From Candidatus Aminicenantota bacterium (GTDB lineage Bacteria; Acidobacteriota; Aminicenantia; Aminicenantales; UBA4085), in the NCBI GenBank assembly GCA_003141555.1, contig PLMN01000030.1, positions 1 to 64,000 of the forward strand: a stretch of 64,000 nt of DNA, given 5' to 3'. The position numbers and the translations under genes were made by a program. Shown piece by piece: positions 1 to 64,000 of the stretch. The notes under the pieces are model-generated. The model did not search any database, was not told the origin of the DNA, and was given only the letters and a program-made list of their open reading frames with translations. Within the stretch, counting starts at the first letter, position 1; each line of letters starts with the position of its first letter.

Positions 1-19
1 TGCGAACATTAGTTGACAC

Positions 20-300
20 GACCAAAAAAGTCTAAATAATAGCCTCGCCATTGCAGCAGGGATGACAAATGGCGCTATCCTTATCCCTAATGCTCCGGCC
101 AAATCATCCACTTTTTCTCGCATCGCTCAACTGTCCAAAGAATCGGAAGAGGCTTATTCCGCGTCTTCGACAGCGACGCTTGTTACATTATCCGTACCTT
201 GTTCATTGATCGCTTTGAATATAGCAGTGACTGCATCGCATTCATCGATAATGCCACTTTCCCGGCGGAACGAAGAAGACTATTTGTGCTATTATTCGAG
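20..300 (-). pseudogene. possible remnant of an NAD-dependent sugar epimerase (C-terminal part)
   Basis: No intact gene is visible in the first 313 bases. One minus-strand frame gives a broken peptide: a stretch with VTAIFKAINEQG, two stop codons, then REKVDDLAGALGIRI followed by a hydrophobic segment. The pattern resembles the C-terminal end of WbpV/WbjF-type UDP-sugar epimerases, where a helix ending in ALG is followed by a proline- and leucine-rich segment. In related loci such an epimerase often follows the WbuB-type transferase, which is the neighbour here. The similarity is judged by eye and is weak, so the segment could also be plain non-coding DNA. Confidence 0.25.
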
Positions 301-313
301 CATACTTATTCAC

Positions 314-1588
314 TCATGCTTTACACGCCATATTCAAATCCTTAATCAATCTAAGGTATTTATTGATAACGATATCAGATGAATACTTCGTCTCCACCGC
401 GATCCGACCGAGTCTGCCCATTTCAATATTATTGGCAGGATTATCGCGTGCCTGCAGAATAACTTGAACGATTTGATCTGGTTCACCAGGCGGCACTAGC
501 CAACCCACCCTTTCTTCGCTTATTACAAATGCCAACTCAGAATCGGGCTCACCGATTGCGAGAATTGGCTTTCCGGCTGCTAGAATGTTATATGTTCGGC
601 TGGGGACACCAATGCCAGACATGCCTTTTATGAACGAAGCCATAGCAATGTCGCAGGCATTAAGAAAACATTGCTGATCAGTTCGCGGCCGGCAACTTAA
701 TAAAGTAACATTTTTGAGCTCTTCACTCTGCACTTGACGTTCGAGCCATATTTGCTTATAACCAGACCCAATAAAAAGAAAATGAATATCCGGATTGTCC
801 TTAAGTTTGACCATCGCTGTGAATATGGATTCAACATCGTGTGGATGCCCCATATTGCCTGCCCATAGCACAACGAATTTTTCTGTTAATCCCAATTCAT
901 TCAAAAGCTGATTTTTTTCCTTTGGCGAAGGCGAAATTAAATCTATGTCAGCCCAGTTGGTGATTACCAACACCCGATCCAATTGACGTGAAATTTTTTC
1001 GGACACCCTCAAGCTCATGTCACGCCCCATCACAATAATTCTTTCCGCTTTATTGTATAAACGTGCTGTAATCCAATTCATCATACGAAATACCATACTT
1101 TTATTGTCAAGTAGCCCCGCTACAACAAGCATTTCAGGATAAACATCATCGACACGGACAATGTACTTAGCACCACGTAAAAAGCAAGCAACCATCGCGA
1201 TAAATGGTAACGAAGGCGGATTGGTCCCAACTAGCACAAGATCGCCTTTCCTTAACGATAGAAGCGCATTTACAAAAATGGAGATGCTGATGGTTATAAA
1301 ATTGATAATTCTTGGAATAAGCCGATCTTTATTGAATGAAGTTGAAGGGCACCTCATAATGTCAACGCCATTGCATCGTTCTTTCCGCGGTGATCGAATT
1401 CCGCGGCTTGAATATTTAGCTTGTCCGCAGAGTACCTTTACCGCATACTTATAAGCCAGTCCTTCAGCAATCTTGGTCATAAAATATCCCGTTCCAGTTT
1501 CTTCCGGATAGTAAACTTCTGAAACAACCCAAATTCGATTGATTGTCAAATAGCCTTTTCTCTTAATAAAATTGTCGGAATCTTTCAT
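314..1588 (-). CDS. wbuB: GT4 glycosyltransferase, WbuB-like (L-FucNAc/L-QuiNAc transferase type)
   Basis: A 424-residue GT-B glycosyltransferase. The N-terminal domain begins with a strand and the YYPEETGTGYF motif typical of WbuB-like transferases. The C-terminal domain holds the acceptor/nucleotide-sugar region LWAGNMGHPH and a PSRTYNILAAGKPILA segment, the place of the family's glutamate-rich binding loop. WbuB enzymes add an L-FucNAc-type residue during O-unit assembly on undecaprenyl diphosphate at the inner face of the cytoplasmic membrane. The three genes just upstream make such a sugar nucleotide, which supports the assignment. No Shine-Dalgarno is seen before the ATG at 1588. A TTG at 1549 has AAAGG before it and would give a more typical N-terminus. 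The exact donor is inferred from context. Confidence 0.8.
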   Translation of the reverse strand: MKDSDNFIKRKGYLTINRIWVVSEVYYPEETGTGYFMTKIAEGLAYKYAVKVLCGQAKYSSRGIRSPRKERCNGVDIMRCPSTSFNKDRLIPRIINFITISISIFVNALLSLRKGDLVLVGTNPPSLPFIAMVACFLRGAKYIVRVDDVYPEMLVVAGLLDNKSMVFRMMNWITARLYNKAERIIVMGRDMSLRVSEKISRQLDRVLVITNWADIDLISPSPKEKNQLLNELGLTEKFVVLWAGNMGHPHDVESIFTAMVKLKDNPDIHFLFIGSGYKQIWLERQVQSEELKNVTLLSCRPRTDQQCFLNACDIAMASFIKGMSGIGVPSRTYNILAAGKPILAIGEPDSELAFVISEERVGWLVPPGEPDQIVQVILQARDNPANNIEMGRLGRIAVETKYSSDIVINKYLRLIKDLNMACKA

Positions 1589-1726
1589 TCTATACAGTTC
1601 AGCGCGTTATAGATGCCGCATTCCTATTGCATGGTACCGCTTTCGCCGAGTATTATTTTATTTATCAGTAGTTCCTCGGTACAAAAGCATTAACGAAGAA
1701 CGAGCGTTTTCATGAGATATCGATTT

Positions 1727-2626
1727 TTATCGGGTCGTTATTCTTATTGATTCATCATAGTGTTTATAGAGCGAGGGATGCTCATCCATCCACTGCTTCA
1801 TAGCCGCAAACATTTTCGGATATTCATCAAGTTGCCATGGGAAATCTGTCCGAGTGCTAATCATACTCTTATCAGAATAATACCCACCAAAAGGCTCAAT
1901 CCAGATGTCTTCCCTTTGCCAAATCTGCTTGAAAAGCATCAGTAGACCGTATTTGCTGATCTTCTTTGCCGTGGTAAGTTGGTATAATCCTGTCAACCGT
2001 CCTTTCATTGCCGCATAGATAAATCTTGACAATTCAATCGTCGTGACACCCGACCAATATGCCTTGGAAAAACCCTTTATCGTGCCCGATTGCTGCATGA
2101 ACCAATTGAAAAGTCCCGTTCCGCTGAATTTTAGTTCCGGACCAATAAAAGAAGTACGAATGGTAAGATGATCGTCATTATCAATCTCGCCCAATGCCCG
2201 AGTTCTGGCATACGGTTCGTTACTATCGCAAGTATCATGTTCGGAATAATTCCCTCGCTTCCCGGAAAAGATACAATCCGTGCTCAAATGAATCAACCTG
2301 AAGTTCTGTTCCTTACCAAGTCGTGCCAGAAGATGAGGAAAGTAACTGTTAATCAGTATGGCCTCGTCAAAACGCTTTTTTGAAGCTTCAATTAAAAGAC
2401 CAACGCAATTGATTACAAATATTGGCTTCGTTTCGGCGAGCGCCCTTTTCACCGCAGGAATATCGGTCACATCAAGGATAATTGTCCCGGCGGAAGATGG
2501 ATGCCGAGCACAATTAATGATGTGATATTCATTAAACTGTGTAAGATATTCGGAAATGACGTGACCGGCCATACCCCCTGAGCCAAGAACCAGGACATTC
2601 TCCATTTTTACAAACCTTTGCTCCAA
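1727..2626 (-). CDS. RmlD-like SDR reductase of UDP-L-sugar synthesis (WbvR type)
   Basis: A 299-residue short-chain dehydrogenase of the RmlD family: Rossmann motif VLVLGSGGMAGHV near residue 10, LSTDCIFSG around 115, and a RmlD-type tail. It follows the dehydratase/epimerase and 2-epimerase genes, so it should reduce the 4-keto intermediate in UDP-2-acetamido-2,6-dideoxy-L-hexose synthesis. It lacks the extra C-terminal cupin domain of WbjC/FnlB (about 370 residues) and matches the length of the WbvR-type reductase of UDP-L-RhaNAc/L-QuiNAc synthesis. The catalytic YxxxK reads YARTR, so the usual lysine is arginine. It overlaps the upstream gene by 19 bases, as expected in one operon. It could instead serve dTDP-L-rhamnose synthesis, because rmlD is missing beside rfbABC. 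Confidence 0.75.
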   Translation of the reverse strand: MEQRFVKMENVLVLGSGGMAGHVISEYLTQFNEYHIINCARHPSSAGTIILDVTDIPAVKRALAETKPIFVINCVGLLIEASKKRFDEAILINSYFPHLLARLGKEQNFRLIHLSTDCIFSGKRGNYSEHDTCDSNEPYARTRALGEIDNDDHLTIRTSFIGPELKFSGTGLFNWFMQQSGTIKGFSKAYWSGVTTIELSRFIYAAMKGRLTGLYQLTTAKKISKYGLLMLFKQIWQREDIWIEPFGGYYSDKSMISTRTDFPWQLDEYPKMFAAMKQWMDEHPSLYKHYDESIRITTR

Positions 2627-3744
2627 ACCGTACGGTTTATATAATCAATATAACTTAGAACAATCCGCGTAACCTTTTTAGAAACATTGTTAACGTCATA
2701 GTCCCCAACTATACGAAATCCGTCGCCTGAATCAGAGAACTGCGAAACAACCGTGTCGATTGATTTTATTACATCGTCTTTCTTCAATCCAGACATGATT
2801 AAGACACCCTCGTCCATTCCCTCCGGCCGTTCATGCGCTTGCCGGATCGTAATAGCCGGGAATCCAAGAATTGAAGATTCTTCCGTGATGGTTCCACTAT
2901 CCGAAACAACGCAATAAGCATTCATCTGCATTTTAACGTAATCAAAAAAGCCAACGGGTTTCATAAAATCAATATTCGCACCCAATTCCTCAATGCCGAG
3001 AGTTTCCATTTTTTTGCGGGTTCGCGGATGCGTTGATACTATGATTTTAAATCCATATTGATCACGAATCGCCCTTAAGGTATCCAGAATATCATGAAAG
3101 TTACTGGGCGAATCTACATTTTCTTCCCTATGTGCGCTGACTAAAAAAAATTCCTTTGCCTTTAGCCCAAGTCGCACTAGCACGTTGGAGGCTTCTATCT
3201 GAGGCCGATGATGGTTCAGCACTTCCAGCATGGACGACCCGGTTTTGATGATCGTCTCTTCCCTAATGCCTTCTCGGATGAGGTAACGGCGCGCATGCTC
3301 TGTCAGGACCATGTTGATATCACTCAAGTGATCAACAATTATTCTGTTGATTTCCTCGGGAACACGAGAATCAAAACATCGATTTCCCGCTTCCATGTGA
3401 AAGATTGGAATTTTACGGCGCTTGGCCGAGATCACAGAAAGGCAACTGTTTGTATCGCCATAAACAAGGATCGCGTCCGGATTTTCTTGCTCCATAACAT
3501 AATCCGATTTTGCAATAATATTACCGATAGTCTCCGCTGTTGTTTCGCCAACAGCATTAAGAAAAATATCCGGCCTCTTGACTTCCATTTCATTAAAAAA
3601 AATCTCATTGAGTTCATAATCATAATTCTGGCCCGTATGCACCAAAACATTGTCCATATGCTTTTCCAGTTCTGCGATGACTCGGCTCAGCTTTATAATT
3701 TCTGGCCGCGTCCCGACGATTGTCATGATCTTGCGGTTCATCAT
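2608..3744 (-). CDS. fnlC: UDP-N-acetylglucosamine 2-epimerase family enzyme (FnlC/WbjD/WbvD type)
   Basis: A 378-residue enzyme of the WecB/NeuC-like non-hydrolysing 2-epimerase family, GT-B fold. Visible family marks are TIVGTRPEIIKL at the N-terminus, HTGQNYDYELNEIFF near residue 40, IPIFHMEAGNRCFD near 120, NRIIVDHLSD, SAHREENVD near 205 and VSDSGTITEESSILGFPAI near 285. FnlC enzymes epimerise C2 of the UDP-L-sugar formed by the two partner enzymes, giving UDP-L-FucNAc or UDP-L-QuiNAc. The start overlaps the upstream stop (ATGA), which indicates translational coupling. Confidence 0.88.
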   Translation of the reverse strand: MMNRKIMTIVGTRPEIIKLSRVIAELEKHMDNVLVHTGQNYDYELNEIFFNEMEVKRPDIFLNAVGETTAETIGNIIAKSDYVMEQENPDAILVYGDTNSCLSVISAKRRKIPIFHMEAGNRCFDSRVPEEINRIIVDHLSDINMVLTEHARRYLIREGIREETIIKTGSSMLEVLNHHRPQIEASNVLVRLGLKAKEFFLVSAHREENVDSPSNFHDILDTLRAIRDQYGFKIIVSTHPRTRKKMETLGIEELGANIDFMKPVGFFDYVKMQMNAYCVVSDSGTITEESSILGFPAITIRQAHERPEGMDEGVLIMSGLKKDDVIKSIDTVVSQFSDSGDGFRIVGDYDVNNVSKKVTRIVLSYIDYINRTVWSKGL

Positions 3745-4772
3745 ATATCTTCTCCATTTGTGCCGCCGGCCAAGACGCGCTGGATAAAATCAAGGTTTGC
3801 GAGCAACTCTACCATGCCGTTAACATCTAAGCGACGCGCATTTTCCGAAGTATAATCCACAGCGGCCGAAATATATTTCTCACCTTTAACAAAATACTTT
3901 TTGTAATTCAGATCACGGCTATCCGGCCTAATTCTATAATAATCGCCCACATCCTCGGCGCGCGCTATTTCTTCCCGGCTCACTAAACACTCATGTTTCT
4001 TCTCTCCATGCCGAGTGCCCAAGACACGAATCTTGTTATTGGAATTAAATATTTTTTTCAACGCCTCTGCCAAAGTAAGGATGGTAGCGGCAGGAGCTTT
4101 TTGAACGAACGTATCTCCCTGGCGACCGTGTTTGAAAGCAAATAGAACTAATTCGACTGAATCCGGGAGAGACATCATAAAACGAGTCATTTCCGGATCG
4201 GTGATTGTGATCACCTCACCGCTCCTGATTTGCCGAACAAAAAGCGGAATCACTGAACCTCGGGAGGCCATCACGTTCCCATATCGGGTATTGCACATGA
4301 CCGTATCTTTCTCTGACAGATTCCGGCTCATAGCAACCGTCACTTTTTCCATGAGCGCTTTACTCATCCCCATTGCATTTATCGGGTATACAGCCTTGTC
4401 CGTGCTTAGCACAACCACACGTTTCACCCCTTGTTGAACGGCCGCCTTCAGTGTATTTTCTGTACCAAGCACATTGGTCTTGACAGCTTCCATTGGGTAA
4501 AATTCACAGGACGGCACCTGCTTCAACGCCGCGGCATTGAAGACATAATCAACGCCGCGCATTGCTGTATTAATGCTGTCAAAATCCCGCACATCTCCGA
4601 TGTGGAATTTTAATCGGCTGCTGCCGTACTTATGTCGCATGTCATCCTGTTTCTTTTCGTCGCGACTGAAGATACGGATTTGCCCGACTTCTGTCGTCAG
4701 GAAGCGATCCAAAACTGCATTCCCGAAGGAACCCGTGCCACCGGTTATTAGCAATATTTTATCTTTAAACAT
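3741..4772 (-). CDS. fnlA: UDP-GlcNAc 4,6-dehydratase/5-epimerase (FnlA/WbjB/CapE type)
   Basis: A 343-residue soluble extended SDR of the CapD/FlaA1 group. It shows the NAD(P) motif LLITGGTGSFGNAV at the N-terminus, FNAAALKQVPSCE near residue 85, and STDKAVYPINAMGMSK around 125-140. The place of the usual YxxxK tyrosine is methionine (MGMSK), as in the MxxxK variants of this family. TDPEMTRFMMS near 195 is also a family hallmark. It starts the pathway from UDP-GlcNAc to a UDP-2-acetamido-2,6-dideoxy-L-hexose by removing water and inverting C5 (and C3 in part). It is the first gene of the set that runs down to wbuB. A decayed IS3 element lies directly upstream, so its native promoter region may be disturbed. 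Confidence 0.9.
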   Translation of the reverse strand: MFKDKILLITGGTGSFGNAVLDRFLTTEVGQIRIFSRDEKKQDDMRHKYGSSRLKFHIGDVRDFDSINTAMRGVDYVFNAAALKQVPSCEFYPMEAVKTNVLGTENTLKAAVQQGVKRVVVLSTDKAVYPINAMGMSKALMEKVTVAMSRNLSEKDTVMCNTRYGNVMASRGSVIPLFVRQIRSGEVITITDPEMTRFMMSLPDSVELVLFAFKHGRQGDTFVQKAPAATILTLAEALKKIFNSNNKIRVLGTRHGEKKHECLVSREEIARAEDVGDYYRIRPDSRDLNYKKYFVKGEKYISAAVDYTSENARRLDVNGMVELLANLDFIQRVLAGGTNGEDI

Positions 4773-4895
4773 ATAGTTCTCCTGCTTTTCTTATATGAAC
4801 CAGAACTGAGCTAAACCTCCAAATACTGTACAGGCCAATAAGATGATAAACAGACCTCCTGTATCTCTGCATGAAATCATGGCATTATGGCCAAT

Positions 4896-5435
4896 ATGCG
4901 GAAGCAGGATGAAGCATTGTTCAAGTACAAAGTCGCCCTCGAGGCTTTCAAGGGGAGAAAACGATGGCCCAGTTAGCCTGCGAGTACGACGTCCACTCGA
5001 ACCAGATCGGACGCTGGAAAGCGGAGCTCATGGAGAAGCTCCCCGAGCTCTTCTCCGATCGGAGAAAACGCGTCGACAAGAATCGGGAGGAAACCGAGGC
5101 CGGACAGTAAAGGCAGATCGGCCCCTTCAAGGTTGAGTTAGACTGGCCTAAAAAAATCACATATTCTCCTGTCCTGACCAACCGGGACGAAATCGACCAT
5201 TCCGAGATCCCGTCGCCCGTTAATCCGAACTGTCGAGGCTAAGTCGCTCGACTTTTTACGACAGCCCGGTTCCGGAGGACCCGCAGGAGGAAAACCTGCG
5301 AAGGCTTTTGTACGGGGAATTTACCCTAAGCCCCTTCCATGGCTCGCGCTGGCCGCGAATCCGACTGCGGAAGCGGGGCTATCAGGTCAACCGGAAGCGA
5401 ATCCATCGTCTTATGAGGGAGCCTGGACTTTTTCC
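4896..5435 (+). pseudogene. decayed IS3-family transposase (orfA and orfB fragments)
   Basis: Read on the plus strand with frame changes, this stretch gives an IS3-type OrfA: KYKVALEAFKG, then after loss of one base EKTMAQLACEYDVHSNQIGR and WKAELMEKLPELFSDRR, the helix-turn-helix part. The OrfA tail (KQIGPFKVELDWPKK) follows. OrfB then resumes as LSRSTFYDSPVPEDP, a shortened link, and FHGSRWPRIRLRKRGYQVNR plus KRIHRLMREPGLF, the usual region before the DDE catalytic core. The core itself is absent, so the element is dead. No terminal inverted repeats were found by eye. It separates fnlA from the glycosyltransferase at 5462. Confidence 0.85.
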
Positions 5436-5461
5436 AATCAATTGTATCCACCTCATCATAA

Positions 5462-6613
5462 TCAAGCTCCTTTCAAAACGGGTTGACGTTTAGCATCATT
5501 GTAGCTGGCTATTATTTTCTTTTGAATATACTCTGGTCGATGGCATAAAATCCGTTCAAAAGCATGTTGACGAAAACGCAACCTTTGGGGAAGATCTTCT
5601 TGAAAATTCCGCATAGTATCGCTAATCGATTTTATTATTAAGGGATCAAACATTAAAACTGCATCGCCCCCAAATTCCCGCGTTGTCGGAATATTTGATG
5701 CAATCACTGGACATCCACAAGCCATTGCCTCAAGAACTGGAATTCCACCACCCTCATATAAAGAGGGGAAAACCAATGCGCTTGCCGCTGAAAAAAGTGC
5801 GGGCAACTCCTCCTCCGCTAATCTAGGGAGAAATATCACATTCTTATCCATACCAAGTTCGCTTATTAATTTCTTTAATTCATTTAGTTCTCCATGGTCA
5901 TCCCCTCGAAGGACGAGCGGCCAAGGGATGAATCCCTGTTTTATTAGCTCATGATAAGCTTCTAACAAGCGCTTGTGATTCTTATGAGACTGAGAATAAA
6001 AATGTGCAACATAAAGCCAGAAGTTTTCTGGCAGATCGTGCTTACACCTAAAATCAATAACTTTTTTATTATCAACCGGTTGAAAACCATGATCCACAAT
6101 AGCTGGAATCACCATCATACGTTTATAATTTGCATTAAAAACAGACTTAATAGACTTAGCCGTGTATTGTGACACTGGGAGCAAGAAAGAAGCATGCCTT
6201 ATTGTATAGGTAGTCATAATTCGTAAATATAGTCGCTGTATTAGTGGAAATTGATCAGGCCTTTCAAGATACTGTAAATCATGGACTGTAACTACGCAAG
6301 GAACTGAACTAACTATCGACATAGTATTGGAAAACCAGTGCATCAAGTCGAGCCGATGCACTCTAGCTGATAACTGAAGAATTGTGTTCTCATAAAAAAT
6401 ACGCTTGGGCCGTGATACTGAATTTAACCTTACAATTATACGCTCAAAATTCGTTTTATCCGGCACCAATGAGGAGCTTTTTGAAGTTACAAAACAGACG
6501 TAAGTATTAAAGCTCTCTTCCCCTACACCAAGTGCTGACACCAAACGAGCTATATAATTCCAGCCTCCGCCAATTTCTGGCATGGCATGAAGAAGATTAA
6601 GTCCAATTCTCAT
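5462..6613 (-). CDS. GT4 family glycosyltransferase
   Basis: A 383-residue GT-B retaining glycosyltransferase. The N-terminus MRIGLNLLHAMPEIGGGWNY carries the glycine-rich acceptor loop. The C-terminal half has FWLYVAHFYSQSHKNHKRLL (the start of the Glycos_transf_1 domain) and FPSLYEGGGIPVLEAMACGC near residue 300, with the ExxxxxxxE nucleotide-sugar motif. These features put it with mannosyl/rhamnosyl-type GT4 enzymes, but donor and linkage cannot be read. It lies between the dead IS3 element and the IS630 insertion within the polysaccharide locus, in strongly AT-rich DNA. Confidence 0.85.
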   Translation of the reverse strand: MRIGLNLLHAMPEIGGGWNYIARLVSALGVGEESFNTYVCFVTSKSSSLVPDKTNFERIIVRLNSVSRPKRIFYENTILQLSARVHRLDLMHWFSNTMSIVSSVPCVVTVHDLQYLERPDQFPLIQRLYLRIMTTYTIRHASFLLPVSQYTAKSIKSVFNANYKRMMVIPAIVDHGFQPVDNKKVIDFRCKHDLPENFWLYVAHFYSQSHKNHKRLLEAYHELIKQGFIPWPLVLRGDDHGELNELKKLISELGMDKNVIFLPRLAEEELPALFSAASALVFPSLYEGGGIPVLEAMACGCPVIASNIPTTREFGGDAVLMFDPLIIKSISDTMRNFQEDLPQRLRFRQHAFERILCHRPEYIQKKIIASYNDAKRQPVLKGA

Positions 6614-6813
6614 AATACCATTTATTTAATTTTGATTTGGGTGCTATATTTATTGGCCAATTTTTCATTTAAAAATATCTTAATGCTTTCAAACTTCATA
6701 TTACACAATCTCTCATCCTTCGTCTATGCGGGTTGAGCGAACGAACGATTGAAATGAACACACATACGCAGAGAATGAGCATCCCGCTATTTCGAGCGCC
6801 ACGGATTTGCAAC

Positions 6814-6844
6814 TATTGACACCTGCATATTAAATGTCCTATAC
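6814..6844. repeat. IS630 left inverted repeat with flanking TA
   Basis: The left end runs from the TA at 6814 through the TGTCCTAT motif near 6835-6842. It matches the inverted right end at nearly every position over about 29 bases. The first ATG in frame with the transposase (6834) lies inside this repeat, which is one reason to prefer the later ATG at 6864. Confidence 0.9.
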
Positions 6845-6863
6845 TCTGTTCCGGAGGGAACCG

Positions 6864-7343
6864 ATGAGACCATCCGGAAGCCAAGAGTTTCTCGAAGGGC
6901 GACGGATCCGGGCCCTGGCGTACATGAACGAGGGGCTCCAGCCTGTGGAGATCGCGCGCAAAATCGGCGTTGATCGCCGTAGCGTCCGGCGCTGGAAGGC
7001 GAGTTTCCTGGTGGGCGGCTCGGAAGCCGTCCGGGCCAAGCCGTTGCTCGGTCGTCCATCCCGACTTAGCCAAACGAAAAAAAAGAGATTGGAAGCGATC
7101 CTGCTGCGAGGAGCCCGCCAAGCGGGCTATTCGACAGACCTGTGGACATGTCCCCGCGTCGTCCAGGTGATCGAACGTAGCTTCGGAGTTCATTATCATC
7201 CCGATCATATCGGCCGGGTCTTGCATTCCCTCGGCTGGAGTCCCCAGAAGCCGCAACGTCGCGCCATCGAGCGTGACGAGGAGGCGATCCGATCCTGGAT
7301 CAAAACCGTTTGGCCGAAGGTAAAAAAAACGCTGCGCGCATAG
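6864..7343 (+). CDS. IS630 transposase, first frame (DNA-binding part)
   Basis: The N-terminal part of the IS630 transposase. It has a helix-turn-helix (EGLQPVEIARKIGVDRRSVR, then RWK) followed by a second helical region ending IKTVWPKV. The ATG at 6864 is chosen because GGAGGG stands six bases upstream; an earlier in-frame ATG at 6834 lies inside the terminal repeat. The frame ends shortly after a run of eight A (7322-7329). A -1 shift there (GTA AAA AAA) joins it to the second frame, giving a full transposase of about 340 residues. Without the shift only the DNA-binding half is made. Confidence 0.85.
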   Translation: MRPSGSQEFLEGRRIRALAYMNEGLQPVEIARKIGVDRRSVRRWKASFLVGGSEAVRAKPLLGRPSRLSQTKKKRLEAILLRGARQAGYSTDLWTCPRVVQVIERSFGVHYHPDHIGRVLHSLGWSPQKPQRRAIERDEEAIRSWIKTVWPKVKKTLRA

Positions 7344-7894
7344 GCGCCGCCCTCGTTTTTCTCGATGAGAGCGGCTTCCTGCTGATGCCGCTGGTGCGGC
7401 GAACCTGGGCTCCAACTGGCCAAACACCGCTCTTCCACCACCGGACCAACTCTTATCGGAAAGTTTCCGCGATCGCGGCCTTGGTCGTTTCGCCCAAGCG
7501 AGACCGCGTCTTTTTGCTCTTTCGTCTTCATCCCCGAGCCAATATCAACGCCGGCCGGGTTCTTTCCTTCCTGAAGCATCTCAGCCGGCATTTCGAATGT
7601 CCCATCTCTTTGTTATGGGATCGGTTCATGCCCCACCGGGTGCGCCGCGTCCAAAACTATATCTCCAGGAAAAAGAACTGGACCGCCGGGTTCCTGCCGG
7701 CCTATTCTCCGGAGCTGAATCCGGCAGAGAACGTCTGGTGCTACTTGAAGACCAACGCCATGGCCAACGAAACGCCATATGGGCTCGATGACTTGACGCA
7801 ATCGACCCGGCGTCACGGCAGAGCGCTCCAAAGGCGCGAATCGATGCTCCGTTCTCTGCTGAAGCACACGCCTCTTTTTTTGCGCCTAAAATAG
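7310..7894 (+). CDS. IS630 transposase, second frame (DDE catalytic part)
   Basis: The catalytic half of the transposase, 194 residues if read from a TTG at 7310 but most likely made only by -1 frameshifting from the first frame. The DDE triad is visible: D in LVFLDESGF, D in LLWDRFMPHR, and E in AYSPELNPAENVWCYLK, with normal family spacing. No early stop is seen. The overlap with the first frame is 34 bases and spans the slippery A run. Some IS630-family elements use programmed frameshifting in this way. Confidence 0.85.
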   Translation: MAEGKKNAARIGAALVFLDESGFLLMPLVRRTWAPTGQTPLFHHRTNSYRKVSAIAALVVSPKRDRVFLLFRLHPRANINAGRVLSFLKHLSRHFECPISLLWDRFMPHRVRRVQNYISRKKNWTAGFLPAYSPELNPAENVWCYLKTNAMANETPYGLDDLTQSTRRHGRALQRRESMLRSLLKHTPLFLRLK

Positions 7895-7919
7895 GACATT
7901 TATTATGCAGGTATCAATA
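7889..7919. repeat. IS630 right inverted repeat with flanking TA
   Basis: The right end contains ATAGGACATTTATTATGCAG and ends GTATCAA before the TA at 7918. It begins just after the transposase frame, whose stop overlaps its inner edge. Confidence 0.9.
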
Positions 7920-8041
7920 AATGACCACCTTAATGAAGCCCCAGATATTCGTCGTAACGTAACTATTGAAAAGGGAAAAAAAAGTTTTAGCTCCCATTAC
8001 AATTAGGTAATTTCGACTTCTTTTGAAGCTTGTTTTAAGCA

Positions 8042-9418
8042 TTATGACAACTTTCTTTTTGCGTCTCGGACCTGATCGGGCGATGCGATCAACTGCGCCG
8101 CATTGTGGAGACCAGGCGCGAGTGCAGTTGTAATGATATGCAAGCTGAAGACAATGAAAACCGGCACAAGTATCGAGAACTCGAAGATCAGCTTCACTAA
8201 GGAAACCGAAAAGCCGTCCCGCCAGAACGAGAATGCGAGCCAGCCCGAGATCATCAGGTACATTGTCTTAGCCAGGGCGCCGTCGTCGCGAGCCCTTAGG
8301 AAACTCAGGAACATACCAATTAGAAACACCGCAACGAATGAGCCCAAAATGCCAAAGTTGATCATGAAGGAGAAATACGAGTGGGTCGCCCCTCCTGGCG
8401 CGAAAAGCACGAAACCGTAATCGGATGGACTCATCATCAAGCTGCTTTTCCCTGGAATAAGGCTACTTGGGATCAAGTTGGTGAAACCGTTTAGAAGGAA
8501 TACGGGCCAGCATAGCAGCCGGAACCTGTCATATGCCAAGAAAGCCACAAGTGAGAATGAGGTCGCTATCGGCTCCCAAGCAACGTTCATGGCAAGACCG
8601 ACCGCGCTTATACCTATACCTGATGAGCCCGCCCGCACCTCTCCGATGATGGCCGAACCGAATACCAAGGCAAATATAGTCCACAGCAACACCTTGGCCC
8701 GGATCCTTTGGAAGTAGACCGTCCTATAGACTAGCAACATTAACACGCTTGAGAGGAAATAAAGCCTTCCACCCATTGACAATGCGATCAGGCCAACTGC
8801 AAAGTAAGCAAAAAAATATCGATTGAGCATAAGCCTTCTGAATTTGATCTTCTCTTGAGCTGCCTTGAGCTTCTGCTCGAGCATTGTGCTGTTGAGTAGC
8901 GCAAGGATGAGCAAAAAAATGCTGGATGCGATAAACGTCCCGCGCCTTTCATAATTCTCCATTATGTCGGTTACGGCATAGCCTCTGAAAAGAAAATCAT
9001 TGGCTGCCATAGCATATACAACAGACAGGAGCAGACCTGGCACTAAGTATAGGCTCAAAAGCCTGCGATCAAAAGGCACGGCTACCCTGACGGCAATCGA
9101 TCGTACGAAGATACGCGATCCAGCATAGCTTCCGGCACAAAAGAACAAATAGAAAAAGAGCGAAATGATCAGATAGTAGGCAAGGGTTTCGAGCGAGATG
9201 TCCTCGAAGATGTCGTACCACTTCGAAACAAATGGTACATCGCGGTTAATCTTCGATAGTCCTACCGCGATGGGAAGGATCCAGTAGGAAACAAACCCAA
9301 CGCTAAACAGCGCCAGATGATTGATTTCGATCCCTCGCCGCGTCGCACAGGACTTGAAGACAATGTACGCCGGAACCAATAGGTTGACGGCGATCAGCGT
9401 GATTACGGCGAGATTTAT
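8042..9418 (-). CDS. wzy: Wzy-like O-antigen/oligosaccharide repeat-unit polymerase (membrane)
   Basis: A polytopic inner-membrane protein of about 458 residues with at least ten hydrophobic segments and a large, fairly polar loop around the middle. It looks like the oligosaccharide repeat unit polymerase (Wzy) family, which joins O-units on the periplasmic face. Wzy proteins are too divergent for motif proof; the call rests on topology and on neighbours (wzx, wzz, glycosyltransferases). Start: the first in-frame ATG/GTG/TTG is the TTG at 9379, which would cut the first membrane helix. An ATA at 9418 stands 7 bases after GGAG and adds NLAVITLIAVNLL, completing that helix. The codon may be a true rare start or a mutated ATG. 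Confidence 0.72.
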   Translation of the reverse strand: MNLAVITLIAVNLLVPAYIVFKSCATRRGIEINHLALFSVGFVSYWILPIAVGLSKINRDVPFVSKWYDIFEDISLETLAYYLIISLFFYLFFCAGSYAGSRIFVRSIAVRVAVPFDRRLLSLYLVPGLLLSVVYAMAANDFLFRGYAVTDIMENYERRGTFIASSIFLLILALLNSTMLEQKLKAAQEKIKFRRLMLNRYFFAYFAVGLIALSMGGRLYFLSSVLMLLVYRTVYFQRIRAKVLLWTIFALVFGSAIIGEVRAGSSGIGISAVGLAMNVAWEPIATSFSLVAFLAYDRFRLLCWPVFLLNGFTNLIPSSLIPGKSSLMMSPSDYGFVLFAPGGATHSYFSFMINFGILGSFVAVFLIGMFLSFLRARDDGALAKTMYLMISGWLAFSFWRDGFSVSLVKLIFEFSILVPVFIVFSLHIITTALAPGLHNAAQLIASPDQVRDAKRKLS

Positions 9419-9767
9419 AGCTGATCTCCTTTGTTATGAGTTTGACCTTGACGTGCTTTGTGCGAAATGCAGGCCTTTGTTTATATGGGCTTGAACATCC
9501 TTGCTTCGCGTCAGCAGTTGCACGAACCCTTCAGTCGCCTGCTCCACGTTGGCTTGTTCGATGCAGTCTGGGTCGAATCGAGTTGCAGCACTTTCCGAGC
9601 CAACCCACAATAATCCCCGGAACAATCGAACTGGCCAACGAAAGATACGCCGCTAAATTGCCTGCAGAATATATAATGGCAATCAAAGCATTACAGCTCA
9701 GCGCAAACCACCGTCAGAGCCAGCAATAAGAATAAAATATCAACCGACATAATGATAAAATCCCGAA
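9419..9767. other. 349-base spacer without a convincing gene
   Basis: Only short open frames occur here on either strand, and none has a recognisable domain or a good ribosome binding site. A minus-strand frame of about 63 codons (9434-9625), with IEQANVEQATEGFVQLLTRS, could be the decayed tail of a glycosyltransferase, but this is speculation. The only clear signal is the AAAGGAG at about 9426-9432 that belongs to the polymerase gene downstream. Confidence 0.5.
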
Positions 9768-10886
9768 TCATTGCCGACACACTTGGCGATAAACATCAGC
9801 CGTAAGTTCGGCCGTTTTACGCCATGAGAAACACTGCGAGCGCTTGAATCCTCTGCCCCGCAATTCCTCCCGTAACCCTGGCTCCGCCAATATCCGCCGC
9901 ATTGCAGCAGACAATTCCCGGACATTGTCCGGCGCAACTAACAGCGCCGCATCACCGCTTACTTCAGGCAAGGATGAAACATTCGTGGTAATCACAGGGG
10001 TGCCACATTGCATGGCTTCTAAAATTGGCAAACCAAAGCCTTCATACAGCGACGGGTAAACAAAAACCTGCGCGGCGCTATACAAGGCCGGTAAATCTGT
10101 ATCCGATACAAAGCCGGTAAAAATGACACGTGACGTGAGCCCAAGTTTTTCAACGATCGCGAATAGATCCTGGTACATCCACCCTTTTTTGCCGGCGATC
10201 ACTAATTTGAGCCCCGGATCATCGAGTGCCGCAAACGCTCGCACCAGAGTTATCAGATTCTTGCGGGGTTCCAATGTCCCTACGTATAGAACAAATGGAC
10301 CCTCAAGCCCGTACCGTTTTCTGATTTTTGAATACGGCACCGGCCGAAAATAATCTTCAGCCGCTAAAGGTGTTACATAGATTTTATGCTTTGGTATTCC
10401 AGTCAGGCGCATCAGATCATCTGCAGTGTTATGTGAGATAGAAATGAAAGCTGCCGCCTGACGACTTGCTCGACTCAATCCCATCCGAGCCGTCCATCGT
10501 GTTCTGCGATTGTGATAATCAGGGAAAAGCAAAAAAATAAGATCCAGCACCGTCACAACCAAAGGTGCACGACCATGCGGTGGCACCGCTATCCAAGGCA
10601 CATGCACCACGTCGGCATCATCCATCATGCCCGCTGACCGCCCAGCCCAGCCGGTCAACCACAATAGATAATGCAGTTGCCTGGGCAAATGCGACGGAAT
10701 GTTTTCTGCAGCCGGACATTGGCGCTCCTGCGCGAGGCGCGCAATCACTTCCCGTGAATATAGCGAGAACAGGCGCAAGTTGATATTGCTCAAACGAGAC
10801 AATTCTACGCTTAGCCGGGCCGCATACCGGGTGGTGCCGCCAGCAATGCGATAGTATAGCATATCCGCCCAAAATGCGACGCGCAT
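9768..10886 (-). CDS. GT4 family glycosyltransferase
   Basis: A 372-residue GT-B enzyme. The N-terminus MRVAFWADMLYYRIAGGTTR holds the acceptor-side glycine loop. GPFVLYVGTLEPRKNLITLV near residue 195 opens the C-terminal donor domain. FVYPSLYEGFGLPILEAMQC near 290 carries the two conserved glutamates of the GT4 donor-binding motif. It is probably a mannosyltransferase-like enzyme, going by this WbaZ/MtfB-type pattern, but donor and linkage are not provable. GGAGG lies about ten bases before the ATG. It is flanked by spacers of 349 and 223 bases. Confidence 0.87.
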   Translation of the reverse strand: MRVAFWADMLYYRIAGGTTRYAARLSVELSRLSNINLRLFSLYSREVIARLAQERQCPAAENIPSHLPRQLHYLLWLTGWAGRSAGMMDDADVVHVPWIAVPPHGRAPLVVTVLDLIFLLFPDYHNRRTRWTARMGLSRASRQAAAFISISHNTADDLMRLTGIPKHKIYVTPLAAEDYFRPVPYSKIRKRYGLEGPFVLYVGTLEPRKNLITLVRAFAALDDPGLKLVIAGKKGWMYQDLFAIVEKLGLTSRVIFTGFVSDTDLPALYSAAQVFVYPSLYEGFGLPILEAMQCGTPVITTNVSSLPEVSGDAALLVAPDNVRELSAAMRRILAEPGLREELRGRGFKRSQCFSWRKTAELTADVYRQVCRQ

Positions 10887-11109
10887 TACTTATTTTCCTC
10901 CATCTGAGACATAACAAACAATATAACTGACGGGATTCATACCTTTCGACTCCCCAATATGCCACATCGCCCCTATTCTTCCCCAACTATGGGCGCGAGA
11001 GTTGCATACAACGGGACTGCGTCTGAATCTCGACATCATTGGGTTCACCCATTAAAGGCGGCTTCAATAAAAAAATGCCCGCTTTATCCCCCCGCCATTA
11101 AACGATATT

Positions 11110-12675
11110 TCATGACAATCCTGCCATTTGCGTTGCCAAATCCGCAATTCGGACCGCCGCTCGTCCATCCGGCTGATAAATCCACTCTTTTATGAAGCGC
11201 TGGCGGGCAGACTCCAATTCGTCCAACAATTGCCTGCTTTTGCCGCTGATAATAGCTCGGAAAATGCGCTCTAGTTCCTCTTCCGAACTAGCCACAACCG
11301 CAACGTTATTTTTTAGATACACATCATCCCACCAGACTAAACCCGGAAAATTCGGAAAAATCACTAATTTCCGGGCAATGAGCGCATCCATTGTAGCAGT
11401 GCTGCCCATGGTAATAAACGCATCGCAGGCCGGAATCAACTCGCGAATATCAGCGAGCTGGTCGGCAATCAGTACATTCTGATATCCGTGCACCAACCGC
11501 CTTATTTGATGAACATTTTCTGCGGGATGCGGCTTAACCACCAGAAATAATCCGTTTATTCTACTTACAATCGTGAAAATCTTTTTTTTGACTTCTATTA
11601 GATGCCTGGGATCTACTACCGCATTATAGGAATTGATCGAGTACGATGATGCAAAGAGCAAAACTGTTTTGCCCTCTGGAACGCCAAGGCGTGCGCGGAT
11701 ATGATTTCTTTCTTCTTTAGATGCGCTGATCACGTAGTCATAGCGTGCTGACCCTGTAGTTACCATGCGTCCTGTCGGCACACCATGTTCCGAAAGCACA
11801 TTGTATGGAGTTTCCCCCCACACGGCGACCCGGTCAGCTACAAAGAACTGCCATTCAACTCCTTCCGTATTATACATACCAAATTGAAGCTCCAAAGAGG
11901 GGATGCCGAGAGAACGGCCCAATAAACAAAAAAGACGTGTGCGCGGATCGGCCACGTTCGGTGAGATAATTATGGCCGGCTTATGTTGCTCCAAGAGATG
12001 CCGGGCAATGGCCGCCTGCGGCAATAGACGCGGCAGAAAGGCACGAAAAAACCATGTAAACACCGGCTGCGCCTGCCGCCATGGAAGTTCCCCCTGACTT
12101 TGAATAATCTTTGACAATCCCCCAGCGTACAAATCGCGCCTTGCCGTCAACAGCGATTGATTCAATATTTTCGCGTGATGTATCACCGCCTTATCCCAAT
12201 GTTGCCAGATGGACTGATAGCTGCTCCGCGGGTCCCTGAGAATAGGACTAGTATTACGCCAGTCATGAATTATGACCGGTTTGCTCCGCCGGGCATTGTT
12301 TTGCAAGTATGAAACAACCGGCTGTAATACATCCCGATACATGTATGGGCTAAAACCCAGGAAAAGCCACGTTGGTTCGGCCGGCCACGAAACACATCCT
12401 TCGTAACTTTTCCGAATTGTTTTGAGGTCATAAATGGACTGCTGTGCTCTCACTAGATATGGCCTTACCTGCCGGACGATTAGGGAAAATTGATTGTCTA
12501 ACGATAAAGCTCGGACGACTGGATGCAAGGCTAACGCTGGTGCAGCTACCTGCCACATTGGAATCCCATTCAGAGTCAGAATCTCGGCCAGGGTGCGGCC
12601 GTCCGACAAACGTATCTGTTCCCATGCCTTAACTAGGGCTGCAGAACGTTTAAGCAATTGAATCGTGACGCTCAT
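11110..12675 (-). CDS. GT-B surface-polysaccharide transferase (CDP-glycerol transferase/2-epimerase-like fold)
   Basis: A 521-residue protein whose C-terminal 300 residues resemble the CDP-glycerol glycerophosphotransferase and surface carbohydrate transferase group. Marks are GIPSLELQFGMYN near residue 255, VAVWGETPYNVLSEHGVP, KTVLLFASSYSINSY near 335, VVKPHPAENVHQIRRL near 380, and CDAFITMGSTATMDALIARK near 420. The KPHP and serine/threonine-rich STATMDAL elements are typical donor-site features. The N-terminal 200 residues match nothing recognised. It probably transfers a glycosyl or polyol-phosphate unit to the O-unit or a lipid acceptor in the cytoplasm. The substrate is unknown. Confidence 0.65.
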   Translation of the reverse strand: MSVTIQLLKRSAALVKAWEQIRLSDGRTLAEILTLNGIPMWQVAAPALALHPVVRALSLDNQFSLIVRQVRPYLVRAQQSIYDLKTIRKSYEGCVSWPAEPTWLFLGFSPYMYRDVLQPVVSYLQNNARRSKPVIIHDWRNTSPILRDPRSSYQSIWQHWDKAVIHHAKILNQSLLTARRDLYAGGLSKIIQSQGELPWRQAQPVFTWFFRAFLPRLLPQAAIARHLLEQHKPAIIISPNVADPRTRLFCLLGRSLGIPSLELQFGMYNTEGVEWQFFVADRVAVWGETPYNVLSEHGVPTGRMVTTGSARYDYVISASKEERNHIRARLGVPEGKTVLLFASSYSINSYNAVVDPRHLIEVKKKIFTIVSRINGLFLVVKPHPAENVHQIRRLVHGYQNVLIADQLADIRELIPACDAFITMGSTATMDALIARKLVIFPNFPGLVWWDDVYLKNNVAVVASSEEELERIFRAIISGKSRQLLDELESARQRFIKEWIYQPDGRAAVRIADLATQMAGLS

Positions 12676-12683
12676 CAGAACTA

Positions 12684-13637
12684 TTACCTTTTACGTGCAA
12701 TTAATATCCGATATGCGCCTCTGCATATTCCAACTTTACACAACAAGCGATCAAGTCCCGCAATCGCCCGCGTTATTGTATAACGAAACCAGTCAGGTCC
12801 GATCAGCGACTTACACGTGCCCGTAGCAAAAGCATCAAACTGAACACTCCAAACCAATTCGAATTTTTCGCGCCAGATAGACTCTATATCACAGACCGCC
12901 ATGGTATGCTTGGCCGCAACCAATTCCATCGGCGAAAACACTTCAGCCGGCGCATGCTGTCTGCGGGTTAGGTAACCTATTGCAAGCTTGAGTTTCTGCG
13001 GATAGGTTCGTTCATAGACGGGCAGCAGAAATTTATAGGCCCACCTGAGCGATCTTGAAATTCGTCCGGACGGCAGGTCGTCTAATGTGGCCACTATACC
13101 CCCCGGCTTTAGCGAACGGTGAACGCGATCCATAAACGCAGGTAAATTATGTAGGTGGTGAAACGCCGACCAACCCGAAACCGCGTTAAAAGTTTCAATA
13201 CCCAAATCCACGTTGGTCACATCTGCCAAGTGGTAAGTCACATTGCCGAAGCCATCTTTATACGGGTTTTCATCCAGCATCCGCTTTGCAAGCGCAATCG
13301 CTTCAGGAGACAGATCATAGCCATCCACGATCTGGCCGCGACGCCCCAGTTCCAGCGCCAGCCAGCCCGGGCCGCAACATATATCCAGAACTCTCCCGCC
13401 GGGCCGGTGCGCCACATAATCAATAAAACGATCGCGAAAACTTCCATCCAATATCTGCGTCATTTTAGGATCAATTGGCTCCTGATCCGGAGCGGAAGGG
13501 ATAAACCTTGTTGCCCTGCGGATATCAGCTTCCATTGGAATCTGGCCATAGACAGTTCGGTGGCGAGCGCTTTTATCAAAAAAAACCGCTTCAGCCTGTT
13601 TCATCTTTTCAAGATTGTCAGTCATTTCCCTGATCAC
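12684..13637 (-). CDS. class I SAM-dependent methyltransferase
   Basis: A 317-residue methyltransferase with the Rossmann-type SAM motif GGRVLDICCGPGWLALELG near residue 92, the acidic motif II in VDGYDLSPEAIALAKRM, and a motif III region GGIVATLDDLPSGR. It belongs to the Methyltransf_11/25 group. Within a polysaccharide locus it most likely O- or N-methylates a sugar or caps the chain end, but the acceptor cannot be read. It overlaps the start side of the Wzx gene upstream by 20 bases and ends eight bases before the next gene. Confidence 0.82.
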   Translation of the reverse strand: MIREMTDNLEKMKQAEAVFFDKSARHRTVYGQIPMEADIRRATRFIPSAPDQEPIDPKMTQILDGSFRDRFIDYVAHRPGGRVLDICCGPGWLALELGRRGQIVDGYDLSPEAIALAKRMLDENPYKDGFGNVTYHLADVTNVDLGIETFNAVSGWSAFHHLHNLPAFMDRVHRSLKPGGIVATLDDLPSGRISRSLRWAYKFLLPVYERTYPQKLKLAIGYLTRRQHAPAEVFSPMELVAAKHTMAVCDIESIWREKFELVWSVQFDAFATGTCKSLIGPDWFRYTITRAIAGLDRLLCKVGICRGAYRILIARKR

Positions 13638-15150
13638 CTTTTGATCTATTGAAATATGCAGGAAACATCTCCCGCGCGATTGCCAGCAATCCGGTTTGCC
13701 GATTTGACCACCATATCACAGGCAACAAAACAGCTAGGAAACAAACCAAACGGACGGCTGTAAAGACAACGGCTATTCCCATATCCGCGCCTTCTGGAAT
13801 AAAACTCATTGTCAAAATCAACCCCAGAAGCATTGCCGCAAACACTCCATATATCTCAACGAGAAAATGCACGATATCGGCGCGTCTTTTAAAAGCAAAA
13901 TGAGCCGCTGTAATTATATAACCGCCCCCGTATACTGCATAAGCAAAAGCAGTGCTACACGCAATTCCGACAATTCCCCACCTCATCTTTACAACCACAA
14001 AATCAAGCATCAGCGCGAAGGAAATCGCTACGATTTGAATTACGATCAGTAACCTCTGCTTGTTGATCGACACCATAAAACTACCAGGGATACTGGCGGC
14101 GGCATAAAAAAAAGCAGCAGGTAATAAAATAATGAACAACGATACAGAAGGCAAAAACTTCGGCAATATAAATTTGATTAAAAAAGGCAGAATTATCATA
14201 GCGCCACCAATTAAAAGGCTTACAAACCCGGCCATAAGCCGCGTTGGCCCGACAAATAGGCTTTTAAGTGCGGTTGGATTTCCGTTAGCGCCAAACCGTT
14301 CTAGCATTTTTGGATAAAGGACACTCGCAATGGAACTAGGCACCAATCCGATCAGATTGCTGGACATAATTCCAAGGGCATAATAACCAAGCATCGTTGC
14401 GCCCATAGAGGCTGCAATAACCCACCGATCAACGCTTAGAAATATTGAATCAAAGACACCGAGAATAATAAGTGGAACTCCCATTCCGAACGATCGGCGC
14501 ACCGCATCGCTGGAAATATGAAAGATAAAATGGTAGCGGCTTTTAAGAACCCAGAATATGACCACCAGTCCATAAGCGGCCACCAATCCGAGCAAGGCGC
14601 CGACAAGACGATCCTTGCAAAACCAACTCAAGCCAAGCACAAATATCGTTGAAAGGATAGATAACCCACCCACGCCAACACTAACAAGTTTAAAACGATT
14701 ATCGGCGCGCAGAAGAGAAAAATAATAGCCGTATATACTCAGCATTAATATTGTAAAAGCTGTAATTCGCAATGCATTTGAATATCCGGAGCGCACTGCA
14801 TATGAACACACCCAAATAAAAACAAACCAGCCAGCACCCAGAAACATATTCACCCAGAACGTGCTATCCTTGATTTCCTCAACTTCCGCCAATGCCCCCT
14901 GTCCGCGCAACAGTGGGATAATTTTGTTCATACCATGCAATACGCCAAGATGGGCGTTCCCGCCGTAGCCCACGACAACATTCATAAGGTTCCAAACTCC
15001 CAATTGAATGGGGCTGAGTAAAATCGGGATTAAAATCGCGCGGATTAAACTTACGCTTTGACCAAAGACGGTAACGATTGCATACTGAGTAGAATCCTGA
15101 AATATTTTCTTTCTGTCAGACGACATAATATCCCCTATGTTAACTTCCAA
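13618..15150 (-). CDS. wzx: Wzx-type polysaccharide flippase (MATE/MOP family)
   Basis: A 510-residue inner-membrane protein with about 12-14 hydrophobic segments and the general layout of the polysaccharide_synt/MatE family. The N-terminus has FQDSTQYAIVTVFGQSVSLI, and the GIMSSNLIGLVPSSIASVLY region near 240 is typical of MOP exporters. Wzx moves undecaprenyl-diphosphate-linked O-units across the cytoplasmic membrane to Wzy. Overlaps with the neighbours on both sides (20 and 11 bases) show that it belongs to the radical-SAM-wzx-methyltransferase unit. Confidence 0.87.
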   Translation of the reverse strand: MEVNIGDIMSSDRKKIFQDSTQYAIVTVFGQSVSLIRAILIPILLSPIQLGVWNLMNVVVGYGGNAHLGVLHGMNKIIPLLRGQGALAEVEEIKDSTFWVNMFLGAGWFVFIWVCSYAVRSGYSNALRITAFTILMLSIYGYYFSLLRADNRFKLVSVGVGGLSILSTIFVLGLSWFCKDRLVGALLGLVAAYGLVVIFWVLKSRYHFIFHISSDAVRRSFGMGVPLIILGVFDSIFLSVDRWVIAASMGATMLGYYALGIMSSNLIGLVPSSIASVLYPKMLERFGANGNPTALKSLFVGPTRLMAGFVSLLIGGAMIILPFLIKFILPKFLPSVSLFIILLPAAFFYAAASIPGSFMVSINKQRLLIVIQIVAISFALMLDFVVVKMRWGIVGIACSTAFAYAVYGGGYIITAAHFAFKRRADIVHFLVEIYGVFAAMLLGLILTMSFIPEGADMGIAVVFTAVRLVCFLAVLLPVIWWSNRQTGLLAIAREMFPAYFNRSKGDQGND

Positions 15151-16621
15151 AAAGCTTCGTTGATCTTTTTAAATTCAAACCGAATAAGCGGCTACCATAC
15201 GCCGCCATTTCCCTAATCAGCGCCGACATGCCTTCTACAGCCAGAAATGCTGAACATACCCGAAAATACCAGCGGAACCATTCAGAGGGATGCAGAAGTT
15301 TATACGCAAGATAATCATTTTTAATTCTGTCTTCGAGACGACCCTTGTTAGAAAGAAGTTCGCTGTCGGTAAATTTTGTCAGATTTAGAAGCATTGCCGC
15401 TCCTATATAATAACCCTGATCCAGACGAAGCAGATATTCTTGCTCATCGCCTATTCTGCCTGCGCCTGCTGCCGCAAGATCCCGATATAATGGTGATCCC
15501 GGAAGTGGTGTCAGAAGGTTGATGTGGCATTGTCCCTTGGCTATCGCAGGATAAAACTTTACTCGTCTAAAAAAACTTATTGTATCATCGATACTTTCGG
15601 CATCTTCTCCGGGGTAACCGTAAATCATCTGTACAACGGGCAGCATGCCAGCTTTTAATGTGTTAGTAATGGCAAGTTCATTCTGTATTACAGTGACATT
15701 CTTGTTCATGGCATCCAATATCTTCTGCGATCCAGATTCAATGCCATATCCTACGCTTGTGCATCCGGAGTCTTTCATAGCCTTCAAAAGATCAAGATCA
15801 ACGATATTAGCCCGTCCTTGACATTCCCAGTATATTTTTAGCTTTTTCATCTTTTCACACAATTCATATGCTCTTTTCTTGTTTGCCAGCACCAGTTCGT
15901 CCGCAAAACCTACACCTCGAATACCATATTTATCACGTACCAACCCGATTTCCTCAACAATCTTGTCAACACTCCGAAATCTTGCGCCTCGAAATGTCCG
16001 CGAACAGAAATTGCAATTGTATGGGCATCCGCGCGAGGATAACATCCCAATCGTCTTGACGTTAGGCAAAGCAAATAAGCCGCTGTTCTTAAAATAAATG
16101 TTCATGTCAAATAGGTCATATTCTGTAAAAGGCAGACTGTCCAAGTCAAAGATATAGGGCCGTTGTGGCGAAGCAATTATTTCTCCTGCTACTGTTCGAA
16201 ACTTTATCCCGGCAACAGATTCCAGCTTGCCCAAATGCGAGACAAGCTCCCTGATTGTCTCTTCGCCTTCACCAAGAACACAAATATCCGTAAGCGTATT
16301 TTGCAAAACGGTATCGGCATTGAAAGTAGGTAATGGTCCACCCATTACAATCACAGCATTAGGTTGACTCTTCCTGGCCTCCGCGGCAAACCACTTTGCC
16401 CATTCATATTGGGTAGAAAAAGCGCTTATACCGATCAAATCCCATTTCGACTTTGATAAATAAACACTCACTTCTTCGCGGGAATAGCCGAAGGCCAAAA
16501 TATCAAGGAATTCCGTCTCACATCCCGCTTTCCGCATGCTTGTTGATATATTGCTTATGCCAATCGGCACGACTGATGGAATTCGATTTGCATGTGGTAG
16601 TTGAACTAATAAAGCACGCAT
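15140..16621 (-). CDS. B12-binding-domain radical SAM enzyme
   Basis: A 493-residue protein with an N-terminal cobalamin-binding-type domain (about 1-130; MGGPLPTFNADTVLQNT) and a radical SAM core. The core opens with SSRGCPYNCNFCSRTFRG near residue 195, whose CxxxCxxC motif binds the 4Fe-4S cluster. The C-terminal 130 residues are of a type shared by BchE-like enzymes. Such proteins often methylate unreactive carbon or phosphorus or rearrange substrates. One placed between wzx and a nucleotidyltransferase probably modifies an O-unit sugar, which is inference. The expected DxHxxG B12-ligand motif is not obvious in the N-terminal domain, so cobalamin may bind base-off or not at all. Confidence 0.85.
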   Translation of the reverse strand: MRALLVQLPHANRIPSVVPIGISNISTSMRKAGCETEFLDILAFGYSREEVSVYLSKSKWDLIGISAFSTQYEWAKWFAAEARKSQPNAVIVMGGPLPTFNADTVLQNTLTDICVLGEGEETIRELVSHLGKLESVAGIKFRTVAGEIIASPQRPYIFDLDSLPFTEYDLFDMNIYFKNSGLFALPNVKTIGMLSSRGCPYNCNFCSRTFRGARFRSVDKIVEEIGLVRDKYGIRGVGFADELVLANKKRAYELCEKMKKLKIYWECQGRANIVDLDLLKAMKDSGCTSVGYGIESGSQKILDAMNKNVTVIQNELAITNTLKAGMLPVVQMIYGYPGEDAESIDDTISFFRRVKFYPAIAKGQCHINLLTPLPGSPLYRDLAAAGAGRIGDEQEYLLRLDQGYYIGAAMLLNLTKFTDSELLSNKGRLEDRIKNDYLAYKLLHPSEWFRWYFRVCSAFLAVEGMSALIREMAAYGSRLFGLNLKRSTKLFGS

Positions 16622-16723
16622 ATTTATATTTTTTCAAATCTCATAGAAGCATGCACGACGAAACCTGACGGATGACGAGAAGCGAAAATACTCAATATTG
16701 ACGTCTCAACAGCAATTAGAAGT

Positions 16724-16945
16724 TCAACGCTGTAGAATATTGCTGATTACAGTGTTCTGGTTGTTTGGGATTAGACCGACCAAGCACCGCAGACTTATCG
16801 CGTTGCGATTCAATTTTTCAGCCACCGCGTTAGACATCCCAATGTACGCGAAAGCTCTTGTGGATGCAACAAGCCCTGCGAGATGTTCAACAAAATGGTT
16901 GCTAATAAATCCGTCAGCTCCTATTAGCAAAACTTTAACCCGTCC
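16724..16945 (-). pseudogene. remnant of a LegB-type NAD-dependent epimerase/dehydratase
   Basis: Directly after the nucleotidyltransferase stop, one minus-strand frame reads RVKVLLIGADGFISNHFVEH followed by LAGLVASTRAFAYIGMSN, the start of an extended SDR. GADGFIxxHxVE then RAFxYxxxxN is the N-terminal signature of LegB/PglF-like dehydratases. The similarity fades after about 40 residues. No start codon or full domain is present, so this is a truncated relic. The full-length LegB-like gene is at 28403-29374. The rest of the 327-base gap (16622-16723) shows nothing else. Confidence 0.6.
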
Positions 16946-16948
16946 ATT

Positions 16949-18025
16949 TCAAGGATCTATCATCCCATTCTCTACATCATTTTGTGCTTTCATATAATCT
17001 GAATGTTTTCCAATGTCCAGCCAATATTCCCGGATAGGGAAACTAACAACGGTTTGCCCCGCGTCCAACAACCATCGGATCAAATCGGTCATATTGAAAT
17101 ATTGTCCATTCGTAATAAACTTGTACACGGAAGGTTCGAGCAAATAAATCCCGGCGTTGACGAAAAACCCCAAATGCGGTTTTTCCTTCAAGCTACGAAT
17201 ATGCGCCCCTTCGCATTCTATTACGCCGTAGGGCACCATTATTTCGTAATGGCTAACGGCTACTGTCATATCCGCCAAATTGTCCTGATGAAAGGTCAAC
17301 ATTGCCTTGAAATCCACTTGCGTCAAAATATCGCCATTGATGACCAGTTGGGTCTCCCGGGGAGGTGTTAAAAGCCCCAAGGCTCCGCCGGTGCCAAGCG
17401 GAAGATCTTCATTGACATAGCTCATTTCGACGCCATATTTACGTCCATCTCCGAAGTGTTGAATGATCTTCTCCGGTTTATAATGCGTCATCACGTTGAT
17501 TTGGCGGATACCGGCTTGCTGCAGCTGCTCGACGATTCTCTCCATCAGAGGCCGGCCGCCGACCGGCAACATGGGTTTGGGCAAGTCCTCGGTCAATGGT
17601 CGCAGACGGGCACCTTTGCCCCCAGCCATAATCACCGCTTCCAACAACGGTCTATTCATCGCCATCACATCGTCCATGATAACGAGATCTACCACCCTAT
17701 TTTTTTCGTCCAGTAGAGGAACCTGCCGGACGGAGTGTTCCTTCATTAATTTGAGAAGATCCTGGGGATCCGTTCCCACGGGTGCAGTCACAGGCTGCTG
17801 AGGGCTCAACTCCGATTTGCGTTTCAAAAAATCATGGACCGGGGCATCCAGACTTTGTCCGGCCAATAACGCCCGGCGGATATCCCCATCCGTAATGGTG
17901 CCTAGAAGGTGTCCCGAATCATCAATGACGAGGGCAATTCCACAGGTGTTCTTATCGATACAGCGGATCGCTGTGCGGATTGGATCGCTAATCGCAATTA
18001 ACAACATCGTGATATCGCGCAGCAT
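16949..18025 (-). CDS. ptmE: CBS-domain nucleotidyltransferase (PtmE-like sugar-1-phosphate guanylyltransferase)
   Basis: A 358-residue protein with two CBS motifs at the N-terminus (about 10-125, including GTITDGDIRRALL). They are followed by an NTP-transferase domain starting at AVIMAGGKGARLRPLTEDLP near residue 132, with LPLGTGGALGLL and VINGDILTQVDF further on. This domain order is that of PtmE, which makes GDP-glucosamine at the start of the GDP-dependent legionaminic acid route known from Campylobacter. Lying at the end of the nonulosonate set, it suggests that the LegB/LegC steps here use GDP-sugars. UDP or CDP specificity cannot be excluded by eye. Confidence 0.78.
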   Translation of the reverse strand: MLRDITMLLIAISDPIRTAIRCIDKNTCGIALVIDDSGHLLGTITDGDIRRALLAGQSLDAPVHDFLKRKSELSPQQPVTAPVGTDPQDLLKLMKEHSVRQVPLLDEKNRVVDLVIMDDVMAMNRPLLEAVIMAGGKGARLRPLTEDLPKPMLPVGGRPLMERIVEQLQQAGIRQINVMTHYKPEKIIQHFGDGRKYGVEMSYVNEDLPLGTGGALGLLTPPRETQLVINGDILTQVDFKAMLTFHQDNLADMTVAVSHYEIMVPYGVIECEGAHIRSLKEKPHLGFFVNAGIYLLEPSVYKFITNGQYFNMTDLIRWLLDAGQTVVSFPIREYWLDIGKHSDYMKAQNDVENGMIDP

Positions 18026-18145
18026 ATTAGTACCGTTGCCTTCTCATTTTAAATTTTACCGGGGTGCTTTGATTAAAACCTCGCATAGTTTTTCATTCTA
18101 TTGAACGGGAAAGTATAATGGCATTATTGTGATTGCTCCCAAACG

Positions 18146-18823
18146 TCAATTTTTCCCTTGCCTCCATACGTTATCTGGGAATGGGAATGTCGCGGTCGCA
18201 AATGACTGAGGCGTACCGCGGTAGATAGTATTCGGCTTCAATCTTTTGTTGATAATGACCGACTGCGCTGAAATCTTACAGTTGTCCCCTATATGACAGG
18301 CTCCTAAAACCGCGGCCCCAGCATAGAGGGAAACATGCCGGCCAAGTACGGGAAATACCCCTCTCCTTGCTTTCTCTGCCGCTCTTGCGGCACCGACTGT
18401 GCACTGTTGGTAGACAAGAAAATAATCAGAGTATTGGGCTCTCCCAAGCACAGTCCCGCCAGCATGACAAAACAAGAAAACACTTGGAAGTTCAACTTCA
18501 TAGAAGACATCGATTCCGTAAAGCGCCTTATTCAGGAAAAAAATCTTGTCACATAGGTTTCCAATTCCATTCTTGTGATAAAGCGTATTCGAGAGTAGAT
18601 AAAGGAACATAGCATATTGGTCACTATGTAAATGATTAAAGTGCGTTTCTTCGCCTTGCCAGAAACTTTTATCTGCGACCTCAGTGAAACACTTTCCGAG
18701 TCGCTCCAAAGTCTCATCAATACAGCTTTCTATCGAAGCTGTTGCATGATCATCCGGGAACAAGGAGTCTATCTGCCGCCGGACATAACCTGCTATTTTA
18801 TTCCTTTCAAGCGATAGAATCAT
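18146..18823 (-). CDS. serine O-acetyltransferase-like hexapeptide acetyltransferase
   Basis: A 225-residue protein. The N-terminal 110 residues are helical and resemble the CysE N-terminal region. From about residue 115 there is a left-handed beta-helix (FFCHAGGTVLGRAQYSDYF, then a hexapeptide-like YAGAAVLGACHIGDNCKISA). It is shorter than housekeeping CysE (about 270). CysE relatives in nonulosonate and O-antigen clusters probably acetylate a sugar hydroxyl or amine, so the role here is more likely sugar O-/N-acetylation than cysteine synthesis. It stands alone between the PtmE-like and WbpG-like genes, with short gaps on both sides. Confidence 0.7.
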   Translation of the reverse strand: MILSLERNKIAGYVRRQIDSLFPDDHATASIESCIDETLERLGKCFTEVADKSFWQGEETHFNHLHSDQYAMFLYLLSNTLYHKNGIGNLCDKIFFLNKALYGIDVFYEVELPSVFLFCHAGGTVLGRAQYSDYFLVYQQCTVGAARAAEKARRGVFPVLGRHVSLYAGAAVLGACHIGDNCKISAQSVIINKRLKPNTIYRGTPQSFATATFPFPDNVWRQGKN

Positions 18824-18883
18824 AATATTTTGGTTTATAATAATCGATTATCATTTAGTTTTTACGAAACTACCAAGAATAAA

Positions 18884-20146
18884 TCATTTTCCTTTTTTCA
18901 GGTTTGAAAGACTCGAGAGATATCCAGGAACTTCGGAGGCAGGGTATTCGTCATACACCGCGTGTTTCAGCCTCCACGCTCCGTTTTCATTTTTCCAAAT
19001 ATGCGGCTGCCGGAAGCGGTCCGTTATTTGCCAAAATCGCTCTTCTGAGATATCTAAATATTCCAAGAATTCTTTGAACCAGCGATGTGGGAACTCTCCA
19101 TCAAATCGACGGACGAGGGCCGCGGCTTCTTCTCGCGTTATATGTCCGTCACGCACCTCATGCGCCGAATCCGACGTTGCCCTAGCGATGCCAAACTTGA
19201 TAAAAGCCAAATAGAAATGGAAACCATCCATCTGGTCGTCCAGGCTGGCGTATTTTGAGTACGTCCCCTCTGAACGCCCTTCCGGATTTGCCTGGAACCC
19301 GGTATGTTCGCTGGCATAATAATAATTTTCCTGCGGTACCCATTTCTTATAATAAGAAAACCAATGGAATTCGACGCCTAATCTTCTCATTTCGTCGATG
19401 TCCGGGGGGCGGTAGAACGTCAGATCGGATTCATCATAATCTGCTTTGGTAAAATAGTCAGTTTCTTCCAATCCATATGAAACCAAATCGTCCACCATAA
19501 CCCCTTTAAAGTATTGCTCGGCCCATATTTCAAAGGGCATTCCCCTCAGATTGTACACACGTGGATCCCCGCTATATTCGGCTTCACCGTTCTCGCCAAA
19601 AAAAACCAACTTAATTCCAAAGCTTTTTGCGATGTGAAAAGCATAACACACCTGCCCATAAGTAAACGGTTGCCAGGCATCTCCCAGAGCCTCGAAGGCG
19701 ATACGGGATAATTTTCTATGGAAATGACCATTTGGCCATGCCATCAAGTTGTTAAACTTTCCAATTTTAATAAAATTTCTAAAATTCTTATAGCCTTCCG
19801 GCGTATACTCAAAAGGCGCCCACGTAACGGTTAAAGGGTGCATCCCATAGATATATTTCAATTCATGTGCCACGCGGCTACTGTCTTTGCCGCCACTACT
19901 CGGCACAATGATATCAAAGTGGCCGTCATTTCTGCGATATTGATCACACAATTCTCGCAACTGCTTTTCCTTCTCTCGCCAATCAGTTTCGTTTTTCTTC
20001 ATCTCGGCGAATCTGCATGCGCCACAAAGTCCATCTTCGCCAAAATGAATTCGAGGCCTTTGGTTCGACACAACACATTTTTTACAAAATATGACTTCTT
20101 TAGGAAGGATTGGCAATTGCCTATCCAGTATTTTGGGGCTAATCAT
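18884..20146 (-). CDS. N-acetyl sugar amidotransferase (WbpG/PseA/PtmG-like)
   Basis: A 420-residue ATP-PPase-type amidotransferase. The N-terminus has a zinc ribbon with CxxC pairs (FCKKCVVSNQRPRI, then GLCGAC), followed by the PP-loop IVPSSGGKDSSRVAHEL near residue 80. This is the TIGR03573/WbpG family, which turns an acetamido group into an acetamidino group using ammonia channelled from a glutaminase partner. The next two genes are that HisH/HisF-like pair, as in P. aeruginosa O5. With the nonulosonate genes around it, the likely product is an acetamidino-legionaminic acid (for example Leg5Am7Ac), as PtmG makes in Campylobacter. The substrate is inferred. Confidence 0.85.
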   Translation of the reverse strand: MISPKILDRQLPILPKEVIFCKKCVVSNQRPRIHFGEDGLCGACRFAEMKKNETDWREKEKQLRELCDQYRRNDGHFDIIVPSSGGKDSSRVAHELKYIYGMHPLTVTWAPFEYTPEGYKNFRNFIKIGKFNNLMAWPNGHFHRKLSRIAFEALGDAWQPFTYGQVCYAFHIAKSFGIKLVFFGENGEAEYSGDPRVYNLRGMPFEIWAEQYFKGVMVDDLVSYGLEETDYFTKADYDESDLTFYRPPDIDEMRRLGVEFHWFSYYKKWVPQENYYYASEHTGFQANPEGRSEGTYSKYASLDDQMDGFHFYLAFIKFGIARATSDSAHEVRDGHITREEAAALVRRFDGEFPHRWFKEFLEYLDISEERFWQITDRFRQPHIWKNENGAWRLKHAVYDEYPASEVPGYLSSLSNLKKGK

Positions 20147-20158
20147 GGCGTGTCTCCT

Positions 20159-20827
20159 TTAAATTCGATTAAGCGCAGCAGCAAAATTATGGTAAATCCT
20201 CAAACCTTGAGGGCCGCTCCGTTCAGGATGGCTTTGACACGCAAAGATATTGTCGTGTTTCAAGGCTGAACAAAATTCAATATCCCCATACTTTGTAACG
20301 GCAATTCCAATTTCGCGCTCTTCAAGACGGACATAATAGGAGTGAACAAAATACAAGAAAACTCCATTCGACAATCCCTCTAAAAGCGAGCCAGCCCAAG
20401 GATCATTATCCCCATCAGTTTTGAGCATTCGGTTCCAGCAAACTTGAGGCACCTTCAATGCCCCTTGAATGCCAATGGGGGCCTCAAAACGTACGACCGT
20501 TCCAGGGATGAGGCCCAACCCGGCATGCCGGCCGAATTCAAGGCTTTCGGTCATCAATAACTGCATTCCTAAACAAATCCCAAACAATGGTTTTCGAGAA
20601 GCAGCTAAATCTATTAAGACTTTTATCAAGTCCAAACGCTGCAGTGTCTCTATGGCGACACCGAAAGCCCCGACGCCTGGCAGTATTACCGCATCCGCAC
20701 TTAATATATTATGGGCCGACGAGGTGATCAAAGCATTTAAACCGACATGTTCGCAGGCATTCTTCACGCTGAATAGATTACCCATACCATAATCAATGAT
20801 AGCAACCCGTTTTCTCTTGTCAGGCAT
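20159..20827 (-). CDS. hisH: HisH-like glutaminase subunit of sugar amidotransferase
   Basis: A 222-residue class I glutamine amidotransferase of the HisH family: IIDYGMGNLFSVKNACEHVG at the N-terminus, ILPGVGAFG, the nucleophile motif FGICLGMQLLM near residue 85, and the His-Glu pair in SHPERSGPQG near 195. No other histidine genes are nearby. It sits between hisF-like and wbpG-like genes, so it should supply ammonia for acetamidino formation rather than histidine synthesis. Its start overlaps the end of the hisF-like gene by eight bases. Confidence 0.88.
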   Translation of the reverse strand: MPDKRKRVAIIDYGMGNLFSVKNACEHVGLNALITSSAHNILSADAVILPGVGAFGVAIETLQRLDLIKVLIDLAASRKPLFGICLGMQLLMTESLEFGRHAGLGLIPGTVVRFEAPIGIQGALKVPQVCWNRMLKTDGDNDPWAGSLLEGLSNGVFLYFVHSYYVRLEEREIGIAVTKYGDIEFCSALKHDNIFACQSHPERSGPQGLRIYHNFAAALNRI

Positions 20828-21689
20828 TTATCGACATTTTCTCAATAGGTCGGCACGGAATATTACGCATAGCTAAATCCGTCTTGATCTCTTCTAAAGC
20901 CGCGCCTTGGATGCGAGAAAATCCTTGCCCACTCCGTAAAAATTCAATATTACCTTCGCTAGAATAATCGTCTTCCGTATAGTTATTCCGTATATAGTCA
21001 TAGTGTAAGATTGAGGCTACACAAACGGCATCGGCTTTTCCGAGGGTCAACACCGTAGACATGTCCTCGACTCTTCCAGCTCCTCCACAAGCAATAACGG
21101 GTATGGAGATCGATTGGGCGACTCGGCTTGTAAGATCAAGATTGAAACCTTGACCCGTACCTTCTCGATCAATCGATGTTAGCAGAATTTCGCCCGCTCC
21201 CAATTCCTCAACTCGTTTGGCCCATCCAAAAACTTCTATTCCCGTCCTAACTCGCCCGTTATCTGTATAAGCCTCATACGATCCGTCTGGCCGCTTTTTC
21301 GCTTCTATGGAAACAACGATCGTAGATGAACCAAAACGCCGGGACGCTTCACGGATCAAATCTGGTCGCCCAATCGCTGCCGTGTTTAACGAAACTTTAT
21401 CTGCTCCTGCCTGCAACATGACTCGAATATCATCCACGGTCCGTAATCCGCCTCCGACCGTCAAAGGGATAAATATTTCTTTTGAGGTCTTCCTGACAAT
21501 GTCTAACAGACCGTTTCTTTCATAAAGACTAGCAACGACATCCATATAGATCAATTCGTCTGCGCCGTGCTCATAGTAGTACCGAGCAAACCGCTCGGGC
21601 TTGCCGAGCACTCGTAAACCCTCAAGATGAATCCCCTTCACCAAATTTGGGCCTTTGATATCCAATCTGGGAATCACCCGAAAATACAT
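20820..21689 (-). CDS. hisF: HisF-like cyclase subunit of sugar amidotransferase
   Basis: A 289-residue TIM-barrel protein of the HisF family: RVIPRLDIKGPNLVKGIHLE at the N-terminus, IPLTVGGGLRTVDDIRVMLQ near residue 80, DKVSLNTAA, and LLTSIDREGTGQGFNLDL near 170. The catalytic aspartates of HisF (first strand D and TSIDREGT) are present. The C-terminus is about 30 residues longer than housekeeping HisF, as in the HisF2/LPS-linked subgroup. The ATG at 21689 is preferred over one at 21740 because AAAAGGA lies seven bases upstream and the normal HisF N-terminus begins there. It should tunnel ammonia from the HisH partner to the WbpG-like enzyme. Confidence 0.87.
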   Translation of the reverse strand: MYFRVIPRLDIKGPNLVKGIHLEGLRVLGKPERFARYYYEHGADELIYMDVVASLYERNGLLDIVRKTSKEIFIPLTVGGGLRTVDDIRVMLQAGADKVSLNTAAIGRPDLIREASRRFGSSTIVVSIEAKKRPDGSYEAYTDNGRVRTGIEVFGWAKRVEELGAGEILLTSIDREGTGQGFNLDLTSRVAQSISIPVIACGGAGRVEDMSTVLTLGKADAVCVASILHYDYIRNNYTEDDYSSEGNIEFLRSGQGFSRIQGAALEEIKTDLAMRNIPCRPIEKMSINA

Positions 21690-21729
21690 GCGGTAATCCT
21701 TTTGAACCCGATGGTAATTCTTTTTACAA

Positions 21730-22380
21730 TTATGCAACAATATTCAGCGGACGAGCTGGAACGCCCGCCACAACCGTATGCGCTAGAACGTTTTTCACGA
21801 CAACGGCGCCGGCCCCGACAATGGCCCTTTCTCCGATCGTAAGGCACTGCCTGACGGTTGCACCGGCCCCAATGTGCGCGCCATCGCCGACCCGAACAGT
21901 ACTGGCAAGCTTAGCCCCCGTCGCGATATGAACGTGATCCCCGACAATGCAATCATGCTCCACAATGCCACCGCTGTTCACGATCACGTTCACACCTATC
22001 ACCGCTCCGGCGTTGATAATACTCCCTGGAAGAAGCTGCGAACCGGCTCCAATTTTGGCCCACCGCGAGCAAACAGCCGCCGGATGCACTATGGTCAGCG
22101 GCTTCAAATGATTGGCTAGTCCCAAGTCATACAATCGTTGACGGGGCTGATTGTTTCCAGTCCCCCCGAGTCCGACCACGAAGCAATTGACGCCTCGGGC
22201 GAATATATCCGCTAACAGATCATCGCCGCCCAAGATCGGGATATTCATAAGCTCTTGACCCCAGCGAGTTCGATCATATTCAAGGATACCGGCCAATTTT
22301 GTACGGCCAATCATCTGGATGCAATCGATCAGTACCCGGGCGTGTCCCCCGCCCCCTAGAATCACGCAAACATCACCCAT
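21730..22380 (-). CDS. neuD: NeuD/LegH-type sugar N- or O-acetyltransferase
   Basis: A 216-residue PglD/NeuD family acetyltransferase. It has an N-terminal Rossmann-like sugar-nucleotide domain (VILGGGGHARVLID) and a C-terminal left-handed beta-helix with the catalytic histidine in GGIVEHDCIVGDHVHI near residue 140. The tail VVAGVPARPLN is typical. In legionaminate synthesis LegH acetylates the 4-amino sugar made by LegC; in sialic acid clusters NeuD O-acetylates. With LegB and LegC present, the LegH role is favoured. It lies three bases after the neuC stop. Confidence 0.87.
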   Translation of the reverse strand: MGDVCVILGGGGHARVLIDCIQMIGRTKLAGILEYDRTRWGQELMNIPILGGDDLLADIFARGVNCFVVGLGGTGNNQPRQRLYDLGLANHLKPLTIVHPAAVCSRWAKIGAGSQLLPGSIINAGAVIGVNVIVNSGGIVEHDCIVGDHVHIATGAKLASTVRVGDGAHIGAGATVRQCLTIGERAIVGAGAVVVKNVLAHTVVAGVPARPLNIVA

Positions 22381-22383
22381 CGA

Positions 22384-23559
22384 TCATCCTTCATCCACCG
22401 CCGTAATATCCAAATCATGGAATCGCTTCAAGAGAAGCCGATCATCCAAGGTTACATCTCTCAGCTTTGAGACGATGATTTCGGACGCCCGCCCCAAACT
22501 ATATGGGTTTGACATCCGACGCAAATTGGCCCGGAATTCCGGCCGGAGGGCCTGATGAATTCCTTTTATAATTTCCGTACGTTCATATCCAACGTCAATG
22601 ACATTCGCGGCCTTGACTCGCCCTATTTGTCGCGTTCCGATGTTCACAAATGGCAGCCCAAACGATGGTGCTTCAATGATTCCACTCGACGAATTGCCGA
22701 CCATCGCCATCGCTATCGCCATCAGACTGAAATATCCTTGAGAGCCAAAGTTGTCCACTTTTTGCGCCCATGAACGCGTCCGAATAAATGTTTCGATTTT
22801 TTGCATCATCAGCCGGCCGCCTGTGTCGGCGTTAGGCATCGTGAAGATGACCGGAATATCGCACTCTTCCAGCGCGGCCAGCAATTCGCCTAATTGCCAA
22901 TCTGCACGTTCATACTCCAGCGTCACGGGATGGAACGTCACAAGAAGGGGAGGAGGGTGAAGGTGCAGATGATAGCGTGACTCAAGCTCCTCAGGAGAAA
23001 AGAGTCGTATCGCTGGAATATTATCAAGCCCCGGCGCTCCGGAGACCGTAATTCGCCAGGGCTCCTCTCCCATTTGCCGCAAACGCCGGGCATACTCTCG
23101 GGTTGATGTAAAATGTAGGTGGCTAAGCTTGGTCATAGAATGGCGCAAGGCATCATCCATTGCGCCCAACGTGATTTCTCCGCCGTGAATATGCGCAATG
23201 GGGATTTTAAATGGGAGCGCCGCTACAGCGGCGGCATACATCTCGAAACGGTCCCCGAGGACGACCAAGATGTCCGGGCAAAATCGACCAAAGGCTTGCG
23301 CGAAGCCGATTGTGCCCAAACCGATGGATTTGGCGATCCCTTCAGGGGAATCCGAGGAAAGAAGCATCTCCACCCGTTCACTGATCGGAAAGCCATCAGA
23401 TTCTATCGCCCGGACTGTCAGCCCGAACTCCGGCGACAGATGCATTCCAGAGACTATCAAATGAAGGCTTAATTCCGGATCCGCTTGGATCTTGCGTAAT
23501 ATAGGCAGATAAATCCCATAGTCGGAACGGGCGACCGTTACGACACCTAGGATTCTCAA
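22384..23559 (-). CDS. neuC: hydrolysing NDP-sugar 2-epimerase (NeuC/LegG)
   Basis: A 391-residue enzyme of the hydrolysing UDP-GlcNAc 2-epimerase family. Features are GVVTVARSDYGIYLPILRKI at the start, SGMHLSPEFG, DILVVLGDRFEMYAAAVAA near residue 95, IAHIHGGEITLGAMDDALRH near 115, and VGNSSSGIIEAPSFG near 300. It releases the nucleotide and inverts C2 to give the hexosamine condensed by NeuB/LegI. The frame is open further upstream, but the conserved N-terminus starts at a TTG that overlaps the neuB stop (TTGA), so that start is chosen. LegG rather than NeuC is expected from the company of LegB and LegC. Confidence 0.88.
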   Translation of the reverse strand: MRILGVVTVARSDYGIYLPILRKIQADPELSLHLIVSGMHLSPEFGLTVRAIESDGFPISERVEMLLSSDSPEGIAKSIGLGTIGFAQAFGRFCPDILVVLGDRFEMYAAAVAALPFKIPIAHIHGGEITLGAMDDALRHSMTKLSHLHFTSTREYARRLRQMGEEPWRITVSGAPGLDNIPAIRLFSPEELESRYHLHLHPPPLLVTFHPVTLEYERADWQLGELLAALEECDIPVIFTMPNADTGGRLMMQKIETFIRTRSWAQKVDNFGSQGYFSLMAIAMAMVGNSSSGIIEAPSFGLPFVNIGTRQIGRVKAANVIDVGYERTEIIKGIHQALRPEFRANLRRMSNPYSLGRASEIIVSKLRDVTLDDRLLLKRFHDLDITAVDEG

Positions 23560-24617
23560 GTCAGCATCTCTAAAGTCAGGATCGTTCCGGCCGGTATAAA
23601 GAAGCGCGAAGTGCGTCCGATCACGAAAGAACTCATTGCCGGCGGAAGACCCGTGCCTGGTCGCCGTATGGCGACCCTCTCCATGGTCAGCGGTGTCCCC
23701 TCCGGAATATCGCAAGCCGCTACCAGGCTTTTACGCGCCGTTGCCGCCGTATTCGCTTCGGAGGCCGCCGGTTCCTTTCGGCCGTGTCCCAACGCTGCTT
23801 CAACCAGGCGGATGCCATGAACCAAATTGGCCAATTCGGCCGGTTCTAGGGAAGATTGATGATCCGGACCGGGTAAGGTCCGATCTAGAGTAAAGTGTTT
23901 TTCAACGACACAAGCCCCTAACGCGACCGCTGCGAGAGACACCTCAATGCCCTGCGTGTGATCGGAATAGCCTACCGGAACGCCGAACGCTGTCTTCAAG
24001 GTCTGCATGGCCCGCAGATTAATATCGGCGGGATCTGCTGGATAATTGCTGACGCAATGTAGCAAAACAACATCCTTATTCCCTGCTTTCCAGACGGCAT
24101 TGACCGCCGTCTCCACTTCTCCCAGAGTCGCCATACCAGTCGAAACAATCATCGGTTTACCTAAACGGGCGATATGGACTAAAAATGGAATGTTTGTGAT
24201 CTCTCCCGAGGGGATTTTAAAGGCCGCTACTCCCAAGGAGTCAAGAAAATCGGCGCTTTGTTCGTCAAACGGAGAAGACAAAAAAAGTATATCGCTTCGG
24301 CGGCAGAGGTCCATAACCGCTCGGTGCGCCTTCGGGGAGAGTTCCAATCGCCTCAGCATCTCGAATTGTGACTCGACAGAGCCCGTATTATGGCGCTGAT
24401 ATTCGGCCTTTGGGGCAGATATCGTCACCAACCGTTTGGCCTTGAAAGTTTGAAACTTGACGGCATCCGCGCCAACTTGCCTGGCTTTATTGACCAAGCG
24501 GCGAGCCAGATCAAAGCGGCCGTTATGGTTCACGCCAGCTTCAGCAATAATAAAACAGGGGTTACCAGGGCCAATCCTGTGGTTCGCGATTTTAAGAGAC
24601 GTCACCATATGGTCCAT
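23556..24617 (-). CDS. neuB: nonulosonate synthase (NeuB/LegI)
   Basis: A 353-residue NeuB family synthase. It has a TIM barrel with CFIIAEAGVNHNG at residue 20, DAVKFQTFKAKRLVT near 50, FKIPSGEITN near 135, and the LHCVSNYPADPADINLRAM strip near 185 that binds PEP and metal. The C-terminal SAF/antifreeze-like domain (about 290-353) contains SLVAACDIPEGTPLT. It condenses the 6-carbon amino sugar with phosphoenolpyruvate to a 9-carbon nonulosonic acid. NeuB, LegI and PseI cannot be separated by eye, but LegB/LegC/NeuD neighbours point to legionaminic acid. It overlaps the upstream SDR gene by 16 bases. Confidence 0.92.
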   Translation of the reverse strand: MDHMVTSLKIANHRIGPGNPCFIIAEAGVNHNGRFDLARRLVNKARQVGADAVKFQTFKAKRLVTISAPKAEYQRHNTGSVESQFEMLRRLELSPKAHRAVMDLCRRSDILFLSSPFDEQSADFLDSLGVAAFKIPSGEITNIPFLVHIARLGKPMIVSTGMATLGEVETAVNAVWKAGNKDVVLLHCVSNYPADPADINLRAMQTLKTAFGVPVGYSDHTQGIEVSLAAVALGACVVEKHFTLDRTLPGPDHQSSLEPAELANLVHGIRLVEAALGHGRKEPAASEANTAATARKSLVAACDIPEGTPLTMERVAIRRPGTGLPPAMSSFVIGRTSRFFIPAGTILTLEMLT

Positions 24618-25411
24618 CCGCCATCAACGACGAGATTATGGCCGGTGACATAGTCCGAAAGATCGCTGGCCAAGAAAGCGACGGCGCCTTTCAAATCCTC
24701 TTCGACGGCCATCCGATTAAGCGGTGTCTTGGCCTTATAGCGCTGATGAAAGTCCTCCGCCTGGTTTCTCCAAACTCCACCGACGGTTATAGCATTGACC
24801 CGCACGTCCGGAGCAAGTGCCGTAGCGAACCACCGGGTCAATTGGAGAAGCCCGCCTTTGCTTGCGGCATACGCCGCCGGATTGCCCAGTTTCGTTCCGA
24901 CATAAAGACTTTTATCCGGTCCGACGATCCCGTATATCGACCCGACATTGATGACGGAGCCGTGACCCGAAGCGGTCAACATCAGGGCACAGGCCTGGGT
25001 CAGCACAAACGGAGCCGTCAGATTGATTTCCAAGGCCAACCGCCACGTGTCTACTCTCTGTTCTGAAAGCGAAGTCGCCCATCCTTTCAACTCAGAAGTG
25101 CCGACCAATGCGGCGTTATTGATCAAAATATCTAGACGCCCCATTTTATCCATAACAAAGTGTGGCACTGCCCGAACGGCATTTTCATCCGCCAGATCAA
25201 TAGGCAAAGGGACGGAACGAATCCCGAATTTGGAGCGTATTTGGTCGGCAACTTCTCGGCAAGAATCCTGGGCAATATCCAGCAAAACCAAGTCCGCGCC
25301 AAGTTCAGCAAGAGCTTCTCCCATCGCCGCCCCGATATGTCCTGCAGCCCCGGTCAACAAGACCACGCGCCCCTTCAAATCCATGAGGGTCTTAAGTGAT
25401 CGCGCGTTCAT
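24602..25411 (-). CDS. SDR oxidoreductase of the nonulosonate cluster (PtmA-like)
   Basis: A 269-residue classical SDR with VVLLTGAAGHIGAAMGEALA near residue 15 for cofactor binding, LVLLDIAQDS (acidic, favouring NAD), INNAALVGTS near 95, catalytic serine in INVGSIYG near 160, YAASKGG (YxxxK) near 185, and a C-terminal DGGWTIW. Similar SDRs (PtmA) accompany legionaminate genes in Campylobacter, but their exact role is not settled. It is coupled to the CMP-sugar synthetase gene upstream by a 4-base overlap. Confidence 0.85.
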   Translation of the reverse strand: MNARSLKTLMDLKGRVVLLTGAAGHIGAAMGEALAELGADLVLLDIAQDSCREVADQIRSKFGIRSVPLPIDLADENAVRAVPHFVMDKMGRLDILINNAALVGTSELKGWATSLSEQRVDTWRLALEINLTAPFVLTQACALMLTASGHGSVINVGSIYGIVGPDKSLYVGTKLGNPAAYAASKGGLLQLTRWFATALAPDVRVNAITVGGVWRNQAEDFHQRYKAKTPLNRMAVEEDLKGAVAFLASDLSDYVTGHNLVVDGGWTIW

Positions 25412-26115
25412 GGTTTCGCCCTCCCAAGTAGGAATTCGGCGATCTCTAAATCCAGTTCCGTATCGATATCCAGGCTACGCTCCGATGGCATAATACGGGC
25501 CATCACCTTGCCTTGAAATATAGAATCGGCCCTCAACACAAACTCGGGCCGGGCTACATAGGCAATGGTTGTCATGTCGTATACGGAAGGGACATCTTGG
25601 CGACAAAATACCGTTTTTAAAGGCGGAATCACAAGTCGGGCATAGCCTTTATCATCAAGAGTGACCATATTAAAATAAGGGTTTCGACCCGCCGGTCTGA
25701 CCGCGATGACAACATCGGCATCGCTTTCCAAAAACATTTTAATGCAATCATCCACATCGATAACACTTCGTAGGGGCGAAGTGGTAGGCACGGATACGAA
25801 CGCTTTCCAAGCATGCTTGCCATCCTCGCCGCATAACGTTCGAATGGCATGTTGCCAAGAGAGCCATTCCGGCGACTCATCCCTCGCCAAATCAGCCGGC
25901 CTTATGAAGGGGACTTCGGCTCCGTATCGTCTTGCGACGGTCGCGATTTCCTCATCTTCCGTTGAAACAAATACCCGGTCGATAAAACGGCTCGCCCGAG
26001 CCATATCGATGGCGTGCGCAATCAAAGGCTTTCCCGCAAGCATGCGGATATTTTTGCGGGGCACGCCTTTTGAGCCTCCCCGGGCGAATATCCCGGCCAC
26101 GATCTCGGGTTTCAC
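25408..26115 (-). CDS. legF: CMP-nonulosonate cytidylyltransferase (LegF/PtmB/NeuA type)
   Basis: A 235-residue cytidylyltransferase. The N-terminal nucleotide-binding motif reads IFARGGSKGVPRKNIRMLAG, followed by PLIAHAIDMARAS and VFVSTEDEEIATVARRYGAE. VSVPTTSPLR near 115 and a DIDTELDLEIAE end are typical of CMP-sialate/legionaminate synthetases. It activates the free nonulosonic acid with CTP for transfer. The open frame extends upstream, but the GTG at 26115 overlaps the previous stop (GTGA) and begins at the normal family start, so it is chosen. Confidence 0.9.
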   Translation of the reverse strand: MKPEIVAGIFARGGSKGVPRKNIRMLAGKPLIAHAIDMARASRFIDRVFVSTEDEEIATVARRYGAEVPFIRPADLARDESPEWLSWQHAIRTLCGEDGKHAWKAFVSVPTTSPLRSVIDVDDCIKMFLESDADVVIAVRPAGRNPYFNMVTLDDKGYARLVIPPLKTVFCRQDVPSVYDMTTIAYVARPEFVLRADSIFQGKVMARIMPSERSLDIDTELDLEIAEFLLGRAKP

Positions 26116-27107
26116 AATCGTACGACTCGCTGTTCGATGGATGATAGCTTTGCGGCAAGCGCGATCTGCAATACACGCCGTCCATCCTCTCCGCTTATGA
26201 CCGGTTCGGAGACGCCCTTGACACAATCGAGAAAATGTCGAATTTCCCGAAGATACATGTCATTTCGGTCGACAGACTGGATCGGGTGCAAATCCGTCCA
26301 TGCTTTAGTTATGGAAGAGAACAGGCGCACCTGATGGGAACTTCCGTCCCAAATAATAGTTCCTTCGGTGCCTATGATTCGACAATAACGGGTCGCTACG
26401 CGCTGAATCATGTCTAAATGAACGCTACCGATAGCACGATTGCAGAAATGGAGTATGATCTCGGCCGTATCTTCAACATCGATGTCTAAATCGCTCAACC
26501 GACCGATTTGAGAATTAACCGTTTGAATCTCGCCGAGAAACCATCGCACATAATCCAATTCATGGCTCAGTTCAAGTAACGCACCGCCTCCTAACTCGGA
26601 TTTGGCGCTGACATTCTGGCTGTAGTCGCCGCCGGGGCGCCAATCGGGCAAGTATTGGCCGACTTCCGCACGGATCGACAGAACTCGCCCGATTCGTTCA
26701 TTCTGCAATGCTTGGCGCACAATCTGCAAGGGTTTATAAAACCGAAAATTATATCCAACAAGTAAAACCAGCCGGCGATTGCGGCATAGATCGAGAAGTT
26801 CATCGACCCCATCAAGGCTATTGGAGAGGGGTTTCTCTATGAATAGGTGCGCCCCCTTTTTCGCCAATTCCAACCCAGCACCCACGTGCAGCGGCGAGGG
26901 GCTCGTGATGAGGGCTACCTCCGGTTGGGCAGCAAGCGCATCTTCAAGCCGACTTACAAAACGATCTTTATGGGATAAAAACTCCCTGCATTCAGAAAGT
27001 TTTGATTCCTGATCCCAGACGGTAATGTGAGCATTTGGATCGATTAAACGCAAATTCGCCAAATGGCGGCGCCCAATGCTTCCCAAACCAACGATAAGCG
27101 CTCTCAT
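26112..27107 (-). CDS. Gfo/Idh/MocA family oxidoreductase in nonulosonate cluster
   Basis: A 331-residue NAD(P)-dependent sugar oxidoreductase: IVGLGSIGRRHLANLRLIDP at the N-terminus, the EKP motif in LFIEKPLSNSLDGV near residue 95, and GGGALLELSHELDYVRWF near 170 with the usual histidine region. Proteins like this often appear in legionaminate and related clusters, beside the CMP-synthetase. A step has not been assigned with certainty; oxidation or epimerisation of a sugar intermediate is likely. GTGA coupling to the cytidylyltransferase supports a shared pathway. Confidence 0.83.
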   Translation of the reverse strand: MRALIVGLGSIGRRHLANLRLIDPNAHITVWDQESKLSECREFLSHKDRFVSRLEDALAAQPEVALITSPSPLHVGAGLELAKKGAHLFIEKPLSNSLDGVDELLDLCRNRRLVLLVGYNFRFYKPLQIVRQALQNERIGRVLSIRAEVGQYLPDWRPGGDYSQNVSAKSELGGGALLELSHELDYVRWFLGEIQTVNSQIGRLSDLDIDVEDTAEIILHFCNRAIGSVHLDMIQRVATRYCRIIGTEGTIIWDGSSHQVRLFSSITKAWTDLHPIQSVDRNDMYLREIRHFLDCVKGVSEPVISGEDGRRVLQIALAAKLSSIEQRVVRL

Positions 27108-27246
27108 TACCGATCGTTTATGTTTTCCATATTCGTTCTAAGCGCGATTCTTGTAAGAGGATCATCCATCATCACCTTTCCAATCGGCGTGATCTCTCTG
27201 CTGTATCGCCATCCAGAACCAAGAGATAGTCATCCAGCGGTGCGTC

Positions 27247-28410
27247 TCATCGCTTTTCTAAACACGATATGATCCTTTCGATTTCTTCGGATTTGAGACC
27301 GGTGCTACAGGGAATATTGAGTGTCGTTTCGTGCAAGAATGCGGCTTTTTTAATTTGATATCCATAACAATCGCGATAGGGCTTTTGCCGATGATTCAAA
27401 TGCCATACCGGCCTCGTTTGGATTTCTTGTTGATCGAATAATCTCATAAGCTGCTCTCGATCTATTCCATAAACGGCCTTATTTATTTGAAGGGCGTACA
27501 TCCAAAGATTATTTTCCGCATAATCCGGAGTATCGGCCAAGTGCAGGCCGGGGATTCGATCTATACCTTGCTTGTACTGGAGATAGTTCTTCTTTTTTAT
27601 ACCAAGGTACCTATTCAGATTTTCAAGCTGGGCGACACCGATCGCCGCCTGCACATTCGTTAGCCTAAAATTATACCCGATTTCGTTATGGACATAACGA
27701 ATATTGTCGTTTTTAGCCTGGGTAGTGATATATTTCGCCTTCTCCGCATAATCGGTATCATCCGTTAGGATCATTCCGCCGCCGCCCGTAGTGATTATTT
27801 TATTTCCGTTGAAGGATAGGCATCCCAGCTTACCGATCGTTCCGGCGTGTTTTCCCGCCACTCGTCCCATCTTATATATCGTCCCCATGCTTTCCGTAGC
27901 ATCCTCAACGACAACAATATTTCTTTCTTTACAGACATCCAGTAAAGAATCGAGATCAACTGCGTTCCCGAACACATGAACTGGCACGATAGCTGAGACC
28001 TTTTTTCCAGTCGTAGTATGGAAGGTCGCCCCGTTTTTATAAACGGTCTGAGATCTAATAAATTCAAGAGTTTTTTCGATATCGATATTGTAAAAATCAT
28101 CGGAATCCATAAAAACCGGATCAGCATTTAAATAACGTATGGCATTGACTGGAGCGATGAATGTCAAAGTGGGAACAATGACTGCGTCGCCGCTTCGGAC
28201 CCCGGCTAATTTCAACGCGACATGAAGCGCGGCCGTCCCATTGACGCACGCAATCGCATAGCGGACGCCCGTGAAATCGGCGATTCTTCTTTCGAACTCG
28301 TCGACATAGGACCCGGCCGATGAGACCCATTCCTTATCCAGACATTCCTTGACATATTTCCATTCGTTGCCCTGGATTGAAGGAACGGAGAGAGGGATGA
28401 AATCAAACAT
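27247..28410 (-). CDS. legC: PLP-dependent sugar aminotransferase (LegC type)
   Basis: A 387-residue DegT/DnrJ/EryC1 aminotransferase: FIPLSVPSIQGNEWKYVKEC at the N-terminus, ACVNGTAALHVALKLAGV near residue 50, VVEDATESMGTIYK near 170 (cofactor aspartate), the PLP lysine in LSFNGNKIITTGGGGM near 205, and GYNFRLTNVQAAIGVAQLE near 245. It transaminates the 4-keto sugar made by LegB. The ATG at 28410 is chosen because the MFDFIPLSVP start is family-like and overlaps the legB end by eight bases; an earlier in-frame ATG at 28437 lies within legB. A 139-base gap follows before the Gfo/Idh gene. Confidence 0.9.
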   Translation of the reverse strand: MFDFIPLSVPSIQGNEWKYVKECLDKEWVSSAGSYVDEFERRIADFTGVRYAIACVNGTAALHVALKLAGVRSGDAVIVPTLTFIAPVNAIRYLNADPVFMDSDDFYNIDIEKTLEFIRSQTVYKNGATFHTTTGKKVSAIVPVHVFGNAVDLDSLLDVCKERNIVVVEDATESMGTIYKMGRVAGKHAGTIGKLGCLSFNGNKIITTGGGGMILTDDTDYAEKAKYITTQAKNDNIRYVHNEIGYNFRLTNVQAAIGVAQLENLNRYLGIKKKNYLQYKQGIDRIPGLHLADTPDYAENNLWMYALQINKAVYGIDREQLMRLFDQQEIQTRPVWHLNHRQKPYRDCYGYQIKKAAFLHETTLNIPCSTGLKSEEIERIISCLEKR

Positions 28411-29374
28411 TGTATATTTCCGGCTTATAAAGTACACGATTCTCGGATATCCAATCGATCGTTTCTTTAATCCCCTTTTCTAGACTATATCGAGGCCTCC
28501 AATTCGTATTCGCCAAAATCTTTGCATTGTCGCATCTCAGCCGGTTAACTTCGCTTTGTGCCGGACGAATCCTATCCGAATCCGATAGAATCCTGATTTC
28601 TTTATTCAAAAACTTCGCAATCATGCAAGCCAATTCGGAAACAGAGATTTCTTCATTCATGCCGATATTGACAATCTCCCCATAGAGTGTTTTCGATTTC
28701 CAAATCTCGAGGAATCCCTGGACCGTATCCAGGATATAAGTCAGATCTCTAGTCGGGTTCACGTTCCCCAATCGAACCTCATCATGCCGATTGATAATCT
28801 GGGCAATGATCGTGGGGATGATGGCCCTAGCGGATTGCCTCGGTCCGAAGGTGTTGAAGGGACGCGCGATTTTCACGGGGAGATTAAAAGCTTTGTGATA
28901 GCTGATGGCCAGCTGATCCGCTGCTATTTTCGACGCTGAGTAAGGAGACTGACCGACGATAGGATGGCGTTCGTCCATGGGAATATATTGTGCCGTCCCA
29001 TATGTTTCACTGGTAGAGGTAATCAGGATATTTTCCAATTGTAAAATTCTGGCGGCTTCGAGGACATTATAAGTACCCTCAACGTTCGTTTTGATGTATG
29101 CCAAGGGCGAAACGTAGGAATAGGGAATTCCGATTAGGGCGGCCAGGTGAAAGACTCCTTGGCATCCTTCCATGACCCTGACAACGGAGTCAAAATCCCG
29201 GATATCTCCAAAAGTGACCTCGATTTCTTTTCGATATATTGAATTTTCCAGCCAGCCAAAGGAATTCCTGGAATTGTATCGAAGCAAAACGCGTATATTG
29301 AAACCTTCGATCACGCATTGCTCCGCAAGATGGGATCCAATAAATCCTCCCGCTCCCGTTATCAGAAATTTCAT
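28403..29374 (-). CDS. legB: NDP-GlcNAc 4,6-dehydratase (LegB type)
   Basis: A 323-residue extended SDR: MKFLITGAGGFIGSHLAEQC at the N-terminus, the LegB-typical YNSRNSFGWLE near residue 35, VFHLAALIGIPYSYVSPLAY near 75, catalytic TSTSETYGTAQ near 120, YSASKIAADQLA (YxxxK) near 145, and RPFNTFGPRQSARAIIPTI near 168. LegB makes the 4-keto-6-deoxy intermediate, the first committed step of legionaminic acid synthesis. It is the first gene of the nonulosonate block in transcription order. The 515 bases upstream (to 29889) contain a gmd relic and no other gene. Confidence 0.92.
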   Translation of the reverse strand: MKFLITGAGGFIGSHLAEQCVIEGFNIRVLLRYNSRNSFGWLENSIYRKEIEVTFGDIRDFDSVVRVMEGCQGVFHLAALIGIPYSYVSPLAYIKTNVEGTYNVLEAARILQLENILITSTSETYGTAQYIPMDERHPIVGQSPYSASKIAADQLAISYHKAFNLPVKIARPFNTFGPRQSARAIIPTIIAQIINRHDEVRLGNVNPTRDLTYILDTVQGFLEIWKSKTLYGEIVNIGMNEEISVSELACMIAKFLNKEIRILSDSDRIRPAQSEVNRLRCDNAKILANTNWRPRYSLEKGIKETIDWISENRVLYKPEIYNV

Positions 29375-29744
29375 GATTTTATATTATTCGAAAAAATAGT
29401 ATCATTCAACTATCGTATATCCCCGCATAAGGTGGCTATGGTTAAAGCCTTTGCGCTATAATACCTCATAGTTCGCTTGATTTAGATCCTTGCGTTCTTG
29501 CCATTCCATGTATCTTAATATCTTATTTTTATCCATGCTCGCGCACGCAGGGATTCAGGATGCGGGGCGATACTTTCGGATTAATATAAAATGATATTCG
29601 ATTCAAAAAGCCCTGTGCCTAAGGACCTTTAATTCCGTTCATAAATTATGCCGTCTCTTCGTCGCATCGTTCATTTACCAGCGAGCCCGCTGAATTCCAC
29701 CTTTCGATCAGATTACAGCTCCATTTGGTCCCATTCGAAAAGAT
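29375..29744. other. AT-rich spacer without a gene
   Basis: About 370 bases between the gmd relic and legB. No open frame with a domain, no good Shine-Dalgarno and no repeat was found on either strand. A promoter for the nonulosonate genes could lie here, but no convincing -35/-10 pair with correct spacing was seen. Confidence 0.4.
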
Positions 29745-29858
29745 CATTATAATCGACCGCCAAATGATTCTGGTCACTAATCAGCTTTTATCGAAGAGTA
29801 GTTCGTCGAGGGAGGAGCCGTCCTGGCCTGTGATTCCAGTAATTAACGCTTTTTTCAA
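29745..29858 (-). pseudogene. gmd: remnant of GDP-mannose 4,6-dehydratase (gmd) N-terminus
   Basis: Minus-strand reading from a TTG at 29858 gives KKALITGITGQDGSSLDELL then FDKS and a stop. KKALITGITGQDGS is the diagnostic N-terminus of GDP-mannose 4,6-dehydratase (normally followed by YLAELLLEKGY). After the stop a short weak match (RIIWRS) may continue the HGIxRRSS part. The remaining 300 residues are gone. This is the scar of a lost gmd gene between wzz and legB. Confidence 0.8.
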
Positions 29859-29889
29859 AATCTGCTATCCCGACAATATATTCAGATCT

Positions 29890-31164
29890 TCAGGCCTTCG
29901 GCAGACCTTCTTTCTTTTGCTTTTCCAGATTTTCCCGGAAAAAAACAATGCAAACCGAGAGACAAAATCCGATAAATCCGGCGATCAAGACATTCTGTTT
30001 TTTATTTGGAGAAACGGGGCCAAACGACGGTGTCGGCTCCTTGATAAGTTGCGTATAATCAATTCGATTTTTTTTATCTTCAAAAAGCTTGATATCATTC
30101 TTAAGATTGGTGATATTATTGCGGATTCCAAGGATCCCAGTTTTAATATTCTCGATTCCCGTTTTCATGGATTCAATTTCAGTTTGATTCGAATCCATCC
30201 CCGTTCGAACCTGACTGATTTGATTATCGATTTGGCGCAACGCCTCCGTTTTGCCCTGGATGGATTGAGTCAGGCCTTCACGATTCAACCGTTCAGCGCT
30301 CACTTTTTCTTCGAGCGAATTATTATATCGTAGATTCTGCTGTACTTCGTTGGAATAAAGGAGCAGGGCAAGGGCATCGGTTCCCTCTTTTCGTTCAGCC
30401 AAAGCCTTCTGTTGTTGCTTTTCCAGCTCGTCGATTCGCGTCTTAACCGACTTCATTTCTTCAAAAATACTCAGAATCCGCTCTTCGGTTATTTTAAGCC
30501 TACTTTTGTCGGATTCAATCTCATTATTGAGTTTTTCCTTATCTATCTTTTTCGACTCAATATCAAACTCCTTGAGCTTGATCCCATTTTGCCGGATTTT
30601 GATCTCGTTCTGAGCCGTAATAATTGCGTTTTCGCGCGATTTAATTTCATTTTCGAGATCGAGAATCTTATTTTTCGTTAGTTCGACTTGGGTGTTCAGG
30701 CTGCTTATTTCGACATCGATTTTCTTATCAAAATCGCTTTTTAGGTGGTTGAACAGCGCTGTGAGAATCTGCTGCCCCTTGCCGACAGCTTCCCCTCGAA
30801 CAGAGATACGGACGAGGTTAGTATCGCGTAGATTTTCGGCCTTAATTTTTGGAAATTCGTGCTCAGGGATATTGAGCTCGGCACCGATGAGAGAATTGTA
30901 GGATCCTTCCGTGATCTGGCTAGCGATTTGCTTCGGCTCAACAACAAGGACCTGTTTGAATTCGCCAGCCTGATTCTGAGTCAGAAACTTGCTCGGGATA
31001 ATGATGGCATCCACTTCCCATATTTTGGGGAGAAGAAAGCTAACGGTGGCCGCGAGGATAGCTAGCACAATCGTCGGGATGACAATTTCCCATCGTCGTT
31101 TCCAGGCTACGGTGAAGTACTCCATTAAATTGATGCTCTCAATTTCCATCTCATCTTGGTGCAT
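29890..31164 (-). CDS. wzz: Wzz-family polysaccharide chain-length regulator
   Basis: A 424-residue protein with the Wzz architecture: a short N-terminal cytoplasmic part (MEIESINLMEYFTVAWKRRW), a first membrane helix (about 25-45), a periplasmic region with a very long coiled coil (about 140-370, rich in E, K, I, N), a proline-containing segment near EPTPSFGPVSPNKK, and a second membrane helix near the C-terminus. No tyrosine kinase domain follows, so it resembles O-antigen Wzz more than a full BY-kinase. It sets chain length together with Wzy. The ATG at 31164 is chosen because AGGA lies seven bases upstream; an in-frame ATG at 31188 has none. Confidence 0.87.
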   Translation of the reverse strand: MHQDEMEIESINLMEYFTVAWKRRWEIVIPTIVLAILAATVSFLLPKIWEVDAIIIPSKFLTQNQAGEFKQVLVVEPKQIASQITEGSYNSLIGAELNIPEHEFPKIKAENLRDTNLVRISVRGEAVGKGQQILTALFNHLKSDFDKKIDVEISSLNTQVELTKNKILDLENEIKSRENAIITAQNEIKIRQNGIKLKEFDIESKKIDKEKLNNEIESDKSRLKITEERILSIFEEMKSVKTRIDELEKQQQKALAERKEGTDALALLLYSNEVQQNLRYNNSLEEKVSAERLNREGLTQSIQGKTEALRQIDNQISQVRTGMDSNQTEIESMKTGIENIKTGILGIRNNITNLKNDIKLFEDKKNRIDYTQLIKEPTPSFGPVSPNKKQNVLIAGFIGFCLSVCIVFFRENLEKQKKEGLPKA

Positions 31165-31223
31165 AAAAAAATCCTTTAAGCATTTCAACTAAAGTTTAGC
31201 ACGATTAGGAGAAAGAGAAAAGT

Positions 31224-31706
31224 TCAGCGTTGTTCGCCGATGATGCAATCGAGCTTATAATTTCCGTAGCTATCGATAGGATCGCGCCCGACTTTCTGCC
31301 AATTTCCTTCGGGAAGGAAAGTCGCCTTGGCGAAGCACTTCTTCAACTCAGCGCCGGGACGGATATCTTCAGAGGAGATGAAATGCAAAGTAAAGCTGTA
31401 ATAGACGTTTGGCTTAGCGGCAATGACTTGGTCAAGAATCGTCTTAGAAATATCCTCGAGTTTGGCTTTGATCGGGTGCCCTTGAACGCGGATCCAATAG
31501 AATCTATTAATCGTTGGGAAACCGATTGAATCAGTTTTGAGGATCTTGATCGGCTCCCCCGTAAGAGCTGTTACTTTTGCTTCATCTATTTCGGATACGG
31601 CCAAAGCAGACGAAGACGATTCCGGAGCCTGGCCACTTTTGCTACAGCCAACAATAAAAAGACCGACGGTGACCCCCCAAGTAATAAAAAGCACGTTCAA
31701 TTTCAT
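31224..31706 (-). CDS. small lipoprotein of unknown function, first gene of the polysaccharide locus
   Basis: A 160-residue protein with a lipoprotein signal: MKLN, a hydrophobic stretch, then the lipobox LFIVGC with Cys near residue 21. The mature part is serine- and acid-rich at first (SSSALAVSEIDEAKVTALTG), then a compact domain with KPNVYYSFTLHFIS and a second cysteine near the C-terminus. The domain is not recognised. A strong Shine-Dalgarno (AAGGAGGGGGAG) precedes the ATG. As the first gene after the promoter and ops-like leader it is probably tied to polysaccharide export or assembly, which is inference from position. Confidence 0.75.
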   Translation of the reverse strand: MKLNVLFITWGVTVGLFIVGCSKSGQAPESSSSALAVSEIDEAKVTALTGEPIKILKTDSIGFPTINRFYWIRVQGHPIKAKLEDISKTILDQVIAAKPNVYYSFTLHFISSEDIRPGAELKKCFAKATFLPEGNWQKVGRDPIDSYGNYKLDCIIGEQR

Positions 31707-31790
31707 CTCCCCCTCCTTCAGCCGTCAATCGACGGCCAATTGGTTCCCCTGAAAAAAGTCTATTACAACAAAAAAGATAACAAAAATAGG

Positions 31791-31802
31791 TAAGCTACCG
31801 CC
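31791..31802 (-). promoter_or_regulatory. ops-like element (GGCGGTAGC) in the leader of the polysaccharide locus
   Basis: On the minus strand the leader reads GGCGGTAGCTTA. The first nine bases equal the conserved part of the ops element (GGCGGTAGC followed by a variable base and T) that recruits the NusG paralogue RfaH to paused RNA polymerase. It lies about 145 bases after the predicted start point and 85 bases before the first gene, in a leader without other genes. Several T-tracts follow it. A nine-base match can occur by chance in 64 kb; the position makes it credible. Confidence 0.55.
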
Positions 31803-31953
31803 ATTTGATTATGAGGCGTCGAGCGCTTTCATCTCTCAGAATGCCAACAAAATAATTGTAATATCAATACAAGCTTGATCGCCGTTTAGATGAAAGAACG
31901 TCCCCCATCCTATCAAATTGCATTCTTTTCCAGGCCCCAACCAACCGTGTTGA

Positions 31954-31982
31954 ATTCTATCTGAAGAGAGCAAATAGGTCAA
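31954..31982 (-). promoter_or_regulatory. sigma70-like promoter of the polysaccharide locus
   Basis: Minus strand: TTGACC (31977-31982), a 17-base spacer, then TAGAAT (31954-31959). Both hexamers are one base from consensus and the spacing is ideal. It lies just after the lptD gene and reads into the lipoprotein, wzz and the nonulosonate genes, with a leader of about 240 bases containing the ops-like element. No gene occupies 31707-32008. Confidence 0.65.
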
Positions 31983-32008
31983 GAAAATGTTATTACTCAG
32001 TTGAATAA

Positions 32009-34207
32009 TTAATCCCACCCGGCCCCGCCCAGGAAATCCGTCGTCTTGCCGATGTTCCCCAGACCGAGGGAGATCTTATACTGGAACTCCGGCTTGTCCC
32101 GGAAAAAGTAGATCCGGACGTCCGCCTTGAAGTCCAGGCACTGGTAGTGGTACGTCACGCTCGCGGCCGTGTACATCATCTGCATGTCGGAAATATCGTA
32201 GTCGATCTCCGCCTTCCCCTCTAGATTGATGAACGGGAGCTTCGCCCCGCCCGCCAGGCTGACCTCTTGGCGATCATAGTAGATGTTCTTGTAATAGGGA
32301 TTTGCGCTCTTGTACCAGCTGGCGTTCAGGAACGCGCTGTCCGCAGGCGTACCCAGGCTGGCTGCCAGGCGGATGGTCGAGAAGACCTTGAAATACGTGT
32401 TGTAGCTCGAGCTGAAATCGAAACTGAATTTCTCCGCGGGATAGAAGCGGATATAGCTGGTAATCTCCGAAAACTGGGGAATAGTCCCATTGATAGAGCC
32501 GTAAAAGCTAAGGGGGCTGTCTTCGGGCGACAGATAATAGGTTTGAGATAACCCCCACGTAAAAACCTCGCGCGGAGTTTCGGCCGTCTTGAGCAGGAAG
32601 TGGTTCGTCAGGCCGTAGGTCAATTGATGGTAGCGGAACAGGGGACTGGTGGACGCCACCTCGTCCACGTTGACCGTGGGGCTCTCATAGCGGTACGAGA
32701 TCGACGGCTCGATGATGTGCTTCAGGCGCCTGGCCGGCGCGGCGGAGCCGTCCTCCCCCGAATCCGATCCGCCCAAGTCCCAGATCCTGTAGAAAACCGG
32801 CCCGATCAACTCGGCAGTGACAGCGTAGTTCGATGTCAGGATGGGCGTGTCCACGCGCCCTACGCCGGGCTGCAGGCTCTGCCAGTAGTATCGAACGTTG
32901 CTCTCCAAGGAGAAATTCGTGGTCAGCCACGGGATGCCGTTAAACGGAAGGCTCACCGAGGGATTGAACGCCAAGTCCTGGCCCCTGAGCTGTTGGCCAA
33001 GCTTGTACTGGTAATCCCATCCATATTGCCAGCTGTTGAAGGTTGTGGAGAACGAAAGAAACAAGGGGCCAAGGAGCTTCATTTTGAAGGAATCGAAATT
33101 GATCTGGGGCAGGGCGCGGGTCACGAGCGATCCCGTGCTGAGTGTCAGAAAGCTCGTTTCGAATTGCGCAGCCCGGACGCTGAAATTGAATGTGCTCCAG
33201 GACTTCGAGAGATAGATCTGGGAGCTCTTGTTGAAGACCAGGGCCCGCATGAAATCGTTGTCGAATTCGCGCAGGAACTCGAAGGAGCTCTGGTAATCGA
33301 CGTTGGCCACCAGGGTGAAGCCGCCCGGCAACGCCTGGCTGTGGTTCCAGCGGATGATGTAGGCATCGTCGGGTTTCGTCCCATCGGCCTGCGTCTTGAA
33401 CGTGAAATAATACAGGTGGGCGTTGCCGTTTGTCCCGTCCGGGAATATGTAGCGGTACTCGAGGCCGGCGCCGGTTCCCTTGCTGGCGTAGTAGTCGAGG
33501 CTGAAGGTTGCATCCATGTTGCGGGCGATCGCCCAGTAAAAACCTTCGGAAAAGCGCAGCCCTTTGGTTTGCGAGTATCCGACCAGGGGCATAAGGAATC
33601 CCGTCGCCCGATCCTGGTCGAGCGGGTAGCGCATATAGGGCCAATAGAAGAGCGGAACGCCTTTGACCGAGACCACGGCGTTCCACATCTCCACGTAGTC
33701 GTCTTTCTTGAAATTCGCCCGCGAAAAGGAGAACTTCCAGCGGGGGACGGGTTGGGCGCACGACGTGAACTCGCCCTTGCCCATGCTGTAGAGGTCGTCG
33801 GGCTCGCGCTCGATCACATCCGCCTGGTAGCGGATCGTCGGCTGGATGAGGCCGACCGCCTTGAGGATCGTGCCCTGGTCGCTGTCCATGTTGAACGCCA
33901 AGCTCTCGGCACTCAGGATCTCGGCCGGCATCTCGAGCGTCACATGGCCCACGGCGGTCACGTCCTTGGTCTTGGTGTCGAGGTCCACTCGATCGGCCAT
34001 GATCTTGATGGTGCGGTAGACGATCACCACGTTGCCGGTCAGGATGACCTTGTCGGGCTCGCCGGGCGGCCGTTCCTGCTTGTCGGATGCGATCTTGATC
34101 TCGGAGGATTGGGGGGTGGAGGCGGCGGTTTGGGAAGAGAGGGAAGCTGTCGCGAGAGCGAAGAACGGGATCAGGAACGCAGAAAGGGCGCGAAAAAAAC
34201 GGGGCAC
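32009..34207 (-). CDS. lptD: LPS-assembly protein LptD
   Basis: A 732-residue outer-membrane protein starting with GTG. It has a signal peptide (about 1-28, ending near SSQTAAS), an OstA/LptA-like domain (about 40-160: KVILTGNVVIVYRTIKIMAD, then RVDLDTKTKDVTAVGHV), and a large C-terminal LptD beta-barrel from FYWPYMRYPLDQDRATGFLM onward, ending with an aromatic-rich strand. It inserts LPS into the outer leaflet with LptE. Only two cysteines were found (in EFTSCAQP and YQCLDFKA), compared with four in E. coli, so at most one disulfide forms. It follows rfbB by six bases and is probably cotranscribed with the rfb genes. Confidence 0.92.
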   Translation of the reverse strand: MPRFFRALSAFLIPFFALATASLSSQTAASTPQSSEIKIASDKQERPPGEPDKVILTGNVVIVYRTIKIMADRVDLDTKTKDVTAVGHVTLEMPAEILSAESLAFNMDSDQGTILKAVGLIQPTIRYQADVIEREPDDLYSMGKGEFTSCAQPVPRWKFSFSRANFKKDDYVEMWNAVVSVKGVPLFYWPYMRYPLDQDRATGFLMPLVGYSQTKGLRFSEGFYWAIARNMDATFSLDYYASKGTGAGLEYRYIFPDGTNGNAHLYYFTFKTQADGTKPDDAYIIRWNHSQALPGGFTLVANVDYQSSFEFLREFDNDFMRALVFNKSSQIYLSKSWSTFNFSVRAAQFETSFLTLSTGSLVTRALPQINFDSFKMKLLGPLFLSFSTTFNSWQYGWDYQYKLGQQLRGQDLAFNPSVSLPFNGIPWLTTNFSLESNVRYYWQSLQPGVGRVDTPILTSNYAVTAELIGPVFYRIWDLGGSDSGEDGSAAPARRLKHIIEPSISYRYESPTVNVDEVASTSPLFRYHQLTYGLTNHFLLKTAETPREVFTWGLSQTYYLSPEDSPLSFYGSINGTIPQFSEITSYIRFYPAEKFSFDFSSSYNTYFKVFSTIRLAASLGTPADSAFLNASWYKSANPYYKNIYYDRQEVSLAGGAKLPFINLEGKAEIDYDISDMQMMYTAASVTYHYQCLDFKADVRIYFFRDKPEFQYKISLGLGNIGKTTDFLGGAGWD

Positions 34208-34213
34208 GACGCC

Positions 34214-35254
34214 TCACTTCCAGTCTTTATATTGGGCTTCATAAAACGCCTTGTACTCGGCGCTCTTCTCTTTGATTTTACGCCACCAGCTCTCGTTCTG
34301 CACATACCAGTGGACCGTCCGCTCCAGGCCGTCCTCGAACTCCACCTCGCAGCGCCAGCCCAGAGCCTTGATCTTGCGGCAGTCCACGGCGTAGCGCCGG
34401 TCGTGGCCCAGGCGGTCGGGCACGAACTTGATCAGCTCGCGCGGCTTGCCCAAGTGCTTGACGATCCGGCGGGCGACCTCGATGTTGCGTCGCTCGTCGT
34501 TCGCCCCGATGTTGTAGGTTTGCCCGAGGGCGCCGCGCCGGGCCACAAGCTCGATCGCCCGGCAGTTGTCCTCGACGTGCAGCCAGTCGCGGACGTTCGC
34601 TCCCTTGCCGTAGAGCGGGAGGGGGCGGTCTTCAAGGGCATTGGTGATAAAGAGCGGGATGAATTTTTCGGGATATTGATACGGGCCGTAGTTGTTGCTG
34701 GGGCGGACGATCATGACCGGCGTGCCGTAGGTCATGTGGTAGGCATAGGCTAATCGGTCGGCGCCGACCTTGCTGGCCGAATAGGGTGACGAGGGGTTGA
34801 GGGGGGCTGTTTCCTTGAAGAAGCCCTCGTCGCGGCTGCCGTAGACCTCATCGGTCGAGACGTGGAGGAAGAATTCGACGTGCGGCGCCTGGCGGACGGC
34901 CTCGAGGAGAACATACGTCCCGTGGACGTCGGTCATGACGAATTCGCCGGCATCGAGGATCGAGCGGTCGACATGGGTCTCGGCGGCGAAATGGAAGACG
35001 CCCTGGACGTGGTCCAGGATGCCTCGGACAAGCTCGCGGTCGCGGATGTCGCCCCGAATGAACTCATAGCGGATGTCGCAGGCGACGTCAGAGAGATTGT
35101 CGAGATTGCCGGCGTAAGTCAGCTTGTCGAGGTTGACGATCCGAATGCCGGGATATTTGGCCAGGAGGAAATGGATGAAGTTGCTGCCGATAAACCCCGC
35201 TCCGCCGGTGACGAGGATGGTCTTGCCGTCAAGCGTGCGGCTTTCCTTACCCAT
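34214..35254 (-). CDS. rfbB: dTDP-glucose 4,6-dehydratase
   Basis: An extended SDR of 346 residues: ILVTGGAGFIGSNFIHFLLA near residue 12, VNLDKLTYAGNLDNL, VFHFAAETHVDRSILD near 85, THVSTDEVYGS-type catalytic strip (HVSTDEVYGSRDEG), YSASKVGADRLAYAYHMTYG (YxxxK) near 165, and RPSNNYGPYQYPEKFIPLF. It makes dTDP-4-keto-6-deoxyglucose. The frame is open to 35329, but the ATG at 35254 has GAGAAGG before it, overlaps the rfbC stop by eight bases and gives a normal N-terminus, so it is chosen. Confidence 0.95.
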   Translation of the reverse strand: MGKESRTLDGKTILVTGGAGFIGSNFIHFLLAKYPGIRIVNLDKLTYAGNLDNLSDVACDIRYEFIRGDIRDRELVRGILDHVQGVFHFAAETHVDRSILDAGEFVMTDVHGTYVLLEAVRQAPHVEFFLHVSTDEVYGSRDEGFFKETAPLNPSSPYSASKVGADRLAYAYHMTYGTPVMIVRPSNNYGPYQYPEKFIPLFITNALEDRPLPLYGKGANVRDWLHVEDNCRAIELVARRGALGQTYNIGANDERRNIEVARRIVKHLGKPRELIKFVPDRLGHDRRYAVDCRKIKALGWRCEVEFEDGLERTVHWYVQNESWWRKIKEKSAEYKAFYEAQYKDWK

Positions 35255-35702
35255 CCCTTCTCTCCCAATCGTACTTAATCCCGCCATTGTGCGGCGCCAA
35301 GCGCTGCTCGTCGGGATGCTTGTAGTCATACATCTCTGTTGGGGCGTTGACCACCAGCGCCTCCTCCTGACTCACGCATTTCCAGCCATGCCATATGCCG
35401 GACGGGATGTGGATCAGGATGGGCGCATGGACCCCCATAAAGAACTCGTTGATCTCATTGAACGTCGGGGATTTCGGGCGGGCGTCGCAGAGCACGACCT
35501 TGACCATTCCCATGACGCAGGCCATGTTATCCGCCTGCTTCTCGTGCTTATGCCAGGCCTTGACGACGCCGGAATAGGTCGTCGTGGCGTAAACTTGTCC
35601 GAATTTCTCGAAGAGCTCGTCGTCCGCCCGAAAAATCTCCATCAGCCTCCCCCGCTCGTCGGGGATGACCTTGAGCTTCTTGACCCTGACACCGTCGATC
35701 AT
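35247..35702 (-). CDS. rfbC: dTDP-4-dehydrorhamnose 3,5-epimerase family protein (short RmlC-like)
   Basis: A 151-residue cupin of the RmlC family. Visible are RGRLMEIFRADDELFEKFGQ near residue 17, the VVKAWHKHEKQADNMACV region near 47 in place of the usual RGLHYQ, DARPKSPTFNE near 75, HIPSGIWHGWKCVS near 97, and VNAPTEMYDYKHPDEQR. It is about 30 residues shorter than typical RmlC and has WHKH around the catalytic histidine. It may act only as a 3-epimerase or on a variant sugar. It lies between rfbA and rfbB in one operon. No rmlD gene is adjacent. Confidence 0.8.
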   Translation of the reverse strand: MIDGVRVKKLKVIPDERGRLMEIFRADDELFEKFGQVYATTTYSGVVKAWHKHEKQADNMACVMGMVKVVLCDARPKSPTFNEINEFFMGVHAPILIHIPSGIWHGWKCVSQEEALVVNAPTEMYDYKHPDEQRLAPHNGGIKYDWERRDG

Positions 35703-35717
35703 GTTGGACTCCCTGAT

Positions 35718-36581
35718 CTATTCTTCCGCGATTCGCCTCAAGTACTCCCCATACGCGTTCGGGGCGTTTTTCGCCAGTCGCACGAGGTCGTCTCGTCCGA
35801 TATATCCCTGGTGGTAAGCGATCTCTTCGGGGCAGGCGATCATCAAGCCCTGCCGGTCCTGGACCGCCTGGACGAAGTTCGCCGCCTGGAGGAGCGATTC
35901 GTGCGTCCCCGCGTCGAGCCAGGCCACTCCCCGACCGATAATCTCGACCCGCAACTCTCTCCTCTTCAAATACTCTCTATTGAGGTCGGTGATCTCGAGC
36001 TCGCCGCGCGCCGAGGGCTTCATCGCCGCCGCGATCTCCGACACCTTGCCGTCGTAAAAATATATTCCCGGCACGGCGTAATGCGAGCGCGGCCGGGCCG
36101 GCTTTTCCTCGATGTTGACCGCGCGCATGTCCTTGTCAAACTCGACGACGCCATAGCGCTCCGGATCCTTGACCTCATAGGCGAACACGACCGCCCCTCG
36201 CTCGAGGCCCGCCGCAGCCTTCAGCTGTTCGCCCAACCCGTGGCCGAAGAAGATGTTGTCGCCGAGAATCAGGCAGACGGGCTTCCCGCCCACGAACTCC
36301 CGCCCCACGATAAACGCATCCGCCAGCCCGCGCGGCTCGTCCTGAATCTTGTAGGAAAACTCGAGCCCCCACTGCCGCCCGTCGCCGAGAAGTGCCTGGA
36401 AAGCGGGCATCGCCTCGGGCGTGGAGATGACCAGGATTTCCCGGACCCCGGCCAGCATGAGCATGGACAAGGGGTAATAGACCATCGGTTTGTCGTAGAC
36501 GGGGAGGAGCTGCTTACTGAGGCTTAAAGTTAAAGGATTGAGGCGCGTCCCCCGCCCTCCCGCCAGGATGATTCCCTTCAT
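35718..36581 (-). CDS. rfbA: glucose-1-phosphate thymidylyltransferase
   Basis: A 287-residue Rml[21 protein letters not shown] at the N-terminus (GGxGTRL pyrophosphorylase motif), [20 protein letters not shown] near residue 24, [13 protein letters not shown] near 105, [20 protein letters not shown] near 155, and [19 protein letters not shown] near 220. It makes dTDP-glucose from glucose-1-phosphate and dTTP. Length and motifs are normal. It is the first gene of the rfbA-rfbC-rfbB-lptD unit, with AAGGGA upstream of the ATG. Confidence 0.95.
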
Positions 36582-36712
36582 ATAGCTGTTCCCTTTTGTG
36601 ATTTCCGTAACCTCAAACTTAGCATAATCAATAGGTCAAGTAAAGCAGGCGGGCTCCGGGGATCTCTTGGGCACGTTGCAGAACCAAATGCTCCCTTGCG
36701 CGATTCATGCCG

Positions 36713-36742
36713 TTGACAGGTCCGGCGCTCCCAAGATAGAAT
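36713..36742 (+). promoter_or_regulatory. sigma70-like promoter of the wbpA-type operon
   Basis: Plus strand: TTGACA (36713-36718), an 18-base spacer, TAGAAT (36737-36742). A second possible -10, TATAAT, sits at 36747-36752. It lies in the 217-base gap between the divergent rfbA gene and the dehydrogenase gene. The start point would be about 50 bases before the ATG at 36799. Confidence 0.6.
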
Positions 36743-36798
36743 AATCTATAATTATCAACGGGATACAGGATAATGGGGCCGATATCCTAAGAGAGAAA

Positions 36799-38124
36799 AT
36801 GATGAACCAGACTCAAGCGCTCGCCGCCAAGATCCAAAAGCGAACCGCCCGAATCGGCGTCATCGGCCTCGGCTACGTCGGCCTCCCCCTGGTCATCCGC
36901 TTTGCCGAAGAAAGATTCCACGTCATCGGGTTCGATATCGACCCCATCAAGGTCGCCAAGCTCAACAGGGGCGAAAGCTACATCCGGCATATTCCTCGCC
37001 GGAAGATCCGCTCGCTCCGGAAATCCGGCCTGTTCGAAGCGACCACGGACTACGCCCGCTTGAAAAACGTCGACGCGGTCATCATCTGCGTCCCCACGCC
37101 CCTCGACAAGAACCACGGCCCCGACATGAGCTACATCGAGGCCACATCGGACCAGATCGCCAAGACGCTCCGCAAGGGCCAGCTCGTCTCGCTCGAGAGC
37201 ACGACCTACCCCGGGACCACGCGCGAAATCCTGCTGCCCAAGTTCGAGAAGCGCGGCCTGAAAGCCGGGCGCGATTACTTCCTGGTCTTCTCCCCCGAGC
37301 GCGAAGACCCCGGCAATCCGATTTACAACACCAAGAACATCCCGAAAATCGTAGGCGGCCTCACGCCCAGCTGCCGGATCTTGGGCGCCGCCCTCTATGG
37401 GCAAGTCGTGGACCGGGTCATAATCATGAGCTCGCCCGAGGCCGCCGAATTCACCAAGATCCTCGAGAACACGTTCCGGAGCGTCAACATCGCCCTGGTC
37501 AACGAGCTGAAGATGCTGGCCGACAAGATGAACGTCGATATCTGGGAAGCGATCGACGGCGCCTCCTCCAAACCCTTCGGCTTCATGCCCTTCTACCCCG
37601 GCCCTGGGCTGGGCGGTCATTGCATCCCCATCGACCCCTTCTACCTTGCCTGGAAGGCCAAGGAGATGAATTTCAGCACCCACTTCATCGAGCTCGCCGG
37701 CGAGATCAACGCCAACATGCCGGCCTACGTGGTCAGCCGCCTCAACGATGCCCTGAATTCCCGCGGGAAATGCCTCAAGAGCTCCAAGATTCTTATCCTG
37801 GGCATTACCTACAAGAAGGATATCGACGACATGCGGGAATCCCCCGCCCTTGAAGTCATAGAGCACCTCCGCGAAAAGGGGGCCAAGGTCCTTTACAATG
37901 ATCCCTACATCCTCAAGATCCCCAAGGTCCGGAAGCACGCCCTCGACATGGCCTCCGTGCCCCTCACCGCGAAGCTGCTGAAATCCGTGGACGCGGTCAT
38001 GATCATCACCGATCATACCGCCTACGATTACCGATGGATCGCGAAGCACGCCCCTCTCATCGTCGATACGCGCAACGCGACCCGGCGCATCCTGAGGCAC
38101 AAAGCCAAGATCGTGAAAGCTTGA
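36799..38124 (+). CDS. wbpA: UDP-N-acetylglucosamine 6-dehydrogenase (WbpA-like)
   Basis: A 441-residue nucleotide-sugar dehydrogenase: RIGVIGLGYVGLPLVIRFAE near residue 17 (Rossmann), VIICVPTPLDKN near 95, SLESTTYPGTTREIL near 133, EFTKILENTFRSVNIALVNE near 215, the catalytic cysteine in GPGLGGHCIPIDPFYLAWK near 270, and ILGITYKKDIDDMRESPALE near 332. It oxidises C6 of UDP-GlcNAc to the uronate. The following WbpB- and WbpD-like genes argue for WbpA rather than WecC. It is the first gene of the plus-strand operon, behind a good promoter. Confidence 0.9.
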   Translation: MMNQTQALAAKIQKRTARIGVIGLGYVGLPLVIRFAEERFHVIGFDIDPIKVAKLNRGESYIRHIPRRKIRSLRKSGLFEATTDYARLKNVDAVIICVPTPLDKNHGPDMSYIEATSDQIAKTLRKGQLVSLESTTYPGTTREILLPKFEKRGLKAGRDYFLVFSPEREDPGNPIYNTKNIPKIVGGLTPSCRILGAALYGQVVDRVIIMSSPEAAEFTKILENTFRSVNIALVNELKMLADKMNVDIWEAIDGASSKPFGFMPFYPGPGLGGHCIPIDPFYLAWKAKEMNFSTHFIELAGEINANMPAYVVSRLNDALNSRGKCLKSSKILILGITYKKDIDDMRESPALEVIEHLREKGAKVLYNDPYILKIPKVRKHALDMASVPLTAKLLKSVDAVMIITDHTAYDYRWIAKHAPLIVDTRNATRRILRHKAKIVKA

Positions 38125-38142
38125 GGCCGGAGAAGATCAGCC

Positions 38143-39111
38143 TTGGCCAAGAATATCGTCGTCGTCGGAACCGGCTACTGGGGGAAGAACCTCGTCCGGA
38201 ATTTCCACGAGCTCGGGGCGCTGCGCGGCATCTGTGATATCGTTCCTGCCGTCCTGACTTCATTTAGAGAAAAATATCCCGATATCCGGACATACGCCGC
38301 CCTATCCGAGGCGCTGGCTGATCCCGAAGTCAAAGCCCTGGTCGTGGCCACCCCCGCCGCAACCCATTTTGCCGTCGTCAAACAGACGCTTCTGGCCGGC
38401 AAGGACGTCTTCGTCGAAAAGCCCATCGCTCTGCGCTATCCGGAAGGCGAAGAGCTGGTCGCGCTGGCGCGCGAACGCGCCCGAATCCTGATGGTCGGGC
38501 ACATCCTCGAATACCATCCGGCCATCGAGAAGATCAAGGAGATGATCGACCGCGGCGATCTGGGCAAGATCCGATACATCTATTCGAGCCGCTTGAATCT
38601 GGGCAAAATCCGGACTGAGGAGAACATCCTCTGGAGCTTCGCCCCGCACGATATCTCGGTCATCCTCCTCCTCCTCGGAGAAATGCCGAGCGAGGTCGTG
38701 GCCCGCGGCGGGACGTACCTCAGCCCCGGAATCCCCGATGTCACGGTCTCGATGCTCGCGTTTCCCAGCGGAACCAAGGCGCACATCTTCGTCTCCTGGC
38801 TGCATCCCTACAAGGAACAGAAGTTGATCGTCGTCGGGGAGAAGAAGATGGTGGTCTTCGACGACGTCGCCCCGACGAACAAGCTCCTGGCCTACGACCA
38901 CAAGATCGATTGGCGAGACGGCCATCCTATTCCGCGCCCCGACCACGCCATCCCAATCCCGTTCGAGCAAAGGGAACCCCTTGAGCTTGAATGCCGGCAT
39001 TTTATTGACTGCGTGGAATTCCGAAAGGCTCCCAAGACCGACGGGGCAAAAGGACTCGGCGTTCTGAGGGTTCTGGAGGCCTGCGAAGAATCTTTGCGAG
39101 GGGAAGCCTGA
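38143..39111 (+). CDS. wbpB: UDP-GlcNAcA 3-dehydrogenase (WbpB/WlbA-like, Gfo/Idh family)
   Basis: A 322-residue Gfo/Idh/MocA enzyme starting at TTG with GGAGAAG upstream. It has NIVVVGTGYWGKNLVRNFHE at the N-terminus, VVATPAATHFAVVKQTLLAG near residue 66, the EKP motif in DVFVEKPIALRYPEG near 90, and GHILEYHPAIEKIKEMIDRG near 120 with the catalytic histidine. WbpB/WlbA oxidises C3 of UDP-GlcNAc uronate, usually coupled to the aminotransferase WbpE. That partner is not in the window. It sits 18 bases after wbpA and two before the acetyltransferase gene. Confidence 0.87.
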   Translation: MAKNIVVVGTGYWGKNLVRNFHELGALRGICDIVPAVLTSFREKYPDIRTYAALSEALADPEVKALVVATPAATHFAVVKQTLLAGKDVFVEKPIALRYPEGEELVALARERARILMVGHILEYHPAIEKIKEMIDRGDLGKIRYIYSSRLNLGKIRTEENILWSFAPHDISVILLLLGEMPSEVVARGGTYLSPGIPDVTVSMLAFPSGTKAHIFVSWLHPYKEQKLIVVGEKKMVVFDDVAPTNKLLAYDHKIDWRDGHPIPRPDHAIPIPFEQREPLELECRHFIDCVEFRKAPKTDGAKGLGVLRVLEACEESLRGEA

Positions 39112-39112
39112 T

Positions 39113-39706
39113 ATGCTCAACGAGACCAAACCGTTTTTCGTCCATCCAACAGCCATCGTCGACGACGACGTCGAGATCGGGGAAGGCACCAAGATCTGGC
39201 ACTTCTCCCATATCCAGTCCGGCGCCCGGATCGGAAAGTTCTGCACGCTCGGGCAAAACGTCAACGTGGCCAACAACGTCCCGATCGGAAATTACGTCAA
39301 GATCCAAAACAACGTCTCGATCTACGAGGGCGTGATTCTCGAAGATTACGTCTTCTGCGGCCCGTCCATGGTCTTCACGAATATCGATGTCCCCCGGAGC
39401 AAGTACCCCCAGCGCGGGGCCGAGTTCTATGTCAAAACGCTCGTCAAAGAGGGCGCATCGCTCGGCGCCAATTCAACGATCGTCTGCGGCCATGCCATCG
39501 GCCGCTTCGCCTTCATCGGGGCGGGAGCGGTGGTGACCAAGGATGTCCCCGATTTCGCTCTCGTCGTCGGCAACCCGGCCCGCCTCGTCGGCTGGATGAG
39601 CGAGGCGGGCGCCCGGCTGGCGTTTGACAAGAACGGGATCGCGCTTTGCGAGCGCTCCAAGAAGCGCTACAAGCTCGAAAACGGCCGCGTTTCCGAGATC
39701 TCCTGA
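39113..39706 (+). CDS. wbpD: UDP-3-amino-uronate N-acetyltransferase (WbpD/WlbB-like)
   Basis: A 197-residue hexapeptide-repeat acetyltransferase of the WbpD/WlbB family. The N-terminal FFVHPTAIVDDDVEIGEGTK leads to KIWHFSHIQSGARIGKFC and LGQNVNVANNVPIGNYVKIQ, then VFCGPSMVFTNIDVPRSKYP near residue 85. The left-handed helix runs to about 160. It should acetylate the 3-amino group to give UDP-GlcNAc(3NAc)A. It follows the WbpB-like gene by one base. The C-terminal 35 residues are a short charged tail. Confidence 0.88.
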   Translation: MLNETKPFFVHPTAIVDDDVEIGEGTKIWHFSHIQSGARIGKFCTLGQNVNVANNVPIGNYVKIQNNVSIYEGVILEDYVFCGPSMVFTNIDVPRSKYPQRGAEFYVKTLVKEGASLGANSTIVCGHAIGRFAFIGAGAVVTKDVPDFALVVGNPARLVGWMSEAGARLAFDKNGIALCERSKKRYKLENGRVSEIS

Positions 39707-39755
39707 GGGAAAGTCGTCGAGTGAAGAAACAATTTATTATCGAGGTTATCATCCC

Positions 39756-40772
39756 ATGAAAAAAGCACTGGTCTGCGGCGCGGGCGGGTTCATCGCCAGC
39801 CATCTGGTCAAGCGGCTGAAAAAGGAAGGCTATTGGGTGCGCGGGGTCGACCTCAAGCGCCCCGAGTTTTCGGCAACGGCCGCCGACGATTTCAAGATTC
39901 TTGATCTGCGTGAGGAGAAGAGTTGCGCGGCGGCCCTGGACCCGGCGGGCGTCCCGGACGACGCGCGAAACGCGGGGGGCCCAGGCTCAAGAGAGCCGGG
40001 CGGCGGTCTGTTCGACGAAGTCTATCAGCTGGCGGCCGACATGGGCGGAATGGGCTTCATCCACTCGGCCGAGTGCGAGATCATGCGGAACAGCGCCCTG
40101 ATCAACATCAACATGACTCACGCGGCCGCGACGCATGGGGTGAAACGCTACTTCTTCTCCTCGTCCGCCTGCGTGTACCGCGACATGGAAGCCCACGAGG
40201 CCGAGCTGACCGAGGAGCAAGCCTACCCCGCCCTGCCCGACAACGAGTACGGCTGGGAGAAGCTCTACGCCGAGCGGATGGCCATGGCTTACGGCCGCCG
40301 GTTCGGCATGACCATCCGGCTGGCCCGGTTCCAGAACACCTACGGCCCGGAAGGGACGTGGCGGGGCGGCCGCGAGAAGGCGCCGGCCGCGCTTTGCCGG
40401 AAGATCGCCGAAGCCGACGACGGCGGGACGATCGAGGTCTGGGGCGCGGGAGACGCGATGCGGGCTTACACCTACATCGACGACCTGGTGGACGGGATCG
40501 TCCGCTTGATGCGGAGCGACCTCGAGAACGGAGTGAACATCGGGCGGCAGGAATACGTCTCGGTGGACGAGCTGGTCAAGACGATCGCCGGCGTCGCGGG
40601 CAAGAAGATCAAGATGAACCACGTGAAGGGGCCGGTGGGCGTGCGGGCCCGCAATTTCACCAACGACCGGATCAAGTCGACCGGCTGGGAAAGCAGGTTC
40701 TCGCTGACGGAGGGGATCGCGCGGACGTATCCGTGGATCAGGGAACAGGTGGAGAAGGCCAAGAAGGGGTGA
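39756..40772 (+). CDS. GDP-mannose 3,5-epimerase-like SDR
   Basis: A 338-residue extended SDR closely resembling GDP-mannose 3,5-epimerase: LVCGAGGFIASHLVKRLKKE at the start, QLAADMGGMGFIHSAECEIM near residue 90, FFSSSACVYRD near 132, YGWEKLYAERMAMAYGRRF (YxxxK) near 167, and FQNTYGPEGTWRGGREKAPA near 195, one of the best GME hallmarks. The ATG at 39756 is the natural start; the frame is open further upstream inside wbpD. A glycine/proline/arginine-rich insertion of about 24 residues (about 67-90) lies before the QLAADMGG strip and is not in plant GME. Its stop overlaps the kinase start (TGATG). A product such as GDP-L-galactose or a relative is inferred. Confidence 0.82.
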   Translation: MKKALVCGAGGFIASHLVKRLKKEGYWVRGVDLKRPEFSATAADDFKILDLREEKSCAAALDPAGVPDDARNAGGPGSREPGGGLFDEVYQLAADMGGMGFIHSAECEIMRNSALININMTHAAATHGVKRYFFSSSACVYRDMEAHEAELTEEQAYPALPDNEYGWEKLYAERMAMAYGRRFGMTIRLARFQNTYGPEGTWRGGREKAPAALCRKIAEADDGGTIEVWGAGDAMRAYTYIDDLVDGIVRLMRSDLENGVNIGRQEYVSVDELVKTIAGVAGKKIKMNHVKGPVGVRARNFTNDRIKSTGWESRFSLTEGIARTYPWIREQVEKAKKG

Positions 40773-42517
40773 TGAAAGAAGAAAACGGCCGGCTGTTCGA
40801 TCCCGAATCGGCGTTCTCCGCGGACGATCTCGTCTCGGTCATCCGCAATGCGGGCCCGGAAACGCAGGCGGATTGGCTGCTGAAGTGCATAAGAGAAGGG
40901 CGGGAGATTGCGGGATCCCCGGTCAATAATAAGAGGAGATTGCCACGCACCCCCCCGCTTTGCGGCGACGTGCTCGCAATGACAATGAATGTCATCCCGA
41001 GCGAAGCGAAGGGATCGTGTGGGCAGTCCACGCAGTTGCGGCTCTCCCGAATCGTGCACACGCTGGGATCGGCGATCGTCAAGTTCGGCGAAGAGCCCGG
41101 GCAACGGGCGGGAGTCCGGAAGATTCTCGGCACCGTGTATGGCCGGCTGACCCGGCGGGAGAAAGCCTGGCTGGCTTCGCTTGGAATAGCCGCGGGGTCC
41201 GCAAAAAGCCCACGCGTCTGGGCGAACGCTCTCCATGACGCCGCGTTCGAGAACATCAGCCGGACGATCGTCTACGGGCAGGAAAAGCGGGCGAGACGGC
41301 CGCAAAACGCCATCCGTTCGGACGAGATCATCTGGGGGCGGGCGCCCGTGCGCCTCGACCTGGGCGGCGGCTGGACCGACACGCCGCCCTACTCCCTGGA
41401 AAACGGGGGCTGCGTCATCAACGCGGCCGTCGACCTGAACGGGCAGCCGCCGATTCAAGTGTATGCCCGGGTCATCCCGGAGCCCGTCATCCGGATCTAT
41501 TCCATCGACCACGGCGCCCAGCTGACGATCCGGACGATGGCCGATCTCTTGGACTACCGTCTCCCGACGAGCAAGTTCGGTCTGGCGAAGGCCACGCTGG
41601 CGCTTTGCGGATTCGGACCGGGGGAGGAAGGGCGGCGGGGCGGCGCAGGGCGCGGCCGGGCCGGGCGAGGCGAATCGCTGAAAGAGCGCTTGAAGGCATT
41701 CGGCGGCGGCATCGAGCTCTCGACGCTCGCCGCGATCCCGAGCGGCAGCGGGCTGGGCACGTCGAGCATCATGGGGGCGGTGTTGATGGCTGTCGTCCAT
41801 CGGATGATCGGCCGCGAGGTCGCGCCGCGGGAGCTGTTCAATCTCGTCTTGCAGCTTGAACAGGAGCTGACGACCGGTGGTGGCTGGCAGGACCAGGTCG
41901 GCGGCGTGCTGCCGGGGGTCAAGATGATCCGGACGGAACCCGGCATGGTCCCGGACCCGCGCATTCATTACGTCACGGCCGACGTGCTGGATCCGAAAGG
42001 AAATTTATGGAACGGCGGGCGGATCGCCGGACGGACGGGCGGCGGAGCCGATCGCCTGGCTAACGGTGGACAGACGCTCCTTTATTACACCGGGCTGCGG
42101 CGGCTGGCCAAGAACATCCTCAGGGCGGTCGTCGGGAATTATCTCGACCGCGATCGTGACGCGATCGCCACCCTGCGCGAGCTCCGCGAATACCCGCCGA
42201 AGATGAGCGAGGCCATGGCCGCCAAGGACATGCGCCGCTTCGGCGAGCTGATCGACCTGGCCTGGCGGCTGAACAAGCGGATCGACCCGGACTCGACGAC
42301 GCCCGTGATCGAATCGATCCTGGAGAGGATCAAGAAGCATATCTGGGGGGCGAAGCTCCTGGGGGCGGGCGGGGGCGGGTTCCTGCTGATCGTCGCCAAG
42401 TCGCCGGCGGAGGCCGCCAAGGTGCGGCGGATTCTCGAGGGTGCGCCGCCGAACGACCGCGCCCGCTTTTTCGAGTACGACGTCAGCAGAGAGGGACTGA
42501 ATGTCACCGTCTGCTAA
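40772..42517 (+). CDS. L-fucokinase-type GHMP kinase (C-terminal half of FKP)
   Basis: A 581-residue protein whose last 390 residues match the fucokinase half of the bifunctional FKP enzyme. Marks are WGRAPVRLDLGGGWTDTPPY near 190, GGCVINAAVDLNGQPPIQVY, IPSGSGLGTSSIMGAV near 325 (phosphate loop), LEQELTTGGGWQDQVGGVLP near 365, and LLGAGGGGFLLIVAK near 530. The GDP-fucose pyrophosphorylase half is absent; the first 190 residues correspond to the linker helices. They contain an in-frame repeat insertion (about 55-82). A second glycine/arginine-rich insertion (about 287-308) precedes the phosphate loop. It probably phosphorylates L-fucose or a similar sugar such as L-galactose at C1. Start codon overlaps the previous stop. 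Confidence 0.85.
   Translation: MKEENGRLFDPESAFSADDLVSVIRNAGPETQADWLLKCIREGREIAGSPVNNKRRLPRTPPLCGDVLAMTMNVIPSEAKGSCGQSTQLRLSRIVHTLGSAIVKFGEEPGQRAGVRKILGTVYGRLTRREKAWLASLGIAAGSAKSPRVWANALHDAAFENISRTIVYGQEKRARRPQNAIRSDEIIWGRAPVRLDLGGGWTDTPPYSLENGGCVINAAVDLNGQPPIQVYARVIPEPVIRIYSIDHGAQLTIRTMADLLDYRLPTSKFGLAKATLALCGFGPGEEGRRGGAGRGRAGRGESLKERLKAFGGGIELSTLAAIPSGSGLGTSSIMGAVLMAVVHRMIGREVAPRELFNLVLQLEQELTTGGGWQDQVGGVLPGVKMIRTEPGMVPDPRIHYVTADVLDPKGNLWNGGRIAGRTGGGADRLANGGQTLLYYTGLRRLAKNILRAVVGNYLDRDRDAIATLRELREYPPKMSEAMAAKDMRRFGELIDLAWRLNKRIDPDSTTPVIESILERIKKHIWGAKLLGAGGGGFLLIVAKSPAEAAKVRRILEGAPPNDRARFFEYDVSREGLNVTVC
40934..41016 (+). repeat. dispersed repeat inserted in frame in the fucokinase gene
   Basis: The segment begins GAGATTGCCACGC, passes GCGACGTGCTCGCAATGACA and GTCATCCCGAGCGAAGCGAA, and ends GGGATC. 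It shows inverted parts (ATTGCCACG against CGTGCTCGCAAT). It is translated without a stop as RRLPRTPPLCGDVLA then MTMNVIPSEAKG. This sequence class is typical of intergenic interspersed repeats, not of kinases. A related copy stands at 51459-51519. Confidence 0.75.
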
Positions 42518-42520
42518 TAG

Positions 42521-42607
42521 GGAGACACAATACCTATTTCCCTATTTCGGCGCTTCCCTTTGCGGGTGATTTTCCCGGATAAATAGGGAATTAGGTATTG
42601 TGTCTCC
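42521..42607. repeat. palindromic element A (GGAGACACAATACC arms)
   Basis: Arms of 27 bases, 42521-42547 and 42581-42607, match at 26 positions when inverted; each contains GGAGACACAATACCTA. The 33-base loop is GC-rich. It starts three bases after the kinase stop and could also act as a bidirectional terminator. The core is like that of elements B, C and E. Confidence 0.9.
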
Positions 42608-42675
42608 AATTAGGGCGCCCCACGGCGTCGCCGCCGATTGACATTTCCCGCCTCCAAATCTATCATGGGACTTTG

Positions 42676-42728
42676 GAAATTGGGGACATAACCCTTTTCT
42701 CTTGAAAAGGGATTGTGTCCCCAATTTC
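42676..42728. repeat. palindromic element B (GAAATTGGGGACA arms)
   Basis: Arms 42676-42699 and 42704-42728 form a near-perfect hairpin (one base insertion and one mismatch) around a 4-base loop; each arm has GAAATTGGGGACA and an A/C-rich centre. It follows element A directly and precedes the thioredoxin gene. Confidence 0.88.
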
Positions 42729-42783
42729 TTCTATCGCGCCCCCCGAGGGCGGGGGCGGCCGGTCGGATCTGGAGGAGGTCAAA

Positions 42784-43110
42784 TTGTCCGAGAATATCGT
42801 CACCGTCACCGATGCCAACTTCGAGGAGGAGGTCCTCAAGTCTCCCCTGCCCGTGATCGTGGATTTCTGGGCCGTGTGGTGCGTGCCCTGCAAGATGATC
42901 GCCCCGACCGTGGACCAGATCGCGATTGAATATAAGGATAAGCTCAAAGTCGGCAAGCTCGACGTTGACGCCAGCCGGGCCGTGCCCGCGAAATACGGCG
43001 TCCGGGGCATCCCCACGATTCTTCTGTTCAAGGGCGGCCAGCTCAAGGAGACGATCGTCGGCGCCCTGCCGAAAGACAAGATCGTCGCGGTCATCAGTAA
43101 ACACTTTTAA
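42784..43110 (+). CDS. trxA: thioredoxin
   Basis: A 108-residue thioredoxin starting at TTG with GGAGGAGG upstream. The active site reads FWAVWCVPCKMIAPTVDQIA, so the usual WCGPC is WCVPC with valine in place of glycine. The cis-proline is in YGVRGIPTILLFKGGQLKE. It should pass electrons from the next gene's thioredoxin reductase to disulfides in the cytoplasm. The frame extends upstream into element B, but the TTG gives a standard thioredoxin length. It is followed at once by trxB. Confidence 0.93.
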   Translation: MSENIVTVTDANFEEEVLKSPLPVIVDFWAVWCVPCKMIAPTVDQIAIEYKDKLKVGKLDVDASRAVPAKYGVRGIPTILLFKGGQLKETIVGALPKDKIVAVISKHF

Positions 43111-44028
43111 ATGGAAGCTTGCGACGTCGTCATCGTCGGCGCGGGGCCGGCCGGCTTATCCGCGGCGCTTTACACGGGGCGGGCGCGCTTGTCGACGATC
43201 GTCCTCGAGAAATCGATCCCCGGGGGCCAGATCCTCGTCACCGATTGGATCGAGAACTACCCCGGCTTCCCCGACGGCATCGCCCCCTTCGACCTGATGG
43301 ACAAGTTCCGCGCCCAGGCGGAGGCGTTCGGGGCGAAGATCGTGACCGACGACGCCCGGACGATCGTCCGGGATGGCGACGGCTGGATCGTCAAGGGCGG
43401 CGCCGCGGATTACAGGGCCCGGGCGGTCATCGTCGCCACGGGCGCGGCGTATCGGCGGCTCGGCCTGCCCAATGAGGCCAATCTCGTGGGGAAGGGCGTG
43501 TCGTACTGCGCCACGTGCGACGGGGCGTTCTTCCGCGACAGCGAGATCGCGGTCGTGGGTGGAGGCGATCAAGCGTTGATGGAAGCCATCTTCCTGACGA
43601 AATTCGCCAAGACCGTGCACCTCATCCACCGGCGCGACGCGTTCCGCGGGACCAAGATCCTCCAGGAGAGGGTCGCGGCCAACGCCAAGATCGCGGTCCA
43701 CTGGAGCTCGGTCATCGTAGAGCTTCGGGGCGAGGACAAGCTCGAGGCGCTGCTGCTCAAGAACACCCAGAGCGGGACGGAGCACGCGCTCGAGGTCGAG
43801 GGCCTGTTCGTCTCGATCGGCATGGACCCGCTGAACGAAATGGTCAAAGGGCTCGTGGAACTGAACGAATGGGGCGAGATCGTCGTCAAGCCCAACATGG
43901 CCACGTCGCAGCCCGGCATCTTCGCCGCAGGCGATATCATCGACTTCACCCCGCACCAAGTGGCCACGGCGGTCGGCACGGGCGTCCACGCGGCCATCAG
44001 CGTGGACGAATATCTAAGCCAAAAGTGA
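43111..44028 (+). CDS. trxB: thioredoxin reductase
   Basis: A 305-residue flavoprotein: VVIVGAGPAGLSAALYTGRA near residue 5 (FAD), the redox pair in SYCATCDGAFF near 132 (CxxC), EIAVVGGGDQALMEAIFLTK near 147 (NADPH), RRDAFRGTKILQERV, and IFAAGDIIDFTPHQVATAVG near 272. All parts of a normal low-molecular-weight TrxB are present. It follows trxA with no gap and must form a two-gene operon. A repeat element ends the unit. Confidence 0.95.
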   Translation: MEACDVVIVGAGPAGLSAALYTGRARLSTIVLEKSIPGGQILVTDWIENYPGFPDGIAPFDLMDKFRAQAEAFGAKIVTDDARTIVRDGDGWIVKGGAADYRARAVIVATGAAYRRLGLPNEANLVGKGVSYCATCDGAFFRDSEIAVVGGGDQALMEAIFLTKFAKTVHLIHRRDAFRGTKILQERVAANAKIAVHWSSVIVELRGEDKLEALLLKNTQSGTEHALEVEGLFVSIGMDPLNEMVKGLVELNEWGEIVVKPNMATSQPGIFAAGDIIDFTPHQVATAVGTGVHAAISVDEYLSQK

Positions 44029-44032
44029 CGCG

Positions 44033-44130
44033 CGAGAAAAAGGGGACACAGAACACTCGCCAGCTTTCAGTAACAAGAAATCGGGGTTCTGTGTCCCCTT
44101 TTTCTGGGGTTCAGTGTCCCCTTTTTCTCG
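44033..44130. repeat. palindromic element C (AAAAGGGGACACAGAAC arms, three copies)
   Basis: The left arm (44033-44054) carries AAAAAGGGGACACAGAAC. Its inverted partner is at 44086-44105 and a second partial partner (GTTCAGTGTCCCCTTTTTCT) at 44109-44130. It fills the gap between the convergent trxB and lpxD genes and may terminate transcription both ways. Confidence 0.88.
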
Positions 44131-44138
44131 CCCCTTTT

Positions 44139-45185
44139 TCAGTGCTTTTCCAGCTCTTCCACCCGCGCCTTCAGCCTCTTGACTTCCTTCACCAGGTCGT
44201 AGAGCAGCGGGGCGGCGGCCCAGAACTTGCGCCAGACGCGCACGTCGAGGTGCGGGCTCCCCGAAACGAACGACCCCGACGGGATGTCGTTCGTCACGCC
44301 CGTTTTGGCGGCGATGATCACGTTCTCCCCGACGTCGATGTGGTCCGGGATGCCGACCTGGCCGCTGACGATCGTGTTCTTCCCGACCGTGGAGCTGCCG
44401 GCGACACCCGCCTGGGCGACGAGGAGCACGTTCTCCCCGATCTCGACGTTGTGGGCGACCATCACCAGGTCGTCGATCTTCGTCCCGCGGCGGACGATCG
44501 TGACGCCCAGGGCGGCCCGGTCCACGGTCGAATTCGCTCCGATCTCGACATCGTCCTCGATGACGACCGTCCCGATCTGGGGGATCTTGATGTGGCGGCC
44601 GTCCTCGCCCTTGAGGTAGCTATAGCCGTCGGCGCCGATCACGACGCCGTTATGGAGGGTGACCCGGTCGCCCAGGCGCACGCCTTCGCGGAGGGAAACC
44701 TGGGAATGGAGGATGCAGCCGGCGCCGACCTTGACGCGGGGATAGATCGAAACGAGCGGGAAGACGACCGTGCCGTCGCCGATGTCCGCGCCCTCGCCCA
44801 CGACGCAATGGGCACCGATCGAAACGCCCTTGCCCAGGCGGGCCGACGGTGCGACTACGGCCGTCGGGTGGATCCCGGGCGCGGGGAGCTCGGGCGGGTG
44901 GAAGATCCCGGTCGCGCGCACAAAGGCGAGTTGCGGGTTGTCGGCGCGAAGGACGGGGATGCGGTCGAAAGGCTCGCCGGGCGGGAGGATCGCGGCGGCG
45001 GCCGATGAGGCCGCCTTCTCGAGGGCGGCCCGCAGCTTCGCGGTGGGCGGGGCGGTCATGAAGACGAGGTCTCCCCGGCCGGCCACGGCCGCGTTCAGGG
45101 CGGCGACGCCCGTGAGAACGACGGCGCCGTCGCCCTCGTAGGGGAGGCCGAGCCGCGAGGCCAGCTCCTTGATCGTCAGTTGCAT
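44139..45185 (-). CDS. lpxD: UDP-3-O-acylglucosamine N-acyltransferase LpxD
   Basis: A 348-residue LpxD. It has an N-terminal uridine-binding domain (about 1-100), then a long left-handed beta-helix with hexapeptide repeats, the catalytic histidine in LVMVAHNVEIGENVLLVAQA near residue 240, and a C-terminal helix ending in VKRLKARVEELEKH. It adds the second (N-linked) acyl chain in lipid A synthesis. Length and motifs are normal for the family (about 340). It supports a true LPS-bearing outer membrane together with lptD. Confidence 0.93.
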   Translation of the reverse strand: MQLTIKELASRLGLPYEGDGAVVLTGVAALNAAVAGRGDLVFMTAPPTAKLRAALEKAASSAAAAILPPGEPFDRIPVLRADNPQLAFVRATGIFHPPELPAPGIHPTAVVAPSARLGKGVSIGAHCVVGEGADIGDGTVVFPLVSIYPRVKVGAGCILHSQVSLREGVRLGDRVTLHNGVVIGADGYSYLKGEDGRHIKIPQIGTVVIEDDVEIGANSTVDRAALGVTIVRRGTKIDDLVMVAHNVEIGENVLLVAQAGVAGSSTVGKNTIVSGQVGIPDHIDVGENVIIAAKTGVTNDIPSGSFVSGSPHLDVRVWRKFWAAAPLLYDLVKEVKRLKARVEELEKH

Positions 45186-45210
45186 ATCAGGCTCCCAATG
45201 TCATTATACT

Positions 45211-46092
45211 TCACGCGCGCTTCGCCACCGCCTTCTCCCCCATCCGCTCGTTCAAGACCACGGCCAGCTCCGCGCCCCAGAGGAGGATGACAAGGGAAAA
45301 TGTGATCCATAGGAGAAAGAAGATAATCGACATCAACGTCCCCTTGACGAGCTGCGACAGGACGACTCCCACCACCGAGAACTTGGCCACATAGATGACG
45401 AAGACCCGCTTGAAGATCTCCCAGAGGAACGCCCCGATCGCCGCGGCCGCGATCGCGGCCCGCATCCGGATCTTCACCTCGGGGATGATGCGGTAGAGCG
45501 TCAACAAGACCAGGAAGCCCAGGGCGAACGGGGCGAAGTACTGGAGGAACACGCTGTCGATCGTCTTCATCACGCCCGGGTTGATGTTCTCCTTGACGAA
45601 GGCGCTGGCCGAGACCGCCCGATGGGCGGCCGTCCAGATCAGGGTGATCGAGAGCGACAGGACGAGGATGGACGCGGTGACGAACATGATGAAGTATTCG
45701 AGGATCCGGTTGTAGAAGAACGACTTCTTCTCGGTCGTCCTGAAGATGGACTTGATGGCGAAGATCAGGTTGGAGAAGAGGAAGCTCCCGGCGATGAACG
45801 AGCCCAACAGGCCGAACCAGCCCAGGTTGGTGGCGTTGTCGATCACGATGTCGAGCCGGTCGAAAAACGTCGGGTCGAGCTTGGCGAAGAAATCCTGGCT
45901 GAAGAGGTGGAGGCTATGGACGGCCATGCCCACATCGCCCAGGAACTGGTTGGCCACGAACGCCAGGAGAGCCAGGAGCGGGACGGCGCAGAGGAGGGCG
46001 AAATAGGAAATGACGACGGCGTGCCGGAAGCAGCGGTCGTCATTGAACCGCTTTAGGGAAGCGATAATGACCTGAAAGACCGGAGCCGCCAT
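45211..46092 (-). CDS. YihY/BrkB family inner-membrane protein
   Basis: A protein of 293 residues with about six membrane helices: SYFALLCAVPLLALLAFVAN, then GLLGSFIAGSFLFSNLIFAI near 105, a conserved R-x-x-x-K-K stretch, and FAPFALGFLVLLTLYRIIPE near 195. This is the YihY (formerly misnamed ribonuclease BN) family, whose biochemical role is unsettled. The start at 46092 (MAAPVFQ) is preferred to 46176 because the family motif RFNDDRCFRHAVVISYFALL follows at normal distance and GAGAG precedes it. It lies between atpE and lpxD on the same strand. Confidence 0.87.
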   Translation of the reverse strand: MAAPVFQVIIASLKRFNDDRCFRHAVVISYFALLCAVPLLALLAFVANQFLGDVGMAVHSLHLFSQDFFAKLDPTFFDRLDIVIDNATNLGWFGLLGSFIAGSFLFSNLIFAIKSIFRTTEKKSFFYNRILEYFIMFVTASILVLSLSITLIWTAAHRAVSASAFVKENINPGVMKTIDSVFLQYFAPFALGFLVLLTLYRIIPEVKIRMRAAIAAAAIGAFLWEIFKRVFVIYVAKFSVVGVVLSQLVKGTLMSIIFFLLWITFSLVILLWGAELAVVLNERMGEKAVAKRA

Positions 46093-46105
46093 GCGATGTT
46101 CTCTC

Positions 46106-46130
46106 GGGGACACAATACTATGTCCAACGG
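46106..46130. repeat. half-element related to the GGGGACACAATAC palindromes
   Basis: The sequence GGGGACACAATACTATGTCC occurs between the start of the yihY gene and atpE. It has the same core as one arm of element A and a short imperfect mirror (GGACATAGTATTGTG on the other strand), but no second full arm was found. Confidence 0.5.
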
Positions 46131-46157
46131 AAGAAAAAAGGGGCGGATGAGCGAGGC

Positions 46158-46511
46158 TTAGGCGTACTGGCCCCATTTCACCATGAGGATGATGAAGGTG
46201 ACGAGCAGGGCGTAAATGACCAGCGTCTCGATCAGGATCAGCCCCAGGAGCAGCAGGAAGCGGATGTGGGGCGCGGCGCCCGGGTTGCGGGAAATCCCCT
46301 CGCAGGCGCTGCTGATGGCCTTGGCCTGGCAGAACGCGCCCGCGGCCGCGGCCAGGGTGATGATCGCGCCGCCGACGATGATCGACAGCTTGTAGAGGGA
46401 GGCCTTCGCCTCGCTCGGGCCGGCGCCGGCGGCTTCCTGGGCCAGGACGGGCGCGGCGGCGACCAGGGCAAAGAACACCAACAGCCCGAGGGCTTTCAGC
46501 TTCTTATTCAT
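46158..46511 (-). CDS. atpE: ATP synthase F0 subunit c (Na+-type signature)
   Basis: A 117-residue c subunit. An extra N-terminal hydrophobic segment with signal-like ending (LLVFFALVAAAPVLAQ) precedes the two normal helices. Helix 1 has GAFCQAKAI with a glutamine, then the loop SRNP; helix 2 has LILIETLVIY with the ion-binding glutamate, threonine next to it and a tyrosine five residues later. Spacing from Q to R of the loop is 13 and from that R to E is 20, the same as in the Na+-binding c subunit of Ilyobacter tartaricus (Q32, E65, S66, Y70). Start at 46511 (MNKKLK) is chosen because GGAGTC precedes it and upstream residues look unrelated. Confidence 0.9.
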   Translation of the reverse strand: MNKKLKALGLLVFFALVAAAPVLAQEAAGAGPSEAKASLYKLSIIVGGAIITLAAAAGAFCQAKAISSACEGISRNPGAAPHIRFLLLLGLILIETLVIYALLVTFIILMVKWGQYA

Positions 46512-46545
46512 CGTGACTCCTTTTTCCATATTTCCAGGAATATCC

Positions 46546-47325
46546 TCAAGCCTGCGCGTGGGCCTTGTGATCCTCGTGCTCTTCTTCTTCCTCACCGGCG
46601 ATGGCGCTCGAGATATAGATGGAGGCCAGCAGGACGAAGATGAACGCCTGCAGGAACCCGGTGAAGATCGAGAGAGCCATGAACGGCAGGGGCAGGAGGT
46701 AGGGGATGATCGTGCCGATGACGACGATCAGCACGTCCTCGGCGAAGATGTTGCTGAACAACCGGATCGAGAGCGACACGATCCGCGAGAAGTGGCTGAT
46801 GAGCTCGATCGGGATCATGAGCGGGGCGAGCGCCGGGACGGGCCCCATGAACTGCTTCAGGTACTTGAAAAAGCCCTGGGCCTTCATGCCCTGGTAGTGG
46901 TAGTAGAAAAAGACCGTCAGGGCGCAGCCGATCGTGACGTTGAGCTTGCTCGTGGGCGACATGAACCCCGGGATGAGGCCCAGCAGGTTGGAGCAGAAGA
47001 TGAACAGCCCGACCGTCCCGAGCATGGGCAGATATATGCGGCCTTCGGGGCCGATGATCTCGATCAGCTGCCCCTCGACGGCGGCGATGATGAGCTCGAG
47101 GATGTTCTGGAGCTTGCCGGGGACCATCTTCCGCTTGCGAGCGGCGAGTCCCAGAGTGATCGTCAGGAAGACGGCCACGATCAGGACCATCACCACGTAA
47201 TCGGGGATGCAGCTGGCCGGATCCTTGACCTTGAAGCCGATCAGGGCGAGGAGCGCGGCGACCGGCCGGCTGAAAAGGCGATTGAACAGGACGACGATCG
47301 CCAGGCTCTGTTCTAGACCTTCCAT
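46546..47325 (-). CDS. atpB: ATP synthase F0 subunit a
   Basis: A 259-residue membrane protein with five to six helices. The essential arginine is in SLSIRLFSNIFAEDVLIVVI near residue 195, and the conserved final helix region is TGFLQAFIFVLLASIYISSA. It makes the ion half-channels next to the c-ring. The N-terminal part is longer and less conserved. It follows atpI with 13 bases overlap and precedes atpE by 34 bases. The F0 gene atpF and all F1 genes are missing from the neighbourhood. Confidence 0.93.
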   Translation of the reverse strand: MEGLEQSLAIVVLFNRLFSRPVAALLALIGFKVKDPASCIPDYVVMVLIVAVFLTITLGLAARKRKMVPGKLQNILELIIAAVEGQLIEIIGPEGRIYLPMLGTVGLFIFCSNLLGLIPGFMSPTSKLNVTIGCALTVFFYYHYQGMKAQGFFKYLKQFMGPVPALAPLMIPIELISHFSRIVSLSIRLFSNIFAEDVLIVVIGTIIPYLLPLPFMALSIFTGFLQAFIFVLLASIYISSAIAGEEEEEHEDHKAHAQA

Positions 47326-47723
47326 TGCTTTATGTGGGCGAGGGCCGCGACCGCTTCGCCCAAAAATACGGGAATCACCGAAGAAAAACCCGCCGCGAAG
47401 GCTAAAAGCTTCTTCGGATAAAGAAGAATTATAATCAAAAAGACCGCCAGAATCAACACGAAGCGGAGGCCGTAGAGGAGGATTCCGGAGCGCAGCGCCT
47501 GCGCTTTTCCCCTGGCAAGGACGCGGTCGAGCGAGCTTTTGAGCCAGAGGAAGCCGACCGCGGCCAGGGCGCCGCCGGCAAGGAAGAAGACCCCGGCGAG
47601 GGGGCTGAAAATGAGCCCGACCGGGACGGCGAAGAACGCGGCGAAGGCGACGACCTCGAACGGGATGCGGCGCAGGATCTTTTCTTCGAGCGGATCGGGT
47701 TGGGAGGGGGATTGGTCAGGCAT
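47313..47723 (-). CDS. atpI: ATP synthase protein I (AtpI family)
   Basis: A 136-residue protein with four hydrophobic helices, pairs at about 25-70 and 85-125, and a charged N-terminus rich in P, Q, D and E. The layout and position before atpB fit the ATP synthase I family, which helps c-ring assembly or Mg2+ homeostasis. GLRFVLILAVFLIIILLYPK is typical of the third helix. It overlaps atpB by 13 bases. Confidence 0.8.
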   Translation of the reverse strand: MPDQSPSQPDPLEEKILRRIPFEVVAFAAFFAVPVGLIFSPLAGVFFLAGGALAAVGFLWLKSSLDRVLARGKAQALRSGILLYGLRFVLILAVFLIIILLYPKKLLAFAAGFSSVIPVFLGEAVAALAHIKQWKV

Positions 47724-47799
47724 GGCTTATGGTCCTTAGTGCTCGGAGGGTCCTGTCACCGACCAGCCCCACCGGCGGCCTCCGGAAAAAGGGGGCACA

Positions 47800-47872
47800 C
47801 GGAAAAAGGGGACACAGAACCACAAATTCTTTTTGCTGACTGAAGGCAAGTGTTCTGTGTCCCCTTTTTCCG
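47800..47872. repeat. palindromic element E (GGAAAAAGGGGACACAGAAC arms)
   Basis: Left arm 47800-47820 carries GGAAAAAGGGGACACAGAAC; right arm 47852-47872 is its exact inverse, with a 31-base loop. The arms are the same as those of element C, 3.7 kb away. It lies between atpZ and atpI inside the F0 gene set. Confidence 0.93.
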
Positions 47873-47879
47873 TCCTTTT

Positions 47880-48089
47880 TCATTCCAAATCACTGTCTTT
47901 AAGCTTGCTGACTCCGCGGATCAGGCTGATCAACCCCGAGGCGACGCCCATCAGGGTCAGGATCATGAGCAGCCAGGGCTTCGTCCCCAGCCATTTGTCG
48001 AGATAATAGCCGGCAAACAGCCCTATGGCGATGGACGACGGCAGCATCAGGCCCAGGGCGCTCAGATCGGCCAGCTTGCGGTAGTCCAT
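47880..48089 (-). CDS. atpZ: AtpZ-like small F0 assembly protein
   Basis: A 69-residue protein with two membrane helices: LSALGLMLPSSIAIGLFAGY near residue 8 and PWLLMILTLMGVASGLISLI near 38. The GYYLDKWLGTKPW loop between them is diagnostic for the AtpZ/AtpI-related DUF family found ahead of atpI and atpB. AtpZ with AtpI has been linked to Mg2+/Ca2+ transport and assembly of the complex. It is first in the F0 group and is separated from atpI by element E. Confidence 0.87.
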   Translation of the reverse strand: MDYRKLADLSALGLMLPSSIAIGLFAGYYLDKWLGTKPWLLMILTLMGVASGLISLIRGVSKLKDSDLE

Positions 48090-48167
48090 ACGCCTTCATT
48101 GTAGGGGGCGGGGAGCGGATTGTCAAAAGAACTCGAAAAGCGCCGGGCTTTTGGATAAAATAGGAGC

Positions 48168-48527
48168 ATGGGAATATCAAAAGGGCGGGTTTTTCTGAAA
48201 AAGGTCTCATCGCGGGACCTCAATGTGGTCCGCAAAAAAGAGCAGGGATTGAGAAAACCGATCGAGAGCCAGCCCGGCCGCCGGCCGTCTCCTCCCAAGG
48301 ACAAGGGGAAGGGCGGGGAAATCGAGCAGGAATGGGTCCGGGTGCCGATCCAATTGACCAAGGCCCAGGCGTTGCGCCTGAAGGCCGCCGCCGAGGAGCG
48401 CCGCATGACGATCGCCGAGCTCGTACGCGCCGCCGTCGACCATTACCTGGCCGGCACGGCGCCCCCGAAGCCCGGCGCGCCGACCTTGACCCGGGAAGAG
48501 CTGGAGAATCTGTTCAAGGACCGGTGA
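48168..48527 (+). CDS. ribbon-helix-helix domain protein
   Basis: A 119-residue protein. Residues 1-50 are basic and disordered-looking (RRPSPPKDKGKGGE). A ribbon-helix-helix unit follows: WVRVPIQLTKAQALRLKAAA then EERRMTIAELVRAAVDHYL, the beta strand and two helices of the MetJ/Arc/CopG fold. A proline-rich linker and short acidic tail (TREELENLFKDR) end it. It is divergent from atpZ and upstream of nadK, and stands alone without a toxin partner. It is probably a small DNA-binding regulator; the target is unknown. Confidence 0.72.
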   Translation: MGISKGRVFLKKVSSRDLNVVRKKEQGLRKPIESQPGRRPSPPKDKGKGGEIEQEWVRVPIQLTKAQALRLKAAAEERRMTIAELVRAAVDHYLAGTAPPKPGAPTLTREELENLFKDR

Positions 48528-48567
48528 GGACGAGCGGCGCCAGAGCGGCATTTTGGATTCTGAAATC

Positions 48568-49512
48568 ATGAAGAAAGCGCGGAATGTCATGAGCTCAATC
48601 CGCAGTGTCGGCGTCGTCGTCAAGCCTCATGCTCCCCGGATCGAGAGCGCGCTGGCCCAGCTCGGCGCCTATCTGGAGGCGCGCGGGGTCAAATGGGTTC
48701 TTGAGGAGGCCGCGGCGGCGCTGGTCGCAAAGGAACGGGGGGGAAAAGCGGGCGGCAAAGGCGGGCGGAGAGGGACAAGCGGCACGGGCGGCGGGAGCAC
48801 GGGGCGCGGCGTCCCGCGCGAGCGTGTCCCGGAGCTGGCCGACCTCGTGGTCGTGCTCGGGGGCGACGGCACGCTGCTCAGCATCGCCCATATCGCCGCG
48901 CGGCGGGGCGTGCCGGTCCTGGGGGTAAACATGGGCAGCCTCGGCTTTCTGACCGAGGTCCCGCTCCAGGAGATGGCCCTGACCCTCGACGCGCTGTTCG
49001 AGGGCCGCGAGGACCTGATCTATCCCCGGATGCTCCTCGAGGCCCGGTTCAACGGCCGGCCCGAATCCGAGCTCTGCCTGAACGATGTCGTTATCAACAA
49101 GGGCGCCCTGGCGCGCATGATCCACATCAAGATCTGGATCGACGACCGCGAGGTCGAGACCATGCGGGCCGACGGCCTGATCGTGGCCACGCCCACGGGA
49201 TCGACGGCCTACTCCCTGTCGGCGGGCGGGCCCATCCTCCAGCCGCCCATCCCCGCCTTGCTCCTGACGCCGATCTGCCCCCACACTCTGACTTTCCGGC
49301 CGATCGTCATCTCCTCGGAATCAAAGGTCCGGATCCAGCTTCTGACCTCGGGCGAAGAGGTTAGGCTGGCCTTCGACGGCCGGCGCAGCTTCCTCATCAA
49401 AAAGAACGACGTGATCGAGATCAAGCGGGCGGGGTGCGAGCTGAAGCTGGTGTCGTCCCCGCGCCGAAGCTATTTTGAGCTCATCCGCGAAAAATTATCG
49501 TGGGGCGACTGA
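48568..49512 (+). CDS. nadK: NAD kinase
   Basis: About 314 residues of the ATP-NAD kinase family: SVGVVVKPHAPRIESALAQL at the N-terminus, LADLVVVLGGDGTLLSIAHI near residue 90 (GGDGT), NMGSLGFLTEVPLQEM near 125, SELCLNDVVINKGALARMIH near 170, and ATPTGSTAYSLSAGGPI near 208. It makes NADP from NAD. Between the first helix and the GGDGT strand lies a glycine/arginine-rich insertion (about 55-80: KAGGKGGRRGTSG) that most NadK proteins lack. The start is uncertain; ATG at 48568 is used, TTG at 48553 or ATG at 48589 are possible. Confidence 0.9.
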   Translation: MKKARNVMSSIRSVGVVVKPHAPRIESALAQLGAYLEARGVKWVLEEAAAALVAKERGGKAGGKGGRRGTSGTGGGSTGRGVPRERVPELADLVVVLGGDGTLLSIAHIAARRGVPVLGVNMGSLGFLTEVPLQEMALTLDALFEGREDLIYPRMLLEARFNGRPESELCLNDVVINKGALARMIHIKIWIDDREVETMRADGLIVATPTGSTAYSLSAGGPILQPPIPALLLTPICPHTLTFRPIVISSESKVRIQLLTSGEEVRLAFDGRRSFLIKKNDVIEIKRAGCELKLVSSPRRSYFELIREKLSWGD

Positions 49513-49544
49513 GAGCCAAAAGTCATTCCGACACCTTTTACTTG

Positions 49545-51416
49545 TCACTTGTAGAAAGTGAGGATCCGTTCGGTTAATCCGTCCGCGTCCAGGCGCAGCA
49601 GCTTCCTGATCTCAGCCTGCTTCCCCATCATGTAGGGCTCGACGGGCAGGCCGACGCTCAGAAACCTCACCCCGAACCGCCCGTTCCGGTCCAGGAGCTC
49701 GCGGACCCCGCTCCCGAACCCGCCGACCGCCACCGCCTCTTCGGCGGTCACGATCGTCCGGCCCTCGTCCGCGTATTTCAGGATCGCCTCCTCGTCGAGG
49801 GGCAGGGCGAACTTCGCGTCGATGACCGCCAGGCTGATGCCCTCGGCCTCCAGCCTCTTCGCAGCCTCGAGCGCCGGGTAGACCATGCTGCCGTAGGCAA
49901 TCAGGAGGTCGCGTCCCTCCTTCAGCGTCTCGCTCCGGCCGAGGGGCACATCCTTGAACTCGGCGTCGAGCGGCACGCCGACGACTTCGCCTTTGGGGAA
50001 GCGTATGGCGACGGGGTGGCCGTAGCCGAACGCGGCTTTGAGCATATGCTGGAGCTGGTTCTCGTCGCGCGGGGCCATGAGGATGATGTTGGGCATGTGG
50101 CGCAGGTAGGCGATGTCGTTGACGCCCTGGTGGGTCGGGCCGTCGTCGGGCACGACGCCCGACCGGTCGAGGGCGAAGATCACGGGCAGGTCCTGGAGGC
50201 AGACGTCGTGGTAGACCTGATCGTAGGCCCGCTGGAGGAACGTGGAGTAGATGGCGCACACGGGCTTATAGCCGCTGAGGGCCAGGCCGGCGGCGAAGTT
50301 CACGGCGTGCTGCTCGGCGATACCGACGTCGTACAGCCGCTCGGGGAACTTCTCGGCGAAGGGCGTGAGCCCCGTGCCCTCAAGCATGGCCGCCGTGATG
50401 GCGATGACCTTGTCGTCGCCTTCGGCGATCCGGGTCAGGGTCCGTCCGAAGACGGCCGAGTAGGACGTCTTGCCCCGGGCCGCCGTCGGCTCGCCGGTCT
50501 CGACGTCGAACGGCACGGCGCCGTGGAAATGCTCGGGATTCTCGACGGCGGGATGGTAGCCCTCGCCCTTGCGGGTTACGCAGTGGATGAGCACCGGGCC
50601 GTCATCGTAGGACTTCGCTTCCTTGAACACCTCGATGAGCGAAGGGAGGCTGTGGCCCTGGACGGGCCCGATGTAGCGCAGACCGAGCTCCTCGAACAGG
50701 AGGCCGGGGAAGAATGTTTTCTTGAAGAGGTCCTCCATGGCCCGGCCGGCCTTGATCATCGGCCAGCCGAAGCCGGGAATCGACTTGAGGACCGTCTTGG
50801 CGTAGTCCTTGACCCGGAGGTAGTGCTGGCCGGTGGCGAGGTAGGAGAGGTATTTCGAGAGGGCGCCGACGCTCGGCGAGATCGACATCTCGTTGTAATT
50901 GAGGACGATGATGACCTTCTCCCGGAGGTGTCCGATCTGGTTGAGCGCCTCCCAGGCGACGCCCCCGGTCAGGCCGCCGTCGCCCACAACGGCGATGACC
51001 TTGTGATCCTCATGGCGCTTCTCGCGGGCCACGGCCAGGCCGAGGGCGGCCGACAGGGCGGTCGAAGCATGGCCGGTGTTGAAGACGTCGTGCGGGCTCT
51101 CGTCGCGGCTCGGGAAGCCGAGGATCCCGCCCCGGCGGCGCAGGCTGCGGAAGGCGTCGCGGCGACCGGTGAGGATCTTGTGGGCATAGGCCTGGTGGCC
51201 GACGTCCCAGATGATCTTGTCGCGCGGGGAGTCGAAGACGTAGTGGAGGGCGATCGTCAGCTCGACGACGCCCAGGTTGGAGGCGAGATGGCCGCCGTTC
51301 TTGGAAACCACGTCGATGATCGTGGCCCGGATCTCGGCCGCAAGATTGATCAACTCCTTGGGCGAGAGCTTTTTCAGATCCTCGGGGCTCGAAATCCTGT
51401 CTAAAAGCTTGTTCAT
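49545..51416 (-). CDS. dxs: 1-deoxy-D-xylulose-5-phosphate synthase
   Basis: A 623-residue DXS. It has VGHQAYAHKILTGRRD near residue 70, VVGDGGLTGGVAWEALNQIG (thiamine diphosphate/Mg site) near 142, NYNEMSISPSVGALSKYL, PVQGHSLPSLIEVFKEAKSY near 253, GIAEQHAVNFAAGLALSGYK near 370, and FALDRSGVVPDDGPTHQGV near 418. It makes DXP from pyruvate and glyceraldehyde-3-phosphate, the entry to the non-mevalonate isoprenoid route. It is near full length and followed by ispA in opposite order on the same strand. Confidence 0.96.
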   Translation of the reverse strand: MNKLLDRISSPEDLKKLSPKELINLAAEIRATIIDVVSKNGGHLASNLGVVELTIALHYVFDSPRDKIIWDVGHQAYAHKILTGRRDAFRSLRRRGGILGFPSRDESPHDVFNTGHASTALSAALGLAVAREKRHEDHKVIAVVGDGGLTGGVAWEALNQIGHLREKVIIVLNYNEMSISPSVGALSKYLSYLATGQHYLRVKDYAKTVLKSIPGFGWPMIKAGRAMEDLFKKTFFPGLLFEELGLRYIGPVQGHSLPSLIEVFKEAKSYDDGPVLIHCVTRKGEGYHPAVENPEHFHGAVPFDVETGEPTAARGKTSYSAVFGRTLTRIAEGDDKVIAITAAMLEGTGLTPFAEKFPERLYDVGIAEQHAVNFAAGLALSGYKPVCAIYSTFLQRAYDQVYHDVCLQDLPVIFALDRSGVVPDDGPTHQGVNDIAYLRHMPNIILMAPRDENQLQHMLKAAFGYGHPVAIRFPKGEVVGVPLDAEFKDVPLGRSETLKEGRDLLIAYGSMVYPALEAAKRLEAEGISLAVIDAKFALPLDEEAILKYADEGRTIVTAEEAVAVGGFGSGVRELLDRNGRFGVRFLSVGLPVEPYMMGKQAEIRKLLRLDADGLTERILTFYK

Positions 51417-51458
51417 GCGGACGACCGTTTTAAATATTGATTATACAACAAACTTGCC

Positions 51459-51519
51459 GTCATCCCGACCAGGCGCTTGCTTCGTCGCTCCGCAAGAGCG
51501 GCGCTCCTCGCAATGACAC
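51459..51519. repeat. dispersed repeat copy between dxs and ispA
   Basis: Begins GTCATCCCGA, has CTTCGTCGCTCCGCAAGAGC and ends CTCCTCGCAATGACAC. GTCATTxx against AATGAC gives inverted ends. It is the same type of sequence as the in-frame insertion in the fucokinase gene (shared GTCATCCCGA and TCGCAATGACA). Confidence 0.75.
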
Positions 51520-51522
51520 GCT

Positions 51523-52386
51523 TCACCCCTCCGTCAGCCGGCGGGCGAGGAGGCGCAGGTCGGGGGATTTGATCGCGGCGGCGGACAGGGCGGCGAGGGC
51601 GGCCCCGACGTTGAAGGCGACGGCGTGGCGCGCCCGGTCGAGGCCGAAGACCCGGGCGTAATTGGGCACGGCCGGCACGCCCTTCCGCGGCTTCTCGTCG
51701 GCGTCGTGGATGTCGTCCCGGATCTGAAAGGCCAGGCCGAGGTGCTCGCCGTAGAGCGTCAGAGCCTTGAGCTCGGCGGCCCGGGCCCCGGCGGCGCGGG
51801 CGCCCGCCCGGACGGATTCGACGATCAGGGCGCCGGTCTTCTTGATCATGAGCTCGATCAGACTTTGCTCGGTCGCGCTCCCGGGGGCATAGGTGATGTC
51901 GAGAAGCTGGCCGCCGATCATGCCGTCCACTCCGGCCAGGCGGGCGGTCTCGTGGAGGATGCGGGCCTTGGCGGCCTGGAGGCCGCGCGGCACGGCGGCC
52001 GCGGCCATGATCTCGAAGGCCAGGGTCAGCAGGCCGTCCCCGGCGAGGAGGGCGATGTCCTCCCCGAATTCGCGGTGGCAGCTCGGCCGGCCGCGGCGGA
52101 AATCGTCGTCGTCCATGCAGGGCAGGTCGTCATGGACCAGGGAATAGGTATGGATGAGCTCGAGGCCGCAGGCGAAGGGCAGGGCGACGTCCTCGTCCCC
52201 GCCGAGCGCCGACGCGGCCGAGAGGCAGAGGAGCGGCCGGAAGCGCTTGCCGCCGCCGAGCGCCGAGTAGCGCATGGCCTTGTCAAGCGGCGTATCGCGG
52301 CGGGCGAGGATGCTCTCGAGGGCGGCCTCGACCGTTCTCTTGCGCCGCTCCAGCCGGCGTTCGGAGGTCACGGTGCCCATCGTCAT
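51523..52386 (-). CDS. ispA: polyprenyl (farnesyl/geranylgeranyl) diphosphate synthase
   Basis: A 287-residue trans-prenyltransferase. The first aspartate-rich motif is in LVHDDLPCMDDDDFRRGRPS near residue 88 and the second in LAFQIRDDIHDADEKPRKG near 215. GGKRFRPLLCLSAASALGG near 45 binds diphosphate. The insertion of two residues in the first motif (DDxxxxD) is the pattern of type II (bacterial farnesyl) synthases. It uses IPP and DMAPP from the DXP route. It lies 136 bases before dxs on the strand and 155 bases after xseB, where element F intervenes. Confidence 0.93.
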   Translation of the reverse strand: MTMGTVTSERRLERRKRTVEAALESILARRDTPLDKAMRYSALGGGKRFRPLLCLSAASALGGDEDVALPFACGLELIHTYSLVHDDLPCMDDDDFRRGRPSCHREFGEDIALLAGDGLLTLAFEIMAAAAVPRGLQAAKARILHETARLAGVDGMIGGQLLDITYAPGSATEQSLIELMIKKTGALIVESVRAGARAAGARAAELKALTLYGEHLGLAFQIRDDIHDADEKPRKGVPAVPNYARVFGLDRARHAVAFNVGAALAALSAAAIKSPDLRLLARRLTEG

Positions 52387-52395
52387 TCTCCTAAA

Positions 52396-52537
52396 ATCGG
52401 TGACAGTAACCTGATTTCCGAATTTCGAATTATTCTGCCTGGGGAAATGAAGCCGAATTCATTTTCAGCCGGCGATAGCGAAAATTTGTATTGCCATTCC
52501 TGCAATTTAATTCGGAAATCAGGTTACTGTCACCGAT
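52396..52537. repeat. palindromic element F (CGGTGACAGTAACCTGA arms)
   Basis: Perfect inverted repeats of 29 bases, 52396-52424 and 52509-52537, each with ATCGGTGACAGTAACCTGAT, enclose 84 bases of AT-richer DNA. The GGTGACAG core is different from, but built like, the GGGGACAC core of elements A-E. It fills the gap between xseB and ispA. Confidence 0.93.
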
Positions 52538-52541
52538 TGTT

Positions 52542-52916
52542 TTAGAAGGGGAGGACGTCGTCATCCTCGGGCTTCTTCTTCGCGGGCTTCTTCGCGGGTG
52601 CGTCTCCGGCGTCGGGCTTGCTCGCGCCGTCCTCGGCCGCTTCCTCTTCCTCGCCCTTCTCCTCCTCCCCTTCCCCCTCGTCCTCGCCTTCGAGGTCGAA
52701 CGGCGCGCGGCGCGTCGCTCCCTTCTCGTCCTTGAGCAGGATCTCGATCTTCTTCTCGGCCCGGTCGAGCTCGTCGCGCAGGAACCGGGCGAGCTTGACG
52801 CCCTTCTCGAACAGGGCCAGCGACTCGTTCAGGCTGAGCTTCCCTTTCTCGAGCTTGTCGACGGTCTGCTCCAGGTCGGCCAGCGCCTTCTCGAAATTCA
52901 GGTCCTTGTCCTTCAT
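52542..52916 (-). CDS. xseB: exodeoxyribonuclease VII small subunit
   Basis: A 124-residue XseB. The first 70 residues are the normal two-helix hairpin: FEKALADLEQTVDKLEKGKL then SLNESLALFEKGVKLARFLR. After that comes an unusual tail of about 55 residues made of glutamate-, lysine- and alanine-rich sequence (GEDEGEGEEEKGEEEE, later PAKKPAKKKPEDDD). E. coli XseB is 80 residues. The tail is probably disordered. It sits 13 bases after xseA. Confidence 0.9.
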   Translation of the reverse strand: MKDKDLNFEKALADLEQTVDKLEKGKLSLNESLALFEKGVKLARFLRDELDRAEKKIEILLKDEKGATRRAPFDLEGEDEGEGEEEKGEEEEAAEDGASKPDAGDAPAKKPAKKKPEDDDVLPF

Positions 52917-52929
52917 CGTCGCCTCCTCG

Positions 52930-54291
52930 TCATTCGTCCTCGGCGCCGGCCTTGGCGGAAACGCCGCCGGCGCGCGATTCGATCTCCTTCTCCCGGTCGA
53001 CCGCCTCGACCCGGCAACGGAATTCGCCCTTATAGAACGAGACGAGCATCTCGTCGGCGGCCGCCACCGCGTCGATGGAGATCACCGCCCGCCCGCCGTC
53101 CGCCGACCAGCAGAGCGCGTAGCCCTTGCGCATCACCGCGAGCGGGCTGAGGGCGTGAAGCTTCGCGGCCAGGCTCTCCCATGCGCCCTGCTTGTCCCGC
53201 AGGGCCGCCCGGAAGCCGCCGCCGATCCTCTCCGCGGCGAGCTCGGCCTTCGCCCGCGCGTCGGCGATCCGGCGCCGCTCGCCGCGCACGACCTCCCAGG
53301 CCCGCTCCTCGAGCCGGTCGACGTCCTGGCCGAGGTTCACCAGCTTCAGCTTGTAGTTCTGGAAGATGCGATGCTGGGCGAGCGTCACGACCTCGCCCCG
53401 CCGCTCCCCGATCTCGAACCTCAGGCTCTGGACCGCGCGGCGCTCGAGGTTGTCGATGCGTTCGACGAATGCCGCCTCGGTCTCGACCACCATCTCGGCC
53501 GCGGCTGTGGGCGTCGACGCCCGGATGTCGGCGACGAAGTCGGCGATCGTGAAATCGACCTCGTGGCCGACCGCCGAGATGACGGGCACCGGCGACCGGG
53601 CGATCGCCCGGGCCACGATCTCCTCGTTGAACGCCCACAAGTCCTCGATCGACCCGCCGCCCCGGCCGACGATGATCGCGTCGAGGTTTCCGATCTTCCC
53701 CAGGGCCTCGATCCCGGCGACGATCTGGGCCGCCGCGCCCTCGCCCTGGACGCGCGCCGGGTAGATCAGGACCTCGAGCTTCGCGAACCGCCGCTCGAGC
53801 GTCCGGAGGATGTCGATGAGGGCCGCGCCTCTCGGCGAGGTGACGATCCCGATGCGCTTGGGCAGGAGGGGCAGCTTGCGCTTGCGGGCCTGGTCGAACA
53901 GCCCCTCGGCCTTGAGCTTCTCCTTCAGCTGCTCGAAGGCGAGCTGGAGGGCGCCCTTGCCTTGGGGCTCGGCCGCCTCGACGATGAGCTGATACTCGCC
54001 GCGCGCCTCGTAGACGTTGATCCGGCCGCGGCAGATGAGCTGCTGGCCGTCCTTGACGGCGAACTTCAGGCGGGCGGCGTCGCTCCGCCACATGACCGCG
54101 CGCACCTGGCTTTTCTCGTCCTTGAGCGAGAAATACATGTGCCCCGAGGGGTGCTTGTGGAAATTGGAGACCTCGCCCGAGACCGCCACCGAGGGAAAGG
54201 CCGCTTCGAGCGTCCCCCGAACGAGCTGGGTCAGCTCGCTGACGGTGAGGACATTGGTCCGAAGGATCGAGCTCGAAAAATCAGTCATCAC
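52930..54291 (-). CDS. xseA: exodeoxyribonuclease VII large subunit
   Basis: A 453-residue XseA. The N-terminal OB fold (about 12-105) includes VLTVSELTQLVRGTLEAAFP and VSGEVSNFHKHPSGHMYFSL. The catalytic domain includes IGIVTSPRGAALIDILRTLE near residue 140 and DAIIVGRGGGSIEDLWAFNE near 200, then VISAVGHEVDFTIADFVADI near 233. A helical region and C-terminal segment follow. It degrades single-stranded DNA with XseB in recombination and repair. It overlaps the ymdB gene by four bases. Confidence 0.95.
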   Translation of the reverse strand: MMTDFSSSILRTNVLTVSELTQLVRGTLEAAFPSVAVSGEVSNFHKHPSGHMYFSLKDEKSQVRAVMWRSDAARLKFAVKDGQQLICRGRINVYEARGEYQLIVEAAEPQGKGALQLAFEQLKEKLKAEGLFDQARKRKLPLLPKRIGIVTSPRGAALIDILRTLERRFAKLEVLIYPARVQGEGAAAQIVAGIEALGKIGNLDAIIVGRGGGSIEDLWAFNEEIVARAIARSPVPVISAVGHEVDFTIADFVADIRASTPTAAAEMVVETEAAFVERIDNLERRAVQSLRFEIGERRGEVVTLAQHRIFQNYKLKLVNLGQDVDRLEERAWEVVRGERRRIADARAKAELAAERIGGGFRAALRDKQGAWESLAAKLHALSPLAVMRKGYALCWSADGGRAVISIDAVAAADEMLVSFYKGEFRCRVEAVDREKEIESRAGGVSAKAGAEDE

Positions 54292-55130
54292 CCCTCTCTG
54301 AGGACCTCGCGGGTGATCGACAGGGCCCGCCCCGTCGCCGCATCGATCTCGATGTAGACGGCCGACAAGAACAGGCAGTCTTTGGCCGGCTCGAAGCGGT
54401 GGGGACGGCCCGTCAGGAACTTCTGGATGGCCGGCTCCTTCTGCATGCCGATGACCGAGTCCGAGGCTCCGGCCATCCCGACGTCGGTGATATACGCCGT
54501 CCCTCCCGGCAGGACGCGCTCGTCCGCCGTGGGCACATGAGTGTGCGTCCCGACGACGGCCGACACGCGCCCGTCGAGGTACCAGCCCATGGCCTGCTTC
54601 TCCGAGGTCGCCTCGGCGTGCAGATCGACCAGAATCGCCTTGGTTTCCGACCGGATCGCCTCGATCGCGATATCCGCCGCCCGGAACGGGCAGTCGAGCG
54701 CCTCCATGAACACCCGCCCCTGCAGGTTCACCACGCCCAGCTTGCGGCCTTGCTCGTCGGACGCCACATACCAGCCGCGGCCCGGGTTCATCGGCGGGTA
54801 GTTCGCCGGCCGGACGAGGCGCGGCTCCCGGTCGAGATAGGCCAGGGCCTCTTTCTTGTCCCAGACGTGATTGCCCGAGGTCAGGACATCGACCACGTTG
54901 AACAGGTCCCGCCCGATGTCCTCGGTGATGCCGACCCCGCCCGCCGCATTCTCGCCGTTAGCCACGACGAACGCCGGGGCGTACTTCTCCCGCAGCCCGG
55001 ACAGGAACGCCCGGACCGCGTTCCGGCCCGGACGGCCGATGATGTCCCCGATGAAGAGGACACCGATTGGAGTTGCCGTGGTCGCGCCACGGGCGCATGC
55101 AACTCCACCCTGTGGCTCTTTATCGGGCAT
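54288..55130 (-). CDS. ymdB: YmdB-family metallophosphoesterase
   Basis: A 280-residue TIGR00282/YmdB enzyme: [20 protein letters not shown] near residue 24 (first metal aspartate), [20 protein letters not shown] near 55, [19 protein letters not shown] near 83, [20 protein letters not shown] near 170, and [19 protein letters not shown] near 192. YmdB is a cyclic-nucleotide phosphodiesterase next to rny in many bacteria, as here. The only start is the ATG at 55130, giving about 20 extra N-terminal residues encoded by a palindromic sequence. It overlaps rny by 11 bases. Confidence 0.92.
55069..55106. repeat. REP-like hairpin inside the 5' end of ymdB
   Basis: GGAGTTGC and CGTGG pair with CCACG and GCAACTCC around TCGCG, with a small bulge (GGCGCAT). 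The hairpin lies in the first codons of ymdB and is read in frame as residues of roughly 9 to 21. It resembles short GC-rich repetitive extragenic palindromes. Confidence 0.75.
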
Positions 55131-56688
55131 ATTCGACGGCCCTCATCTCCCGGATCACCGTGACCTTGATCTGGCCGGGATAATCGAGCTCGCTCTTGAT
55201 CTTGGCCGCGATCTCCTTGGCGATAAGGGCCGCCCTGTCGTCGGAGACCTTTTGCGACTCGACCATGATCCGGATCTCGCGGCCGGCCTGCAGGGCGAAC
55301 GCCTTGCCGACGCCCTCGAATCCCTTGGCCAGGGTCTCGAGCTTCTCCAGCCGCTTGATGTACGACTCCAAGAGCTCGCGGCGCGCCCCGGGCCGCGCGG
55401 CCGAGAGCGTGTCAGCCGACTGGACGAGGACGGCCTCGATCGAGGGAAAGTCCACGTCGCGGTGATGGCTGGCGATCGCCTGGACCACCGGCTCGGACTC
55501 GCCGTACTTGCGGCAGAGCTCGACGCTGAGCTCGGTATGCGTGCCCTCGACCTCGCGGTCGACGGCCTTGCCGATGTCGTGGAGCAGCCCGGCCCGCAGG
55601 GCGACCTGGGTGTTGAGGCCGAGCTCGGTGGCCATGGCCGCCGAAAGGAAGGCCACCTCCTTCGAATGCTGGAGGACGTTCTGGCCGTAGCTCGTCCGGT
55701 AGCGGAGCCGGCCGAGGAGCTTGATCAGCTCGGGATGCACGTTCTGGACGTGGAGCTCGTAGGCCGTCGACTCCCCTTCCTGACGGATCTTCTCCTCGAG
55801 GTCGGCCCGGACGCTTTCCACGATCTCTTCGATCCGGGCGGGATGGATCCGGCCGTCGATGACGAGCTTCTGGATCGCCAGGCGGGCCGTCTCGCGGCGG
55901 ATGGGATCGAAGCTCGAGAGGATGACCGCCTCGGGGGTGTCGTCGACGATGATGTCGACCCCCGTGGCCGTCTCCAAAGCCCGGATGTTGCGGCCCTCGC
56001 GGCCGATGATCCGGCCCTTCATGTCCTCGCTCGGCAGATCGACGACCGAAACCGTCGATTCGACGACGTGCTCGGCCGCGGACCGCTGGATGGCCTGGCT
56101 GATGATCTCGCTCGCGAGCTGGCGGCTCCTGGCCCGCGTGTCCTCCTCGACCCTCTTGACGACCTGGACGGCCTCGAGCTTGGCCTCGTCCTCGATCTTG
56201 CGGATGAGCTGGCTCTTGGCCTCCTCCTGGCTGAGCCCGGCGACGCGCTCGAGCTCCTGCACCTGCTGCTGGACCAGGGTGGCGGCCTTCTCCTCGAGGG
56301 CCTCAATGTCCTTTTCCTTCTGTTCGACCCGGCGCTCCTTGTTCGTGATCTCGCGGTCGCGCCGGTCCACGCCTTGGAGCTTGCGGTCGAGGTTCTCTTC
56401 CTTATTGACCAGCCGGCGCTCGGTCTCGTTGAGCTTGCGGCGCTTTTCCCGGGTCTGGAACTCGAACTCCGAGTCCGCGGAGTCGAGCTTGGTCTTGGCC
56501 TGCTGCAGGGCGTCCTTGACGATCTTCTCGGATTGGGTCCGGGCCTGGGCCAGGGAGTCCTCCGCCTCTTGGCGGGCCCGGGACAGGCCCTTGATTCCGG
56601 CGCTCTTCCTCTGCAGGACGACGATGACGACCGCCGCCGCGAGGAGCAGGGCGCCCAAGACTGCGATTACGACTGGGCTACTCACCAT
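55120..56688 (-). CDS. rny: ribonuclease Y
   Basis: A 522-residue endoribonuclease. It has an N-terminal membrane helix ([20 protein letters not shown]), a long charged coiled coil (about 30-200), a KH domain with [20 protein letters not shown] near 228, and an HD domain with [20 protein letters not shown] near 365. It initiates mRNA decay at the membrane. The order zapA-rny-ymdB is common. Length is normal. Confidence 0.95.
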
Positions 56689-56794
56689 TCACCTCCTGTG
56701 AGTCCAGGCGGCGAGGCGAATCGAGGCGAAAGGGAGAGCTTACGGGGCGGGAGTTCCCGCCGGGCCGTGCCCCCGGAGCGCCGGCGTGTCCGGC

Positions 56795-57124
56795 CTAGGG
56801 GGTCGAATTCTCGATATTCGTGTACGCATGGTCATCTTTTAATAGCCGGCTCTCCAGGCTTTCGATCTCTGTCTCCATCTGGCCCAGCGCCTCGTCCAGA
56901 TGATCCAGCCGCTTGCGACAGACGAAAAAGTCGTCCGCGATGTTCAAGAGGGCGAGGATCGCGATCTTGAGCGCGTCCGTCGATTTCGACTTGACGGCGA
57001 TTTCATGCATCTTCTGGTCGACGTAGGACGTCAGATGGTTGACGTACTTTTCGTCCTCTTCACCTTTGACTCGTATTTTATAGGGTCTTCCGTAGACCTC
57101 GATTTCGATGATCTTGTCAATCAT
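56795..57124 (-). CDS. zapA: cell-division protein ZapA
   Basis: A 109-residue ZapA: EIEVYGRPYKIRVKGEEDEK at the N-terminus, the VNHLTSYVDQKMHEIAVKSK helix, DALKIAILALLNIADDFFVC, and a C-terminal coiled coil (EALGQMETEIESLESRLL). ZapA crosslinks FtsZ filaments at mid-cell. It overlaps the ZapB-like gene by four bases and is followed by a 106-base gap before rny. Confidence 0.9.
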   Translation of the reverse strand: MIDKIIEIEVYGRPYKIRVKGEEDEKYVNHLTSYVDQKMHEIAVKSKSTDALKIAILALLNIADDFFVCRKRLDHLDEALGQMETEIESLESRLLKDDHAYTNIENSTP

Positions 57125-57381
57125 ATCCCGAGTTTGTCGATCTGGCCGATCAGGGTTTCGATCCGGCCCTTGATGCTCTCCCTTTCATTCTCGTACCTTT
57201 TGATCTCCTCGTCAAGCTTCCCGGCCCGCCGGGTGAGGTCATCCATCTCCTTCTTCTCGAGGCGGAGCTCTTTGACCTGCTGGCGGAGCTTCTCGTTCTC
57301 GCCGGCCAGCTTGTTCACGTAGTCGATGACGTGGCCGATTTTGCCTTCCAGGACTTTGATGCGATCGAGTTCATCGGTCAT
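57121..57381 (-). CDS. ZapB-like coiled-coil protein
   Basis: An 86-residue protein that is almost entirely coiled coil (LAGENEKLRQQVKELRLEKK, heptads throughout). Size, charge and position beside zapA fit a ZapB-like partner of ZapA in the Z-ring. No other domain is present. Overlaps with pheT (4 bases) and zapA (4 bases) show that all three are co-translated. Confidence 0.75.
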   Translation of the reverse strand: MTDELDRIKVLEGKIGHVIDYVNKLAGENEKLRQQVKELRLEKKEMDDLTRRAGKLDEEIKRYENERESIKGRIETLIGQIDKLGI

Positions 57382-59429
57382 TCGGATCCTCCTTCGCGGA
57401 GTTGGATTTTCAGGGCGGCCTTCAGGGCCATGAGGAGCTTGTGCTCAGCCTTGTCCACGTCCTCGGCGGTGAGGGTCGCCTTGGCGTTCCGGTAGACGAA
57501 TCGCAGCGACAAGCTGGCCTTGTCCTTGGGGACGGGATCGCCCGCGTAGCGGTCGATGATCCCGAACTCTTCGAGGTACGGGACGGACATCTTCTCCATG
57601 GCCGACTTGATCTCCTGGTACGGGACCGCGCGGTCCACGAGGAACGACAGGTCGCGGACGACGGCCGGGAACTTGGGCAGGGGTTGGTATTCGAACGGCT
57701 TGGGCTGCTTGTCGAACAGCGTCGCGAGGTCGATCTCGGCCGCGTAAACCGGCCCCGGGATTCCGTAGGCGGGCAGGAGGCGGCCGTCCACCTTGCCCAT
57801 CACCCCGATCTTCTCGCCTTTGTAGGCGATGGAGAGGGCCGCCCCCTCCTCGAAGAACGGGTGGGGCGCTTCCTCGAAGGTCAGGGCGGCGTAGCGCAGG
57901 GCTTCGAGGGCCGCCTCGACCGCACCCTTGAGATGGAAGAGCTGGGCCGGCTCCGGCTTTTCCTTCCAGCCCGGGACGCCGAGGAGCCCGGTCGCGCTCA
58001 GGCCGAGGGTCAGGCGCTCGACCGGGCCTTCCTCGAGCCGGGCGTAGACGTTCCCGATCTCGAAGATGGGCACGCCGGCCAGGCCGCGGTTCAGGTTCCA
58101 GGCGGTGTTCTCGAGCAGCCCGCCGAGGAGGGTCGAGCGAAGGACGGCCGCCTTCGAGGAGATGGGGTTGCGGATCGCGACCGGGGTCCGGCCGCTGGCG
58201 AGGGCGGCCTCCTTCTCGGGGTCGGCGAAGCTCTGGTTGATGACCTCGTCGAACCCGTAGTGGAAGAGTTGCGTGCTCAGGCGCCGCAGGCGCTCCTTGT
58301 CCGTGGGCCCGGGCTCGAGGACGTCGAGCGGCGGGACGACGGACGGGATCTTGTCGTAGCCGTAGAAGCGGGCGATCTCCTCGACGAGGTCGGCCTCGTG
58401 CTCGATGTCGACCCGGAAGGACGGCGCCTGGACGCGCCAGATGCCGTTAGTCCCGCTCTTGAGCGAGAAGCCGAGACTCTCGAGCGTCTTCTCGATAAAG
58501 GGCCCGCCGGGGTCGGCGCCGAGGAGGTCGGCCACGCGCCGCGCGCGGAGGACGATCTCCTTGGGCTTGCGCGGCTTGGGATAGACATCCACTATCTCGC
58601 GGGACGTCTTCCCCCCGAACGGAGTCAGGAGGGAGGCGGCCATCAGGGCGGCCTGCGGGGCGAAGCCGATGTCGGCCCCGCGCTCGAAGCGGTAGCTGGC
58701 GTCGGTCGAGAGCTCGAGCGCCTTGCGCGTCTTGCGGATCGACACCGGGTCGAACGTCGCGCTCTCGATGAACACGTCCGTGGTCGTCTCCGAGACGGCC
58801 GACGCCTCGCCGCCGATGACGCCGGCCACGCCCACGGGCCGCTTCTCGTCGGCGATGACCAGCATGTCCGGCTGGAGGGTGACGTCCCGGCCGTCGAGCG
58901 TCCGGATCGTCTCGCCCTTCTTCGCCCGACGGACCACGATCTTCGGGCCGCTCAAGCGGGCCAGGTCGAAGGTGTGGATCGGCTGGCCCGTGGCGAACAG
59001 GACGTAGTTCGAGACGTCGACGATGTTGTTGAGAGGCTTGAGGCCCATGGCCTCGAGGCGTTCCCTGAGGATGTCGGGCGAGGGCCCGATCTTGATCCCC
59101 TTGACCACGACCCCGCAGTACCGCGGGCAGAGGTCCTCGTCGAGGATCTGGACGTCGATGAGATCGGCCGTGCGCGCGGAGAGCTCGACGACCGGCCAGG
59201 TCCGCTCCTTGAGCGGCCGGCCGAGCATGGCCGCGACCTCGCGGGCCAGGCCGAGATGTCCGAGCGTGTCGGGCCGGTTGGCGTAGGTCTCGACCTCGAG
59301 GACGACGTCCCCGCCCCTCTCCTCGGTGCGCTCGGCGACCAAGCCGATCATGGTCAGCCGGTCGAGGAGCTGGCGGAGGGGGACGTCGACGTCGACGTAT
59401 TCCTTGAGCCAATTCAGACTGATTTTCAT
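57378..59429 (-). CDS. pheT: phenylalanyl-tRNA synthetase beta subunit (lacks N-terminal tRNA-binding domain)
   Basis: A 683-residue PheT, starting at the ATG ([13 protein letters not shown]) that overlaps the pheS stop (ATGA); the frame is open further upstream inside pheS. The B1, B3/B4, B5 and core parts are present (NRPDTLGHLGLAREVAAMLG, NIVDVSNYVLFATGQPIHTF, VEEIARFYGYDKIPSVVPPL near residue 385). PheT is usually about 800 residues because an OB-fold tRNA-binding domain sits between the first 40 residues and the EVETxANRPD strand. Here LTMIGLVAERTEERGGDVVL runs straight into EVETYANRPD, so that domain is missing. The C-terminal ferredoxin-like anticodon domain is intact. Confidence 0.94.
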   Translation of the reverse strand: MKISLNWLKEYVDVDVPLRQLLDRLTMIGLVAERTEERGGDVVLEVETYANRPDTLGHLGLAREVAAMLGRPLKERTWPVVELSARTADLIDVQILDEDLCPRYCGVVVKGIKIGPSPDILRERLEAMGLKPLNNIVDVSNYVLFATGQPIHTFDLARLSGPKIVVRRAKKGETIRTLDGRDVTLQPDMLVIADEKRPVGVAGVIGGEASAVSETTTDVFIESATFDPVSIRKTRKALELSTDASYRFERGADIGFAPQAALMAASLLTPFGGKTSREIVDVYPKPRKPKEIVLRARRVADLLGADPGGPFIEKTLESLGFSLKSGTNGIWRVQAPSFRVDIEHEADLVEEIARFYGYDKIPSVVPPLDVLEPGPTDKERLRRLSTQLFHYGFDEVINQSFADPEKEAALASGRTPVAIRNPISSKAAVLRSTLLGGLLENTAWNLNRGLAGVPIFEIGNVYARLEEGPVERLTLGLSATGLLGVPGWKEKPEPAQLFHLKGAVEAALEALRYAALTFEEAPHPFFEEGAALSIAYKGEKIGVMGKVDGRLLPAYGIPGPVYAAEIDLATLFDKQPKPFEYQPLPKFPAVVRDLSFLVDRAVPYQEIKSAMEKMSVPYLEEFGIIDRYAGDPVPKDKASLSLRFVYRNAKATLTAEDVDKAEHKLLMALKAALKIQLREGGSE

Positions 59430-60475
59430 TTGAGGTGAAACTGCCGGATGAACCGGAGGTCGTTTTCGAAGAAGTAGCGCATGTCCTGGATCCCGAAGGC
59501 GAACATCGCCGTCCGGTCGATGCCCAGGCCGAAGGCCCAGCCCGAGTACTTCTCGGGATCGATGTTGACGTTCTTGAAGACCTGGGGATCGACCAGGCCC
59601 GAGCCCAGGATCTCCTTCCAGCCCGTGCCGCCGCAGACGCGGCAGGCGGGGTCCTTCTGGCCGCAGGCCAGGCACTCGATGTCGACCTCGGCCGAGGGCT
59701 CGGTGAACGGGAAGAAGCTCGGCCGGAAGCGGATCTTGAGCTTCTCGCCGAACAGCCGCCGGAGGAAATGCTCGAGCGTCCCCTTGAGGTGGGCGAAGGT
59801 GATGCCCTCGTCGACGACCAGTCCTTCGAGCTGGAAGAACATGGGCAGGTGGGTCGGATCGGGCACGTCGCGGCGGAAGACCTTGCCGGGGATGATGATC
59901 CGGATCGGGGGCTTCTGCTTCTCCATCACCCGGATCTGGACGGGCGAGGTGTGCGTCCGGAGGAGGAGCGTGTCGTTGATGTAGAGCGTGTCCCAGTTGT
60001 CGCGCGCCGGGTGGTGGGGCGGGAAGTTGAGCGCCTCGAAATTGTAGTAGTCGGTCTCGATCTCGGGGCCCTCGGCGATGGAGAAGCCCATCTCGAGGAA
60101 GATCGCCTCGAGCTCCTGCTGGAAGAGGCGGACCGGATGGGCGGCGCCCCAGGGCAGCCGCCGGCCGGGCAGGGTCAGATCGAGGTCGGGCCGGGCCTTG
60201 GCCGGGACCTTGAGCTTGGCCTCGAGGGCGGCCAGGCGGTCCTGGACCTCGGTCTTGAGGGCGTTGATCAGCTGTCCCCCGGCCGGGCGGTCCTCGGCCG
60301 GGAGCGTCTTCATCTCCTCGAAGAGAAGGGTGACGTAGCCGCGCTTGCGGCTCAGGAACTGGTTGCGAACCTCGTCGAGGGCCTTGAGGTCCCGGACGGA
60401 GGCGGACTCGTCCGCAAGCTTCGTCCGATAAGCTTCGATCGTCGTCGAAAACTTATGCAGGCTGGGAGAGGGCAT
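59426..60475 (-). CDS. pheS: phenylalanyl-tRNA synthetase alpha subunit
   Basis: A 349-residue PheS with an N-terminal coiled coil, then [20 protein letters not shown] near residue 115 and motif 2 around [20 protein letters not shown] and [20 protein letters not shown] near 195-225. Motif 3 is near 315 in [18 protein letters not shown]. It charges tRNA-Phe together with PheT. Four cysteines in [20 protein letters not shown] near 275 form a probable zinc site. It overlaps rplT by 23 bases and has no clear Shine-Dalgarno, so coupling is likely. Confidence 0.95.
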
Positions 60476-60818
60476 CTTTGGCTTTCGCGGCGATCCGGCT
60501 GAACGTCTCGGGCGCGTTCACCGCGAGCTCGGCCAGCACCTTGCGGTCGAGCTCGATGCCGAGCATCTTGAGGCCCTGGATGAAGCGGCTGTAAGTCAGG
60601 CCGTTGAGCATGGCCGCGGCCTTGACCCGGATGATCCAGAGGCGACGGAACTCACGCTTCTTGGTCCGCCGGTCGCGATAGGCGTAAGTCAGGGCGTGCT
60701 CCACCGCCTCCTTGGCCGTCCGGTAGTTGGAGCTTCGCGCGCCCCAGTAGCCTTTGGCCTGCTTGAGGATCTTGACTCTTCGGTTTTTCTTCTTGAAACC
60801 GCGTTTGGCTCGTGGCAT
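60453..60818 (-). CDS. rplT: 50S ribosomal protein L20
   Basis: A 121-residue L20: [20 protein letters not shown] at the start, [20 protein letters not shown] near residue 22, and [20 protein letters not shown] near 50, then [20 protein letters not shown]. Length and basic N-terminus are normal. L20 binds 23S rRNA early in assembly and often represses its own operon. It follows rpmI by 30 bases. Confidence 0.97.
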
Positions 60819-60848
60819 GGAATTCTCCGTGACTCAGATTCGAAAAAA

Positions 60849-61049
60849 TCAGAACTCGTAGGGCAGCATCTTGCGGACCGTGCGGATGTCCGCCTGGCTG
60901 ACGAGGGTCTTCCGGCCGAGGTTCCGCTTCCGCTTGGAATCCTTGGTTGTCAGGATGTGGCGCCTATTGGCTTTGCTGCGGGCCACCTTCTTGTTGCCCG
61001 TGACTCGGAACCGTTTTTTCGCTCCCTTGTGGGTTTTTAGCTTTGGCAT
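60849..61049 (-). CDS. rpmI: 50S ribosomal protein L35
   Basis: A 66-residue L35 (MPKLKTHKGAKKRFRVTGNK, later RRHILTTKDSKRKRNLG). GGAGG lies just before the ATG. Its first 86 bases overlap the end of infC in another frame, which is uncommon. Sequence and length are those of the family. Confidence 0.97.
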   Translation of the reverse strand: MPKLKTHKGAKKRFRVTGNKKVARSKANRRHILTTKDSKRKRNLGRKTLVSQADIRTVRKMLPYEF

Positions 61050-61605
61050 CTTTTCCTCCTGTTTTCGCGGGGATGAGCAGCGCCGACACGGCCCAATCCT
61101 GTTTCCGCATGTCTCCGTCCTGCTTGCCGACCCCGTCGATGTCCTGGAGGACCCGGCCGAGGATCTGGACGCCCATCTCCGGCCTCGACTTCTCGCGGCC
61201 GCGGAGCATGACCGTGATCTTCACCTTGTTGCCGTCGTCGAGGAAGCGCTTGACGTGCTTCATCTTGAAATCGTAATCATGGACGCTGATCTTCGGCCGG
61301 AACTTGATCTCCTTGATCTGGATCGTCTTCTGATGCCTCTTGGCCTCGTGGTCCTGTTTGTGCAGCTCGTACAGGAACTTGCCATAGTCCATGATCCGGC
61401 AGACGGGCGGCTGGGCCGCCGGGGCGATCTCGACCAGGTCGAGGCCCTGCTGCCGGGCGACGGCGAGGGCGTCGGCCGCGGACATGACGCCTAATTGCTT
61501 CTTCTCGTCGTCGATCACCCGGATTTCTCCGGAGCGGATCATCTCGTTGATCCGGTGGGGTCTCGGCTTGCTGCTGGGCGGATAAGGTTGTCTTCCTCTA
61601 AAAAT
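60964..61605 (-). CDS. infC: translation initiation factor IF-3 (ATT start)
   Basis: A 213-residue IF-3. N-terminal domain: INEMIRSGEIRVIDDEKKQL then GLDLVEIAPAAQPPVCRIMD; C-terminal domain: KFRPKISVHDYDFKMKHVKR and FLDDGNKVKITVMLRGREKS. The first ATG (61542) would remove the 21 N-terminal residues that IF-3 needs (RGRQPYPPSS, PHRINE). An in-frame ATT at 61605 with GAAGGAGG about five bases upstream is the natural start, as in many infC genes, where the rare codon lets IF-3 control its own translation. After the family end (SALLIPAKTG) a tail of about 30 residues extends into rpmI. Confidence 0.93.
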   Translation of the reverse strand: MFRGRQPYPPSSKPRPHRINEMIRSGEIRVIDDEKKQLGVMSAADALAVARQQGLDLVEIAPAAQPPVCRIMDYGKFLYELHKQDHEAKRHQKTIQIKEIKFRPKISVHDYDFKMKHVKRFLDDGNKVKITVMLRGREKSRPEMGVQILGRVLQDIDGVGKQDGDMRKQDWAVSALLIPAKTGGKDAKAKNPQGSEKTVPSHGQQEGGPQQSQ

Positions 61606-61617
61606 GTCGGGCCTCCT

Positions 61618-63402
61618 TCAAAGATTCACGGTCAGTGATTTATTTTCGACCAGCGTCTTGACGCCGGCGATGAGCGCGGCCAAGTCCACGGTCCCCTTGT
61701 CGCCCTGGCCGTGGACGCGGAGCGAGGCCGTGCCGGCGGCGACTTCCTTGTCGCCGGCGATCAGGATCAGCGGCACCTTCAGGCGCTCGGCCTCGCGAAT
61801 CTTGTAATTGAGCTTCTCCCGCCGCAGGTCGGCCAGGGGCCGGAGGCCCGCCCGGCGGAGCGTATCCTCGAGCGTCTTCGCGTAATCGTCGTGGCGCTCG
61901 GCGATGGGCAGGATCGCGACCTGGACCGGGGCGAGCCACAGGGGGAAGTTGCCGTTGTAATGCTCGATCAGGATGCCGAAGAAGCGCTCGAGCGAGCCCA
62001 TCAGGGCCCGGTGGATCATGTAAGGCTGGTGCCCCTGGCCGTCGGGGCCGATATACGACATCCCGAAACGGGCCGGCTCGTTGAAGTCGAACTGGATGGT
62101 GGTGCACTGCCACAGGCGACCGATTGCGTCCTTGACCTTGATGTCGATCTTGGGACCGTAGAAGACCGCCTCGCCCTCCATCCGCTCGTAGGCGAAGCCG
62201 CGGGCGTCGAGGGCCTTGACCAGCGAGGCCTCGGCTTCCGTCCACATCTCGTCGCTCCCGGCGTATTTGGACGTGTTCTTGGGATCCCGGACGGAGAGCT
62301 CGATCTTGTTGTCGGTGAAGCCGAAATCGCCGAGGATGCTGGTCGAGAAGTCGAGCACCCGCAGGATCTCGGCCTCCATCTGGTCGGGCGTGCAGAAGAT
62401 GTGAGCGTCGTCCTGGGTGAAGCCCCGGACGCGGAGCAGGCCGTGGAGGACGCCGCTGCGCTCGTAGCGGTAAACCGTCCCGAGCTCGGCCCAGCGCAGG
62501 GGCAGGTCGCGGTAGGAGCGCATCCTCGATTTGTAGATCAGGATATGGAACGGGCAGTTCATCGGCTTCAGGTAGTAGTTCTGCCCGTCGATGTCCATCG
62601 GCGAATACATGCCGTCCTTGTAGAAATCGAGGTGGCCCGACGTCTGCCACAGGATCTCCCGCCCGAGGTGGGGGGTGTAGAGGACGTCGTAGCCGCCGGC
62701 CCAGTGGCGCTCGCGCCAGTACTGCTCGATGATCGCCCGGATGCGGGCGCCTTTGGGATGCCAGAGGATCAGCCCGCCGCCGAGCTCTTCGGCGGTGCTA
62801 TAAAGGTCGAGCTCGACGCCGAGCCGGCGGTGGTCGCGCTTCCGGGCCTCCTCGATGAGGACCAGGTAGTCATCGAGCTCCTTGCGGGTCGGGAACGCGG
62901 TCCCATAGATCCGCTGGAGCTGGAGGCCCCGCTCGTCGCCCTTCCAGTAGGCGCCGGAGACCGAGAGGAGCTTGAAGTGGGCCAGGGCGCCGGTCGAGGC
63001 GAGATGCGGGCCGAGGCAGAAATCGACGAACTCGCCCTGCCGGTAGCAGGTGACGAAGTCGCCCCCCTTCTCCCGGATGAGCTCCACCTTGAGGGTTTGG
63101 CCCAAGCCCTGGAATAAGCCGATGGCCTCGTCCTTGGGCAGAGTCAGCTTTTCGATGCGCATGTCGAGGGCGACGATCCGGCGCATCTTCTCCTCGATGG
63201 CGCTGAGGTCTTCGGTGCTGAACGGGGTGTCCCGGAGGAAGTCGTAGAAAAAGCCGTTGTCCACGGCCGGGCCGATCCCCGCCTGCGTTCCCGGGAAGAG
63301 CTCGAGAACGGCGTGGGCGAGGAGGTGGGCCGTGCTGTGGCGCAGCGTCTCAAGGGCGTCGGCCGGGCCGGCGCCAGTGTGTTTCGCGTTGTCGTTGGCC
63401 AT
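61618..63402 (-). CDS. thrS: threonyl-tRNA synthetase (lacks N-terminal TGS domain)
   Basis: A 594-residue ThrRS. The editing domain has HSTAHLLAHAVLELF near residue 20 and the EFVDFCLGPHLAS cysteine strip near 130. The class II core has motif 2 near NYYLKPMNCPFHILIYKSRM and GLLRVRGFTQDDAHIFC, and the anticodon-binding domain follows near 500 (PVQVAILPIAERHDDYAKTL). Zinc ligands C, H, H are present. E. coli ThrRS is 642 residues and starts with a TGS domain of about 60 residues that is absent here. The ATG at 63402 is preferred because GGAAGAG lies six bases upstream; the frame is open to 63525 with unlike sequence. infC follows 12 bases later. Confidence 0.94.
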   Translation of the reverse strand: MANDNAKHTGAGPADALETLRHSTAHLLAHAVLELFPGTQAGIGPAVDNGFFYDFLRDTPFSTEDLSAIEEKMRRIVALDMRIEKLTLPKDEAIGLFQGLGQTLKVELIREKGGDFVTCYRQGEFVDFCLGPHLASTGALAHFKLLSVSGAYWKGDERGLQLQRIYGTAFPTRKELDDYLVLIEEARKRDHRRLGVELDLYSTAEELGGGLILWHPKGARIRAIIEQYWRERHWAGGYDVLYTPHLGREILWQTSGHLDFYKDGMYSPMDIDGQNYYLKPMNCPFHILIYKSRMRSYRDLPLRWAELGTVYRYERSGVLHGLLRVRGFTQDDAHIFCTPDQMEAEILRVLDFSTSILGDFGFTDNKIELSVRDPKNTSKYAGSDEMWTEAEASLVKALDARGFAYERMEGEAVFYGPKIDIKVKDAIGRLWQCTTIQFDFNEPARFGMSYIGPDGQGHQPYMIHRALMGSLERFFGILIEHYNGNFPLWLAPVQVAILPIAERHDDYAKTLEDTLRRAGLRPLADLRREKLNYKIREAERLKVPLILIAGDKEVAAGTASLRVHGQGDKGTVDLAALIAGVKTLVENKSLTVNL

Positions 63403-63577
63403 GCTCATCTCTTCCGGGGGAAAGAAGCGAGGGAAAGGCGTCCTCGGTTGAAGCCTGCCCCCTTTTCCTCGCCGTCCCGATCCCGGCCACCCGCCGCCGC
63501 GCGGCGAGGGACGGACAAACCGCAAAAAAAGGCGTCAGATCGATCTATCGTATCCGGACACTCCCATGCGTGGACAA

Positions 63578-63652
63578 TGGTAGGCGCGGAGGGGATTGAA
63601 CCCACGGCCTCTTCCGTGTCAGGGAAGCGCTCTCCCACTGAGCTACGCGCCT
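63578..63652 (-). tRNA. tRNA-Val (GAC anticodon)
   Basis: On the minus strand a full cloverleaf folds: acceptor AGGCGCG/CGCGCCT, D-stem GCTC/GAGC, anticodon stem CTTCC/GGAAG with loop CTGACAC (anticodon GAC), and T-loop TTCAATC with one T-T mismatch in the T-stem. The 3' CCA is encoded. The gene reads away from the phosphoesterase gene and towards thrS. Confidence 0.95.
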
Positions 63653-63676
63653 AAGCTCGACTTTAAGAGCGCGTAT

Positions 63677-63705
63677 ATATTAATGAAAACACTACGTCAG
63701 GTCAA
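63677..63705 (-). promoter_or_regulatory. sigma70-like promoter of tRNA-Val
   Basis: Minus strand: TTGACC (63700-63705), a 17-base spacer, then TAATAT (63677-63682). The start point would lie about seven bases further, some 15-20 bases before the tRNA 5' end at 63652. The -35 hexamer is the same as that of the polysaccharide promoter. Confidence 0.65.
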
Positions 63706-63726
63706 CCGATTTGATATAATCATCCC

Positions 63727-64000
63727 ATGCGGATTGGAATTCTCGCGGATTCGCACGACAACCGGCCGATCATCGGCGGGGCCGCCGCCCTGTTCAAGGC
63801 GGCGGGATGCGGGCTGGTCATCCACGCCGGGGATTTCGTCGCCCCGTTCGCCGCCCGGGAGCTGGAAAAGGCGGGCTGTCCCGTCCGGGCGGTCTACGGC
63901 AACTGCGACGGCGAGAAGGCCGGGCTCGCGGCGGCGCTCGCCGCGTTCGGGACCATCGGGGAGGCGCCGGCCGTCTTCGAATTCGCGGGGCTCAGATTCC
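63727..64000 (+). CDS. YfcE/MJ0936-type metallophosphoesterase, cut by window end
   Basis: At least 91 residues of a calcineurin-like phosphoesterase: MRIGILADSHDNRPIIGGAA (metal Asp and His in DSHDN), LVIHAGDFVAPFA near residue 37 (GD), and VYGNCDGEKAGL near 59 (GNCD in place of GNHD). This is the YfcE/MJ0936 family of small phosphodiesterases. TATAAT ends seven bases before the ATG and no Shine-Dalgarno is seen, so a leaderless message is possible. The rest lies beyond the window. Confidence 0.85.
   Translation, partial: MRIGILADSHDNRPIIGGAAALFKAAGCGLVIHAGDFVAPFAARELEKAGCPVRAVYGNCDGEKAGLAAALAAFGTIGEAPAVFEFAGLRF

Follow-up and report, generated by a model that had tools for sequence, protein, structure and literature searches.

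Organization of the Locus and Its Leader

The window, i.e., the whole stretch of 64,000 nucleotides that was analysed, is part of a genome of Candidatus Aminicenantes, uncultured bacteria related only distantly to E. coli; MAGs of this group are its closest named genomes. It carries on its minus strand a long polysaccharide operon, separated from an LptD-like gene located directly upstream (32009–34207, minus strand) by a promoter and an untranslated leader (31707–32008, minus strand). The promoter consists of the −35 hexamer TTGACC (31977–31982, minus strand) and the −10 hexamer TAGAAT (31954–31959, minus strand) with a spacer of 17 nt, both recognized by direct reading of the sequence as well as by a promoter scan, which returned TTGACC-17-TAGAAT and no other promoter-like site (10 of 12 positions matched; 0.6 expected). 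The leader alignment places TTGACG-17-TAAAAT at this location in the congeneric genome G001, with TTGAC retained and TAAAAT found in the same place as TAGAAT. No ORF of at least 100 aa is present across the leader between the stop of the LptD-like gene (32009) and the first operon gene (31706).

The ops-like element GGCGGTAGCTTA (31791–31802, minus strand), seen by direct reading and as the invariant block of the leader alignments, starts 151 nt past the −10 box and about 145 nt from the probable transcription start. Just upstream lies a short extension (31805–31807, minus strand), which in the window reads C(−5) A(−4) A(−3) and for which the consensus is C-C-A. The start codon of the first operon gene is positioned 96 nt downstream of the start of the element. 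This gene (31224–31706, minus strand) encodes a 160-aa protein of no known family, with an N terminus that appears lipoprotein-like by eye and with homologues at the same locus in G001, G002, and G009. It is followed by a gene for a Wzz-like chain-length protein (29890–31188, minus strand; PF02706, E 1.5e-8), and the remainder of the operon (314–29374, minus strand) comprises genes for sugar dehydratases, DegT, NeuB, NeuC, a CMP-sugar transferase, WbuX, glycosyltransferases, and Polysacc_synt_3. The genes for NeuB, NeuC, the CMP-sugar transferase, HisF/HisH-like proteins, and WbuX are grouped at 18884–26226 (minus strand) and probably represent a nonulosonic-acid pathway of the legionaminate/pseudaminate type within the operon.

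An earlier note on this DNA had described the promoter, the ops-like 12-mer about 145 nt after it, and a leader devoid of genes, all of which are found at this location. It had also described the polysaccharide genes from 31706 to 314 as co-directional apart from inserted IS elements; the common direction is borne out by the ORFs and their Pfam matches, but the IS elements are unconfirmed, as none of the ORFs scanned matched a transposase family.

Occurrence of the Element within the Genome

The bare nine-mer at the beginning of the element occurs once in the window, and shuffled versions of the window contain 0.32 copies on average, with at least one copy in 29 of 100 shuffles. The caution in the earlier note that a nine-base match is not rare by chance was thus well placed for the nine-mer. 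Genome-wide there are 30 copies of the nine-mer, fewer than the 84 of the reversed pattern. Of the nine-mer copies, 27 are located within coding sequence; counts of the bare nine-mer were therefore set aside as uninformative.

The extended form GCGGTAGCKTR behaves differently. Exactly two copies are present in the 3.79 Mb genome, both in the correct orientation at the head of polysaccharide operons, one of them being the element described here and the other located on C24, 55 bp before an exopolysaccharide operon that encodes Wzx, Wzy, GT4, a sugar transferase, a beta-barrel porin, Wza, and Wzc. The restriction of the extended element to these two places puts it above chance. The expectation that ops-like sites should be commoner in operon leaders than elsewhere consequently fails for the nine-mer, which is not concentrated there, and holds for the 12-nt element.

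Conservation of the Element in the Order

The order of the LptD gene, the leader, and the Wzz gene is kept in five genomes (G000, G001, G002, G009, and G013). Their leaders align poorly, with a mean identity of 45%, and the longest block common to all five is GCGGTAGC-Y-T-R. In G002, the element begins with A, so its first base is not fixed. Exact GGCGGTAGCKTR sites number 35 in 59 genomes, and the intergenic ones include eleven, from several families, that head polysaccharide operons in the right orientation. The form GGCGGTAGCCTG was found by inspection upstream of Wzz homologues, and a search for it yielded many more sites; position 10 can accordingly be C or T in the order (T in the window), and the full 12-mer GGCGGTAGCGTG, with G at this position, is not matched. 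T11 is present in the window and also in the syntenic leaders found through Wzz, whereas position 12, A in the window, is G in 52 and A in 27 of 79 noncoding sites of the order.

A search of 94 genomes of the order with the pattern GGCGGTAGC[CT]T[AG], pooling both forms of position 10, gave 125 distinct sites, 80 of them noncoding and 45 coding by simple ORF rules. For a scrambled 12-mer control, only 2 of 30 sites were noncoding (Fisher p 5e-9), an enrichment outside coding sequence that agrees with the earlier proposal, with the statistics of leaders versus other places being based on the fetched loci. Since the core bases are fixed by the search pattern, their invariance among these sites is in part a product of the search itself, and only the leaders found by synteny demonstrate constancy; related genomes included in the counts are, in addition, not independent. 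The consensus of the extension, C-C-A at −5 to −3, is seen at noncoding sites (A−3 in 66 of 79, C−4 in 54 of 79) and is not enriched at coding ones, and an extension of this type is present at 61 of 79 noncoding versus 8 of 45 coding sites (p 1e-10).

Polysaccharide homologues, called with a small reference set on contigs that are often truncated, lie at most 8 kb downstream of 37 of the 80 noncoding sites and of 2 of the 45 coding sites (p 3e-7). Restricting the noncoding sites to those with the extension and with 3 kb or more of sequence available downstream leaves 33, of which 24 precede polysaccharide genes. The first start codon follows the element at a median of 58 nt, and the first genes encode Wzx-type flippases in 16 of 64 cases; among the others are genes for glycosyltransferases and papain-type peptidases, together with some for kinases and FHA proteins. 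Several polysaccharide loci (L107, L108, L110, L288) have, as the first large gene past the element, one for a C1 peptidase of the papain family. At six loci (L272, L273, L244, L277, L250, L251), genes for FHA or T6SS-FHA-like proteins, histidine kinases, or STAND-like ATPases follow the element instead of sugar genes, so the regulon may extend beyond polysaccharides.

An RNA stem-loop conserved as a general feature ahead of the element was considered and rejected, as the mean folding z is 0.09, compared with 0.24 at coding sites. Neither the leader of the window nor any of 11 further Aminicenantes loci has an Rfam family scoring above gathering, the JUMPstart RNA RF01707 included; with the covariance model RF01707, 60 bits are obtained for the rfb leader of E. 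coli. In one genus only, g10 (L283, L259, L260, L261, L287), a GC-rich, terminator-like hairpin with the sequence CCGCGAGGTGCGG or one like it, and after it GTTTTAT, is found just upstream of the element and at a fixed distance from it.

The NusG Paralogue

The search for a NusG paralogue suggested by the earlier note was successful. In addition to the housekeeping NusG, which is encoded at C21 in the usual ribosomal-protein neighbourhood, the genome encodes a 160-aa RfaH-like member of the NusG family. Its score is highest with the NCBIfam RfaH profile (73.5 bits, below the equivalog cut-off of 144.5 bits), followed by UpxY (52), LoaP (36), and NusG (29), and among PDB entries it matches chains of E. 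coli RfaH, with an identity to E. coli RfaH of about 21%. The 3 kb surrounding its gene in this genome contain no recognizable polysaccharide gene. Of the 59 genomes searched, this one included, 49 have the paralogue, in a single copy with one exception and with 52–79% identity in the relatives; in a phylum-wide sample it is present in 26 of the 28 genomes that belong to the order.

E. coli RfaH reads G5 and T6 of ops with Lys10, His20, Arg23, and Arg73 (PMC5995543). Compared with it, the family (54 sequences) keeps Lys/Arg10, Thr72, Arg73, Gly74, Val75, Phe130, Arg138, and Leu142, whereas Arg16, His20, Arg23, Gln24, and Glu48 are replaced. Half of the E. coli reading head is thus altered, with Lys/Arg10 and Arg73 kept and His20 and Arg23 replaced, and G5 and T6 are unchanged. 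Arg16, His20, and Arg23 touch or support contacts with ops in E. coli RfaH. Of the residues related to autoinhibition, Glu48 is replaced, and Phe130 and Arg138 are kept. AF2, run on 11–13 sequences, predicts a NusG-type N-terminal domain and a C-terminal domain in the beta form, the latter with low confidence and uninformative on fold-switching.

Counted by hand genome by genome, leader sites are present in 32 of 49 genomes with the paralogue and in 3 of 10 without it, a weak tendency in the expected direction (p 0.07). The exact site is missing in 17 genomes that have the paralogue, and leader sites in the absence of a detected paralogue are clear in G010 and G041 and doubtful in G011, these being incomplete assemblies.

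Comparison with Known Systems

In E. coli, ops recruits the elongation factor RfaH to long operons for surface sugars. The element shares with ops of E. coli (JUMPstart) the GGCGGTAGC core, T at position 11, and, where position 12 is G rather than A, that base as well, and the E. coli rfb leader carries CCA at exactly −5 to −3, as in Aminicenantes (CCT in the waa leader). The placement in leaders of O-antigen and exopolysaccharide operons, a trans-acting NusG paralogue, and its residues Lys10 and Arg73 are also common to the two systems. In Aminicenantes, however, position 10 is C or T rather than G, His20, Arg23, Arg16, and Glu48 are not kept, the JUMPstart RNA has no match, and the paralogue, found in another phylum, is distant in sequence. 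LoaP of Bacillota, like the paralogue proposed here, is a NusG paralogue promoting long operons, and it is recruited via an RNA hairpin; Aminicenantes, in contrast, have a DNA-type 12-mer with no conserved fold upstream, and the paralogue scores lower with LoaP than with RfaH. UpxY of Bacteroides is likewise a NusG paralogue serving polysaccharide operons, although each target operon contains its own UpxY gene (PMC7593976), whereas the Aminicenantes paralogue is a single gene located elsewhere, with a lower score for UpxY than for RfaH. In its proposed working the system resembles RfaH/ops. We would nevertheless call it a variant of this kind from another phylum, not RfaH proper, because the core and the placement agree with those of ops, while position 10 differs, the score stays below the cut-off for RfaH equivalogs, and the RNA model of JUMPstart has no match.

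Proposed Mechanism and Alternative Explanations

The 12-nt element most likely, with a probability of roughly 0.85, serves as an ops-type recruitment site for a specialized, RfaH-type paralogue of NusG acting in trans. The interpretation in terms of ops and RfaH offered in the earlier note is thus largely right, with the paralogue present and the 12-nt element heading polysaccharide operons; silencing of the operon and antitermination are conjectural parts of it. RNA polymerase would start at TTGACC-17-TAGAAT, transcribe about 145 nt, and then, by analogy with E. coli, pause at the element, which matches the consensus pause in its GG (−11/−10), Y (−1), and R (+1). The paused complex would expose GGCGGTAGC on the non-template strand, to be bound by the RfaH-like paralogue, which, again by analogy, would displace NusG, remain with the polymerase, and keep it going through all 31 kb of the polysaccharide operon. 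This paralogue would also serve the second exopolysaccharide operon of the genome, as well as similar operons throughout the order.

A nine-base match arising by chance and lacking function would agree with the presence of the nine-mer in 29% of the window shuffles and with the coding location of 27 of its 30 genomic copies, yet it would leave the specificity of the 12-nt element, its placement in leaders, its conservation in orthologous positions, and the extended consensus unaccounted for. Conservation in five syntenic leaders, together with the enrichment over the scrambled control, in effect refutes this explanation, the least probable of all. Scarcely more credible is a mere pause site for RNA polymerase, involved in leader folding or coupling to translation and requiring no dedicated factor. 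The ends of the element do match the consensus pause (GG...YR), but its central bases, which are dispensable for pausing in E. coli (PMC5995543), are nevertheless kept in the syntenic leaders, and the RNA upstream of it shows no fold that is conserved in general (mean z 0.09).

It is also conceivable, although unlikely, that the element is a genuine regulatory site of polysaccharide operons whose reader is a different DNA-binding regulator or a factor binding the leader RNA, with the paralogue acting elsewhere. The co-occurrence of paralogue and element, which reaches only p 0.07, the up to three genomes that have leader sites and no detected paralogue, and the change of two of the four side chains contacting DNA in E. 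coli would fit such a reader. Against it, positions 1–9 and 11 are those of E. coli ops and position 12 is G or A, so that every base of the loop contacted by RfaH is identical; the orientation of the element is fixed with respect to the strand, and in the window it lies inside the predicted transcript. The paralogue, in turn, resembles RfaH more closely than any other protein of the genome, and it occurs almost throughout the order.

Distribution and Significance

RfaH has been described as mostly proteobacterial, with about 95% of hits in Proteobacteria and hits in 23 of 117 phyla; recognition of ops was regarded as a late step within Proteobacteria, and E. coli RfaH is the only one for which the mode of recruitment is known in detail (PMC7593976). 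Among the papers searched, none deals with RfaH together with Aminicenantes, and none combines NusG, Acidobacteriota, and antitermination. With an ops-like element and its likely partner protein in Aminicenantes, control of the RfaH/ops type is probably not confined to Proteobacteria.

A phylum-wide pattern was considered and rejected, as matches outside the order are mostly isolated and located in coding frames, with the exception of one sister-order genome that has two intergenic sites. In this genome (G327, same class), the two CCAAGGGCGGTAGCAT[A/G] sites, L339 and L355, have similar flanks (gaaaaaacCCAAGGGCGGTAGCAT) and are located about 390–430 nt before genes for an AAA_13 ATPase (PADLOC PDC-S06 match) and a type II DNA methyltransferase, making ops-type control of defence operons possible in G327. 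We would tentatively venture, as a rather doubtful extension, that sequence-specific recruitment through ops is older or more mobile than thought, that the Aminicenantes paralogue reads the core and C-C-A with partly different residues and perhaps without fold-switching, and that the sister-order sites, with A at position 10, may head anti-phage defence operons.

The presence of an ops-like element in Aminicenantes raises the question of an ancient origin, transfer, or convergence. A nearly identical element at dozens of leader sites in another phylum offers a comparative test of which bases of ops and which residues of RfaH co-vary, and the motif provides a practical marker for the heads of regulated operons in uncultured bacteria.
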